This document shows, piece by piece, positions 1-47,713 of a DNA stretch of 47,713 nucleotides (position 1 is its first letter; every line of letters starts with the position of its first letter). Origin of the DNA: Flavobacteriaceae bacterium (GTDB taxonomy: Bacteria; Bacteroidota; Bacteroidia; Flavobacteriales; Weeksellaceae). Under the pieces are notes generated by a model. That model saw only the letters and a program-made list of their open reading frames with translations. It searched no databases and was not told the DNA's origin. The translations under genes were made by a program, and so were the position numbers. Location of the stretch: contig JAITMJ010000009.1 of assembly GCA_031277475.1 (NCBI GenBank), positions 1 to 47,713 on the forward strand, written 5' to 3'.

Positions 1-288
1 GTCAATGACCTCCTCTGCTATTCCTCAATCCGAAACTATACATCCCGTTTTGAGTGTGCAAAAATATAACCTTTTTTTTATTCTACCAAATTTTTTACGA
101 AAAAATGTTTTTTTTCTTCATTAATGTTGTGATGAGAAGCTATAAAAAAAGCGGATTTTAAGCCTATTTCTAAAAGATAGATCATTGAAAGAACTTTCGC
201 TTGGTTTGATAACGATAGAAGATTATGTAGAAATTACGAACTATTAATGGAAAATTCAGAAAACATGGTCAAATTATCCACTATAAAA
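1..288. other. AT-rich stretch without a clear gene
   Basis: No supported gene. There are long T and A runs. A 23-codon stretch on the + strand (179-247, ending at a stop) reads like the tail of a protein (EDYVEITNY) but has no start and no recognisable family. Confidence 0.4.
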
Positions 289-913
289 TTAATTATTTAC
301 GATAAATTTCTTAAAAAGCTTTCCTCTATCCGTAAAGATTTCCAAGTGATACACGCCGTTTTGCAGGCGCGAAACATCTATGTTTTTCCCTGCATTTTGT
401 GCGGTTTTTACCAATTTTCCCGAAACGTCATAAACATTTATTCTCTCTATTTTTAAAGAGGTTTCTATGTTTAGAATGGTGGTTGCGGGGTTGGGAAACA
501 GCGTGATGTCATCGGTTTTGTTTCCGGGTTCTGTGGTACTTAAGGTATAATCTTCCGAATCTTCAGGTGGTTGGGTATAATCACAGGATTCATATAAAGG
601 AGGCATGGCTGTATAGACGGAGGCATGAACTGTATAATATCCATTATCGGGAATCTCTGCAAAAAATGGAATTACCAATTGTGTAGGATGTGGTATAATA
701 GTATTCACAAAATAACAAGCCATCAAGATTACTAATGCTAATTTCGGGGGCAGAAATTGGTATAGTTTCACCAGGGGAAGAAACGAATATTCTTATTAAT
801 AATTCATCTGCTCCGGTTTGTTCTACAGTTATATTATCTATGGTCAACAAATTTCCTTGAGAAAAAATAGATGTCGAAATAAATAAAAACAACATTACTA
901 TAAAGCGTTTCAT
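289..913 (-). pseudogene. Small secreted T9SS-sorted protein, frameshifted
   Basis: Two overlapping reading frames together make one secreted protein. The upstream frame (644-913) starts with the signal peptide MKRFIVMLFLFISTSIFSQ and runs into a stop. The downstream frame (289-771) supplies the end, a typical T9SS type A sorting domain (LFPNPATTILNIE, then VYDVSGKLVKT, then LQNGVYHLEIFTDRGKLFKKFIVNN-like end). Such domains direct secretion through the type IX system and removal at the surface. The frames must be joined somewhere in about 660-770. This is either a real single-base indel or a sequence error. The middle (NGYYTVHASVYTAMPP) looks like a short beta-rich domain of unknown function. 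The neighbour at 933-1158 is another decayed T9SS protein. Confidence 0.6.
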
Positions 914-932
914 AATTTATATATTTTTAAAG

Positions 933-1158
933 TTATTGTTTAATCAAAGTTTTAGAATCAACGATTTCACCGTTTACTACCAAAGCAATCGTGTAAAGTC
1001 CTGTTTGGTAATTGCTCACATTAATATTGGTAGAGCTTGAGTTTACATCCCAAAGTATGATCCTTTGATGCGTCATTGGAATTCACACTGACATACTCTT
1101 TATCTACATTGAGATAAATCTTCTCACCACTATAATATGTAGTAAACGGTTTGTGCAT
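933..1158 (-). pseudogene. Internally deleted T9SS protein remnant
   Basis: Two frames can be read. From the ATG at 1158 the first reads MHKPFTTYYSGEKIYLNVDK, which resembles the start of the propeptide of Bacteroidota secreted proteases. The second, ending at the stop 933-935, reads SNYQTGLYTIALVVNGEIVD and then SKTLIKQ, a clear T9SS sorting-domain end. The frames meet near 1050-1075. I infer that a much longer gene lost its middle, so that only the beginning and the sorting tail remain. No function is expected now. Confidence 0.5.
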
Positions 1159-1159
1159 T

Positions 1160-1247
1160 TACAAAGTTCGACAATCTCAACGTGACAAACCGAATCTCAA
1201 ACCTCAAACCTCAAACCTTGAATTTTTGAACCTTAAACTTTGAATCG
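1160..1247. repeat. Interspersed repeat words (TTCGACAATCTCAACG and ACCTCAAACC types)
   Basis: This short gap holds TTCGACAATCTCAACGTGACA (in two parts), a variant of the TTCGAC-nnn-CTCAG family found at 5.99, 12.5, 14.2 and 14.7 kb. It is followed by tandem CTCAAACCTCAAACC and the inverted GGTTCAAGG word seen across the window. Confidence 0.55.
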
Positions 1248-4200
1248 TCAGAAATTCGCTTTCACTTGCATACTTCCGATGTGGATGGTTCTTTCACCGG
1301 AATTTCTGCCTTCGTAATTGAGATTTAAAGTGATGAAAGCATTGATTGCTTGCTGAAAAAACAAACTCCAAACTTGGTTTTTCCCCGGTTTCAAACCGTC
1401 CAACATTTGGTTGCCCACGATTGAAAAACTCTCGCCCGAAAATCGGTTGTTAATAAACGAAAAATTCCCGCGAACAGACGTTTTTTTGTGTTCCCACTGC
1501 AAAGTTCCGGTGATGTCAAACGTTTTCAGAAATTCCGCACCGTCCGTTCTTTTCTTTTCGCGAAGTGCCGAGGAAAGTTCCGCCTGAATGTCCGTCGTGA
1601 ATTTGTAGGTGATTTTCGGTTTGGTTTCAAAATTTTGCAGCGTGTAGTCCCGCGTTTTAAAAAGTTCCGAAGCATTCCCGATATTTTGAAGGGAATTTTC
1701 CCAATCTGCCCGAAAATCTTTGGTAAACCAATAGCCGATGGTCAAAAAATTGGAAGTTACTTTTCGCGTTTCGTTACTGAAATTCGCATTGATGAGATTA
1801 TCATTCGCGATGAAGCGATAACTTCCGTTCCAGCCCGATTTATCCGTAGAATTGAACTGTGCCGAAAGCAAAATATTTTGATTTTTCAGAATTTGATCCT
1901 CATTTTTTTCAAACGGATTCAGCACAAAAACCTTGTCTTTTTTAAAGTAAGAATTTTCCGAATTTAGCGACAGATTGAAGTTCCAGCGTTTCAGAAAAGC
2001 GTTTTGAGAATTGAAAATCACAGACGGATTCACGAACATTGCCAGCGTCATTTTATTTTTGTTGGACGGAACGTAACTCGTTGTATTTGTGTAGATTCTG
2101 ATGTATTGCGCCAAATCCGCATATTCCGCAATTTCAAATTCGTCTAACTGCTGAATGCCGTCTCCGTTGTAATCCGTCCATTTGTAAACGCCCTGTCCAT
2201 CGGTCACTTTCAGATATTGAAACTCCCGCTGCGCTTCTTGTCCGTTTCCCAATTCATAAAAAAATTGCAAACGCATTCCATTTTTAAAAAGTTGCTGATT
2301 GTACAAAATATTTCCGACCACAAAATCTTGATTCAAATTTTCAACTAAATTTTCATTTTGATAGTAAAATTTTCGGTAATGGATTAAAGCGTTTAAAGTC
2401 GTTTTTTCAGTTTTGATGATTGAACTTTCCGTCATAATTCCGAGAATTTGATTCATATTTTCGAGCGCGTTGTTTCGGATGGAATCATTATCCCGAAAAT
2501 AAAGTTTTGTGAAAAGTTTCGTGCGCGCGGAATCGCCGATTTTTTTCTGAACAAAAACTTCTTTCCAACTGAAACTCGTGGTATCAAAAATCCCTGTATC
2601 ACTTGTTTTTTTAAGGTTTCGTTCCATATTTCCGCCGATGCCCCAACTTCCTTTTTTTCCTGTCAATTCGGAAATTATTCCGCCGCGAACGAATTTCGTA
2701 TCCAAAGTTTCGGATTGCGTATCGAGGTAAGAAAAGTTTCCTTTCGTGTTGAATTTTCCTGAAATCCAACCAAAATCCACATCGTTTTTAATGCCTTTGT
2801 AAGAATTTTTTTCGTCTAAATAATTCAATTTATAGTTCAAAAAAGAGGTGTTTTTCCATTGATTTAAAAAGTTAAAAATAAACCGATTTTGCAGTTTTTG
2901 GTTAAATTCTTGAAGTAAATTAAAATCCCGCGCAAATTCCACATCGTTGATTCGGTCTAAAATATGAAACCGCTCCGTAATTCGCTGATATTCAAAACTC
3001 GGCGTTCCTTTCCAATTGTTTTTTCCGAACGTTTTAGCCCCGAAAATTCGCCCTGCGAAACCTGCATTTTGCGAAGCGTCTTTGGATGAAAACGTATTGA
3101 TGTCATAATTGCTGAACGAAAGATCTGTCCCGATTTTTCCGCCTTCAAAAACATATTCGGAATTGAGGGAAACTACGGCAGTTTGCTGTGGTGAAGGCAG
3201 TTTGCGAACCGCTCGATAATCTCCGAGATTGGCACCGACGTATTCAAAAACGCGTCCGTTGTTCGTGGTTTGCGTCAAAATATAATCGCCCAAATTCGCC
3301 CCGAAAAACGTAAACGCCACTTGATATAAAGTTGCATTTTCATCGGTAGAAAATTGGTAATAATTTCCGGTCGGCGAAACGATGAGTTCATACAAAATTT
3401 TGTTCACATCATATTCGGAAACCGTTCCTGAAGGCGCATACATCAAATCGGGATCGTTTCCGGCGTTTGCCAAAAGTTGCTGATCTTCTTCGCTTAAATT
3501 CAGAGAAAGCGGCGCATTTTTATTGTCGTTTTCCAAAAACCAATTCACTCCGATTTTGAATTTTTCGCGCTGATGCCGGACATTTCCGGTGAAAACATAT
3601 CTGGAATAATTTCGATTGGTATAATTGTAGGAAACCGTGATGAAATTCTCTTTAAAAATCGGTCGGAAACTCGTAAAGGTGAGTTCTCCGGTGTTGTAAT
3701 TAATCACATAATCCTGATTTTCACCACGTTTCATTAAAATTCCGTCAATAAAAACCTGTTCCGAACCGGAAATTATGGTAATGAAAAGTTCGCCGTTTTT
3801 TCCTGTCAATCGGTACGGACCTTGATTTCCTTCCACGCCTTGAAATCGGATTCTGTGAAATTCGCTTCGGGCAATTCCGGCGGAAACATCGAGGAAAGTT
3901 TTGTTTTCTTTTCCGAATTGCGTTTGAAATTGCAAGCCCATATTTCGCCTTTGATAACGCCCGAAATAGGTAGTTTCGTCGTTCAAATCCAAATGTCCGG
4001 CTCGAATGATGGTTTTTTCTTTGATGTTGAGTTGGAGATAAATTTTATCAAATTCTTCCAGAGTTTGTGTGTATCCATCGGCTTGAATCGGCAAATTGTG
4101 GTCTGAAATGGAAGCCAAAACCGAAACATCGTTTGAAAGTTTTCCGGTGATTTGCAAATCCATCATACTTTGCACAGACGAACCTTGATTGTTTCCAAAC

Positions 4201-4481
4201 GTAACGCCGCGAATGATGGAACCTTTCGGATTCAGTTCGCCGAAAATTTTGGAGCGCGTGTTGTTTTTCACCAAAATACCTTCGTCAAAAATCTGTTTTT
4301 CTTTGGTTTTCACGAAGTCGAGCGTGTCTTTCAGGAACAAATCTTTTTCCAAAATCGCCGTAATTATCGAATCTTTTTCTAAAGAATCTTTCGGCAGATT
4401 CGGGTTTTCCCAAGTAAAAATCTGTGCATTCACAAGAAACACATTCGGCAAAAACAAAAGGAGAAAGTATATTTTTTTCAA
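1248..4481 (-). CDS. Large SprA-like outer-membrane beta-barrel protein
   Basis: A 1077-residue protein with a signal peptide ending at about residue 20 (FLLLFLPNVFLVNAQ). The body is rich in alternating aromatic and polar segments and in N, Y and F residues, and it ends in phenylalanine, as outer-membrane barrels do. Residues about 85-170 (RGVTFGNNQGSSVQSMMDLQ; LSNDVSVLASISDHNLPIQ; FDKIYLQL; AGHLDL) resemble the conserved block of Bacteroidota SprA-like proteins; SprA itself is the T9SS translocon barrel but is about twice as long. Function is therefore unknown, with a surface or translocation role plausible. It ends only 90 bp from the decayed T9SS cargo genes. The start is chosen for its signal peptide; the A-rich leader lacks a clear Shine-Dalgarno sequence. 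Confidence 0.7.
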   Translation of the reverse strand: MKKIYFLLLFLPNVFLVNAQIFTWENPNLPKDSLEKDSIITAILEKDLFLKDTLDFVKTKEKQIFDEGILVKNNTRSKIFGELNPKGSIIRGVTFGNNQGSSVQSMMDLQITGKLSNDVSVLASISDHNLPIQADGYTQTLEEFDKIYLQLNIKEKTIIRAGHLDLNDETTYFGRYQRRNMGLQFQTQFGKENKTFLDVSAGIARSEFHRIRFQGVEGNQGPYRLTGKNGELFITIISGSEQVFIDGILMKRGENQDYVINYNTGELTFTSFRPIFKENFITVSYNYTNRNYSRYVFTGNVRHQREKFKIGVNWFLENDNKNAPLSLNLSEEDQQLLANAGNDPDLMYAPSGTVSEYDVNKILYELIVSPTGNYYQFSTDENATLYQVAFTFFGANLGDYILTQTTNNGRVFEYVGANLGDYRAVRKLPSPQQTAVVSLNSEYVFEGGKIGTDLSFSNYDINTFSSKDASQNAGFAGRIFGAKTFGKNNWKGTPSFEYQRITERFHILDRINDVEFARDFNLLQEFNQKLQNRFIFNFLNQWKNTSFLNYKLNYLDEKNSYKGIKNDVDFGWISGKFNTKGNFSYLDTQSETLDTKFVRGGIISELTGKKGSWGIGGNMERNLKKTSDTGIFDTTSFSWKEVFVQKKIGDSARTKLFTKLYFRDNDSIRNNALENMNQILGIMTESSIIKTEKTTLNALIHYRKFYYQNENLVENLNQDFVVGNILYNQQLFKNGMRLQFFYELGNGQEAQREFQYLKVTDGQGVYKWTDYNGDGIQQLDEFEIAEYADLAQYIRIYTNTTSYVPSNKNKMTLAMFVNPSVIFNSQNAFLKRWNFNLSLNSENSYFKKDKVFVLNPFEKNEDQILKNQNILLSAQFNSTDKSGWNGSYRFIANDNLINANFSNETRKVTSNFLTIGYWFTKDFRADWENSLQNIGNASELFKTRDYTLQNFETKPKITYKFTTDIQAELSSALREKKRTDGAEFLKTFDITGTLQWEHKKTSVRGNFSFINNRFSGESFSIVGNQMLDGLKPGKNQVWSLFFQQAINAFITLNLNYEGRNSGERTIHIGSMQVKANF

Positions 4482-4632
4482 AACAAAAATTTCGGAAAAC
4501 CTGTTTCAAAATTAACGAAAAATTTGGGGGTAAAATTGTGAGTGAGATTAAGGGCTGATACGAAAATGATTTATATTTTGCACCGATACACAAAATATCG
4601 CTTGTAAAAATTGAAGCAATAATTTATAATTT

Positions 4633-5949
4633 CTAAAATCCGCAACCTGAGAGCATTTTCCAAATCAAATTTGCTTGCTGTTCGTAGCCGTCTTTCAAAA
4701 AATGAACGCCGTCCGCATTTGCCGTTTTTTTGTTTAAAGATTTCCGGAAATAGCCTTTTCCGCCGGTCGCTTCATATTGATTTAAAAATGCCGCGTGATT
4801 CAAAATCGCAACTTCCCGAATCCATGAAACAATTTCTTTCACTTTTTCGGGTTTTTGGTTGTTGTCGGTCGGGGAAACCAATAAAATCGGGAGATTTGGA
4901 TTATAATTTCTAAAAGATTCAATTAAATTTTCCACATTTTTTTGAAATTCATCTTTCGTGATGGAACTCAAAGATTCGTTGGTTCCCAAAGAAATCATCA
5001 GCAAATCCGGATTCGTATCGGCGAGTTCCTTGATTTGTAAAGGATATTTCAAAAAGTCGGAATAAGTTGCGCCGTTAATTCCTATCGAATTGAAAACCAC
5101 GCCGTTAGTTGAGTTTTTCAAAAACTGAAATCCGTAAAAAATATTTCCTTTGGAAGCGTTGGTTTTCATCAAAAAACGTTGAGTGAATTTTGGGTAATGA
5201 AAAACCGTTTCGCCGTTTTCATATTTTCCGGTTCCGATGATTGCTATTTTATTTTCAAAATCGGTGTTGTATTCCGGGATGATTTGTTCGGCTTTTATTT
5301 TTTGTCCGGCTTTCGGATTTTTCACAGATTCTCCGTTTAATTGCAATAATCTGGTGGTTACCACATTGAATTTCGCCGCCAATTCGGGATAGGTTTCGCC
5401 TTCTTCAACGGTATAATCCAGCATTTTTTTTGTTTTTTTCACGTCATCGGAAAGCGAAACATCGGATTCGTAAATCGTAAAATTTTCACCAATCATATCT
5501 TTATCATTAAAAATTTTAACTTCATTAAATTCATCTTCGGGATTTTTAAAATAAATTTCGATAAAAGAATCTTCGCTGTTTCCCATCACAAAACCGAGTG
5601 CGCCGATTTCCGGAAAAATATCTTGTTCATAAACCGAGCGAAACGTTTTCCAAGCCCTATTTGAAACCGATAAAAAATCTTGTGGTGAATTGGAATTGGC
5701 GATGGAATACGGAAAAACCAAACCTCTGCCGGCATTTCCATATTTTTCTTGAAATTTTTTCCTTAAAACTTCCGAAATCCAACCCGACTGAATGTGCGAA
5801 TCGCCGAGGAAAAGAACATTGCTAACCGATTGATTTTCATTTAATTTCTTCGTGAAATTTTGTAGAGATTCCGCATTTTCAATATGTTGAGAATATGCGG
5901 AAAATCCGATGAATAGGAAAAATAATTTGAAAATTTGAAAATGTGTCAA
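4633..5949 (-). CDS. Secreted SGNH/GDSL hydrolase with an internal LysM module
   Basis: A 438-residue exported protein. The signal peptide ends at about residue 21 (FLFIGFSAYSQ). SGNH-fold landmarks are in order: block I FLGDSHIQSG with the nucleophile Ser in GDSH (about 51), block III ISLGTNES, and block V DGVHFLKDGY with the catalytic Asp/His pair at about 413-416. Between blocks I and III lies a LysM-like stretch (YTVEEGETYPELAAKFNV, then LLQLNGE, then AGQKI), which binds N-acetylglucosamine polymers. An esterase acting on peptidoglycan or a surface glycan (for example a deacetylase) is the natural inference; the substrate is not shown. It is separated by about 150 bp from the outer-membrane protein on the same strand. 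Confidence 0.8.
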   Translation of the reverse strand: MTHFQIFKLFFLFIGFSAYSQHIENAESLQNFTKKLNENQSVSNVLFLGDSHIQSGWISEVLRKKFQEKYGNAGRGLVFPYSIANSNSPQDFLSVSNRAWKTFRSVYEQDIFPEIGALGFVMGNSEDSFIEIYFKNPEDEFNEVKIFNDKDMIGENFTIYESDVSLSDDVKKTKKMLDYTVEEGETYPELAAKFNVVTTRLLQLNGESVKNPKAGQKIKAEQIIPEYNTDFENKIAIIGTGKYENGETVFHYPKFTQRFLMKTNASKGNIFYGFQFLKNSTNGVVFNSIGINGATYSDFLKYPLQIKELADTNPDLLMISLGTNESLSSITKDEFQKNVENLIESFRNYNPNLPILLVSPTDNNQKPEKVKEIVSWIREVAILNHAAFLNQYEATGGKGYFRKSLNKKTANADGVHFLKDGYEQQANLIWKMLSGCGF

Positions 5950-5965
5950 TTTGAAAAATAGTTTT

Positions 5966-6061
5966 AAGGCAACACTTCGTGGGTTTCATTCACAGCGTTT
6001 CGACAATCTCAACGCGACAGCACAAAAAGCCATTAGCCATCAGCCAATTGCCAACCGCCAA
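5966..6061. repeat. TTCGACAATCTCAACG and GCCAATnGCC repeat cluster
   Basis: TTTCGACAATCTCAACGCGA is followed by AAAAGCCATTAGCCATCAGC and further GCCAATTGCC/AACCGCC words. Both belong to families that recur through the window. The cluster lies between atpC and the SGNH hydrolase. Confidence 0.55.
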
Positions 6062-6343
6062 TCATTCTGCGAGAATAATTCCTTTATTGTTGTGAAATTC
6101 CACAACTCCACTTTTTATCGGGAAGGAAAAAATGGACTTGGCATCGTTTTCTTTCGTGAAAAATTTAGCAAAATTTTCAGCAATTTGAGTGGTAAAAAGT
6201 TGCACATTTCCGTTGATTAGCGAGGAAACAATATCCGCGTGATCTTTCTTAATATGGAAATCACCGTTTTTTCCCGGCAGCAAAACCGAATCTACATCGC
6301 CTTCAAAAATCACGGATTCCGGAGTTAAAATTTTTATGTTCAT
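6062..6343 (-). CDS. atpC: F1Fo ATP synthase epsilon subunit
   Basis: A 93-residue protein matching the N-terminal beta-sandwich of the epsilon subunit (MNIKILTPESVIFEGDVDSV, then LPGKNGDFHIKKDHADIVSS). The C-terminal helical hairpin that inhibits ATPase in long epsilon subunits is missing. That is usual for short Bacteroidota versions rather than a truncation. The subunit belongs to the rotor stalk of the ATP synthase on the inner membrane. atpD, normally next to it, is not in this window; groEL lies upstream instead. It has its own possible -7 element TAATTTTG on the minus strand (6398-6405), so it is probably transcribed alone. Confidence 0.88.
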   Translation of the reverse strand: MNIKILTPESVIFEGDVDSVLLPGKNGDFHIKKDHADIVSSLINGNVQLFTTQIAENFAKFFTKENDAKSIFSFPIKSGVVEFHNNKGIILAE

Positions 6344-6397
6344 TATATTATTAAAAAATTAGAATAAAGTGCTCTTTTGTGTTTTTCAAAGACTTTG

Positions 6398-6405
6398 CAA
6401 AATTA
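6398..6405 (-). promoter_or_regulatory. Possible -7 element of atpC
   Basis: TAATTTTG on the minus strand fits TAnnTTTG and lies about 55 bp before the atpC start. No clean -33 TTTG is seen. Confidence 0.35.
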
Positions 6406-6488
6406 ATAAAATTTATTTTCTACTCGTTTTTAAGATTTCGCCATAAAATATCCGAATCTATCTGATCCGAAAAATCAATTTCCATATG

Positions 6489-6526
6489 AAAATTGTAGGG
6501 TCATGACGCCGCGACCCTACAATTTT
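6489..6526. repeat. Perfect 14-bp hairpin after groEL
   Basis: The arms AAAATTGTAGGGTC and GACCCTACAATTTT are perfect complements around a 10-nt GC-rich loop. It lies 60-95 bp past the groEL stop and may terminate or protect that transcript, though the U-run after the stem is short. A degenerate relative (GTAGGGTCG...CGCGACC) is at 47158-47182, so it is probably also a dispersed repeat. Confidence 0.6.
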
Positions 6527-6584
6527 TACAAGCGATACTTTAAATAAAAACGAGTATCGATATGAAATAAAAATCATTTTCGAA

Positions 6585-8291
<1,707 letters not shown>

Positions 8292-8302
8292 TTACTTTTA
8301 AT

Positions 8303-8668
8303 TCAATTTTCTATTTTTTCGTTTAATTTGTTCCAAAGTGTTACTAATTTCTTCTTTAATATAATTAATTCATCTAAAATATCTTGAAAAATAGCATCAT
8401 CAAGATAATTCAAATCTTTCGAGAGGATTAATTGATTTTCGGCTTCATTGGACGAACCCAACGCGATATTGATGAAATTTGCAAATTCTTTATCCGAATT
8501 TCTTCCGCTTCCTTCGGAAATATTGTATCCGATTGAAGCAAACGATTTTCGGATTTGAGAGGTCAGACCAAAGATTTCTTCTTTTGGAAAATTCTTTGTA
8601 ACGGTATAAATTTTTAAAGTAAGACGATGACTTATTTGCCAAACTTCAAATTTTTTAAAATCTCTCAT
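8303..8668 (-). CDS. Four-helix-bundle protein of the 23S rRNA intervening-sequence family
   Basis: A 121-residue protein starting MRDFKKFEVWQISHRLTLKI. It has the family pattern (F.VW..S..L...IY..T..FPKEE.FGL.SQIR.S..SI..NI.EG.GR, then EF..F..IA.GS..E...QL). The family was first seen in intervening sequences of spirochaete 23S rRNA genes and is common as a free gene in Bacteroidota; its relative Avd works in diversity-generating retroelements. Molecular function is unknown; a basic helical bundle that binds nucleic acid is plausible. A longer reading from 8743 is possible, but its first 25 residues are encoded by the GCCAAT repeat, so I place the start at 8668. It sits between groES and groEL on the same strand and would be co-transcribed. 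Confidence 0.85.
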   Translation of the reverse strand: MRDFKKFEVWQISHRLTLKIYTVTKNFPKEEIFGLTSQIRKSFASIGYNISEGSGRNSDKEFANFINIALGSSNEAENQLILSKDLNYLDDAIFQDILDELIILKKKLVTLWNKLNEKIEN

Positions 8669-8692
8669 AATGTTATTTTTATACAAATTATC

Positions 8693-8745
8693 ATTAGCCA
8701 TCAGCAAGAAGCCAATCGCCAAAAGCCAATTGCCATCAGCCAATT
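8693..8745. repeat. GCCAATnGCC repeat block, right side of the groESL insertion
   Basis: Tandem words AGCCATCAGCAAGAAGCCAA, TCGCCAAAAGCCAATTGCC and ATCAGCCAATTATT reach into the last codons of groES. The block is inverted relative to 8226-8275. Confidence 0.6.
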
Positions 8746-9014
8746 ATTCCCAACAAATCCGATTCTTTAATAATTAAATAATCTTTTCCGTCGAATTTTA
8801 ATTCGGTTCCGGAGTATTTTCCGTAGAGAACTTTGTCGCCCGTTTTCACGGTCATCGGTTCGTCTTTTTTTCCGGAGCCGACTGCAATCACGGTTCCTTC
8901 CTGTGGTTTTTCTTTCGCCGTATCCGGAATGATGATTCCCGAGGCGGTTTTCGTTTCTGCAGGAGCCGGTTCTACCAAAACTCTGTCTGCAAGCGGTTTG
9001 AAATTTACTGACAT
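8736..9014 (-). CDS. groES: Co-chaperonin GroES (10 kDa)
   Basis: A 92-residue protein, the usual length. Family landmarks are [16 protein letters not shown] at the start, then [20 protein letters not shown], and [20 protein letters not shown] with the closing ESDLLGIIG. It forms the heptameric lid of the GroEL chamber. Its last codons run into a GCCAATnGCC repeat block. Upstream (9061-9076, minus) is TTGGCACGTTCTTGGA, a partial match to a -24/-12 promoter. Confidence 0.97.
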
Positions 9015-9120
9015 ATTTTTAATTTATTTGATGTTAATTTTAATTCTGCTCTGTCGTTTTTCCAAGAACGTGCCAACCCAAAACCCGAAACCCGAATATG
9101 AAATTTTGACCGATTTTATT

Positions 9121-9186
9121 TTAAAACGTGAAATTTTGGCAGGCTCGAAATTTAAGGTTCAAAAATTCAAAGTTCAAGGTTTCGAA
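9121..9186. repeat. GGTTCAAAGTTCAAGG-type repeat words
   Basis: AAGGTTCAAAAATTCAAAGT and TCAAGGTTTCGAAACTC occupy the gap after cca, next to CCCAAAACCCGAAACCCGAA (9077-9098). These are low-complexity words shared with 10.6, 12.4, 14.0, 14.1 and 23.1 kb. Confidence 0.5.
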
Positions 9187-9188
9187 AC

Positions 9189-10601
9189 TCATTTCATTTT
9201 CAACCTCAATTTTTCCGCTTCTTTGATGACGAAATTTCGGGCTTGCGTTTTGTCGTTTTCGATGTCGCCTTCCAAGATGGCTTCTTTCACTTTTTCTTTT
9301 AAAATCCCGATTTCTCTGCCGGGCGGAATGTTGAACATTTCCATAATTTCTTCTCCGGAAATCGGCGGCTGAAAATTTCGGATGCGGTCTTTTTCTTCCA
9401 CTTCTTTTATTTTTCTCAAAACGTATTCGAAATTTTCTTTGAAACGCGCCTGTCGCGAATAATTTTTCGTGGTAATGTCGGCTTTGCAAAGCGTGAACAA
9501 ATCTTCCAAATCTTCTCCCGAATCGAAAAGCAATCTTCTGAGCGCGGAATCCGAAGCGTCGTCCGTAACCAATGCAATCGGGCGAGCGTGCATTCTCACG
9601 AGTTTTTCCACGAATTTCTGTTCTGTTCCCAAAGGAAGTTTCAGGCGTTTGAAAATTGGTTTTATCATTTTCGAGCCGATGAATTCGTGTCCGTGAAACG
9701 TCCAGCCCGTTTCTTCCACAAATTTTTTGGTGGGTGCTTTTCCGATGTCGTGAAGCAAAGAAGCCCAGCGAAGCCAAAGTTTATCGGTGTTTTCGGAAAT
9801 ATTGTCCAAAACTTCCAGCGTGTGGTAAAAATTGTCTTTATGCGTTTGTCCGTCTATTTCTTCGATGCCTTTCAAAGCGGTGAGTTCGGGTAAAATTTTC
9901 TCCAAAAGCGTGGTTTCATCCAAAAGTTTTAGACCGATTGAAGGTTTTTGGGAAAGCATAATTTTGTTAAATTCCGTCATAATGCGCTCCATAGAAACAA
10001 TTTGGATTCTTTCGGCTTCTGTTTTTATGGCACCGAGCGAATTTTCCTCGATTTTAAAATCCAAAGTTGCCGCAAAACGAATGGCGCGCATCATTCTGAG
10101 CGGATCGTCGGAATAGGTTTGATGCGGTTCCAAAGGTGTTCGCAGGATTTTGTTCTGCAAATCTTTTTGTCCGCCAAACGGATCTATCAGCGTTCCGAAA
10201 TTTTCTTTATTTAAAGAAATCGCCATTGCATTGATGGTGAAATCTCGGCGTTTTTGGTCGTCTTCCAAAGTTCCGTTTTCCACAGCCGGTTTTCGGGAAT
10301 TTTCGCTATAGCTTTCTCTGCGTGCTCCCACGAATTCCAAATCCAAATTTTGGTATCTGAACATCGCCGTTCCATAAGTTTTAAAAATAGAAATTTTGGG
10401 TTTGGGATTCAGTTTTTCGGCAATTTTTTGGGCGAGTTCGATGCCGTTTTGTTCGGTTACGAAATCGATGTCGGTTGCGGCTTTTCGTTTCATCAGCAAA
10501 TCTCTCACAAAACCGCCGACTGCAAAAACATTCTGCCCGTTTTCCGCCGCCGTTTCGGAAATCAGTTTGAAAAGTTTTAAGTTTTTATTTTGGTTGAGCA
10601 T
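9189..10601 (-). CDS. cca: CCA-adding enzyme / poly(A) polymerase family with HD domain
   Basis: A 470-residue cytosolic enzyme that builds or repairs the 3' CCA of tRNAs. The nucleotidyltransferase motif is at residues 29-50 (GGFVRDLLMKRKAATDIDFV; metal-binding DID at 44-46). The head-domain motif DDPLRMMRAIRFAA follows, and an HD domain (RWASLLHDIGK; FHGHEFIGSKM) lies in the C-terminal half, as in the Bacteroidota subgroup. A class II CCA enzyme is most likely; a poly(A) polymerase cannot be excluded by reading alone. The start MLNQNKNLKLFKL is supported because decayed copies of exactly this region recur at 12.4 and 15.1 kb. Confidence 0.9.
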   Translation of the reverse strand: MLNQNKNLKLFKLISETAAENGQNVFAVGGFVRDLLMKRKAATDIDFVTEQNGIELAQKIAEKLNPKPKISIFKTYGTAMFRYQNLDLEFVGARRESYSENSRKPAVENGTLEDDQKRRDFTINAMAISLNKENFGTLIDPFGGQKDLQNKILRTPLEPHQTYSDDPLRMMRAIRFAATLDFKIEENSLGAIKTEAERIQIVSMERIMTEFNKIMLSQKPSIGLKLLDETTLLEKILPELTALKGIEEIDGQTHKDNFYHTLEVLDNISENTDKLWLRWASLLHDIGKAPTKKFVEETGWTFHGHEFIGSKMIKPIFKRLKLPLGTEQKFVEKLVRMHARPIALVTDDASDSALRRLLFDSGEDLEDLFTLCKADITTKNYSRQARFKENFEYVLRKIKEVEEKDRIRNFQPPISGEEIMEMFNIPPGREIGILKEKVKEAILEGDIENDKTQARNFVIKEAEKLRLKMK

Positions 10602-10608
10602 TTTTTTT

Positions 10609-10659
10609 TGTTTAAAGTTTAAAGTTCAAGGTTTAGCCAACAGCCATTCGCTAACCGCC
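10609..10659. repeat. GTTTAAAGTTCAAGG plus GCCAACAGCC repeat
   Basis: TTTAAAGTTTAAAGTTCAAGG-type words followed by TTTAGCCAACAGCCATTCGC lie just upstream of cca. The same combination occurs at 13998-14038, upstream of the DUF4143 gene. Confidence 0.6.
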
Positions 10660-10815
10660 TCACATATTCCTCCTATATTTCCCGCCCACTTCAAACAGCG
10701 CATTCGTGATTTGCCCGAGCGAACAGAATTTCACGGTTTCCGGCATCACGGAAAAAAGGTTTTGTTGATTGACGGATTGAAGTTTTTCATTGGAATTATT
10801 CGGAATAAAGAACAT
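10660..10815 (-). pseudogene. C-terminal remnant of a methylmalonyl-CoA mutase family protein
   Basis: A 51-codon frame closes with NLFSVMPETVKFCSLGQITN and ALFEVGGKYRRNM. From memory this matches the extreme C-terminus of large Bacteroidota methylmalonyl-CoA mutase/IcmF-type proteins (about 1100 residues). Everything upstream is missing: the frame overlaps the end of the 261-residue gene at 10796. An ATG at 10815 would give MFFIPNNSNEKL, but I see no reason to think a working protein is made. I read it as the broken end of a gene cut by rearrangement. Confidence 0.55.
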
Positions 10816-11581
10816 ATAAATTATTTACAAAACCTCTTTTTGTAAGTTTCTGAACTACCACTTCATCGTAAAATTCTAAATATTTATACTCCGGATGTTC
10901 TTTTTTCAATTTTTCAAATTCTCTTTTTCCGATTTTCTTTCCGTTTATAAAATAAAAATCCGGAGGTCTCAAATCTGAAAGGATGACGACTTCTCCTATG
11001 AGAAAATACCTTTCTTCAATTTCAAAATTTTGTTTCTCCAATAATTCATTTGTTTTAAAAATAGAATCTTTATAATCTGTGAACTCTTCGCCTTCCAAGT
11101 CTGCAACAGTATAATCAATTCGGATGATATTATACTCCGTTAAAATTTTTTCGGGAAAAGATAAAGTGAAATTCCCATTTTCGTCTGCTTTTGCAGTGTA
11201 TAATTTTTCCAACGTAACTAAAGAAATCTCTCCCGACACCAATTTTCTGTTTGCCGAGGAAACCAATTTACCATTGATTGTAATATTTTTTTGATAAACA
11301 TTTTCTACGAGAGATTTGTGTTCGGTTTGTGCATTGGCGTATGTTACCGATGTTAAAGTTAATGCCAAAAAAACACTCGAAAAAACGGGTTTTAAATAGG
11401 ATGTTTTTACACAAATAGAACTTTCTCTTTTTAAAATTTCATCTATTTTCGAATTAGAAAACCTGTCGAAATCCCAAACTTTTTTTGCACACAAATCACA
11501 AAATTTACCGTCTGATAAATTTTGCATATCATCCCAAAGTCGTTTTTCACACGGATATTTAATCTGAAAAGTTTTCTTCAT
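10796..11581 (-). CDS. Membrane-associated protein with CxxC head, function unknown
   Basis: A 261-residue protein. The first 55 residues carry a cysteine motif (YPCEKRLWDDM, then GKFCDLCAKKVWDFDRFSNS) seen in a family of Bacteroidota proteins of unknown role. A single hydrophobic segment follows at about 65-80 (VFSSVFLALTLTSVTYANAQ), then a beta-rich region resembling a carboxypeptidase-regulatory-like domain (TINGKLVSSANRKLVSGEIS, then TAKADENGNFTLSFP). The family probably anchors in the inner membrane with a short cytoplasmic head. The end overlaps the mutase remnant by about 20 bp, so the join may be a rearrangement point. I do not recognise a more precise function. Confidence 0.6.
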   Translation of the reverse strand: MKKTFQIKYPCEKRLWDDMQNLSDGKFCDLCAKKVWDFDRFSNSKIDEILKRESSICVKTSYLKPVFSSVFLALTLTSVTYANAQTEHKSLVENVYQKNITINGKLVSSANRKLVSGEISLVTLEKLYTAKADENGNFTLSFPEKILTEYNIIRIDYTVADLEGEEFTDYKDSIFKTNELLEKQNFEIEERYFLIGEVVILSDLRPPDFYFINGKKIGKREFEKLKKEHPEYKYLEFYDEVVVQKLTKRGFVNNLYVLYSE

Positions 11582-11619
11582 TTGTCAAAATTTTTAAATT
11601 TTTAAAGCAAAAACCAAAA

Positions 11620-11778
11620 TCACAAATCTTCCGGTTTTATTCTCACGATTTTGCCGTTTTCCATCACTACAAGTTCGGTGTTTTTTGATTTTTTAAACGC
11701 GATGAGTTTTTCATAGATTTTGTCGAAACTTCTTAGGATTTTTTCTTTTTCTTCTGTGTGGATTTCAATAGTTGTCAT
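11620..11778 (-). CDS. 52-residue partner protein (candidate antitoxin) of the zeta-like kinase, copy 1
   Basis: The sequence is MTTIEIHTEEKEKILRSFDK, then IYEKLIAFKKSKNTELVVME, then NGKIVRIKPEDL. It is a charged helical head followed by a short beta-like tail. The start overlaps the end of the kinase gene by 14 nt (11765-11778), so the two are surely translated from one mRNA. A near-twin lies at 14776-14934. Residues 20-52 of the two are identical while seven of residues 7-19 differ. The role as antitoxin is inferred from size, overlap and the partner; no family is recognised with certainty. Confidence 0.7.
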   Translation of the reverse strand: MTTIEIHTEEKEKILRSFDKIYEKLIAFKKSKNTELVVMENGKIVRIKPEDL

Positions 11779-12349
11779 AATGATTTTTTAAAAGATTGAA
11801 TTTTTCACGATTTATAATATCAAGCAAACCTTTCAGTTGTTTTTCGGCTAAAAGTTCGAGTTTTTTTTCAGAATTTTCAAAAATAAAAGCCTCATCAACG
11901 ATTGGCAAATAAATATCGAACAAATTTTTAATTCCTTTGAAATATCTTCTTTCGATGATGTCAGGATCTATGTTGTGTCCGCCTTCCAAAACTCTTGTTT
12001 TTACTCGCTCTTTGGCTAATTCAATAGTTTGAAGCCAAAAAAATAACAACGTGATTCTGTATCCTTTTTTCTTTGCCGAAATGATTTTGTTTTTATAACT
12101 TTTTGTGGACAATGTGGTTTCAAATGCGAAAGTTTCGTTTCCGAAAATCAATTCATTTATTCGGTTCAGCATGATTCTTCCTGCTTCAATGGCAACCTTT
12201 TCGGGCTGAAACGGCGAAAGTCCTCTCGCAATTTCGTCTGCATTTACAAATTCTTTACAATCCAAAATTTCGGGTAATATCGTAAACGATGCGGTGGTTT
12301 TTCCTGCGCCGTTGCAACCTGCGATGATGTAAAGATTTTTATCATTCAT
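11765..12349 (-). CDS. Zeta-toxin-like P-loop kinase / predicted ABC-type ATPase
   Basis: A 194-residue protein with a Walker A GCNGAGKT at residues 11-18 directly after the first strand (MNDKNLYIIA). Zeta-like landmarks follow (ILPEILDCKEFVNADEIARG; FAFETTLSTKSY; YRITLLFFWLQTIELAKERV; GGHNIDPDIIERRYFKGIKN). Zeta toxins phosphorylate UDP-N-acetylglucosamine; the chromosomal relatives grouped as predicted ABC-type ATPases are less well known. The small partner lies downstream. A -7 element TAAATTTG (12355-12362, minus) sits so close that the mRNA is nearly leaderless. Just upstream are decayed first codons of cca. A deleted second copy lies at 14921-15048. Confidence 0.8.
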   Translation of the reverse strand: MNDKNLYIIAGCNGAGKTTASFTILPEILDCKEFVNADEIARGLSPFQPEKVAIEAGRIMLNRINELIFGNETFAFETTLSTKSYKNKIISAKKKGYRITLLFFWLQTIELAKERVKTRVLEGGHNIDPDIIERRYFKGIKNLFDIYLPIVDEAFIFENSEKKLELLAEKQLKGLLDIINREKFNLLKNHYDNY

Positions 12350-12354
12350 AGCCG

Positions 12355-12362
12355 CAAATTTA
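12355..12362 (-). promoter_or_regulatory. -7 element of the zeta-like kinase
   Basis: TAAATTTG on the minus strand ends about 5 bp before the ATG. The same box is kept in copy 2 (15054-15061). A -33 element is not obvious. Confidence 0.45.
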
Positions 12363-12369
12363 CAATTTA

Positions 12370-12475
12370 ATTATCTACCGTTTTTTCCACCTCCATTTCC
12401 GGAAAGTTTTTGGGTTTTTATTTTGGTTTAGCATTCTTTTGTTTAAAGTTTAAAGTTCAAGGTTCAAGGTTCAAA
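12370..12475 (-). pseudogene. Decayed copy of the cca 5' end and its upstream repeat
   Basis: On the minus strand an ATG (about 12433) reads MLNQNKNPKTF and soon stops. Its first seven codons equal those of cca, and the upstream TTTAAAGTTTAAAGTTCAAGG-type words are shared with the region before cca (10609-10635). It lies immediately upstream of the zeta-like gene. Confidence 0.55.
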
Positions 12476-12480
12476 ATTCA

Positions 12481-12600
12481 ACACTTCGACTTCGCTCAGT
12501 GTGACAAAATGTGTCAGATTGAGCGAAGTCGAAATCTTACACATTTTGTGGTTCAACACTTCGACAGGCTCAGTGTGACAATAGTTCAAGGTTTAGTTTT
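12481..12600. repeat. TTCGAC-nnn-CTCAG hairpin repeat cluster
   Basis: Copy one (12485-12506) and an inverted copy two (12512-12533) form a 22-bp hairpin with two mismatches: TTCGACTTCGCTCAGTGTGACA pairs with its inverse (given here as a family name). A third copy, CTTCGACAGGCTCAGTGTGA, starts at 12559. GGTTCAAGG words flank both sides. The whole gap from 12350 to 12647 holds no gene. Confidence 0.7.
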
Positions 12601-12647
12601 TCAGTTTTTTAATTTTAGTTTTTAAAAGTTTAGATTTTAGTTTCTTT

Positions 12648-13889
12648 TTAATTATTTAATAACCAATCTATTACATTTATTTTTTGTATTCCTTTATAGT
12701 TTGTTGCCGGTTCTACATCGGCGGTTAAAAGAATGCGTCTGTTGAAATCTTTTATTTTTTCAAACGGTCGAATTTCCCGCTCAAAAGTGCTTTCTTCTTT
12801 TGCCGTCCACGCCACTTGAATATATTCGGTGTTTCCTTGCGGTGTTTGCACTACAAAATCAACTTCCGTATCGTCTGTTTTACCAATGTTTATTTTATTT
12901 TCACGTCTTAATAATTCCAAAAAAACGATATTTTCCAAATGATGTCCGATATTAATTTGCGTATCGCGATGGAATATTGCCGACAAAAATCCCAAATCTA
13001 CGGCATAGAATTTCCCCAACGTTTGCAGCAATTTTTTGCCTTTGATGTCGTACCGTTGAGCGTGATAAAAAACAAAACCGTCTATAAGGTGCGACAGATA
13101 ATTATCCACCGTTTCTTTGCTTATTTTATTGCCTGCGGAAGTCATTGTGTTGGCAATATTGTTGGGCGAAACGATGTTTCCAACCGAATCGAACATAAAT
13201 TTCACCAAATTTTCAAAGTCGAATTTTGAACGAATTTTGTTGCGCTTCATAATGTCTTTTTCTAAAATGGTATTGTAAACGCTTGATAAATAATCTTTTA
13301 CATTCTGTGCTTTTCCTGCATTCAACAAATTCGACACTTCCGGAAAACCGCCGTAAGTGAGATAATCATTAAAAATTTCAATTTTGCTTTTGCCAAAAGT
13401 TCTGTCAAATGTTTCATCAAAAACACGAGCCTCATATCCGGACACAAATTCCGCAAACGAAAAAGGCAAAACCGGAATTTCGATATATCTTCCCGTGAGC
13501 AAAGTAGCCAAATCGGTGGAAAGAAAATAGGCGTTGGAACCGGTAATGTAGAGGTCTATGAAATCTTTCACGAACAGGCTGTCCGCCAAACGTTCAAATC
13601 CGCTTACCATCTGAATTTCGTCTAAAAAAACGTAGTTTTTGCGTTTTTTGTCCGCCATTTTCATAATGTAATCATTCAAAACATAAGCGTTGAGCAAAGG
13701 AGCATTTTCCAATTCTTCCAAATTGAGATAAATAATATTTTTTTCTTTTACGCCGGAGGCAATCAACTCTTCTTGAAATTGCTTAAATAAAGTAGATTTT
13801 CCCGATCTGCGAATGCCTGTAACCACCTTTATTACATTCACATCCCTCAGATTCCGAAGTTTTCCCAAATATTTTTCTCTTTTCACCAT
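12648..13889 (-). CDS. AAA-type ATPase with DUF4143 C-terminal domain
   Basis: About 413 residues from MVKREKYLGKL. An in-frame ATG nine codons upstream (13916) is possible, but those codons are made of the GTTTCGCTG repeat, so I prefer 13889. Walker A (GIRRSGKST) follows the motif VIKVVTGIRRSGKS typical of the family. Walker B is NYVFLDEIQ, followed by DLYITGSNAYFLS (sensor) and LTGRYIEIPVLPFSFAEFV. The C-terminal half is the DUF4143 domain with the nuclease-like EVDFVVQTPQGNTEYIQV. Members are common stand-alone genes in bacteria with no settled function. An elaborate palindrome at the promoter suggests tight control. It sits between the two zeta-module copies. Confidence 0.85.
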   Translation of the reverse strand: MVKREKYLGKLRNLRDVNVIKVVTGIRRSGKSTLFKQFQEELIASGVKEKNIIYLNLEELENAPLLNAYVLNDYIMKMADKKRKNYVFLDEIQMVSGFERLADSLFVKDFIDLYITGSNAYFLSTDLATLLTGRYIEIPVLPFSFAEFVSGYEARVFDETFDRTFGKSKIEIFNDYLTYGGFPEVSNLLNAGKAQNVKDYLSSVYNTILEKDIMKRNKIRSKFDFENLVKFMFDSVGNIVSPNNIANTMTSAGNKISKETVDNYLSHLIDGFVFYHAQRYDIKGKKLLQTLGKFYAVDLGFLSAIFHRDTQINIGHHLENIVFLELLRRENKINIGKTDDTEVDFVVQTPQGNTEYIQVAWTAKEESTFEREIRPFEKIKDFNRRILLTADVEPATNYKGIQKINVIDWLLNN

Positions 13890-13966
13890 AGCAGCGAAAC
13901 TTTTATTTTTATACATGTTTCGCGATTAGCGTAACAGCGAAACTTTGCAAATTTACAAAGTTTCGC
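13890..13966 (-). promoter_or_regulatory. Palindromic operator over the -7 box of the DUF4143 gene
   Basis: GCGAAACTTTG (13937-13947) and CAAAGTTTCGC (13956-13966) are perfect 11-bp arms. On the minus strand the 8-bp centre reads TAAATTTG, a -7 element of the Bacteroidota type. Further half-sites lie downstream: CGCGAAACATG near 13914-13924 and AAAAGTTTCGCTG just before the ATG at 13889. A repressor bound here would cover the promoter, and auto-control is an attractive guess. Confidence 0.55.
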
Positions 13967-14262
13967 CGATAGAAAAAAAAATCAAATTCTTTTGGTTTAA
14001 GGTTCAAGGTTTAGCCAACAGCCATTCGCCAACCGCTAATAGCAAAAATCCGAATAGGGTTTCTGCAAAAGTGTCTATTTGAAAAGACAAAAATACAGCA
14101 ATTTCGTATATTTAAAAATACGGTTTTTTTCATTCAAGGTTCAAAAATTCAAGGTTCAAAGTTCAAAAATTCAATACTTCGACAGGCTTAGTGTGACAAC
14201 AACCACATATATTTCAAAAACTCATTTTTATTAAATTTTGAACTTTTATAAAGAGAATTTTG
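13967..14262. other. Gene-free gap with repeats
   Basis: It holds GGTTTAAGGTTCAAGGTTTAGCC and GCCAACAGCCATTCGCCAACC words (13994-14040), which match the segment before cca. A hairpin with arms TGTCT/AGACA lies at 14072-14089, after AGGGTTTCTGCAAAAG. GTTCAAGG words (14134-14172) and a TTCGACAGGCTTAGTGTGACA copy (14178-14198) follow. No gene is seen. Confidence 0.5.
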
Positions 14263-14619
14263 CTAAACTACCGCAAGTATATTTTCGATTTCGGTGTGTA
14301 TTTCAATCATTTTGACAAACATATTTTTAAATTCCACATTACATTCCAAAAATTCATCGGTTATTTCTTTCGCTTCGGGCGATATTTTTGAAAGTTCAAA
14401 AAACATTTCCGTAAGATGGGAATTATTTTGAAAAGTGTTGATCATCACGTTTTCATGCAGTCTGTTGATTTTTAACATTATCTCAAACTCCTTAATATCT
14501 TTTGAAAATTTATGAAAATTGTTTCTAAGACCCGTTACAGTATTTGAATATTTTTCAAGACTGTTTTCGAGTTTTGCATTGTTTTTTCTTTTTTCGGCAA
14601 GTACTTCTTTAATGGTCAT
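14263..14619 (-). CDS. Small helical protein, function unknown
   Basis: 118 residues, almost entirely predicted helix with coiled-coil-like spacing (VLAEKRKNNAKLENSLEKYS, then LRNNFHKFSKDIKEFEIMLK). It has no signal peptide, membrane segment or cysteine. I recognise no family. Its reality is supported by a good promoter before it (TTG-N21-TATTTTTG on the minus strand, -7 box at 14641-14648) and a short leader to the ATG. It lies between the DUF4143 ATPase and the second zeta-module copy, so it may belong to this accessory cluster. Confidence 0.6.
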   Translation of the reverse strand: MTIKEVLAEKRKNNAKLENSLEKYSNTVTGLRNNFHKFSKDIKEFEIMLKINRLHENVMINTFQNNSHLTEMFFELSKISPEAKEITDEFLECNVEFKNMFVKMIEIHTEIENILAVV

Positions 14620-14640
14620 AAAAATGTGTGTTTGTTATAT

Positions 14641-14667
14641 CAAAAATATCTTTAAATTTTTTAATCC
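14641..14667 (-). promoter_or_regulatory. Promoter of the 118-residue gene
   Basis: The -7 box TATTTTTG (14641-14648) and an upstream TTG about 21 bp away, both on the minus strand, match the Bacteroidota consensus. Confidence 0.5.
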
Positions 14668-14697
14668 CTCAATTTCTAAATCTTTAAAGCAAAAATT

Positions 14698-14763
14698 CAA
14701 CACTTCAACTATCAAGACTGAGCCTGTCGAAGCCCAACACTTCGACTTCGCTCAGTGTGACAC
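14698..14763. repeat. TTCGAC-nnn-CTCAG hairpin repeat pair
   Basis: An inverted copy GACTGAGCCTGTCGAAG (14716-14732) and a direct copy CTTCGACTTCGCTCAGTGTG (14740-14759) can form a stem around a CCCAACA loop. It lies at the end of the copy-2 small gene. Confidence 0.65.
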
Positions 14764-14775
14764 ACCAACGCCGAA

Positions 14776-14934
14776 TCACAAATCTTCCGGTTTTATTCTC
14801 ACGATTTTGCCGTTTTCCATCACTACAAGTTCGGTGTTTTTTGATTTTTTAAACGCGATGAGTTTTTCATAGATTTTTTCCAGTCCCTTCAAAATTCTAT
14901 TTTTTTCTTCAGTTTGAATTTCAATAGTTGTCAT
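14776..14934 (-). CDS. 52-residue partner protein, copy 2 (kinase lost)
   Basis: The sequence is MTTIEIQTEEKNRILKGLEK, then a 32-residue part identical to copy 1 (IYEKLIAFKKSKNTELVVME, then NGKIVRIKPEDL). About 100 nt at the 3' end are identical to copy 1 and only the 5' part has diverged, pointing to recent duplication or gene conversion. The frame is fully open although its kinase partner is reduced to a stub, so the small protein may be kept for its own sake, for example as an orphan antitoxin. The promoter box of the kinase (15054-15061) remains and could drive it. Confidence 0.65.
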   Translation of the reverse strand: MTTIEIQTEEKNRILKGLEKIYEKLIAFKKSKNTELVVMENGKIVRIKPEDL

Positions 14935-15048
14935 ATTGATTTTTTTAAAAGATTGAATTTTTCACGATTTGTAATATCAAGCAAACCATTCGGTGGTTTT
15001 TCCTGCGCCGTTGCAACCTGCGATGATGTAAAGATTTTTATCATTCAT
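14921..15048 (-). pseudogene. Deleted zeta-like kinase, copy 2
   Basis: The ATG at 15048 reads MNDKNLYIIAGCNGAGKTT, identical to the first 19 residues of copy 1 including Walker A. It then jumps out of frame into the last codons of copy 1 (the sequence around GGTTTGCTTGATATT). About 460 bp of the kinase are missing. The junction lies at about 14985-14995. Confidence 0.75.
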
Positions 15049-15084
15049 AATCGCAAATTTACAACTTAATTATCTACCGATTTT

Positions 15085-15145
15085 TTTCGCCGCCGTTTCG
15101 GAAGCCGGTTTGAAAAGTTCCGGAGATTTTATTTTGGTGGAGATT
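15085..15145 (-). pseudogene. Second decayed copy of the cca 5' end
   Basis: On the minus strand CTTTTCAAACCGGCTTCCGA followed by AACGGCGGCG corresponds to cca codons 10-20 (LFKLISETAAE; here LFKPASETAAK). It also carries the TTTATTTTGGTTGA-like part near the cca start. It lies directly upstream of the deleted kinase, as at 12.4 kb. Confidence 0.55.
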
Positions 15146-15185
15146 GATAAGCATCTTTGTTACTTCCGAATCTCGAAACCTCGAA

Positions 15186-15225
15186 ATAAAAACCGCCTCA
15201 CCAAATTGATGAGACGGAGTTTTTA
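15186..15225 (-). terminator. Terminator after the M43 metalloprotease
   Basis: The stem AAAACTCCGTCTCA/TGAGGCGGTTTT (two mismatches) is followed by TTTTTATTT on the minus strand, about 50 bp past the stop. Confidence 0.65.
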
Positions 15226-15272
15226 GTTATACCAAATTGCCAAAAGCCATTAGTCAAAAGCCTATCACCGAA

Positions 15273-17573
15273 TTATTCTTTTATAAATTTCACGATTTGT
15301 CCGTCCGTTTTCAAAATATAAACTCCTTTTTGTAAAGCCGAAACATCCACAGAATTTCCGCTAAATGTTTTCACTAATTTCCCCGAAATATCGTAGATTC
15401 TTGAACTTTGAACATTGAATGTATCACCTTGAATATAAAGAATATCTTTCACCGGATTCGGATAAACATCGATATTTTCTTTTTCAACATCAGACACGTC
15501 CAAATAAGTATGAGTGATAATCCCCGAAATTCCTTCGCAACCATTGGCATCAGTAACTTTCACCGAATAATCGCCGTCTTGTGTAATGATGTGGTTATCA
15601 GCCGTTGCTCCCGGAATATCTGTTCCGTTTAATATCCATTGATAAGTGGTATAGTTTTCAATAGTGGTAAGAAGATTTCCGTTTACTATAATTACAGGAA
15701 CAGGAAGTTCATTTACAGCCATCGTTACATCATTGCTCGTGACTTGTGAAGTAGTTATGCAACTATCATTACTCGTCATTTCGCAGGTTACGATGTCACC
15801 GTTTTCAGGAATGTAATTAAAAGTTGTGCTGTCGGTTCCTGCATTTTCGCCGTTCACTTTCCATTGATAAATCGGAGTTGTTCCGCCGTTGTCCGGTGTT
15901 GCGGTGAATGTAACCGAAGTTCCGGCGCAAACATTATTTTGATTTGGATTAATGGAAACACTTGGCGTTACGGCGGCAGCACATATAATCCTTACGGCGT
16001 AGTCTTCGGTTTGACCGTAAACAAGATTTGTGCAAGCGTCAAAATCAGGTCCAACCATATCCGTTCTGACTCTCATTCTGAGATAAGTATTTTGAACAGC
16101 ACCTGCCGGTGGCGTAAAATTTGCTGTGAATGGAGAACTGAAAGGGCTAAAACTTGTTGAATTAGCAATAAGTTCCGATTCTTCAAAAGTTCCATTATCA
16201 TTATAGTCTATCCATGCTTTTATTCTTTGAAAAAATATCTGACCACCACTTCTTAAACTTATACTTATGGTGCCGGATAAATTGTTGGGAATATCTGTAT
16301 AAACGTTATTACAACTATGGGCAGAGGTAGTATAATCCACATAAAATTCGGAATTTGACGTACTATACGGAGTTGAAGAGTTATTAATATCCCCAAGTTG
16401 CACATTTACCGGTCCTATTTGAAAATTATTAGGAGTAGAAATACCTGTAGGGACGCAAGCTGTTGGCAGAGAAATTGTCGGAACCGAACCTAAAGCAGTT
16501 CCGCCCAAAGAAGTCGTGAGACTTTTTCTCGTATCCATAAATACGGCTAAGGTTCTTTCTCGCTGTCCTATTGTGAATTTCCTTGGATTATATCCATATC
16601 CCATAATATTGTACTGTATGTCGTCATAAAGTTGTCCGGTACAGGGATTATTCTGATTATTTCCCGGTGTCGGATTTGCACTAAACAAATTTCGAACCGG
16701 CGAAGTATCGCAAACTTGGTCATTATCCGTAAAACAATTAGCATTTGGAGGACAAATGCCGGCATCTCCTCCTTCAAAAGTGTGCATCAATCCCAGAGCA
16801 TGACCAAATTCATGAGCCGCTACATGAACAATATTGGCACTGGTATTGGTAACCGCCGAAAATTTCATAAAACTGTGATAAAGCGGATCGGAAACTGTGG
16901 GATAATATGCGTAGCCCATCAATCCGTCAACAGTAGCGGTTCCGTCAAATGTGGTAATCACATAAATATTGAAATAAGAACTTTCCGACCAGTGTGGAGC
17001 AAAATCAACTACCGCGTTTTCCGTCGCAGCACTCCCAACACCCGGATTACCTTGCACTCCCATTCCTTGATAACCGGGAATGTCATTTCCGTTGCTGTAG
17101 CGAATGATTCCCGTAGTAGCAGTGCAGGTTGGCGATCTTTTTGCCAAAACCAATTTAAAAGGAAGCACAGTTCCAAGACCTATTCCGCCGGATCCGTCTC
17201 CCTCCGGATAAAATCCGAGTCCATAAGTGGTGGCATAAATCGCATTGGTTCTGTCAATCCATTGTTGTATTTGAGTATCCGTTGGCGTTGCCGTTGCCGT
17301 CCACGTGGAAGATTCTATCACATGTACCACTACCGGAATTTCGTAAATGGTTCCGGTGTATAATTCCGATGTTTTTGGAATATCAACGCCTATTTCTTTC
17401 AAATAGTTGTCAATTCCCGCCGCCAAAATTTTGGCATCCAAATCTTTCCTTGCTTGTTTAACTTCAGGATTTTCACTCTCCAATTTACGTTGATATTCAT
17501 CAAATCCACAGAATTGTTGTCCGAACATCATTGCTGCAAACAATGATATCAGAATTAATAAAGTCTTTTGCAT
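15273..17573 (-). CDS. Secreted M43-family zinc metalloprotease with T9SS sorting domain
   Basis: A 766-residue exported protease. The signal peptide is at residues 1-19 (LLILISLFAAMMFGQ). A propeptide-like helix (about 24-65) precedes the peptidase domain. The zinc site HEFGHALGLMH is at 254-264 and the Met-turn NIMGYGY near 327, with the spacing of pappalysin/cytophagalysin (M43) enzymes. Next come a GEVED-like domain (about 390-530; FYVDYTTSAHSCNNV, then IKAWIDYNDNGTFEESEL), Ig/PKD-like repeats (VSINPNQNNVCAGTSVTFTA), and a T9SS sorting domain ending ILKTDGQIVKFIKE. It is released or anchored at the surface and digests proteins. A terminator follows. Confidence 0.92.
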   Translation of the reverse strand: MQKTLLILISLFAAMMFGQQFCGFDEYQRKLESENPEVKQARKDLDAKILAAGIDNYLKEIGVDIPKTSELYTGTIYEIPVVVHVIESSTWTATATPTDTQIQQWIDRTNAIYATTYGLGFYPEGDGSGGIGLGTVLPFKLVLAKRSPTCTATTGIIRYSNGNDIPGYQGMGVQGNPGVGSAATENAVVDFAPHWSESSYFNIYVITTFDGTATVDGLMGYAYYPTVSDPLYHSFMKFSAVTNTSANIVHVAAHEFGHALGLMHTFEGGDAGICPPNANCFTDNDQVCDTSPVRNLFSANPTPGNNQNNPCTGQLYDDIQYNIMGYGYNPRKFTIGQRERTLAVFMDTRKSLTTSLGGTALGSVPTISLPTACVPTGISTPNNFQIGPVNVQLGDINNSSTPYSTSNSEFYVDYTTSAHSCNNVYTDIPNNLSGTISISLRSGGQIFFQRIKAWIDYNDNGTFEESELIANSTSFSPFSSPFTANFTPPAGAVQNTYLRMRVRTDMVGPDFDACTNLVYGQTEDYAVRIICAAAVTPSVSINPNQNNVCAGTSVTFTATPDNGGTTPIYQWKVNGENAGTDSTTFNYIPENGDIVTCEMTSNDSCITTSQVTSNDVTMAVNELPVPVIIVNGNLLTTIENYTTYQWILNGTDIPGATADNHIITQDGDYSVKVTDANGCEGISGIITHTYLDVSDVEKENIDVYPNPVKDILYIQGDTFNVQSSRIYDISGKLVKTFSGNSVDVSALQKGVYILKTDGQIVKFIKE

Positions 17574-17599
17574 AAGTGCTAGGTTTAATAATCTCTTAG

Positions 17600-17607
17600 C
17601 AAAGTTA
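17600..17607 (-). promoter_or_regulatory. Possible -7 element of the metalloprotease
   Basis: TAACTTTG on the minus strand, about 27 bp before the ATG. The -33 element is unclear. Confidence 0.35.
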
Positions 17608-17708
17608 AAGAAATTAATCTTGTTTATCAGAGGAAATTTACAAAATTTTGCGGATATTTAGATATTTCCGTTAATATCTGAAAAAAGAAGCATTATCCGA
17701 TAAATGGT

Positions 17709-18740
17709 TCAAAATCTGCATAAATCCGTTTCGGGAAGCAAAGGTTTTCCGAATTCTATGAAATCGAAAAGATGTTTTGCAAAATAATTTCCGTTTAAAA
17801 CGCCTCTCGCTCCAAGTCCGTTGAAAATATAAAAATCCGGAAATTCGGGATGTTTTCCGAGAATCGGGCGGCGATCTTTCACGGTCGGGCGAAATCCGAA
17901 TTCCACCGTTTCGATTTCAAAATCATCGGGATAAAATTCCAAAAGTCCGTCTTTCAACTCTTGAACCGCGTAATCATCAATGTTTTTCTGCGTTTGATCC
18001 ACGTCATAAGTTCCGCCGTAATAATGCAAACCGTTTTTCAAAGGAAATAAAAAATGCTTTTTTTTGAAGGTCGCATTTTCGTCAATTTTTTCGGAAAGTT
18101 TTACTTTTAAATGATGACCTTTATTCGGAACGATGGGTGTTTCCGAGAAATACGGATTGTCGAGAACAGCCATTCCCTCGCAGAAAACGATTTTATTAAA
18201 CCCAAGATTTTTGTATTTTTTTTCAATCGGATTTAATGTTTCATAATTTAATTTTTCTTCGACGAGATGATGGTGAGATTTCAAATAATCGAACATATCT
18301 TCAAAAAAAGCCGAAACATCCAATCTTCCGGATTGCATCACTTCGCCGGTTTTGAAAGGGTTTTTTATGACATCGTATTTTTTAAATTCGGGATTTAAAA
18401 ATGGTTTTAAATCTGTGTCTTCAGATTTTTTCAGCCAGAGTTTTTGTTCGTTTTCATCATGAAAAATCCTTTGAACAGGAGCCGAAACAAAATAATTTTT
18501 TCCGGTATAAACTTCGATTTCCGAAAGGGTTTTGTGAAGAAAATCAATCTGTTCTTGCGCCATCCAAAAAGTCGTGAATTTTTTCAGCACCGCCGGATTT
18601 ATAATTCCCGCAGAAATCTGCGACGCGCTTTTTTCTTCGCCGGAAAACAAAACGAAATTCTTTTTGTTTTTAATGAGTCGGTGTGCGAAAAATATTGCCG
18701 CAAAACCACTTCCGACAATGATGTAATCTGTGTTTTTCAT
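17709..18740 (-). CDS. FAD-dependent oxidoreductase of the DAO family
   Basis: 343 residues. An N-terminal Rossmann FAD-binding fold is seen in DYIIVGSGFAAIFFAHRL (GSGFAA, residues 10-15). The second FAD contact KIVFCEGM comes mid-protein, and the C-terminal part reads FGFRPTVKDRRPILGKHPEF, then YIFNGLGARGVLNGNYFAKH, as in glycine/D-amino-acid oxidase-like enzymes and the oxidase half of MnmC. The substrate cannot be read from sequence. Soluble, with no signal peptide. No partner gene is close: a gap of about 400 bp separates it from panC. Confidence 0.82.
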   Translation of the reverse strand: MKNTDYIIVGSGFAAIFFAHRLIKNKKNFVLFSGEEKSASQISAGIINPAVLKKFTTFWMAQEQIDFLHKTLSEIEVYTGKNYFVSAPVQRIFHDENEQKLWLKKSEDTDLKPFLNPEFKKYDVIKNPFKTGEVMQSGRLDVSAFFEDMFDYLKSHHHLVEEKLNYETLNPIEKKYKNLGFNKIVFCEGMAVLDNPYFSETPIVPNKGHHLKVKLSEKIDENATFKKKHFLFPLKNGLHYYGGTYDVDQTQKNIDDYAVQELKDGLLEFYPDDFEIETVEFGFRPTVKDRRPILGKHPEFPDFYIFNGLGARGVLNGNYFAKHLFDFIEFGKPLLPETDLCRF

Positions 18741-19146
18741 AAATTTATATTTTTACACCCTCTGAAACAGATTCATAAATTCTTGTTTTTTGCTTCGGCT
18801 CATGATGATGTTTTTTATATTTGATTTTTTTTTGTTAGGTTTCGCCGATTCCTTTAAAAAAATAAAAATGAATGAGGCAAAAGTTCAAGGCTTGGAAACT
18901 CGGATAAAAATTAAAATTTAATCCTAAACCTTGCCTGTGCATCGCAGAAATTGTATACCTTTGTCCGCGGGTTAGATGTACTTTTTTCATAACAACTTAA
19001 AAGTAAGAAATTTTTCCTGAAAGTTTTTATTGTTGTCTTAATCTTTGTTTTAATTCCATTTGTCAAGCAAATCGGCTATTCACAGATGCTTATTAAAGTG
19101 TAAATTTACTAAAATCGGTTATTAACACAGAACCTTTGCATGATTT
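18741..19146. other. Gap with a GATTCC repeat and an unexplained promoter
   Basis: One copy of the GCCGATTCCTTTAAA...GAGGCAAA element lies at 18842-18881. On the + strand, TTG (18931) and TACCTTTG (18956-18963) form a promoter-like pair. Beyond it a start-less frame (about 19000-19100) reads FLKVFIVVLIFVLIPFV and GYSQMLIKV before a stop, resembling a cut signal peptide. No complete gene is seen. Confidence 0.4.
18842..18881. repeat. GCCGATTCC...GAGGCAAA repeat copy
   Basis: CGCCGATTCCTTTAAAAAAA then TAAAAATGAATGAGGCAAA. Member of the roughly 50-bp family, next to the FAD oxidoreductase start. Confidence 0.6.
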
Positions 19147-20019
19147 TTAATACCTTTGATCTTCAATATTTCGAACCAAACGCAAATTATCAATCAACCT
19201 CACATCTTTCACAAACACAGCGATAAATGCACGATAATTTTTATCCGGCTGTAGAACATCGGTTTCTTTCAAATCGGTTTCGTTTGTGATAATGAAATAT
19301 TCCAATTTCATATCTTTTTGATTATTAAAAATCTTCGAAACTCTTTTTTTGATTTCCGCAATATCGGTATTTCCGAACCAAACATTTACGTTCAGCAATG
19401 TCTCATAAATGATTTTGGCATTTTCCCTTTCCCGTTTTGTAAGCCTTTCGTTTCGGGAACTCATCGCTAAACCATTCGGTTCGCGAAATATCTCAACGCC
19501 GTGAATTTTTATCGGAAATCCCAATTTTTCCACGAGTTTTTTGATGATTAATAATTGCTGGAAATCTTTTTCCCCGAAATACGCATTGTCGGGTTTCACT
19601 TGCCGAAATAGTTCTTCAACCACAGTTCCGACTCCGTCAAAATGTCCGGGACGAAATTTTCCTTCCATTTCGTTTTCCAATCCACCGAAATCGTATTTCT
19701 TCCTTTCGATTTTTTCGAAATAAATATCTGCAACGGTCGGAATATAAATCACATCCACCAAATTCGTTTTTCTCAGAATTCCGATATCGCTTTCCATATT
19801 TTGTGGATATTTTTCAAAATCTGTGGAATTGTTGAACTGGGTCGGGTTCACAAAAATCGAGGAAACCACCACATCATTTTCTGTTCTTGCCTTTTGATAA
19901 AGGGAAATATGCCCGGCGTGCAAAGCACCCATCGTCGGCGCAAATCCGATTTTTTTTTCCATTTCTTTATTTCTCTCAATAAAATTTTCCAGCGTTTTTT
20001 TTGATTTGAATATTTCCAT
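19147..20019 (-). CDS. panC: Pantothenate synthetase
   Basis: 290 residues. It joins pantoate and beta-alanine using ATP, the last step to vitamin B5. Signature sequences are GFAPTMGALHAGHISL (HxGH class), SIFVNPTQFNNSTDFEKYP, RPGHFDGVGTVVEELF, AYFGEKDFQQLLIIKK and AMSSRNERLTKRER. Full length for the family. panD and panB are not adjacent. It is divergent from the epimerase gene across a 496-bp repeat-bearing gap. Confidence 0.96.
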   Translation of the reverse strand: MEIFKSKKTLENFIERNKEMEKKIGFAPTMGALHAGHISLYQKARTENDVVVSSIFVNPTQFNNSTDFEKYPQNMESDIGILRKTNLVDVIYIPTVADIYFEKIERKKYDFGGLENEMEGKFRPGHFDGVGTVVEELFRQVKPDNAYFGEKDFQQLLIIKKLVEKLGFPIKIHGVEIFREPNGLAMSSRNERLTKRERENAKIIYETLLNVNVWFGNTDIAEIKKRVSKIFNNQKDMKLEYFIITNETDLKETDVLQPDKNYRAFIAVFVKDVRLIDNLRLVRNIEDQRY

Positions 20020-20515
20020 TGGTAAATTGTTTATTCGGCGGTGTAAATGTATAAAAAAGAGACGAAGGTCAAAACAAATAGTTTGAAAATCTATTCTAAA
20101 CGCATTAAAATTTTAAATATTCGTAATGAAAAAATTAAATATGTTAATGATTACGAAATATTTAACTGTAATTTTTAATGCAAAGTTTAAAAAAAAATAA
20201 GTTTGAAAATATTTAAACGCAAAGGTTTCACTCTGCAACCGGAAAAACGTATTAAGAGAACGCGAGCCATTGCATTGCTAAATAAAATACCGCTGCGTTT
20301 TCGAAAAAATAAGAATTAAAACATTAAAAAAATCCTTGCGTTAAAAATAAAGACAGTGGATTAATATTTTTTAATTCGTTTGACCTATTTGAAAATCCGG
20401 TTTTAGAAAATGTTTAGACGTTAATTAAAATTGTTGACTAAAGCCGATGGATAAATTTAAAAAGATATTCAGATTATTTCGTTAATTTGTAAAGTTAAAA
20501 GAGCCAGCAAAAACT
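20020..20515. other. Long AT-rich gap with two inverted-repeat elements
   Basis: The first element (about 20102-20184) has imperfect arms from GCATTAAAATTTTAAATATT to its inverse ending ATTTTTAATGC. The inner arms ATTCGTAAT and ATTACGAAAT also pair. The second (about 20213-20350) begins TTTAAACGCAAAGG and ends CCTTGCGTTAAAA, an inverted pair around a more GC-rich core (CAACCGGAAAAACGTATTAA). No frame looks coding. It resembles non-coding repeat elements. Confidence 0.5.
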
Positions 20516-21526
20516 ATGATTTTCATCACCGGCGGAACCGGAATCTTGGGCAGAGTCATCATCCTTGAACTTTTGAAGCGAGGAAAAAAAGTGCGTGCAG
20601 CGAAAAGACCGACCAGCCGTTTGCAAGAAGTGAAATCGTCTTTCAAATTTTATGTGGAAAATCCCGAAGATTATTTTGATAAAATCGAATGGACGGATGT
20701 AGATTTTGACGATGAGGATTCCCTAAAAAACGCTTTGCAAAACGTGGAAGAAGTTTATCATTGTGCGGCAAAAATCAGTTTTCATCCCGATGATAAAAAG
20801 GAAATGTACAAAACCAACATCGGCTACACGAAAAATCTTTTGTATGCCTGCGAAAATTCATCGGTAAAAAAGTTTTGTTTTGTGAGTTCCATCGCTGTTT
20901 TAGACGGTTTGAACGAAAACCGAGAAATGGACGAGAACTCCGATTACAACCCGAAAATCAATCATTCCGCATATTCCGTTGCCAAACATTTTTCCGAAAT
21001 GGAAGTTTGGCGTGCATCGGCGGAAGGTTTGAAAACCGTGATTGTAAACCCCGGAATCATCATCGGAAGCGGGAATTGGAAACAAGGCAGCGGCGGCGTT
21101 TTGTTTCGCAATTTTCAAAAAAACAAATTCACATTTTCCGGCGGCGTTTCTTATGTAGACGTTCGCGATGTTGCCAAAATTTGCGTTGAACTGATGGATA
21201 AAAATATTTTCGGCGAACGTTTCGTTTTAGTTTCCGAAAGTATGAAATATGAAGATTTTGGGAACATTGTTCGAAAAAAATCAGGGCAGAAACCGGTAAA
21301 AGTAATTCCCGATTTTCTCCTGAAATTCGCACTTTTCCTGAGTTTTATTTTTAAACCGATTTTTCCGAAACTGAAAATCATCAACAAAACCAATGTAGAA
21401 TCCGTAACGAATTTTAATAAAGTTTCCAACCAAAAAATAAAGAAAACGCTTGATTATGAATTTATTAGCGTAGAAGGAAGTGTGGAATTTCATTTGAGAA
21501 ATTATGAATTAGACCAGAAAGAATAA
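20516..21526 (+). CDS. NAD-dependent epimerase/dehydratase (extended SDR)
   Basis: 336 residues with the nucleotide-binding TGGTGILG at 5-12, an acidic segment that suggests the extended or atypical SDR class, the catalytic pattern SSIAVL...YSVAKHFSE (YxxxK) and the downstream NPGIIIGSG. Similar enzymes act on nucleotide sugars, sterols or flavonoid-like substrates; none can be assigned here. It has no signal peptide. The end is within 70 bp of the MNT gene, on the same strand, but that gene has its own promoter box. Confidence 0.85.
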   Translation: MIFITGGTGILGRVIILELLKRGKKVRAAKRPTSRLQEVKSSFKFYVENPEDYFDKIEWTDVDFDDEDSLKNALQNVEEVYHCAAKISFHPDDKKEMYKTNIGYTKNLLYACENSSVKKFCFVSSIAVLDGLNENREMDENSDYNPKINHSAYSVAKHFSEMEVWRASAEGLKTVIVNPGIIIGSGNWKQGSGGVLFRNFQKNKFTFSGGVSYVDVRDVAKICVELMDKNIFGERFVLVSESMKYEDFGNIVRKKSGQKPVKVIPDFLLKFALFLSFIFKPIFPKLKIINKTNVESVTNFNKVSNQKIKKTLDYEFISVEGSVEFHLRNYELDQKE

Positions 21527-21581
21527 AGAGCTTTGGATAATAATTTATCCGGCTCAAATCTAAAAAACAACCGAAAATTCT

Positions 21582-21589
21582 TATTTTTG
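21582..21589 (+). promoter_or_regulatory. -7 element of the MNT gene, nearly leaderless
   Basis: TATTTTTG ends 5 bp before the ATG at 21595, so the expected transcript starts within a few nt of the start codon. Confidence 0.45.
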
Positions 21590-21594
21590 CACGT

Positions 21595-21894
21595 ATGAAC
21601 AACCTGAATATCAATAAAGAACACCTTTACACATTGTGCAAAAAACATAATGTTGAAAATCTCTATCTTTTCGGTTCGGCTCTTACAGACAGATTTTCCA
21701 ATGAAAGCGATGTGGATATTTTGGTGAAATTTTTGCCGACAGATTTGTTTCAATACTTTAATAATTACATATCATTAAAGGAAAATTTAGAAAAAATATT
21801 CGGTAGAAACGTTGATTTAGTAGAAGAACAAACTTTAAAAAATCCGGTTTTAATTCGGACTATTAATAGAAATAAACAGCAAATTTATGGATGA
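21595..21894 (+). CDS. MNT-type minimal nucleotidyltransferase
   Basis: 99 residues with the polymerase-beta-like nucleotidyltransferase core: NLYLFGSALTDRFSNESDVD, in which GS and DVD are the substrate and metal positions, then KENLEKIFGRNVDLVEEQ. MNT proteins form toxin-antitoxin pairs with HEPN RNases, where the MNT partner neutralises HEPN by adding AMP to it. Here the stop overlaps an ATG (21887), the usual arrangement, but the HEPN gene that should follow has collapsed. The MNT frame itself is intact with its active-site residues, so it may still work on another HEPN protein. Confidence 0.85.
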   Translation: MNNLNINKEHLYTLCKKHNVENLYLFGSALTDRFSNESDVDILVKFLPTDLFQYFNNYISLKENLEKIFGRNVDLVEEQTLKNPVLIRTINRNKQQIYG

Positions 21895-21975
21895 AAATAT
21901 TTGGGCAATACTCATCATTTACCAAAACTAAAAACCGAAATTGAAAATTTGATAAACCAAAATACGCACAAATAA
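21887..21975 (+). pseudogene. Remnant of a HEPN (DUF86-like) toxin gene
   Basis: From the overlapping ATG the frame reads MDENIWAI and stops soon. One base over, it continues HHLPKLKTEIENLINQNTHK and stops at 21975. The latter looks like the last helix of DUF86/HEPN partners (pattern lPxLKxEIExLi). Most of the roughly 110-residue gene, including the Rx4-6H active site, is gone. Confidence 0.55.
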
Positions 21976-22002
21976 TACGGACTTTGAACCTCGAATTTAA
22001 GC

Positions 22003-23055
22003 ATGAAAAATTTTACCGCAAATTCCGACTTTACAATTTCCGACCAATCGGTTTTTGAAACCTGCCCGAGCAACATCGCACTCATAAAATATTGGGGAAA
22101 ATTCGTCGGACAAATTCCCGCAAATCCGAGCATTAGTTTCACATTAAATCATTGTAAAACAAATACTTCTGTTGATTTTTTTGGGAACGAAAATTTTTCG
22201 GTTCAAACTTTTTTAAGCGGAAACGAAGAAAAAAAATTCAGTGAAAAAATCGAAAAATATTTCAGAAATATTGAAATTTATTTGCCTTGGATTTTAAAAG
22301 GAAAATACGTCATCCGCACTGAAAATACATTTCCGCACAGTTCCGGAATTGCGAGTTCGGCATCGGGTTTTGGGGCGATTGCAAAATGTTTGATGAGTTT
22401 GGACAAAATTTTTTCCGGAAAAACCGATGAAGATTTCAAACTGAAAAAAGCGAGTTTTCTTGCGCGTTTGGGAAGCGGAAGTGCTTGCAGAAGTTTGTAC
22501 GGCGGACTTGTAGTTTGGGGCGAAACTCCCGAAGTGAAAGGAAGTTCCGACCTTTTTGCCGTTAAGTTTCCGGACGATGAAATTCATCCTGTTTTTAAAA
22601 ATTTCAACGATTGGATTTTGCTGATTCACGAAGGTGAAAAATCTGTGAGTTCTACAATCGGACACGCTTTGATGAACACAAATCCGTACGCCGAACGCAG
22701 ATTTCAGGAAGCCCGCGAGAATTTTGCATTAATGAAAAAAATCCTGAAAACCGGTGATTTACAAAACTTTATAAAACTTACGGAACACGAAGCACTCACA
22801 CTTCACGCAATGATGATGATGAGTGATCCCGCTTTTATTTTGATGAAATCCGGAACTCTGGAAGTGATTCGCAAAATTTGGAACTTCCGACAAGAAACCG
22901 ATTTGCCGCTGTTTTTCACATTAGATGCCGGCGCAAATGTTCATCTTCTTTTTCCGAATAATAATGAAAATCAGAAGATTATAAATTTCATCCGTTCAGA
23001 ATTAATTCCGCACACGCAAAACGGAAATGTGGTGAAAGACTTGATTTCAATATAA
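22003..23055 (+). CDS. mvaD: Diphosphomevalonate decarboxylase
   Basis: 350 residues. It makes isopentenyl diphosphate from mevalonate diphosphate with ATP, the last step of the mevalonate pathway that Flavobacteriia use for isoprenoids. GHMP-family landmarks are CPSNIALIKYWGK near 20-35, FPHSSGIASSASGFGAIAKC (phosphate-binding loop and catalytic region), and LARLGSGSACRSLYGGLVVW. Length is normal. No other pathway gene is adjacent. It ends about 110 bp before frr on the same strand. Confidence 0.95.
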   Translation: MKNFTANSDFTISDQSVFETCPSNIALIKYWGKFVGQIPANPSISFTLNHCKTNTSVDFFGNENFSVQTFLSGNEEKKFSEKIEKYFRNIEIYLPWILKGKYVIRTENTFPHSSGIASSASGFGAIAKCLMSLDKIFSGKTDEDFKLKKASFLARLGSGSACRSLYGGLVVWGETPEVKGSSDLFAVKFPDDEIHPVFKNFNDWILLIHEGEKSVSSTIGHALMNTNPYAERRFQEARENFALMKKILKTGDLQNFIKLTEHEALTLHAMMMMSDPAFILMKSGTLEVIRKIWNFRQETDLPLFFTLDAGANVHLLFPNNNENQKIINFIRSELIPHTQNGNVVKDLISI

Positions 23056-23097
23056 ATCACACTAAAAACCCAAGCCAATCGCAAAAAAACTTTTTCT

Positions 23098-23105
23098 TAA
23101 ATTTG
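23098..23105 (+). promoter_or_regulatory. -7 element of frr
   Basis: TAAATTTG about 60 bp before the frr start. The leader it implies contains inverted GGTTCAAGG repeat words (GAACCTTGAACCTTGAG at 23125-23145). Confidence 0.45.
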
Positions 23106-23165
23106 CATTCGTTAATTTTTGAATTGAACCTTGAACCTTGAGTTTTTGAACTTTGAATAAAATAT

Positions 23166-23720
23166 ATGGAAGAATTAGAATTAATAAAAGAAACTGTAAA
23201 AGAGGAAATGCAGGCTGCTATTCGGCATTTGGAACACGCTTTTCAAAAAATTCGTGCAGGGAGAGCCTCAACGTCTATGGTTCAGGATGTTATGGTGGAA
23301 TATTACGGAACAACGACGCCAATTAATCAAGTAGCAAACGTTTCGGTGCCCGATGCGATGACGATTTCCATTCAGCCTTGGGATAAAACCGCACTCGGTG
23401 CTATTGAAAAAGCCATTATTGCTTCTAATTTGGGATTCGCACCGTCCAACAACGGCGAAAATATTATTCTGAACGTTCCGCCACTGACCGAAGAAAGACG
23501 AAAAGACCTTTCTAAACAAGCGCGAGCCGAAGGTGAACAAACCAAAATCACCATCCGAAACGCTCGACAAGAAGGAATGAAAGATCTAAAAAAACTCGAA
23601 AATATTTCAGATGATATGATGAAAAATGTAGAGTCTGATATTCAGGAACTTACAGATAAATTCGTGAGATCTGTGGATGAACATGTGAAAATGAAAGAAG
23701 CGGATATTATGAGGGTTTAA
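23166..23720 (+). CDS. frr: Ribosome recycling factor
   Basis: 184 residues, family length. It splits post-termination ribosomes together with EF-G. Landmarks are KIRAGRASTSMVQDVMVEYYG, QVANVSVPDAMTISIQPWD, NIILNVPPLTEERRKDLSK and AEGEQTKITIRNARQEGMKD. pyrH, its frequent upstream partner, is absent; mvaD lies before it. The last 14 nt overlap the end of the convergent DUF4296 gene, so the two transcripts run into each other without a visible terminator. Confidence 0.97.
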   Translation: MEELELIKETVKEEMQAAIRHLEHAFQKIRAGRASTSMVQDVMVEYYGTTTPINQVANVSVPDAMTISIQPWDKTALGAIEKAIIASNLGFAPSNNGENIILNVPPLTEERRKDLSKQARAEGEQTKITIRNARQEGMKDLKKLENISDDMMKNVESDIQELTDKFVRSVDEHVKMKEADIMRV

Positions 23721-24138
23721 GTGATTCGGGATTATTCCAAAAACTTCTCATATTTTTTATCGGTTTTTTCTTATCTTTCTCTTGGTCCGGCAGTTCTCTT
23801 TCCCGAAGTTTTTTGTCAATATATTTTGCGGATTCGGGATTGTTTTCTTTGATGATTTTCCGCGTGTTTTCCAATATCCGATCTATTGTTCCGGTAGCGA
23901 TATAATATTTGTAACTCTCTGAAAAATCTTTTGGATTTATTTTGTGTTTATTAAAAATAAATTTGGTTTCCGCCTGTATGTTTTCCGTAGAAGTGAGCGC
24001 ATAAAGTTGCTCACTGATAATAAGTTCAGCGATGAGTTTCGACATTTCCGGTTCTTCAATCAGGTTTTTGGGCTTGTCCACAATTTCGCTGCAAGCCGTC
24101 AAAATTATACAAAGAAAAATGAAAATTGGTTTTTTCAT
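23707..24138 (-). CDS. DUF4296 lipoprotein
   Basis: 143 residues with a lipoprotein signal peptide (FIFLCIILTACSE; lipid-bearing Cys near 16). The helical DUF4296 pattern follows: EPEMSKLIAELIISEQLYAL, then FIFNKHKINPKDFSESYKYY and IDRILENTRKIIKEN. The family is restricted to Bacteroidota and its function is unknown. The 3' end overlaps frr by 14 nt in convergent orientation. Probably tethered to the periplasmic face of a membrane. Confidence 0.85.
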   Translation of the reverse strand: MKKPIFIFLCIILTACSEIVDKPKNLIEEPEMSKLIAELIISEQLYALTSTENIQAETKFIFNKHKINPKDFSESYKYYIATGTIDRILENTRKIIKENNPESAKYIDKKLRERELPDQEKDKKKPIKNMRSFWNNPESLKPS

Positions 24139-24218
24139 AAATTTGAACCAAAAGAAAATATTGCAAAAATATTCATAAATAATTTATTGAAGGTTTCGTT
24201 TTTCAATCGAAATTTATC

Positions 24219-24226
24219 TAAATTTG
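24219..24226 (+). promoter_or_regulatory. -7 element of the ParE-type module
   Basis: TAAATTTG. It overlaps a TTG that could be mistaken for a start codon. The true start is the ATG at 24245, about 15 nt after the expected transcript start. Confidence 0.5.
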
Positions 24227-24244
24227 CTCGAATTATTATCAATT

Positions 24245-24469
24245 ATGAACGTTATCCGACAATTTATAGAAGTAAAAGACCATTCTTTTAACGTATCTCT
24301 CCCGAAAAATTTTAACGCCAAAAGTGTGGAAGTCATCATTATTCCTAATGAGGAAGAAGATTTTTATAAACTTTCGGAACAACAGAAAAAAATACTCGAC
24401 AAAGCATTGGAACAAGATAAAAAAACGTTTATTTCCAGAGATGATATCAGCAAAAAATACAAATTATAA
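24245..24469 (+). CDS. Antitoxin of a ParE/RelE-type module
   Basis: 74 residues, MNVIRQFIEVKDHSFNVSLP at the start. A beta-rich head (possibly swapped-hairpin-like DNA binding) is followed by an acidic helix FYKLSEQQKKILDKALEQDK that would wrap the toxin, then ISRDDISKKYKL. It is of the type annotated as addiction-module antitoxin in Bacteroidota. It overlaps the toxin start by 29 nt. Auto-repression of the promoter is expected for the family but no operator stands out. Confidence 0.75.
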   Translation: MNVIRQFIEVKDHSFNVSLPKNFNAKSVEVIIIPNEEEDFYKLSEQQKKILDKALEQDKKTFISRDDISKKYKL

Positions 24470-24755
24470 AATAAGATTTTCCGATATTGCCGACCAAGAA
24501 ATTGAACAAGCCATTGAATATCACAGCAGTAAATCGGAAGCAGGAGAATATAATTTCAAAACCCAACTGAATCAAGCGTTAGATACTTTGGAAATCAATC
24601 CTTTCTTTCAGTTCCGATACAAAAATATCAGAGCCTTGCCTTTTAAATCTCTGCCGTATTTGGTGTTTTTTGAAGTTTATGAAGAAGAAAAATTAGTCTA
24701 TATTTATTCCGTTTTTAACACCTACCAAAATCCCAAAAAATACCCGATGTTTTAA
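24441..24755 (+). CDS. ParE/RelE-superfamily toxin
   Basis: 104 residues from the ATG at 24441 (MISAKNTNYKIRFSDIADQE). Family pattern: YKIRFSDIADQEIEQAIEYH at the start, then ALDTLEINPFFQFRYKNIRA and LPFKSLPYLVFFEVYEEEKL, closing VYIYSVFNTYQNPKKYPMF. ParE members poison gyrase and RelE members cut mRNA; this sequence is closer to the ParE-like plasmid-stabilisation group, but the target is not decided by reading. A longer frame starting at 24324 is rejected because it lies inside the antitoxin gene. Confidence 0.82.
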   Translation: MISAKNTNYKIRFSDIADQEIEQAIEYHSSKSEAGEYNFKTQLNQALDTLEINPFFQFRYKNIRALPFKSLPYLVFFEVYEEEKLVYIYSVFNTYQNPKKYPMF

Positions 24756-24761
24756 AATTTT

Positions 24762-25475
24762 TCACAATCTCCCAACCCAAGATTTCCATTTCAACTTTAA
24801 AATTCCGAAAACCGCCTCACCGATAATTCCGCCGTTCATCTTGCTTTCGCCTTTTATGCGATTGGTAAAAATAATCGGAACTTCCACGATTTTCAATCTC
24901 TTTTTAAACACACGAAATTTCATCTCTACCTGAAATCCGTAGCCTTTCAATTTTATTTTATCCAAATTCAGCGCACGCAAAGTTTCTTTTTTGTAGCAAA
25001 CAAATCCGGCGGTGGTATCGTTCACGGGAATTCCCAAAACAAATTTCACATATTTCGATGCAAAATAAGAAAGCAAAACCCTTCCCATTGGCCAATTTAC
25101 CACGTTCACACCTTGCGAATATCGGGAACCGACGGACATATCCGCATTTTTGCAGGCTTCGTAAAGCTGAGGCAAATCTTTCGGATTGTGCGAAAAATCG
25201 GCATCCATTTCAAAAATAAAATCGAAATCGCGTTCCAATGCCCAACGAAACCCGTGAATATACGCTTTCCCGAGACCGTCTTTTGTTTTTCTGATTGTTA
25301 AATTTAATTGATCAAATTTTTCCTGAAGTTTTTCCACAATTTCCGCAGTTCCGTCCGGCGAAGAATCATCCACCACCAAAATATGGAAATCTTCATCCAA
25401 TGAAAAAATCGCCGAAATGATGCTTTCGATGTTTTCTTTTTCGTTGTATGTCGGAATAATGACGAGTTTTTTCAT
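24762..25475 (-). CDS. Polyprenol-phosphate-mannose-synthase-like glycosyltransferase (GT2)
   Basis: 237 residues. It starts MKKLVIIPTYNEKENIESII, with the nucleotide-sugar motif VVDDSSPDGTAEIV, then KDGLGKAYIHGFRWALE and EMDADFSHNP (DxD). These are the landmarks of dolichyl-/polyprenyl-phosphate mannosyltransferases. It has no C-terminal membrane helices, so it is the short soluble form that works at the membrane surface, passing a sugar to a lipid carrier. The end is only 7 bp from the convergent ParE-type toxin. Confidence 0.9.
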   Translation of the reverse strand: MKKLVIIPTYNEKENIESIISAIFSLDEDFHILVVDDSSPDGTAEIVEKLQEKFDQLNLTIRKTKDGLGKAYIHGFRWALERDFDFIFEMDADFSHNPKDLPQLYEACKNADMSVGSRYSQGVNVVNWPMGRVLLSYFASKYVKFVLGIPVNDTTAGFVCYKKETLRALNLDKIKLKGYGFQVEMKFRVFKKRLKIVEVPIIFTNRIKGESKMNGGIIGEAVFGILKLKWKSWVGRL

Positions 25476-25626
25476 CTCAGAAATTGATTTGCAAAGATAG
25501 AAAATTAGGTTTTAGATTGCGGGTTGTTCAAAATTATGATTTACGATTGTCTCATTTTTCAAAATTTCGAATTTATTTTTCCTAAATTTGTGAGATATCG
25601 AATTTTCCTAAAAAAATCCACAAAAA

Positions 25627-25716
25627 TGAAACACCCATGACAAAAATTTGTCACACAGGCAAATAATTGTATAAAGTGTTCCATCTGACCACTGAAAAAA
25701 AATAAAATATAAACAG
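25627..25716 (+). promoter_or_regulatory. Leader shared with rodA (simple form)
   Basis: Begins GAAACACCCATGACAAAAAT and contains the palindrome TGACAAA-AA-TTTGTCA (25638-25653). It continues CACACAGGCAAATAATTGTA, AAGTGTTCCATCTGACCACTG and ends AATAAAATATAAACAGATGA. The same roughly 90-bp sequence precedes rodA, there split by two repeat units. It may be a shared promoter-plus-leader. Confidence 0.55.
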
Positions 25717-26967
25717 ATGAAAGTATCAAAACTCGCTGAAAACCTCATCGGTTCGGAGATTGTAAAAATCGGAAATGAAGTGAACGATATGATTTCCAAA
25801 GGTGCTGAAATTGCAAACCTCACAATTGGCGACCTCAATTCCGACATTTATCCGATTCCGGATTTGCTGAAAAAAGAAATCGAAAAATCCTACGAAAACA
25901 ACCTCACCAATTATCCGCCGGCAAACGGATTGCTGTCTTTGAGAAAGGCAGTTTCCAAAGATTTGAAAACACGCTGGAATTTGGATTATTCGCCGAACGA
26001 TATTTTAATCACCGCCGGTTCGCGACCTTTGATTTATGCAACGTATAAAACCATTGTGGATGAAGGCGATAAAGTGATTTTTCCGCTCCCTTCTTGGAAC
26101 AACAACCATTATTCTTACCTCACTTCCGCCGTTTCCGTGGAAGTGAAAACCGACGTGAAAAATAATTTTCTGCCGACCGCCGATGAACTGAAACCGCACT
26201 TGGAAAAAGCCGTTTTGTTGAGCCTTTGTTCGCCGCTAAACCCAACGGGAACGATGTTTACAAAAAATCAACTTTCGGAAATTTGCGAATTGGTTTTAGA
26301 GGAAAATTCAAAAAGAGGCGAAAACGAGAAACCGCTTTATTTGATGTATGATCAAATCTATTCCAACTTGACTTTCGGGGCGGAACATTTCAATCCGGTT
26401 TCGCTTTTTCCGGAAATGAAAAACTACACCGTTTATATTGACGGAATTTCAAAATGTCTTGCGGCAACGGGTGTTCGCGTGGGTTGGGGTTTTGGTCCGA
26501 CGCACATTATCGACAAAATGAAAGCCCTGCTCACGCACGTCGGAGCGTGGGCTCCGAAACCGGAACAGGAAGCGACCGCAAAATTTTATGAAAATCCCGA
26601 AAATGTCAATGTTTTTGTGAATCAATTTAAACAAAAACTCGAAGTAAGTTTAAAAATTTTGCATAACGGAATCCAAGATTTGAAAAACAAAGGATTGTCC
26701 GTAGAAAGCATAGAACCGATGGGCGCGATGTATTTGACGATAAAATTGGATTATCTCGGGAAAACAAAACCCGACGGCGAAAAAATCACGAATTCATCGG
26801 ATTTGGTTTTTTATTTAATCGGCGAAGGCGTGGCGTTGGTTCCGTTTTCGGCTTTTGGAAACAGCAAAACCGAACCTTGGTTCCGAGCGTCTGTCGGCGG
26901 ACTTTCATCAGATGAAATCAAAATAATGCTGCCGAAATTGGAGAAAGCGTTGGGAAATTTAATGTGA
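25717..26967 (+). CDS. PLP-dependent aminotransferase, class I/II
   Basis: 416 residues. Features of fold-type I enzymes are LTNYPPANGLLSLRKAVSKD, ITAGSRPLIYATYKTIVDEG, LCSPLNPTGTMF (substrate Asn), MYDQIYSNLTF (PLP Asp/Tyr region) and DGISKCLAATGVRVGW, with the PLP-binding Lys in SKC. It could be an aspartate or related aminotransferase; the amino donor is not clear. Cytosolic. The leader just before it is almost the same as the one before rodA. Confidence 0.9.
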   Translation: MKVSKLAENLIGSEIVKIGNEVNDMISKGAEIANLTIGDLNSDIYPIPDLLKKEIEKSYENNLTNYPPANGLLSLRKAVSKDLKTRWNLDYSPNDILITAGSRPLIYATYKTIVDEGDKVIFPLPSWNNNHYSYLTSAVSVEVKTDVKNNFLPTADELKPHLEKAVLLSLCSPLNPTGTMFTKNQLSEICELVLEENSKRGENEKPLYLMYDQIYSNLTFGAEHFNPVSLFPEMKNYTVYIDGISKCLAATGVRVGWGFGPTHIIDKMKALLTHVGAWAPKPEQEATAKFYENPENVNVFVNQFKQKLEVSLKILHNGIQDLKNKGLSVESIEPMGAMYLTIKLDYLGKTKPDGEKITNSSDLVFYLIGEGVALVPFSAFGNSKTEPWFRASVGGLSSDEIKIMLPKLEKALGNLM

Positions 26968-26995
26968 TAATTTGAAAATGAGGTAATTTGAAAAT

Positions 26996-27445
26996 TTATT
27001 CCAAAGTAATTTTACTTTTCACTTCAATGTATGATCTTTTATCGAAAATAAAATCGAGATATTTCGCATCGCCGGTTTTTCCTTCTACATCAATTTTGGC
27101 TCTGCCGATTTCCAAACCGCTTTTATCAAAAACCTTTGCAGTTACGGGCGAATTAAAATCTTTATCGAAAATAAAATAAACCGTAAGTTGATTATTACTG
27201 CCTCCACCGGAATTTTCAACAGAATATTTTCCTGTTTTCAAACCTTTATTTTTCAAAGATTCCGACAGCAACAATTCGCATTGAAGTGTTTTATCAATAC
27301 CTTCGGAAACGCCGTCGAAAAATTCGGTGGTGGTTTTTCCTACGGTTTCGCCGCCTTTATTAATGGTTTCCTTTGCCTTTTCTTTCACTTTGCTGCACGA
27401 AACCAACAGCGTCAATACCGTAAAAATAGAAATAATGCGTTTCAT
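26996..27445 (-). CDS. Small lipoprotein, function unknown
   Basis: 149 residues. Lipobox TLLVSCSK (Cys near 17) follows a hydrophobic start. A charged helical linker (VKEKAKETINKGGETVGKTT) leads to a beta-rich domain (NNQLTVYFIFDKDFNSPVTA, VFDKSGLEIGRAKIDVEGKT). Similar small lipoproteins are common in Flavobacteriia but I know no function. Convergent with the aminotransferase. Confidence 0.65.
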   Translation of the reverse strand: MKRIISIFTVLTLLVSCSKVKEKAKETINKGGETVGKTTTEFFDGVSEGIDKTLQCELLLSESLKNKGLKTGKYSVENSGGGSNNQLTVYFIFDKDFNSPVTAKVFDKSGLEIGRAKIDVEGKTGDAKYLDFIFDKRSYIEVKSKITLE

Positions 27446-27570
27446 ATATAAATTTTTGAGATTACAAAAGTATAAATTTCACACGAATCATTCTTTCTTC
27501 TTAATGGTTTTCAAAAATTGATAAGAAATTAAGGATTTTCCGGATATTCGATATTTTTGGATAAATCACT

Positions 27571-29175
27571 TTACAACTCCGGACCCGCTGCTACCAAACG
27601 TTTTCCTTCTTCGGTATTGGTGTATTGCTCAAAATTCTTGATGTATCTTGCAGCTAAATCGCGCGCTTTGGTTTCCCATTCGGAAGCGTTGCCGTAAGTA
27701 TTTCTCGGGTCTAAAATTCCTTCGGAAACATTCGGAAGTGCTGTTGGAATTTCGAGATTTAAAATCGGAACTTTGGATTTTGGGGCATTTTCAATGGAGC
27801 CGTCAATAATCGCATCAATAATCGCTCGCGTGTCTTTCAGCGAAATTCTTTTTCCGGTTCCGTTCCAGCCGGTGTTCACGAGATAGGCTTTTGCACCGTG
27901 CTGTTTCATTTTTCCGATTAATGTTTTGGAATACATCGTCGGGTGTAAAGTAAGAAATGCTTCGCCAAACGCCGGTGAAAAGGAAGGTTGAGGTTCTGTG
28001 ATTCCTCTTTCGGTTCCTGCTAATTTTGAAGTGTAGCCGCAAAGGAAATGATATTGCGCTTGGTCTTCGTTCAAAATGGAAACCGGCGGCAAAACGCCAA
28101 AAGCATCGGCGGAAAGATAAATAATTTTTTGTGCATGCCCCGCTTTGGAAGGCAAAACAATTTTATTGATGTGGTAAATCGGGTAAGAAACTCGTGTATT
28201 TTCGGTAATGGAACCGTCTGCAAAATCTATTTTTCCGTTTTCGTTCACCACTACATTTTCCAAAAGTGCATCGCGCCGAATCGCGCCGTAAATATCCGGT
28301 TCTTTTTCTTCGGAAAGGTCGATTACTTTTGCGTAGCAACCGCCTTCGTAATTGAAAACGCCGTTGTGATCCCAGCCGTGTTCATCGTCTCCGATTAAAT
28401 ATCTTTTCGGGTCTGCGGAAAGTGTGGTTTTTCCCGTTCCCGAAAGCCCGAAAAACAAAGCAACATCGCCTTTTTCACCTACATTTGCAGAACAGTGCAT
28501 CGAAGCCATTCCTCGCAACGGAAGGTAATAATTCATCATCGCAAACATTCCTTTTTTCATTTCTCCGCCGTACCAAGTTCCGCCGATAATCTGTATTTTT
28601 TCCGTGAGATTGAACATAATGAAATTCTCGGAATTTAGGTTTTGTGCCTGCCAATCGGGGTTTGTGGTTTTGGAGCCGTTCATCACGATAAAATCCGGTT
28701 CGCCGAAATTATCGAGTTCGTAGTGAGACGGACGAATGAACATATTGGTTACGAAATGCGCTTGCCACGCCACTTCCATTATGAAACGCACTTTCAATCT
28801 GGTATCGGGATTGGTTCCGCAAAACGCATCTACCACATAGATTTTTTTTGATTTTGATAACTGTTTCAAAACCAGATTTTTACACTGTGAAAAAGTTTCG
28901 GAAGTGGTTGGGAAATTCACTTTTCCGTCCCAGCAAATGGTGTCTTTTGTAACCTCATCCAAAACGATGTATCGGTCTTTCGGGGAGCGACCGGTAAAAA
29001 TTCCTGTTTTTACGGCAACAGAGCCTAATTCCGTGAGGTCGCCTTTTTCAAAACCTTGATTTTCGGCGGACATTTCCTCTTGAAAAAGTTGTTCAAAACC
29101 CGGATTATAAACCACTTCTTCGAAGCCTGTGATTCCCAATTTGTTCAGTTGTTCTGTGATTTTAGTGTTTTTCAT
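27571..29175 (-). CDS. pckA: Phosphoenolpyruvate carboxykinase (ATP)
   Basis: 534 residues, full length. It converts oxaloacetate plus ATP to PEP and starts gluconeogenesis. Landmarks are [40 protein letters not shown] (metal- and substrate-binding), [14 protein letters not shown] (P-loop), [20 protein letters not shown] (kinase-2 metal site) and [20 protein letters not shown]. Cytosolic. The upstream sequence has TAACTTTG (minus, 29208-29215). Confidence 0.98.
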
Positions 29176-29207
29176 AATTATATTTGCTTAAATTTTCCTT
29201 AAAGATG

Positions 29208-29215
29208 CAAAGTTA
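29208..29215 (-). promoter_or_regulatory. Possible -7 element of pckA
   Basis: TAACTTTG on the minus strand, about 33 bp before the ATG; TTTTTTGG lies farther upstream than the usual spacing. Confidence 0.35.
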
Positions 29216-29337
29216 ATCAATCTCTTAAAATAATTTTACCAAAAAAATGGTGATATTCGTCAGATTGATAAAGATTTTAGCCAAAATTTAAACATTTTCT
29301 GAGTATTTTTTTCTGATGAATTATTACAGAGAAAATA

Positions 29338-29703
29338 TTACCAATCAAATTCCAATTTTTCTTGAGAAACCATGTTCATATCTTTTCCCAAAAGCACACA
29401 ATTGATGGTGTATGAATTTTCATGAAATTCACAATAGTACATATTTTTTGATTTTACATAAAGTATTTGCCGAATAGATTTTGCTCCATATTCTGTCTTC
29501 AATAAATTGGAAATTTCTTTAAATTCTTTATTCTTAATGAAACTGATATCTTCGTATTTACCTAATCCAAAAGAACTCAAGCAGTTAGATTCGTATTTAT
29601 CAAAAAGACTTGAAGAAATGTTACAACCCGATAAACCAAAAGTTGTAATCATAAACAACACAATTTTATATTTTAGTGTTAAGTTAGTTCTCAAACGACG
29701 CAT
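29338..29703 (-). CDS. Putative lipoprotein, function unknown
   Basis: 121 residues. A basic start and hydrophobic stretch (YKIVLFMITTFGLSGC) end in a lipobox with Cys near 27. The mature part (LFDKYESNCLSSFGLGKYED, then MYYCEFHENSYTINCVLLGK) has two further cysteines. No family recognised. It is divergent from the DUF2480 gene with a 57-bp gap. Confidence 0.5.
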   Translation of the reverse strand: MRRLRTNLTLKYKIVLFMITTFGLSGCNISSSLFDKYESNCLSSFGLGKYEDISFIKNKEFKEISNLLKTEYGAKSIRQILYVKSKNMYYCEFHENSYTINCVLLGKDMNMVSQEKLEFDW

Positions 29704-29733
29704 ATGGTTTTTATAATTATCAAAAATTAAACT

Positions 29734-29741
29734 TAAATTTG
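29734..29741 (+). promoter_or_regulatory. -7 element of the DUF2480 gene
   Basis: TAAATTTG about 20 bp before the ATG at 29761. Confidence 0.45.
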
Positions 29742-29760
29742 TTCAAAGATAACAATAAAA

Positions 29761-30270
29761 ATGTCCGAAGAACTTGAAATTAAAAACCGTGTTGCAGAAA
29801 GCGGACTCGTCAATTTTGATATTTCGATGCTTATTCCGAAAGGCGAAAGAAAAGGGATAGATTTGAAGGATTTTCTTTTTGAAGGATTGATTTTGAAAGA
29901 AAAAGATTTCCGTGAAAAAATCGCTTTGCTGAATCCTGAAGATTTTCGGGATTGCTATATTTACATTTTTAATTCTGAAAATGCTGTGGTTCCGCTTTGG
30001 TCATATTTTTTGATTACCGCAAAACTGACGGATGTTGTAAAAAAAATTGTTTTTGGAAATCGTGAAGATTTGGAAATTTTGCTGATGCATGAAGCCGTAA
30101 AAACGTATGATTTCTCGGAAATGCGGGGTAAACGAATTTTGCTAAAAGGTTGCTCGAACACGATTGTTCCCGAAAATGCGTATATCGAATTGGTGGAACA
30201 GTTGAAACCGATTGCAAAATCTCTAATGTTCGGCGAAGCGTGTTCTAATGTTCCAATTTTTAAGAATTGA
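29761..30270 (+). CDS. DUF2480 family protein
   Basis: 169 residues. The pattern is that of DUF2480, a compact Bacteroidota family: EIKNRVAESGLVNFDISMLI near the start, FEGLILKEKDFREKI, CYIYIFNSENAVVPLWSYFL in the middle, KGCSNTIVPENAYIELVEQL and FGEACSNVPIFKN at the end. Soluble, cytosolic, function unknown. The conserved Cys and acidic residues hint at a metal or catalytic site, but that is a guess. Confidence 0.85.
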   Translation: MSEELEIKNRVAESGLVNFDISMLIPKGERKGIDLKDFLFEGLILKEKDFREKIALLNPEDFRDCYIYIFNSENAVVPLWSYFLITAKLTDVVKKIVFGNREDLEILLMHEAVKTYDFSEMRGKRILLKGCSNTIVPENAYIELVEQLKPIAKSLMFGEACSNVPIFKN

Positions 30271-30354
30271 TATGAGATTCGGATTTAGTGTTTTGTGCTG
30301 CTATTTGAGCTGAGAAAAGTTGAATCCCAAATTTTGAACTTTAAACTTTTTTAT

Positions 30355-30549
30355 TAAAAGAAACACGCATGACAAAATATTGACACACAGGCAAATCCGA
30401 AGGATTCGCCGATTCCTTTAAAAAAAATAAAAATTAATGAGGCAAACCCGAAGGATTCGCCGATTCCTTAAAAAAAAATAAAAATTAATGAGGCAAATGA
30501 TTGTACAAAGTGTTCCATCTGATCGCTGAAAAAAATAAAATATAAACAG
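30355..30549 (+). promoter_or_regulatory. Leader shared with the aminotransferase, carrying two tandem repeat units
   Basis: It matches the sequence before 25717 (GAAACACGCATGACAAAATA at the left, TGATTGTACAAAGTGTTCCA and ATAAAATATAAACAGATG at the right). Between the halves are two tandem units of about 51 bp, each CCGAAGGATTCGCCGATTCC then TTAAAAAAAATAAAAATTAA and TGAGGCAAA (30397-30446; 30447-30497). The left palindrome is degraded: TGACAAAATATTGACA. Confidence 0.55.
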
Positions 30550-31800
30550 ATGAAAACAAACGGAATCGATAAATTAGGACTCGGATTATATTTTTTGCTT
30601 TGCGGTTTTGCCATTGCAAATATTTTTAGTGTTAGCACCGAACTGGGAGAAAAACAACTGAAATTTTTTGGAATTTCCGTATTCGCGGGAATCCTGATTT
30701 TTTACACCAGAAGCAAGTTTTTTGAAAATATGGCGGGAATTTTTTATGTTCTCGGAATCGTGTTATTGGTCGGGCTTTTTCCCTTCGGAACCGAAATTTC
30801 AGGACAAAAAAACTGGTACAAATTCGGAGGTTTCACCATGCAACCGGTAGAATTTGCGAAAATCGGGACAGCGTTGATGCTTGCCAACTATATTTCCGGA
30901 ACAGATTTCAATGTGAAAAACAGGAGAAATTTATGGACATCTTTAGCAATCATCGGAATTCCGGCAGTGGTAGTTTTGGCAATTCCGGACATCGGTTCGT
31001 TGCTGGTTTTCAGTGCGTTTTTTGTTGCGCTTTATCGTGAAGGTTTGAGCGGCAGATTTTTTTGGAGTATTTTTATTCTCGCTTTCACATTTCTATTTTC
31101 CTATTATATTTTTGATGAGCTCGGGAAAAGCGTTTGGTATGTTTCCGGTTCTGTTTTGGCGATTGGATTCCTTTACATTTTATTGAATATCAATGATTTG
31201 AAAATGAAAATTTCTAAATTGATGATGGTGATTTTCGGCATTGCTTTTCTGTTTGGCTTGTCTTTTTTTTCTCCGAAAATTTTTGAAAAACTCCCTACTC
31301 ATCAAAAACAAAGAATCGAAGTTTTATACAAAGGTGAAAGCCGAAAAGAATTTCGCAACAATATCGGGTACAATTTGTTGTATTCCAAAACGGCTATCGG
31401 TTCCGGAGGATTGAGTGGAAAAGGCTACAAGCAAGGTTCCGTAACGCAAGGAAAATTCGTTCCCGAACAGGAAACCGATTATATTTTTTGCACCGTGGGC
31501 GAAGAATGGGGATTTCTCGGAAGTTCTTTGCTCATCATTCTTTACGGTGTTTTCATCGCCAGAATTTATTACCTTTCCGAAAGACAAAAATCTATTTTCA
31601 ACCGCGTTTTCGGATATTCTTTCGCCTCGATTTTGCTCATTCATTTTGTAGTAAATTTGGGAATGGTAATGGGTTTGTTCCCGACAGTCGGCATTCCGCT
31701 ACCATATTTCAGTTACGGTGGGAGTTCGCTTTTGGCATTTTCGATTATGACGTTTATTTTCTTTAAACTGAATTACACCGATAGAAACTCTTTGGTTTAA
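30550..31800 (+). CDS. rodA: Rod-shape-determining protein RodA (SEDS glycosyltransferase)
   Basis: 416 residues with about ten membrane segments. SEDS landmarks are SGQKNWYKFGGFTMQPVEFA (MQPVEFAKIG), IGIPAVVVLAIPDIGSLLVF, AIGSGGLSGKGYKQGSVTQG, PEQETDYIFCTVGEEWGFLG and VGIPLPYFSYGGSSLLAF. It polymerises lipid II into peptidoglycan for side-wall growth together with a class B PBP; mrdA/pbp2, often adjacent, is not here. Its upstream region carries the leader shared with the aminotransferase. Confidence 0.93.
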   Translation: MKTNGIDKLGLGLYFLLCGFAIANIFSVSTELGEKQLKFFGISVFAGILIFYTRSKFFENMAGIFYVLGIVLLVGLFPFGTEISGQKNWYKFGGFTMQPVEFAKIGTALMLANYISGTDFNVKNRRNLWTSLAIIGIPAVVVLAIPDIGSLLVFSAFFVALYREGLSGRFFWSIFILAFTFLFSYYIFDELGKSVWYVSGSVLAIGFLYILLNINDLKMKISKLMMVIFGIAFLFGLSFFSPKIFEKLPTHQKQRIEVLYKGESRKEFRNNIGYNLLYSKTAIGSGGLSGKGYKQGSVTQGKFVPEQETDYIFCTVGEEWGFLGSSLLIILYGVFIARIYYLSERQKSIFNRVFGYSFASILLIHFVVNLGMVMGLFPTVGIPLPYFSYGGSSLLAFSIMTFIFFKLNYTDRNSLV

Positions 31801-31807
31801 AAAACCC

Positions 31808-31838
31808 AAAAAGACAATCCAACATCTGAATTGTCTTT
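31808..31838 (+). terminator. Hairpin after rodA
   Basis: Perfect 9-bp arms AAAGACAAT and ATTGTCTTT with a T-rich start to the tail, 10 bp past the stop. Confidence 0.55.
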
Positions 31839-31894
31839 CTGAGAATTAACCAATTAAAATTTAAAATTTATGAGTATATGATATTTTTCTATAT

Positions 31895-32566
31895 TTAAGA
31901 AACTTGTTTAGAATCGATAACTCTTTTTGCGAATCTGTATCTCGGTTTCCAATAAGAATCATTAAGTGAAGAAATCGTAACGCCTTTTGAAGTGGAAGCA
32001 TGAATAAATCTCACTTCTCCGTTTTCATCAATATCGTGTACAATTCCTACATGTGAAATCCTTCTTCCTTGAGAAAAGAAAAGCAAATCTCCTTTTTTCA
32101 ATTCGCTTTTTTCAACACGCTCACCTTCAATAGATTGCGTGGCTGCAATTCTCGGTAAACTCATCCCGATTGCAGAACCAAAAACCGATAACACAAAACC
32201 CGAACAATCTATTCCGCTCCGCGAAGTCCCGCCGTATCGATAAGGAGTTCCCAGATATGTTTCGGCTTCTTCCAAAATTTCGCTGATGGTCGCATTGTAT
32301 TTTTTTTCAATTTCAGCGTTTTCAGCACTTTTCAGAGAATTCTCCATACTTGCAAACGGCATTTGTACGGCATTTTCACCAAAATTATATGAAATATCTT
32401 TTTTGGCACTCTCTACTTTCTGCTGATTTACAAAGGCTTGTTTGATATTAATTTGATAATCTTCGCTGTAATCTATTGGGTTGGAAACTACATAATTGGT
32501 AACACAAGATTGCAAGGAAAAAACAGCAATAATCGCAATCGGATAAAACAAGACTTTTTTCTTCAT
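31895..32566 (-). CDS. NlpC/P60 cell-wall hydrolase lipoprotein
   Basis: 223 residues. Lipobox FSLQSC (Cys 21) after a hydrophobic start, a variable helical linker (30-95), then an NlpC/P60 domain: YLGTPYRYGGTSRSGIDCSG with catalytic Cys 121, GDLLFFSQGRRISHVGIVHD with His 172, and the third polar residue in FIHASTSKGV. Such enzymes cut peptide stems of peptidoglycan at the outer or inner membrane face. rodA is adjacent but convergent, so not an operon. Confidence 0.92.
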   Translation of the reverse strand: MKKKVLFYPIAIIAVFSLQSCVTNYVVSNPIDYSEDYQINIKQAFVNQQKVESAKKDISYNFGENAVQMPFASMENSLKSAENAEIEKKYNATISEILEEAETYLGTPYRYGGTSRSGIDCSGFVLSVFGSAIGMSLPRIAATQSIEGERVEKSELKKGDLLFFSQGRRISHVGIVHDIDENGEVRFIHASTSKGVTISSLNDSYWKPRYRFAKRVIDSKQVS

Positions 32567-34166
<1,600 letters not shown>

Positions 34167-34246
34167 TCAACCCAAACCACGAATCGGCACTGCCGGCGAA
34201 GAGGCATCTTTTGTAACAAATTTACAATTTCGATATAACTCTTTGA

Positions 34247-34287
34247 TTAAAAAAAATAAGCAGTAAACCTAAAGCCTACTGCTTATT
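34247..34287 (-). terminator. Terminator of the multi-repeat T9SS protein
   Basis: Perfect 11-bp arms AATAAGCAGTA and TACTGCTTATT; on the minus strand the stem is followed by eight U. It lies 20-60 bp past the stop at 34308. Confidence 0.75.
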
Positions 34288-34307
34288 GCTTAAACCTTTA
34301 GCCTTAA

Positions 34308-37300
34308 TTAATTTTTAATAATTTTCTGCGACACCATTTGTCCGTTCACATTTCCTTCTACCACATATATTCCGGTGCGAAGCGAAGAAACATTCAGGCT
34401 TTCATTCTCGGAAACACGTGCGGTTTTTACCAATTGTCCGGCGGTGTTGTAGATTTTTACACTTGCATTGGCTCCAAAAACGATTTCATTTTTTACCAAA
34501 GTGTTTTTCACCAAAACAATCTTTGAAGTGTTTGCTGTGGAAACGCCGAGAGTTTCTGTTTTTACAATTCCGGAAATTTTGAAATCAGAATCCTGTAATC
34601 TGTCGAAAACATACCAAGGACCTGCACCGGAACCTGAAGCCGTACTATTATATAATACTATTCTAAAAGTAATGGTTTTATCGGATTTCACATTTTGAAG
34701 ATCTGTGAAAGATGATAAATCAATGGTCGGAATAGAACCTCCTGTAGTCGCAGAAACTGAAAAATTTAGAGATTGAATATCAACAAAAGAGCCGGAGCCG
34801 ATTTGATATTGCAATAATCCGTTGGCTGCTCCCGTAGCAGGACGACGATAATTCAAATCCACAGACGATAAAGACAGTTCATAACCTCCATCGGGAGCAA
34901 CGGAAAATGTAATAAATGTATTTTTGGTAATAGCGTCTTCCGGTGTTGTAGAATTCAGTGATGGTGCAATAGTTCCTCCCCAAGCATTTGTGGCAGACCA
35001 CCTGATGTTCCCAATCCGGAACCTCTCGTCAATCCTGTAACAGTTAAATGTTCCGCTAATGTTGTCGGTGCAAACGGACTTGATCCGTAACCTGTTACAC
35101 CGTTTGCATCCCAACCGATAATTTCTCCCGCAGATTCCGGCGGTGTTACAACCTCAAATTCAATTTCTTTGTCTTCGCAATTTTCCGCATCGCCGCCGTC
35201 ATTTGTTGGTGTGACGTTTGCGTAATAAGTACCGACAGCCAAAGGTGTTGTATAAGTGGTTTCCAAAACCTGAGTTTCCGGAAGAACATCATCATCTCCG
35301 GAAGTACTTCCAATTATTAATTTATAACCTGTTGCGCCCGTTGCCGCATTCCAAGAAAAAGTAACATTTCCGGCATTTATTGTGGTATTATTTGTCGGGT
35401 AGATAAATGTGGTGCAATCCGGTGCAGGCGGGTTTACAACCGTAAATAAAATTTCGCTGTCTTCGCAATTTTCCGCATCGGTGCCACTATTTGTTGGTGT
35501 GACATTTGCGTAATAAGTACCGACAGCCAAAGGTACTACTGTTGATGTTTCCGTAATTGGAGTTGCCGGAAGAACATCATTGCCTCCGGAAAAGGTTCCA
35601 ATTTTTAGTATATAGGCTGTTGCTCCAGCTACCGCATTCCAAGAAAAAGTGATATCTCCGGCATTTATTGTAGCATTATTTGTCGGGTAGATAAATGTGG
35701 TGCAATCCGGCGCAGGTGGGTTTACAACCTCAAATTCAATTTCATTGTCTTCGCAATTTTTTGCATCGATGTCACCATTCGTTGGTGTTACGTTTGCGTA
35801 ATAAGTGCCGATAGCCAAAGACATTGTATAGGTTGTTCCCGAAATTAGAGTTTCCGAAAGAATATCATCGTTTCCGGAAGCTGTTCCAATTTTTAGTTTA
35901 TAACCTGTGGCTCCGGTTACTGCATTCCAGGAAAATGTAACGTCTCCGACATTTACTTCGCCATTATCTTCAGGACTGATAAAAGTGGTACAGTCAAGTG
36001 ATGCAGAGGAATTGGTTGGTATTGGTGTTCCTGTTTTGAAGTCTGCGGCATTATCATTAGTATCAATACCGTTTGTTCTGGAAATGGACGTGATATTACC
36101 GGAAACACCGGGAGCAGGTCCGGAACCTTCATACATATTCGCAGTTGTTCCCCATCCTACAAGATCAATCACATTGGCACCGGTCGCACTTGTAATCGTA
36201 GCATTATCGGTTGTTAAAGCAATTTTTCCTGAACCTACACCCAGATTTAACGAAATTGTAAAATCCGGAGTTGGAAGGTCAGAACCAACATTACCGCTGG
36301 TGTCAGCCTGAATTAAATAATATCCTCCCGCAGGAATAGTTATCGGTGAAGGCAAAGCGGTAGCATTGAAATTGCCTGTGCCGGAAGCCTGCCGAATATA
36401 CGCACCCGTCAATATTTTCGGAGAACTACTGTTGTTATACAATTCTATAAAATCATTTTTCCAAGGAGCATTAGTATTTCCACCACCACCATAAATTTCA
36501 TTGATTACGATTCCCAACCATTCCTGCTCTATAACTGTAAATTCAATTTCATTGTCCTCGCAATTTTCTGCGTCGCCCTCGCTATTTGTTGGCGTTACGT
36601 TTGCGTAATATGTACCGATAGCCAAAGGCATTGTATAAGTGGTTCCCGAAATTAGAGTTTCTTGAAGAACATCTTGACCACCGGAGAAAGTTCCAATTAT
36701 TAATTTATAACTTGTGGCTCCCGCCGCCGCATTCCATGAAAAAGTAACATTTCCGGTGAATATTTCTCCTTCATTTTCAGGGCTGATAAATGTGGTGCAA
36801 CTTGGTGGTGCTGAAGGTACAACATTAGTAACTACCACTACATTATCTATAAATGCTCTTTTGTCAGATGTAGAAATCTTTACGGTAGAATTTGCAGAAC
36901 CTCCGGTAAAAGTCAAACTAACATGTTCAAAACTTCCTGCCATTACTGCTGAATAAGTATAACTTTGTTGAGAAAGTCCGGTTACATCAACAAGGATTGT
37001 TCCTTCTACTGTAGTCCATCCTTTTACATCAAATTCTACTTTGAAGTCTCCTCCATCTGTGGATAAATCTAAAGATTTTGAGGTAATGGAACCCGAAGCG
37101 CTTCCGGATCCTAATTTCACCGATCCTCCTGCTTGATAAGCCGCGACAACTGTAGGAAAATTTGCATTTCCATTCCATGACGTACTCGAACCACTTGTTG
37201 TGGTGTTATTTCCTGTCGTTATCGAAGAGAAATCTTCACTCAATAAGGTGGTTTGAGCATTTATCATTGTAATCGTAAGAGTTACTGCTAATAAAAAATA

Positions 37301-37312
37301 AATTCTTTTCAT
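34308..37312 (-). pseudogene. Multi-repeat secreted T9SS protein with lamin-tail domain, split by a frameshift
   Basis: Two frames form one protein of about 1000 residues. The start is 37312 (MKRIYFLLAVTLTITMINAQ, a signal peptide); an upstream ATG at 37354 overlaps the promoter box. Order: a jelly-roll-like domain, Fn3-like repeat 1 (CTTFISPENEGEIFTGNVTF), a lamin-tail domain (GIVINEIYGGGGNTNAPWKN; DFIELYNNSSSPKI), repeats 2-4 of about 95 residues each with AIGTYYANVTPTN and ENCEDNEIEFEV, a second carbohydrate-binding-like domain, and a T9SS sorting tail (VKIYNTAGQLVKTARV, SSLRTGIYVVEGNVNGQMVS). The first frame ends at 34955 and the second (from 34308) takes over near 35002, where one missing base would restore TSGGSATNAWGG. 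Confidence 0.7.
35140..36810 (-). repeat. Four Fn3-like coding repeats
   Basis: The units lie at about 35140-35420, 35420-35720, 35720-35995 and 36535-36805 (minus strand). They share GTTTGCGTAATA and ATTTGTTGGTGTGAC words and differ by scattered substitutions. Three are tandem; one is separated by the lamin-tail segment. Confidence 0.7.
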
Positions 37313-37342
37313 GTCTTTTAAAACTAAATTAAAATTATGTCG

Positions 37343-37350
37343 CAAAGATA
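37343..37350 (-). promoter_or_regulatory. -7 element of the multi-repeat T9SS gene
   Basis: TATCTTTG on the minus strand, about 30 bp before the start at 37312. Confidence 0.4.
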
Positions 37351-37446
37351 GCAATTTGGCGGCGGATTTCGGGGTTTTAATGTGTTAAACTTTTATTAAT
37401 TTGTTCGCAATTTTGGATATCACCCTTAAACAAAAAAACAAAAGTT

Positions 37447-39132
37447 TTATTCCGCCTCTCTCAAGCGATGAGAATTTTTGTATTTGATGTAATAATTGGA
37501 ATCAAAAACGGCGGCTGAATCGGATTCTAAAGATACGGTTTGCCAATCTTTTGTCGGATTGATGATTTGATTTCCGTTGATTTTTACGGGAAGTTTCAGA
37601 TTGTCCACAGCATCAACGTAGCGAAATTGAAATTGATTTCCGGTTTGTTGATATTCCAAAATCGGAATTTTTACGGTTCGCAGATATTGGTCGAAAATCG
37701 TGGAAAAATCAATGCCGGATTTTTCGGAAATATAATCTTCAATCTGCTTTGTGGTAACGGTTTGGTGATAAAAATCTCGGTTCAATCCGCGCAGAATTTC
37801 ACGAAATTTTTCATCATCGCCCACAATTTGCCGAATCGTGTGAAGCATATTCGCACCTTTGTAATACATATCGCTGCTGCCTTCGTTTCGGATGCCGTAT
37901 TTTCCGATAATGGGAATATCATTTTGAATATTTTGCCGAAGCCCGATAAGGTATTTTTCTCCGGAATTTTTATCCATAAAATGTTCTGTAAAAAGTGTTT
38001 CGGAATAGCAGGTAAAACCTTCGTGAATCCACATATCTGCCTGATCTTTCGCCGTAATATTGTTCGCAAACCATTCGTGTCCGCTTTCGTGAATGATGAT
38101 GAAATCCCAATTCAAACCAACGCCCGTTCCGGACAAATCTCTTCCCAAATAGCCGTTTTCATAGCGGTTTCCGTAGCCGACATTGCTTTGATGTTCCATT
38201 CCCAAATACGGTGTTTCCACGAGTTTGTAGGAATCTTCATAAAAAGGATACGCTCCGAACCAATATTCAAAGGCTTTCATCATCGGTTGAACTTGCCGGA
38301 ATTGTTTTTTTGCTTTTTCTAAATTTTCCTCCAAAACCCAATAATCCAAATCCAATTTCCCTTTTTCGCCGTCGAAAGTATCTTTAAAATTCACCAATTT
38401 TCCGATGGTCGGAACAATGGAATACGGATTTATCGGATTTTTCACTTCCCAAGTAAATGTATTTTTATGATTACCGGAAGTTTGCGAAATCAATCTTCCG
38501 TTTCCGACACCAACTAAATTTTCGGGTGTGATGATTTTCATTAAAATGCCTTCGTCCGGTTCATCGCTCCAAATATCTTTGGTCGGCAGCCAAAGCGAAA
38601 CGCCGTTTCCTTCTTGCGCCACGCTTGCCCAATGATTTCCGTTTTTATCTTTCGTGAAAACCCAGCCGCCGTCCCAAGGTGCGTGTTTTGCGATTTTAGG
38701 ATTTCCAAAAAATTTGAACTCGAAAATTCCTTTTTCGCCTTTTTTGTAAGATTTTTTTGAGGTGATGAAAATGAAATCTCCCTTTCTTTCCGCCGACCAA
38801 TTTTTATTTTTTGTGCCGAGTTCAAACTGCATCGGAGATTGTAAATCTATCTGAAATACAGGATTTTTAATGTCTTTTGTGATTTCAAAAAAGATTTTGT
38901 TGGTTCCCGAAACCGATTGATTGTCGAAGTTCGGTTCTACGGAAATTTCGTATTTTTTCACGTCCCAAAAATTTCGGTATTCCGTATCGGAACCTTTTAA
39001 AATCAGTTCTTCGTCAGAGGAAATTTCTTTGGGGAAAAACGGTTGTGCGAAAAGTTGCAAGCCCCCTGTCCCCCAAAGGGGGAAAATGTGGAAAATGCTT
39101 ATGATTAGGATTGTTTTTGTTATGTTTTTCAT
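37447..39132 (-). CDS. M1-family zinc metallopeptidase (aminopeptidase N-like), secreted
   Basis: 561 residues. M1 signature: zinc site HESGHEWFANN with the third ligand Glu in WIHEGFTCYSETLFTEHF (near residues 346-375), preceded by the exopeptidase-type loop LGMEHQSNVGYGN. An N-terminal beta saddle (about 45-240) carries the usual bowl-lining motif. The C-terminal helical domain of larger M1 members is absent, as in many Bacteroidota forms. The signal peptide is unusual: after FHIF it reads PLWGTGG, coded by a dispersed palindrome (39061-39086), then LQLFAQ. It trims peptides in the periplasm or outside. Confidence 0.9.
   Translation of the reverse strand: MKNITKTILIISIFHIFPLWGTGGLQLFAQPFFPKEISSDEELILKGSDTEYRNFWDVKKYEISVEPNFDNQSVSGTNKIFFEITKDIKNPVFQIDLQSPMQFELGTKNKNWSAERKGDFIFITSKKSYKKGEKGIFEFKFFGNPKIAKHAPWDGGWVFTKDKNGNHWASVAQEGNGVSLWLPTKDIWSDEPDEGILMKIITPENLVGVGNGRLISQTSGNHKNTFTWEVKNPINPYSIVPTIGKLVNFKDTFDGEKGKLDLDYWVLEENLEKAKKQFRQVQPMMKAFEYWFGAYPFYEDSYKLVETPYLGMEHQSNVGYGNRYENGYLGRDLSGTGVGLNWDFIIIHESGHEWFANNITAKDQADMWIHEGFTCYSETLFTEHFMDKNSGEKYLIGLRQNIQNDIPIIGKYGIRNEGSSDMYYKGANMLHTIRQIVGDDEKFREILRGLNRDFYHQTVTTKQIEDYISEKSGIDFSTIFDQYLRTVKIPILEYQQTGNQFQFRYVDAVDNLKLPVKINGNQIINPTKDWQTVSLESDSAAVFDSNYYIKYKNSHRLREAE
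39061..39086. repeat. CCCCCAAAGGGGG palindrome inside the M1 peptidase signal peptide
   Basis: GCCCCCTGTCCCCCAAAGGG and GGAAAA is a G/C-run palindrome of the type dispersed in Flavobacteriia genomes. It keeps the reading frame and adds PLWGTGG to the signal peptide. The surrounding DNA is AT-rich. Confidence 0.6.
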
Positions 39133-39174
39133 TGTTTTTGATTTTAGACTAAAAAAGTTTTTTTTACAAATTTA

Positions 39175-39216
39175 AAAAACGAGAGTAAAAATATATAAAA
39201 ATTTACTCTCGTTTTT
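39175..39216. terminator. Bidirectional terminator
   Basis: AAACGAGAGTAAA and TTTACTCTCGTTT arms around an AT loop, with A runs before and T runs after, so both strands give a stem followed by U. It would end the minus-strand gene at 39260. Confidence 0.75.
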
Positions 39217-39259
39217 CTTGAGTTTTTTGGTGAAATTTAGAATAATTCTGTATCAAAAT

Positions 39260-40702
39260 TCATTTACTGCAATCCGAATATTCTCGGATGATGGTTTCTA
39301 AATTGCTTTGTATTTTGAGATCAAAAGTTTTATTCCTGATTTCGTTTGAGAGGCTTTTGCACCCTTTCAGATAATCTGCCAATGCTTCGGAAAGTTTGTC
39401 GTTGTTCCTGTCGTCCAGCATTTGTCCGTTGCTTTCCGATTTTATTTTAATCACGAATCTATCGGGATCTATGGGGTCTATCAACAACGAATTTCCTTTA
39501 TAATTGTATAATTCCATATAAAAATAGGCGTTGTTAAAACCCAGCGACATCGCGTTGGAAAGTTTTTTCATGGAATCTCCGTTCACTTTCATTCCTTGGT
39601 AAACGGTTTCGGTTCCGTCTGCATTGGAAACATAAAAACGGATATTGTCTTTCGCATCGAATGTTTTAGTCCGCGAATTTCCTTTTTCGTTTTTGTAGGT
39701 AAGATTCACTTTTTTCCCGAAATTATCAATACTGTTCCAGACTTCGATATCTCCCGTATTGTTGATGTCCAATTTTTGAAACAATGCTGTGATTTTTCCT
39801 TTATATTCGACCCCTTTTTCGTCTTTCAAATGTCCGTTGATATTGTAAACATTCACGCTCCTTTCTTTTGCATCCTGAATTTTTTGTTGAAGGGCGTCGC
39901 TTTGATATTGTTTTACCTGATGTCCCATCAATGCATCGTGTGCCACAATTTCTCCTACAAATTCATTCAGAAAAGAATTGTCGCCTGCTCGTGCATAAAC
40001 TTTTTTCGGCTCGTATTCGAAAGTGGTATCGTTAAACAATTTAACAGAAATCATATCGCCGATTCCGGTGGTATAATCGCAGGATGCAACCAACAGATTA
40101 TCAAGATCAAATACATTTATCAGGAAATCTTTGCTGTAACCTTTCGGCGTTACTGCAACTCTTCCGACCACTTTATTGCTCATTGGTCCACCAAAAACAA
40201 CCGACAAATTATCTTTCACATACGGATTATATTTTGCAATTTTTTGTTTTTTCTCATCTTGGTAAGCCAAAGCTTCTGCTTTTGCCTGAAGCGCTTTTTC
40301 GCTGATATTTTCGTGAGGTGTATTGAAAAAGTTTTGGATTCCGTTTAAATCAAAACCATTAGCATTAGTAAATCCGTATCTGTCTGATAATAAACTGAAA
40401 AGAATTCTGGAAAAGCTGAAAGAGGCTATGGTTACATCATAAGGAATTTCTGTGGTGATGCTTCCGTCTTCATTTTTTAGTTCCAGCCATTGGGAAAGTA
40501 TATTTCCGCCAACCGAAACGCCTTTGAGTTCTGCTGTAAAGAGTTTTTTGTTTTTCAAATCGAAAACGGTGTAAAGATCTGCGTTTTCCTTAAAAATACC
40601 AATCTCTTTTTCGTTAAGTAAAATCCTGTCTTTTTTGGTTTTAATTTTTTGAGGGAACATTGCAACAGGCAGCAATAGCAAAATAAAAAATAACTTTTTC
40701 AT
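39260..40702 (-). CDS. Secreted protein, function unknown
   Basis: About 480 residues from MKKLFFILLLLPVAMFPQ (signal peptide). A possible earlier start at 40768 is rejected because a -7 box TACCTTTG (40766-40773, minus) overlaps it. The N-terminal part repeats IFKENADLYTVFDLKNKKLF and SQWLELKNEDGSITTEIPYD; the middle has VFGGPMSNKVVGRVAVTPKG and a basic FYVSNADGTETVYQGMKVNG; the end is charged. Not a barrel. I recognise no family; it may be a periplasmic or surface protein of Chryseobacterium-like bacteria. Confidence 0.6.
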   Translation of the reverse strand: MKKLFFILLLLPVAMFPQKIKTKKDRILLNEKEIGIFKENADLYTVFDLKNKKLFTAELKGVSVGGNILSQWLELKNEDGSITTEIPYDVTIASFSFSRILFSLLSDRYGFTNANGFDLNGIQNFFNTPHENISEKALQAKAEALAYQDEKKQKIAKYNPYVKDNLSVVFGGPMSNKVVGRVAVTPKGYSKDFLINVFDLDNLLVASCDYTTGIGDMISVKLFNDTTFEYEPKKVYARAGDNSFLNEFVGEIVAHDALMGHQVKQYQSDALQQKIQDAKERSVNVYNINGHLKDEKGVEYKGKITALFQKLDINNTGDIEVWNSIDNFGKKVNLTYKNEKGNSRTKTFDAKDNIRFYVSNADGTETVYQGMKVNGDSMKKLSNAMSLGFNNAYFYMELYNYKGNSLLIDPIDPDRFVIKIKSESNGQMLDDRNNDKLSEALADYLKGCKSLSNEIRNKTFDLKIQSNLETIIREYSDCSK

Positions 40703-40765
40703 AAATATTTTGGTTGTATTTAGGATTAATTGATTTTGATTGCAGTACATTTTTTGAAAATCAAG

Positions 40766-40773
40766 CAAAGGTA
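40766..40773 (-). promoter_or_regulatory. -7 element for the secreted protein at 39260
   Basis: TACCTTTG on the minus strand. Its position decides in favour of the start at 40702. Confidence 0.45.
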
Positions 40774-40839
40774 ATTAATTTTTTTCTGATTGTTTTTTGT
40801 CTGTTTTTTATCCTGAATAACGTAAAGATTATTTTATGC

Positions 40840-41658
40840 TTAAATCTTTACAATCTCGTTTTTCTTCAACATTCTTTTATATATTCTCGAAGACATTAAA
40901 ATACTGAACTCATAAAGCAAAACCAATGGAAATGCGGCGGCGAGCATACTCAAAACATCGGCAGGAGTTACGATTGCCGCAACTGCCATAATTAAAACTA
41001 TGGCGTGCCTTCTGTAAGTTTTTAAAAATTTTGGCGTTAAAATCCCGATGAGCGTGAGGTAATAAACAATAACCGGAAACAAAAATAAAACGCCCATTCC
41101 CAAAACCACTTGCAGGAAAAGCGTGGTATAATCCGACAAATCAAAGAGTTGCGTGATGGAATCCGAAACTTTGAACAGCAATCCGAAATTAATGGCGAAA
41201 GGCAATATCAGGAAATAACCGACCAAAACGCCCGTCATAAAAAGAATCCAAACAAAATTGATAAAAAATGCGGAATTTTTCTTTTCTTTTGCGTGAAGCG
41301 CAGGATTGATAAACCGCCACAATTCCCAAATAATGTATGGAAATGCCAACACAATTCCTCCGAAAATGGAAACCGCCATCATCACATTGAACTGCTGAAA
41401 AAGTTTTTTCTGCTGAACCGCAAAATGTTCGGGCAACACAAAACTGTCATGTCCCAAAAGTTCCTGTGAGAAATGATTGACCACGCGAAAAGTGATAAAA
41501 TCGTTTTTAGTGGGCGCAAAAAAAATGTGGTCCATAATCCATTGAACATTGAAACCGACAATCACGCCGCCGACTACAATCGCAATGATACAGCGGATTA
41601 ACAGCCCGCGAAGTTCGCCGATGTGTCCCCAAAACGACATATCTTTTTCACCGCTCAT
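40840..41658 (-). CDS. tatC: Sec-independent protein translocase TatC
   Basis: 272 residues with six membrane segments. TatC landmarks are MSFWGHIGELRGLLIRCIIA at the N-terminus (the signal-peptide-binding cytoplasmic face), FPYIIWELWRFINPALHAKE, and FPVIVYYLTLIGILTPKFLK followed by RRHAIVLIMAVAAIVTPADV. It receives twin-arginine signal peptides and forms the translocon with TatA/TatB, neither of which is here. Length is normal for Bacteroidota. Confidence 0.96.
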   Translation of the reverse strand: MSGEKDMSFWGHIGELRGLLIRCIIAIVVGGVIVGFNVQWIMDHIFFAPTKNDFITFRVVNHFSQELLGHDSFVLPEHFAVQQKKLFQQFNVMMAVSIFGGIVLAFPYIIWELWRFINPALHAKEKKNSAFFINFVWILFMTGVLVGYFLILPFAINFGLLFKVSDSITQLFDLSDYTTLFLQVVLGMGVLFLFPVIVYYLTLIGILTPKFLKTYRRHAIVLIMAVAAIVTPADVLSMLAAAFPLVLLYEFSILMSSRIYKRMLKKNEIVKI

Positions 41659-41726
41659 TTTTCAAATTTTCAGATTTGCGAAGTTATGAATTTTTGATTA
41701 GACATTGAGAAATCGAGGAACGAGAT

Positions 41727-41766
41727 TAGCCGATTCCTTTAAAAATGATAAAATAAAAGAGGCAAT
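41727..41766. repeat. GCCGATTCC...GAGGCAA repeat copy
   Basis: GATTAGCCGATTCCTTTAAA then AATGATAAAATAAAAGAGGC. One of the copies of the roughly 50-bp element. Confidence 0.6.
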
Positions 41767-41777
41767 AAAGAAAAAAA

Positions 41778-42197
41778 CTAAAATACGTCTCGTCCGGAAA
41801 AATGAAATCGTGTTTCGATTAAAGCGTTTTCATCGGAATCCGAACCGTGAACGGCATTTTCTCCAACGCTTCTGGCAAACGTTTTTCTGATGGTTCCTTC
41901 CGCTGCATTTTCGGGATTTGTAGCACCAATCAACGTTCGGAAATCTTCAACCGCATTGTTTTTTTCCAAAACTGCGGCTACAATCGGACCTCGGCTCATA
42001 AATTGAACCAACTCGTTATAGAAAGGTCTTTCCTTGTGAATTTCGTAAAATTTTTTCGCATCGTCAATGGTTAATTGCGTGAGTTTCAACGCTTTGATTT
42101 TAAAACCCGCTTCGGAAATTTTTCCCAAAATAGCACCGATGTAGCCATCTTCAACCGCATCGGGTTTGATCATTGTAAATGTAATATTGCCTGACAT
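41778..42197 (-). CDS. ndk: Nucleoside diphosphate kinase
   Basis: 139 residues, usual length. It balances nucleoside triphosphates by a ping-pong phosphotransfer. Landmarks are [20 protein letters not shown] at the start, [29 protein letters not shown], and the phospho-accepting His 117 in [12 protein letters not shown]. The last part ([12 protein letters not shown]) is typical. A -7-like TAATTTTG (minus, 42219-42226) lies about 22 bp before the start, back to back with a + strand promoter. Confidence 0.97.
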
Positions 42198-42214
42198 TAT
42201 TATTATTTATAAAG

Positions 42215-42246
42215 TTTGCAAAATTAAGAAAAAGTTATTAAATTTG
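42215..42246 (+). promoter_or_regulatory. Bacteroidota-type promoter facing into the ndk-rsgA gap
   Basis: TTTG (42215-42218), 20 bp, then TAAATTTG (42239-42246). Expected start near 42250. It matches the primary sigma consensus well. Confidence 0.5.
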
Positions 42247-42282
42247 CACCGAAGATTCTAAACGTGAAGTTTTCGGAAATAC

Positions 42283-42300
42283 TTTGGCACGTTTGTTGCT
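42283..42300 (+). promoter_or_regulatory. Sigma-54-type (-24/-12) promoter motif
   Basis: TTTGGCACGTTTGTTGCT fits TGGCACG-N4-TTGCT exactly, with GG (42286-42287) and GC (42298-42299) separated by 10 bp. The expected transcript start is near 42311. Confidence 0.45.
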
Positions 42301-42355
42301 AATTATATCTCCGATTCTCATGTTTAATTTGAGTTTTCATGGTTATTAGTTTTTA

Positions 42356-42384
42356 CCCCGTCGTTCAGACGGGGTTTTATTTTT
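42356..42384 (+). terminator. Intrinsic terminator
   Basis: Stem CCCCGTC (42356-42362), loop GTTCA, stem GACGGGG (42368-42374), followed by TTTTATTTTT. Strong in the + direction; the minus direction gives a weaker tail for rsgA. Confidence 0.8.
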
Positions 42385-43303
42385 CCGAATTTTCCTGTGT
42401 TTCTTCCATCAATTTTAAATATGTGGAATATCGGCTTTCTTCGATTTCACGGTTTTTTATGGCATCCAAAACGGCGCATTTCGGTTCGTTGATGTGAAGG
42501 CAATTATGAAATTTGCACATTCTTCCGGTTTCAAAAATTTCGGAAAAATAGTGCTGAATCTCATCTTTTTCCACGTCTATCATTCCAAATTCTCGAACGC
42601 CGGGCGTATCAATCGCGCTTCCGCCGAAACTCCAAAAAAACATTTGCGCAAAAGTGGTGGTGTGTTTTCCTTTGAGATGAACGTCTGAAATTTCGCCGAT
42701 TTTTAAATCTAAATCGGGTTGCAAAACATTGATTAAAGTAGATTTTCCGCAACCGGAATGTCCGAAAAATACGGAGGTTTTGTGTTTGATTTTTTCCTTT
42801 AAAACCTCCAAATTCAGTTTGGAAAAAGAGGAGATTTCCAAAGTCTCGTAACCGATTTTTTTGTAAATATTTTCAATATTTCGCACGATTTCGGTTTCAT
42901 TTTCATTCATCACATCCATTTTGTTAAATAAAATCAGAGGTTGGATGTCGTAGGCTTCGCAACACGCCAAAAACCGATCGAGAAAACCGAGCGAAGTTTC
43001 GGGAAAACGCAACGTAAAAATAAAACACGCAACATCAATATTCGCCGCAATAATGTGGGATTCTTTGGAAAGATTTACGGATTTTCGGATGAGGTAGTTT
43101 TTTCGAGGTTCTATTTTTGTAATCCACGCAATATCATCCTGTTCCAAGTGAAATTCCACAAAATCGCCGACTGCAAGCGGATTCGTCAGACGCGTTTTCA
43201 GCAGTTTGAATTTTCCTCGGATTCTCGCTTCGTAGGTTTTTCGGGTCGCGTTTTCCAAAACTTGATACCAACTGCCCGTAGATTTTATGATTAAACCTTT
43301 CAA
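42377..43303 (-). CDS. rsgA: Small-subunit ribosome biogenesis GTPase RsgA
   Basis: 308 residues. An OB fold (about 1-75) precedes a circularly permuted GTPase: G4 NKMD at 127-130, G1 GHSGCGKSTL at 181-190, then the switch TTTFAQMFFW and G3 IDTPGVREFG. The C-terminal zinc-binding segment has CKFHNCLHINEPKC. It acts late in 30S maturation. A clear promoter (TTG-N20-TACCTTTG, minus; -7 box 43326-43333) precedes it. Its stop codon lies inside the terminator of the candidate small RNA on the other strand. Confidence 0.96.
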   Translation of the reverse strand: MKGLIIKSTGSWYQVLENATRKTYEARIRGKFKLLKTRLTNPLAVGDFVEFHLEQDDIAWITKIEPRKNYLIRKSVNLSKESHIIAANIDVACFIFTLRFPETSLGFLDRFLACCEAYDIQPLILFNKMDVMNENETEIVRNIENIYKKIGYETLEISSFSKLNLEVLKEKIKHKTSVFFGHSGCGKSTLINVLQPDLDLKIGEISDVHLKGKHTTTFAQMFFWSFGGSAIDTPGVREFGMIDVEKDEIQHYFSEIFETGRMCKFHNCLHINEPKCAVLDAIKNREIEESRYSTYLKLMEETQENSEK

Positions 43304-43325
43304 ATATTGATTTTTCTAATTTTTA

Positions 43326-43356
43326 CAAAGGTAAAGATTCAGATTTAATGTGCCAA
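43326..43356 (-). promoter_or_regulatory. Promoter of rsgA
   Basis: The -7 box TACCTTTG (43326-43333) and TTG 20 bp upstream, minus strand; leader about 20 nt. Confidence 0.55.
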
Positions 43357-43428
43357 GAATCAAGATTAAAGGCAAAAAAGAAACAAGCACCAATCTCCGC
43401 TATCTAAAAAAATACTAATTTCGCTGAA

Positions 43429-44343
43429 ATGCCGGAAGTTGTTTTAAATCATATCGTAAAAACCTACAACAAAGGGGAAATCGTCGCGGTAAATGAGGTT
43501 TCGTTTTCCGTAAACAAAGGCGAATTGTTTGGTTTAATCGGTGCAGACGGAGCCGGAAAAACCAGCATTTTCAGAATACTCGCCACTTTGCTTTTGCCCG
43601 ACAGCGGAACGGCTTTCGTCAGTGGTTTTGATGTGATAAAAGATTACAAAAATATCCGCCGAAATGTGGGATATATGCCCGGAAAATTTTCGCTGTATCA
43701 AGATTTGTCGGTGGAAGAAAATCTCAACTTTTTTGCTTCGCTTTTTGGCACGACGATAAAAGAAAACTACGATTTAATCAAAGAAATTTACATACAAATC
43801 GAGCCGTTTAAAAATCGCCGAGCGGGAAAACTTTCCGGCGGAATGAAACAAAAATTGGCGTTGTGTTGCGCTTTAATTCATCGCCCGACGGTTTTATTTT
43901 TAGACGAACCGACCACCGGTGTGGATGCCGTTTCGAGAAAGGAATTTTGGGAAATGCTGAAACGTTTGAAAGAACAAGGCATAACAATTTTGGTTTCCAC
44001 GCCTTATATGGACGAAGCCACGCTTTGCGAACGCATCGCATTGATTCAGAAAGGGAAGATTTTGTCCGTAGAAACGCCCGAAAACATCATCAAACAATTT
44101 CCGGAAAATCTTTACGCCGTAAAAGCAAATGATATGGGCAAACTTTTGCACGATTTGCGCGAAAATCCGCTCGTGAAAACCTGTTTTTCCTTCGGAGAAT
44201 TTCATCACATTACATTTAAAAACGATGATGAAAATATTCACAAAGAATTATTGAAAACCTTACAAAATACTGAAAATCAAAACATTGAATTTAAACAAAT
44301 CACACCAAGCGTGGAAGATTGTTTTATCAATTTGATGAATTGA
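43429..44343 (+). CDS. ABC transporter ATP-binding protein, without permease
   Basis: 304 residues. Walker A GADGAGKT at 38-45, signature LSGGMKQKLALCCALIH, Walker B VLFLDEPTTGVD, and an H-loop region (STPYMDEATLCERIALI) of the drug/ABC-2 type. The C-terminal tail (about 215-304) is the extra domain found in YbhF/CcmA-like exporters. Such genes normally stand with a second ATPase, ABC-2 permeases and a HlyD-type adaptor; here the next gene is on the opposite strand and no permease follows. Either the permease is elsewhere or the operon has been cut. Confidence 0.88.
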   Translation: MPEVVLNHIVKTYNKGEIVAVNEVSFSVNKGELFGLIGADGAGKTSIFRILATLLLPDSGTAFVSGFDVIKDYKNIRRNVGYMPGKFSLYQDLSVEENLNFFASLFGTTIKENYDLIKEIYIQIEPFKNRRAGKLSGGMKQKLALCCALIHRPTVLFLDEPTTGVDAVSRKEFWEMLKRLKEQGITILVSTPYMDEATLCERIALIQKGKILSVETPENIIKQFPENLYAVKANDMGKLLHDLRENPLVKTCFSFGEFHHITFKNDDENIHKELLKTLQNTENQNIEFKQITPSVEDCFINLMN

Positions 44344-44709
44344 TTATTTTTTCCTGCCGAGAACATTTTTGCGGTGTTCCATGCCCCATTCCACCATCAC
44401 GTCCAAAACTTTTTGAAAGGTTTTTCCGGACTTCGTCAGTTCGTATTCCACAGTTACGGGAACGGTGTTGTAAACATTTCTCATCACCAATCCGTTTGCC
44501 TCCAAATCCCGCAATTCTTTGGAAAGCATTCTCGGATTTATTTTCGGAATCCCTTTTTCCAACTCGCTGTAACGCTTTTTTCCGAACAGCAACATCGCAA
44601 TAATCGAGAGTTTCCATTTTCCTGTAATCGCATTTTTGGTGTCGTTCACCGCCAAAGTGTAAGAATTCGGACATTCTTTAATCATATTCAATTTAGACAA
44701 TTTGGTCAT
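44344..44709 (-). CDS. HxlR-family transcriptional regulator
   Basis: 121 residues from MTKLSKLNMIKECPNSYTLA. Winged helix-turn-helix of the HxlR (DUF24) type: the sensor Cys in ECPNSY, AITGKWKLSIIAMLLFGKKR, YSELEKGIPKINPRMLSKEL (recognition helix), EYELTKSGKTFQKVLDVMVE and WGMEHR. Members sense thiol-reactive aldehydes, quinones or similar stress through the Cys. The start at 44751 is rejected: those codons would lie in the operator region. It is divergent from yceI, so yceI may be its target. Confidence 0.9.
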   Translation of the reverse strand: MTKLSKLNMIKECPNSYTLAVNDTKNAITGKWKLSIIAMLLFGKKRYSELEKGIPKINPRMLSKELRDLEANGLVMRNVYNTVPVTVEYELTKSGKTFQKVLDVMVEWGMEHRKNVLGRKK

Positions 44710-44732
44710 CTTGTTGTCTGATTTTAGGAAAA

Positions 44733-44800
44733 CTATACTTTTGTATAGCACTATAAAAAAGTAAATTGCTTACTTTTATATTGCAAAGATATTAAATTTG
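44733..44800. promoter_or_regulatory. Divergent HxlR-YceI control region with two palindromes
   Basis: CTATAC-TTTT-GTATAG (44733-44748) and AAAAGTAA-ATTGC-TTACTTTT (44757-44777) are perfect inverted repeats. A -7 box TAAATTTG of yceI is at 44793-44800. They are the likely HxlR binding sites. Confidence 0.5.
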
Positions 44801-44839
44801 CCTCATCAAAATAATGTTTAATTAAAAAAAAGAAAAAAC

Positions 44840-45403
44840 ATGAAAAAATTTTTTTTAACAGTAGCGACAATAGCAATGTCGATTTCAGCAACAGCCCAAT
44901 GGAATGTGGATAGAAGTCATTCGGGAATTAAATTTACGGTTTCGCACATGATGATTTCCGAAGTGGACGGATTGTTTAAAGATTTTTCCGGAACTTTCAC
45001 TTCGGATAAAGATGATTTTTCAGATTTGAAAACATCATTCACCATTCAAACAAAATCCATTTCTACGGATAATGAAAAACGCGATGCACACCTAAATTCA
45101 CCGGATTTTTTCGATGCCGAAAAATATCCGACCATCACTTTTACATCGACTTCCATCACAAAAAACGGCGATAAAAAATACACTTTGGTCGGCAAATTGA
45201 ACCTTCACGGCATTACAAAATCCGTAACTTGGGAATTAAAAGGCGGCAATGTGATTAAAGATCCTTACGGAAACAATCGCGCCGGTTTCAAAGCCACAAC
45301 TACGCTTAAACGTTCTGATTTCGGATTAAGTCCGGACACACCGAGTGCGGTTTTGGGCGATGAAGTGGAAGTTACCGTGAATTTTGAAATTACAAAAAAA
45401 TAA
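44840..45403 (+). CDS. YceI-family periplasmic lipid-binding protein
   Basis: 187 residues. Signal peptide MKKFFLTVATIAMSISATAQ. The mature part is the YceI lipocalin-like barrel: WNVDRSHSGIKFTVSHMMIS, then FSGTFTSDKDDFSDLKTSFT, HLNSPDFFDAEKYPTITFTS, LTLHGI-like LNLHGITKSVTWELKGG and RAGFKATTTLKRSDFGLSPD. The fold binds polyisoprenoids or amides in the periplasm; some relatives respond to stress. A terminator follows. Confidence 0.93.
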   Translation: MKKFFLTVATIAMSISATAQWNVDRSHSGIKFTVSHMMISEVDGLFKDFSGTFTSDKDDFSDLKTSFTIQTKSISTDNEKRDAHLNSPDFFDAEKYPTITFTSTSITKNGDKKYTLVGKLNLHGITKSVTWELKGGNVIKDPYGNNRAGFKATTTLKRSDFGLSPDTPSAVLGDEVEVTVNFEITKK

Positions 45404-45442
45404 ATTCCGAATTTTTCAAGATTTTAAATGAATCAAATAGAG

Positions 45443-45476
45443 AAAAGGCGCTGACAAATGGTCGGCGCTTTTTTGT
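45443..45476 (+). terminator. Terminator of yceI
   Basis: AAAAGGCGCTGAC pairs with GTCGGCGCTTTT (one wobble, one bulge), followed by TTTT. Confidence 0.7.
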
Positions 45477-45515
45477 TCCAATACTTTGAAAGGTTTTATT
45501 ATTCTGTCTCGCATT

Positions 45516-47030
45516 TCACACATTCATTTCCAAAAGCACGTCAATATATTCTCTGGTGTTGGAAAGTCTGGGAACTTTGTTTTGTCCGCCGAGTTTTCCG
45601 CGAGATTCCATCCAAGTGTAAAAAAGATTGGGTTTTGCTTTATGAACAATCGGGGTTTTCAGCGTGATGTTGTTGTAGCGTTTCGCCTCGTAGTCTGAGT
45701 TTAGAGATTTTAATTGTTCATCGAAAATATTGGCAAAAACATTGATGTTTTCGGGTTCTTCGGAAAATTCAAAAATCCATTCGTGAGTGCCGCTTTCGCC
45801 GTCCGTCATAAAAACAGGAGCACCGGTGAACTCCGAAACCAAAGCACCTGAAATTTCGCAGGCTTTCATCAAAGCCGCTTCCACATTGCCAATCATCAGT
45901 TCTTCGCCAAACGCATTGATGTAATGTTTCGTTCTGCCGGAAATTTTTATTCTGAACGGATCCAGCGATGTGAAAACTACGGTATCGCCGATTAAATAAC
46001 GCCAAAGTCCGCCGTTTGTGGTAATCACGAGGGCATAATTTTTCCCAATTTCCACTTCCTCCAAACTCAAAACTTTGGGGTTGGAATCGTAGAAATGTTC
46101 CATTGGAATAAATTCGTAGAAAATTCCGTAGTCCAGCATCAGCAGCATTTCGTCGCTTTCGCTTCTGTCCTGAATCGCAAAAAATCCTTCCGAAGCGTTG
46201 TAAATTTCGTAATAATTAATGTCTTTCCCGATGATTTTTCGGTATTGTTCGCGGTAAGGTTTAAAACTGATGCCGCCATGAAAAAATACTTCCAGATTTT
46301 TCCACAAATCCGAAACATTTTCCGTTCCGGTTTCTTGCAAAACCCTTTGCAGAAGCACCATCATCCAACTTGGAACGCCCGTCAAACTCCCGACATCTTC
46401 GTTTTTCACTTCGGAAACCATGGCTTTCAATTTGCTTTCCCATTCCGTCATCAGCGAAACTTTTTTGCTCGGCGTAGTCGTGATTTCCACCCAAAACGGA
46501 AGGTTATCTATAAGAATTGCGGACAAATCTCCGAACTTCGTATTGAAATTTTCATACAGTTCCGCGCTTCCGCCCAATCTGAGATTTTTGTATGAAAACA
46601 GTTGATTTTCAGGATGATTGTTCACATAAATGGACACCAAATCTTTTCCGGCTTTCAGGTGGCAATATTCCAAACTTTCATCCGTAATCGGGATAAATTT
46701 GCTTTTGGCATTCGTGGTTCCGGAGGATTTTGCAAAATTTTTAATGAATCCGGGCCAAAAAACATCGCGCTGTCCTTGCCTCGCTTTTTCGATGTACGGT
46801 TCGAAATCTTCATAAGAAACCACCGGAACTTTATCTTTAAAATCTTGGTAAGACGAAACCGAACTGAAGCCGTATTTTCTGCCGTATTCCGTGTCTTCGG
46901 CGTGAAGCAACTGCGAAAACAAAATTCCCTTTTGCGTTTCAGGCGGGTGTTTTATAAAATTCTGAATCTGATCTATCCGTTGCCGAATAAACCAGTTCAC
47001 CACCGTATTGAAAAGTGCTTTGGTTGCCAT
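45516..47030 (-). CDS. GH3-family acyl-adenylating enzyme
   Basis: 504 residues. The family is named after plant auxin-responsive GH3 (acyl acid-amido synthetases). The AMP-binding loop is KNFAKSSGTTNAKSKFIPIT (residues about 95-115), with the ATP/acyl motif SLTGVPSWMMVLLQRVLQET, YEIYNASEGFFAIQDR and LVITTNGGLWRYLIGDTVVF. Bacterial members are widespread in Bacteroidota; their substrates are unknown. Cytosolic, full length. The promoter is close: TTTG-N20-TATATTTG on the minus strand (47037-47068), leaving a leader of only a few nt. Confidence 0.88.
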   Translation of the reverse strand: MATKALFNTVVNWFIRQRIDQIQNFIKHPPETQKGILFSQLLHAEDTEYGRKYGFSSVSSYQDFKDKVPVVSYEDFEPYIEKARQGQRDVFWPGFIKNFAKSSGTTNAKSKFIPITDESLEYCHLKAGKDLVSIYVNNHPENQLFSYKNLRLGGSAELYENFNTKFGDLSAILIDNLPFWVEITTTPSKKVSLMTEWESKLKAMVSEVKNEDVGSLTGVPSWMMVLLQRVLQETGTENVSDLWKNLEVFFHGGISFKPYREQYRKIIGKDINYYEIYNASEGFFAIQDRSESDEMLLMLDYGIFYEFIPMEHFYDSNPKVLSLEEVEIGKNYALVITTNGGLWRYLIGDTVVFTSLDPFRIKISGRTKHYINAFGEELMIGNVEAALMKACEISGALVSEFTGAPVFMTDGESGTHEWIFEFSEEPENINVFANIFDEQLKSLNSDYEAKRYNNITLKTPIVHKAKPNLFYTWMESRGKLGGQNKVPRLSNTREYIDVLLEMNV

Positions 47031-47036
47031 TTTTCA

Positions 47037-47068
47037 CAAATATAAAAGAAATTCCGGGAATTGACAAA
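47037..47068 (-). promoter_or_regulatory. Promoter of the GH3-family gene
   Basis: TTTG (47065-47068), 20 bp, TATATTTG (47037-47044), minus strand. The start codon is about 7 bp from the box, so the mRNA would be nearly leaderless. Confidence 0.6.
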
Positions 47069-47089
47069 CCCGATAAATAACTGCTTTTG

Positions 47090-47359
47090 TGGCGGTTGTT
47101 TTTGAGTTTCGAGGTTCGAGGTTCGAGTTTCGAGTTACGCGGTTCGTGGTTCGAGTTTGTAGGGTCGTGGTGCGCCGCGACCGTATATCCAAAGTTCGCC
47201 CGTAGGGCGACACAAATCTGTAGAAAATCCGAAGGATTCGCCGATTCCATTGAAAATAATAAAAATGACAGAGGCAAAAATCTGCAAAAATCTGTGGAAA
47301 ATTTTTCTGTGAAAATCCGTGAAATCTGTGGGAAATATAAAAAGCCATTCGCCAATCGC
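47090..47359. repeat. Repeat-filled gap (GGTTCGAG words, GTAGGGTCG hairpin, GATTCC element, GCCAATCGCC)
   Basis: Tandem TTCGAGGTTCGAGGTTCGAG-like words (47103-47155), the GTAGGGTCG...CGCGACC hairpin (47158-47182), the CCGAAGGATTCGCCGATTCC...GAGGCAAA element (47229-47278), TCTGCAAAAATCTGTGGAAA words, and GCCATTCGCCAATCGCC (47343-47361). No gene seen. Confidence 0.55.
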
Positions 47360-47713
47360 CTATTCAAACTCATTCAAACCGTACAAAATTTCCTTCATTT
47401 TTGAGCCGTTGATTTCCACAGGTTTGTACGCTACGTTGAATTTCTCGATAGCAACGTCCATATCGGATTTCAGTTTGGTGTATTCGGGCGGAAGTTGGCT
47501 CTGGCATTGGGTTGCGTTCTCGTAACTGTTCAGAATGATTTTAAATTTTCGGTAAAATTGTTCGCCTTGGTCAATGAAATTGTTGTATTCATCAATGAAA
47601 CGCAAGAGCCGATCTATCGGAAACTCGATGTTTACTTGCTTTTTGAATTGATCTCTGCCTTGTGATTTTTCCATTTCTTTCAAGTAGATTTCCAATTTCG
47701 AGAGTACGGCATC
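47360..47713 (-). CDS. Protein of unknown function, 5' end outside the window
   Basis: The frame stays open to the window edge (AVLSKLEIYLKEMEKSQGRD) so the gene is incomplete at its start. The part seen, about 117 residues, is helical: FPIDRLLRFIDEYNNFIDQG, EQFYRKFKIILNSYENATQC, LPPEYTKLKSDMDVAIEKFN, MKEILYGLNEFE. No signal peptide or membrane segment is visible. I do not recognise the family. The final codons run into the GCCAATCGCC repeat. Confidence 0.55.
   Translation of the reverse strand, partial: DAVLSKLEIYLKEMEKSQGRDQFKKQVNIEFPIDRLLRFIDEYNNFIDQGEQFYRKFKIILNSYENATQCQSQLPPEYTKLKSDMDVAIEKFNVAYKPVEINGSKMKEILYGLNEFE

Follow-up and report, generated by a model that had tools for sequence, protein, structure and literature searches.

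The window, meaning the whole stretch of 47,713 nucleotides that was analysed, contains a gap between two minus-strand reading frames, ndk (41778–42197) and rsgA (42377–43303). For an RNA read from the plus strand of this gap, ndk is the divergent neighbour, a landmark for the orthologous position of the sigma-54-type copies described below, and rsgA is the convergent neighbour, whose stop codon lies within the terminator tail. As the initial annotation had claimed, the list of reading frames holds no plus-strand gene of credible size in the gap. Its other features, all on the plus strand, are a primary-type (sigma-A) promoter (42215–42246), a sigma-54-type promoter element (42283–42300) and an intrinsic terminator (42355–42384). 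By its own promoter, its own terminator and the absence of coding potential, the locus would thus appear from its sequence to be an independent small RNA gene.

The sigma-54 –24/–12 element TTTGGCACGTTTGTTGCT, made up of TTTGGCAC-GTTTG-TTGCT, is an exact match in which GG (42286–42287) and GC (42298–42299) are separated by 10 bp, so the motif and spacing proposed for 42283–42300 can be read directly from the sequence. The 12-base motif of the initial annotation is expected by chance about 0.002 times in the window. For the 11-base form TTGGCAC-N5-TTGC, the base composition predicts about 0.75 exact chance occurrences in the 2.99-Mb genome, where one was found; the motif by itself is therefore weak evidence. 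In the same genome the sites with one mismatch (48, or 49 including the exact one) were not above a reversed-pattern control (54), and a sigma-54 regulon built from them was dropped, the examined sites that keep GG and GC lying mostly within reading frames. The element was accepted because it is conserved across genera. When 19 representatives, drawn from about 15 genera, are compared column by column, TTGGCA-N6-TTG does not vary in any of the 19, TTGGCA is followed by C in 18, and TTG is followed by C or T, the GC of the –12 region being replaced by GT in some genera; most spacer and upstream bases are near random, and GG is separated from the hairpin of the RNA by a distance of 30 or 31. The representatives were chosen using a motif pattern, a selection bias that is small because no ndk-linked copy failed the pattern: the –24/–12 element is present in 126 of the 126 retrieved ndk-linked copies, a count that includes repeats, since loci overlap between searches. 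The conservation of the GG-N10-GC motif in relatives, on which the earlier proposal depended, is therefore established across genera. A chance motif next to an ordinary intergenic terminator, with no RNA gene at all, would agree with a motif that alone is about as frequent per genome as chance predicts, but conservation over about 26 genera, together with the finding of paralogues at unrelated sites, refutes this reading in practice, and its probability is negligible. On the evidence of conservation there is very little doubt that the small RNA gene is real and has a working sigma-54 promoter, from which we infer that it is transcribed; the initial proposal of a small RNA with a sigma-54 promoter is supported to this extent.

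The predicted transcription start, set 12 nt past the C of the –12 GC, falls at position 42311, and in the aligned copies the conserved RNA begins at the predicted sigma-54 start in every case. From this start a short form of about 70–74 nt (42311–42384, plus strand, with both ends predicted) would be produced, and covariance model R1 matches positions 42313–42380 of the sequence. The RNA would open with a 5′ hairpin, CTCA-loop-TGAG (42317–42333, plus strand), or CUCA/UGAG as RNA, the stem of which is retained in loop variants that differ in length and sequence among copies. This is followed by the near-invariant stretch TTTTCATGGTTATTAGTTTTT (42334–42354, plus strand), which is the presumed pairing region; in alignment A1 of 28 diverse copies this open stretch of about 21 nt, UUUUCAUGGUUAUUAGUUUUU, is predicted to be single-stranded and is conserved nearly letter for letter across genera. 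The strong terminator reported to follow the motif was recovered by a terminator scan, with a stem, ACCCCGTC/GACGGGGT, at 42355–42375 and a T-rich tail that reaches about 42384, and it is predicted for the plus strand only, because the opposite side of the stem yields no minus-strand T run. In the alignments the terminator stems of other copies stand at the same place and differ in sequence, so that in relatives, where conservation of the hairpin and terminator was to be checked, both are kept or independently rebuilt. The common form of the conserved stretch also holds an ATG-to-TAG frame for a nine-residue peptide, MFNLSFHGY, but the changes are concentrated in the loop and not in third codon positions, and variants that drop the ATG or shift the frame nevertheless keep the hairpin and the open stretch; because such frame-breaking variants exist the small reading frame is excluded, and hardly any weight is left for a peptide as the reason for the conservation.

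The primary-type promoter was found just upstream as the initial annotation described, with TTTG at 42215–42218 and a –7 box, TAAATTTG, at 42239–42246 of the plus strand. The –7 box of ndk, TAATTTTG, occupies positions 42219–42226 of the window on the minus strand, near this opposite-strand promoter, so that transcription of the two units would begin at nearly adjacent points and run in opposite directions. A plus-strand TAnnTTTG box is found at a fixed distance upstream in 13 of the 19 representatives, with a corresponding start at 42251 in the window, and is missing from the Chryseobacterium representative and several others; the suggestion that the RNA has two starts is thus supported for the 13 and not for the remainder. 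Where it is, the long form would extend to about 130 nt (42251–42384, plus strand) and would start with a GAAAATTC-like sequence complementary to GAGTTTTC of the core, its first bases, GAAGATTC (42251–42258), being able to pair with GAGTTTTC at 42331–42338. The fold of the long form from this genome has a z-score of –4.8 against leader-only shuffles, with none of 200 shuffles as stable, and leader pairing is better than chance in several other genera too, while it is weaker or absent in some. The predicted leader fold would hide UUUUC and leave GGUUAUUAGUUUUU open. Given the conserved TAnnTTTG box, the paralogues that are clearly driven by such boxes and the chance frequency of the exact sigma-54 motif, it might be argued that the RNA is real and that its main promoter is the one at 42215–42246, or belongs to another sigma factor, the GG-N10-GC motif being unused by sigma-54. 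We consider this very unlikely, since the –24/–12 element is invariant with or without the TAnnTTTG box, is correctly spaced and stands at the proper distance from the conserved RNA start.

The machinery that the sigma-54 promoter would require is encoded in the same genome. The presence of rpoN, on which the earlier proposal could have failed, is indicated by a PF04552 match (E = 2.4e-51), and two strong PF00158 genes encode sigma-54 enhancer-binding activators. No PF17209 match for Hfq was found in the 98% complete assembly, so that pairing would have to proceed with a different helper or unaided. In Flavobacterium psychrophilum, sigma-54 promoters lie ahead of groESL, dnaK, grpE–dnaJ, htpG, lon, clpB, skp and a gliding operon (PMC9723704). 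By analogy with this regulon, the small RNA may take part in the response to protein and envelope stress.

Of 296 genomes of the Weeksellaceae, the family to which this one belongs, 270 are matched by a 185-base query, and with weak matches excluded the match table gives a strong match in about 26 of 33 genera; among the matches listed, the exact core is found in named records of Chryseobacterium, Kaistella, Epilithonimonas and Bergeyella. In the family genomes with no match, the inspected regions beside ndk have neither the motif nor the core. Two genomes that had matched, G013 and G022, contain diverged copies, which in G022 lies about 350 nt away from ndk. Outside the family the covariance model returned no strong members, only marginal matches, and the eleven of these that were inspected do not resemble the small RNA. 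Against Rfam 15 no match exceeded the gathering score, the matches with E values up to 5 being weak and unrelated, and the open literature, a scope that leaves aside most subscription papers and all bioRxiv preprints, contains no description of the RNA in Chryseobacterium, Riemerella or Elizabethkingia. In the context table of retrieved copies, ndk adjoins nearly all sigma-54-type copies and rsgA is not adjacent to the RNA in several genera. With high probability the locus is a true small RNA gene driven by sigma-54 and a member of an often multicopy, apparently undescribed Weeksellaceae family, the latter going beyond what the initial annotation had claimed.

Among 156 distinct copies, 82 are sigma-54-type. 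The 97 retrieved copies near neither ndk nor rsgA comprise 50 with a primary-type promoter and 47 with another promoter, and five sigma-54-type copies are not placed beside ndk, both counts again including repeats from overlapping loci. The paralogues have the same RNA start, with TAnnTTTG promoters instead of the sigma-54 element, and further classes are formed by TTGGCAC-N5-TT(C/T)(A/G), by a degenerate GG-N10-GC and by one copy behind a tRNA. In the TTGGCAC-N5-TT(C/T)(A/G) class the sigma-54 –24 region and the spacing are kept and the GC of the –12 region is replaced, mostly by CA; about 30 Chryseobacterium copies (between L062 and L175) stand behind TTGGCAC-N5-TT(C/T)(A/G)AT. In four primary-type copies (L048, L116, L150 and L153) the –7 box is preceded by a GTCTA...TAGAC palindrome that may be a repressor operator. 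The minus-strand copy of L118 lies directly behind a tRNA-like 3′ end and lacks its own promoter, an arrangement suggesting that tRNA processing generates the 5′ end of the RNA, whereas the tRNA-Leu reported at this locus (3265–3345) is on the plus strand. Several copies occur per Chryseobacterium genome, some in tandem with differing terminators; contig 3 of Chryseobacterium cheonjiense has three tandem copies in about 1.3 kb (L061, 1067–2289, and L102, 299–775), each with its own promoter and with terminators that differ. Since in the paralogues the RNA is retained behind sigma-A or other promoters, the RNA and the promoter are separable modules, and the occurrence of near-identical bodies behind different promoters argues strongly that function resides in the RNA itself. 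One might go further and suppose that duplication has spread a single RNA body through Chryseobacterium and its relatives, and that this body has been wired to separate inputs (sigma-54, a primary sigma factor with varied upstream sequence, a –24-like promoter with an altered –12 region and a tRNA-adjacent site) with an identical, Hfq-free antisense output covering start codons, a reading that we regard as possible rather than probable.

The complement of the open stretch, AAAAACUAAUAACCAUGAAAA / AAAAACTAATAACCATGAAAA, resembles a translation start region, and pairing is therefore most likely near translation starts. In 22 genomes the antisense 13-mer was found outside RNA genes about 34 times, against 12 for the reversed control, the division between RNA genes and other sites being made by inspection. 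Several sites lie 13–59 nt upstream of start codons; the genes concerned include members of the PF14905 outer-membrane family, in more than one genus, as well as a tail-sheath-like gene and short genes of precursor-like appearance, the last two names resting on the look of the sequences. In the genome analysed here, start-region pairing was not above that of shuffled seeds by duplex energy or by longest complementary run, and it was weakly above them in the genomes G031 and G059; these tests used sampled start regions and shuffled seeds that retain CAU. The long antisense pattern gave one site with three mismatches in the same genome apart from the small RNA gene, counts of upstream words showed no enrichment there, and a 13-nt site on its contig C37 was withdrawn because it lies inside a reading frame. 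Upstream words were enriched in Chryseobacterium loci, but those loci had been picked for their nearness to the RNA. For PF14905 the summed score of 266.5 exceeds those of all 100 shuffled seeds (maximum 266.0), the family having been picked after the matches were seen. With this slight margin, the post hoc choice of family and an orthologue in the genome analysed here that has no pairing site, PF14905 was rejected as a conserved target. Upstream of the PF14905 gene, five loci (L330, L331, L334, L341 and L345) have long A- and C-rich leaders, in which a GC-rich stem encloses repeated TAATAACC-like words between its two arms and T-rich sequence comes after it, an arrangement that may be an attenuator. 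Short reading frames at L213 (980–1040) and L217 (970–1040, minus strand) have start regions that agree with the complement of the open stretch for 21–28 nt, with no more than one or two mismatches, and may be strong targets or decoys.

Because the start-region tests are near null and the PF14905 relative in this genome has no site, pairing is the favoured inference and is not presented as a result. A real and conserved small RNA that binds a protein, for titration or as a scaffold in the manner of CsrB or 6S RNA, with the open stretch as the protein site, would account for some 21 nt conserved nearly letter for letter across genera, and a fixed partner would suit the absence of a clear target set. 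This alternative is nevertheless unlikely, as the stretch has no repeated or structured binding motif, is mostly single-stranded and is the complement of a start-like sequence, and as the antisense 13-mer is enriched over its reversed control. Pairing with mRNAs, most likely as a trans-acting antisense RNA, is the likelier mode of action and has a reasonable claim to be correct. Taken as a whole, the best explanation of the locus is that it probably encodes a sigma-54-driven, mRNA-pairing regulatory small RNA.

Comparative sequence support covers the promoter, the RNA start, the hairpin, the terminator, the orthology beside ndk and the paralogues, and the action of the RNA may be pictured from these as follows. 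Under a protein or envelope stress signal, as suggested by the F. psychrophilum sigma-54 regulon, RNA polymerase with sigma-54 and one of the two enhancer-binding activators would initiate at about 42311, and would stop at the intrinsic terminator; the product, about 70 nt long, would comprise a 5′ hairpin, a 21-nt open stretch and a terminator hairpin. The open stretch (GGUUAUUAG) would pair with other RNAs and lower their translation without Hfq, and mRNAs with AACUAAUAACC-type leaders would be those expected to fall under antisense repression. In many genera, including this one, the primary promoter would add a longer RNA, the 5′ end of which would fold over part of the core.

The initial annotation held that a sigma-54-driven small RNA would be new; the family is apparently new, but the kind is already known, because Rfp36 of Flavobacterium psychrophilum, with its start site at 840245 of the map for that species, is reported as a putative regulatory RNA behind a sigma-54-type –24/–12 (SM4) promoter (PMC9723704). 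Rfp36 thus resembles the present RNA as a putative small RNA behind such a promoter in a flavobacterium, and homology between the two, compared by description only, looks unlikely because searches beyond the family of the present RNA yielded no relative of it. Rfp18, a conserved flavobacterial small RNA whose deletion alters metalloprotease mRNA levels in F. psychrophilum, has a stem-loop as its predicted pairing region, whereas in the present RNA, again compared by description, this is a single-stranded stretch (PMC9723704). Few small RNAs have been characterized in Bacteroidota, and in a genome with no detectable Hfq a near-invariant, often multicopy small RNA tied to sigma-54 in most of the family offers a handle on the role of sigma-54 and on Hfq-free small RNA action, while the same core under several promoter types allows different inputs to a single RNA output to be compared as they occur in nature. 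The proposed logic, in which a stress sigma factor leads to an antisense RNA and to less synthesis of envelope proteins, is that of the MicA/RybB-type envelope-stress RNAs of enterobacteria, which depend on sigma-E and Hfq, whereas sigma-54 and putative targets are involved here. The Qrr small RNAs of Vibrio are sigma-54-dependent, multicopy RNAs with a shared core that act as antisense RNAs in trans and use Hfq and LuxO. The present RNA is similar to them in its sigma-54-type promoter, its several copies, its shared core and the antisense action proposed here, although the sequences are unrelated and no Hfq was found in this genome, and, unlike the Qrr RNAs, most of its paralogues have left sigma-54 control.
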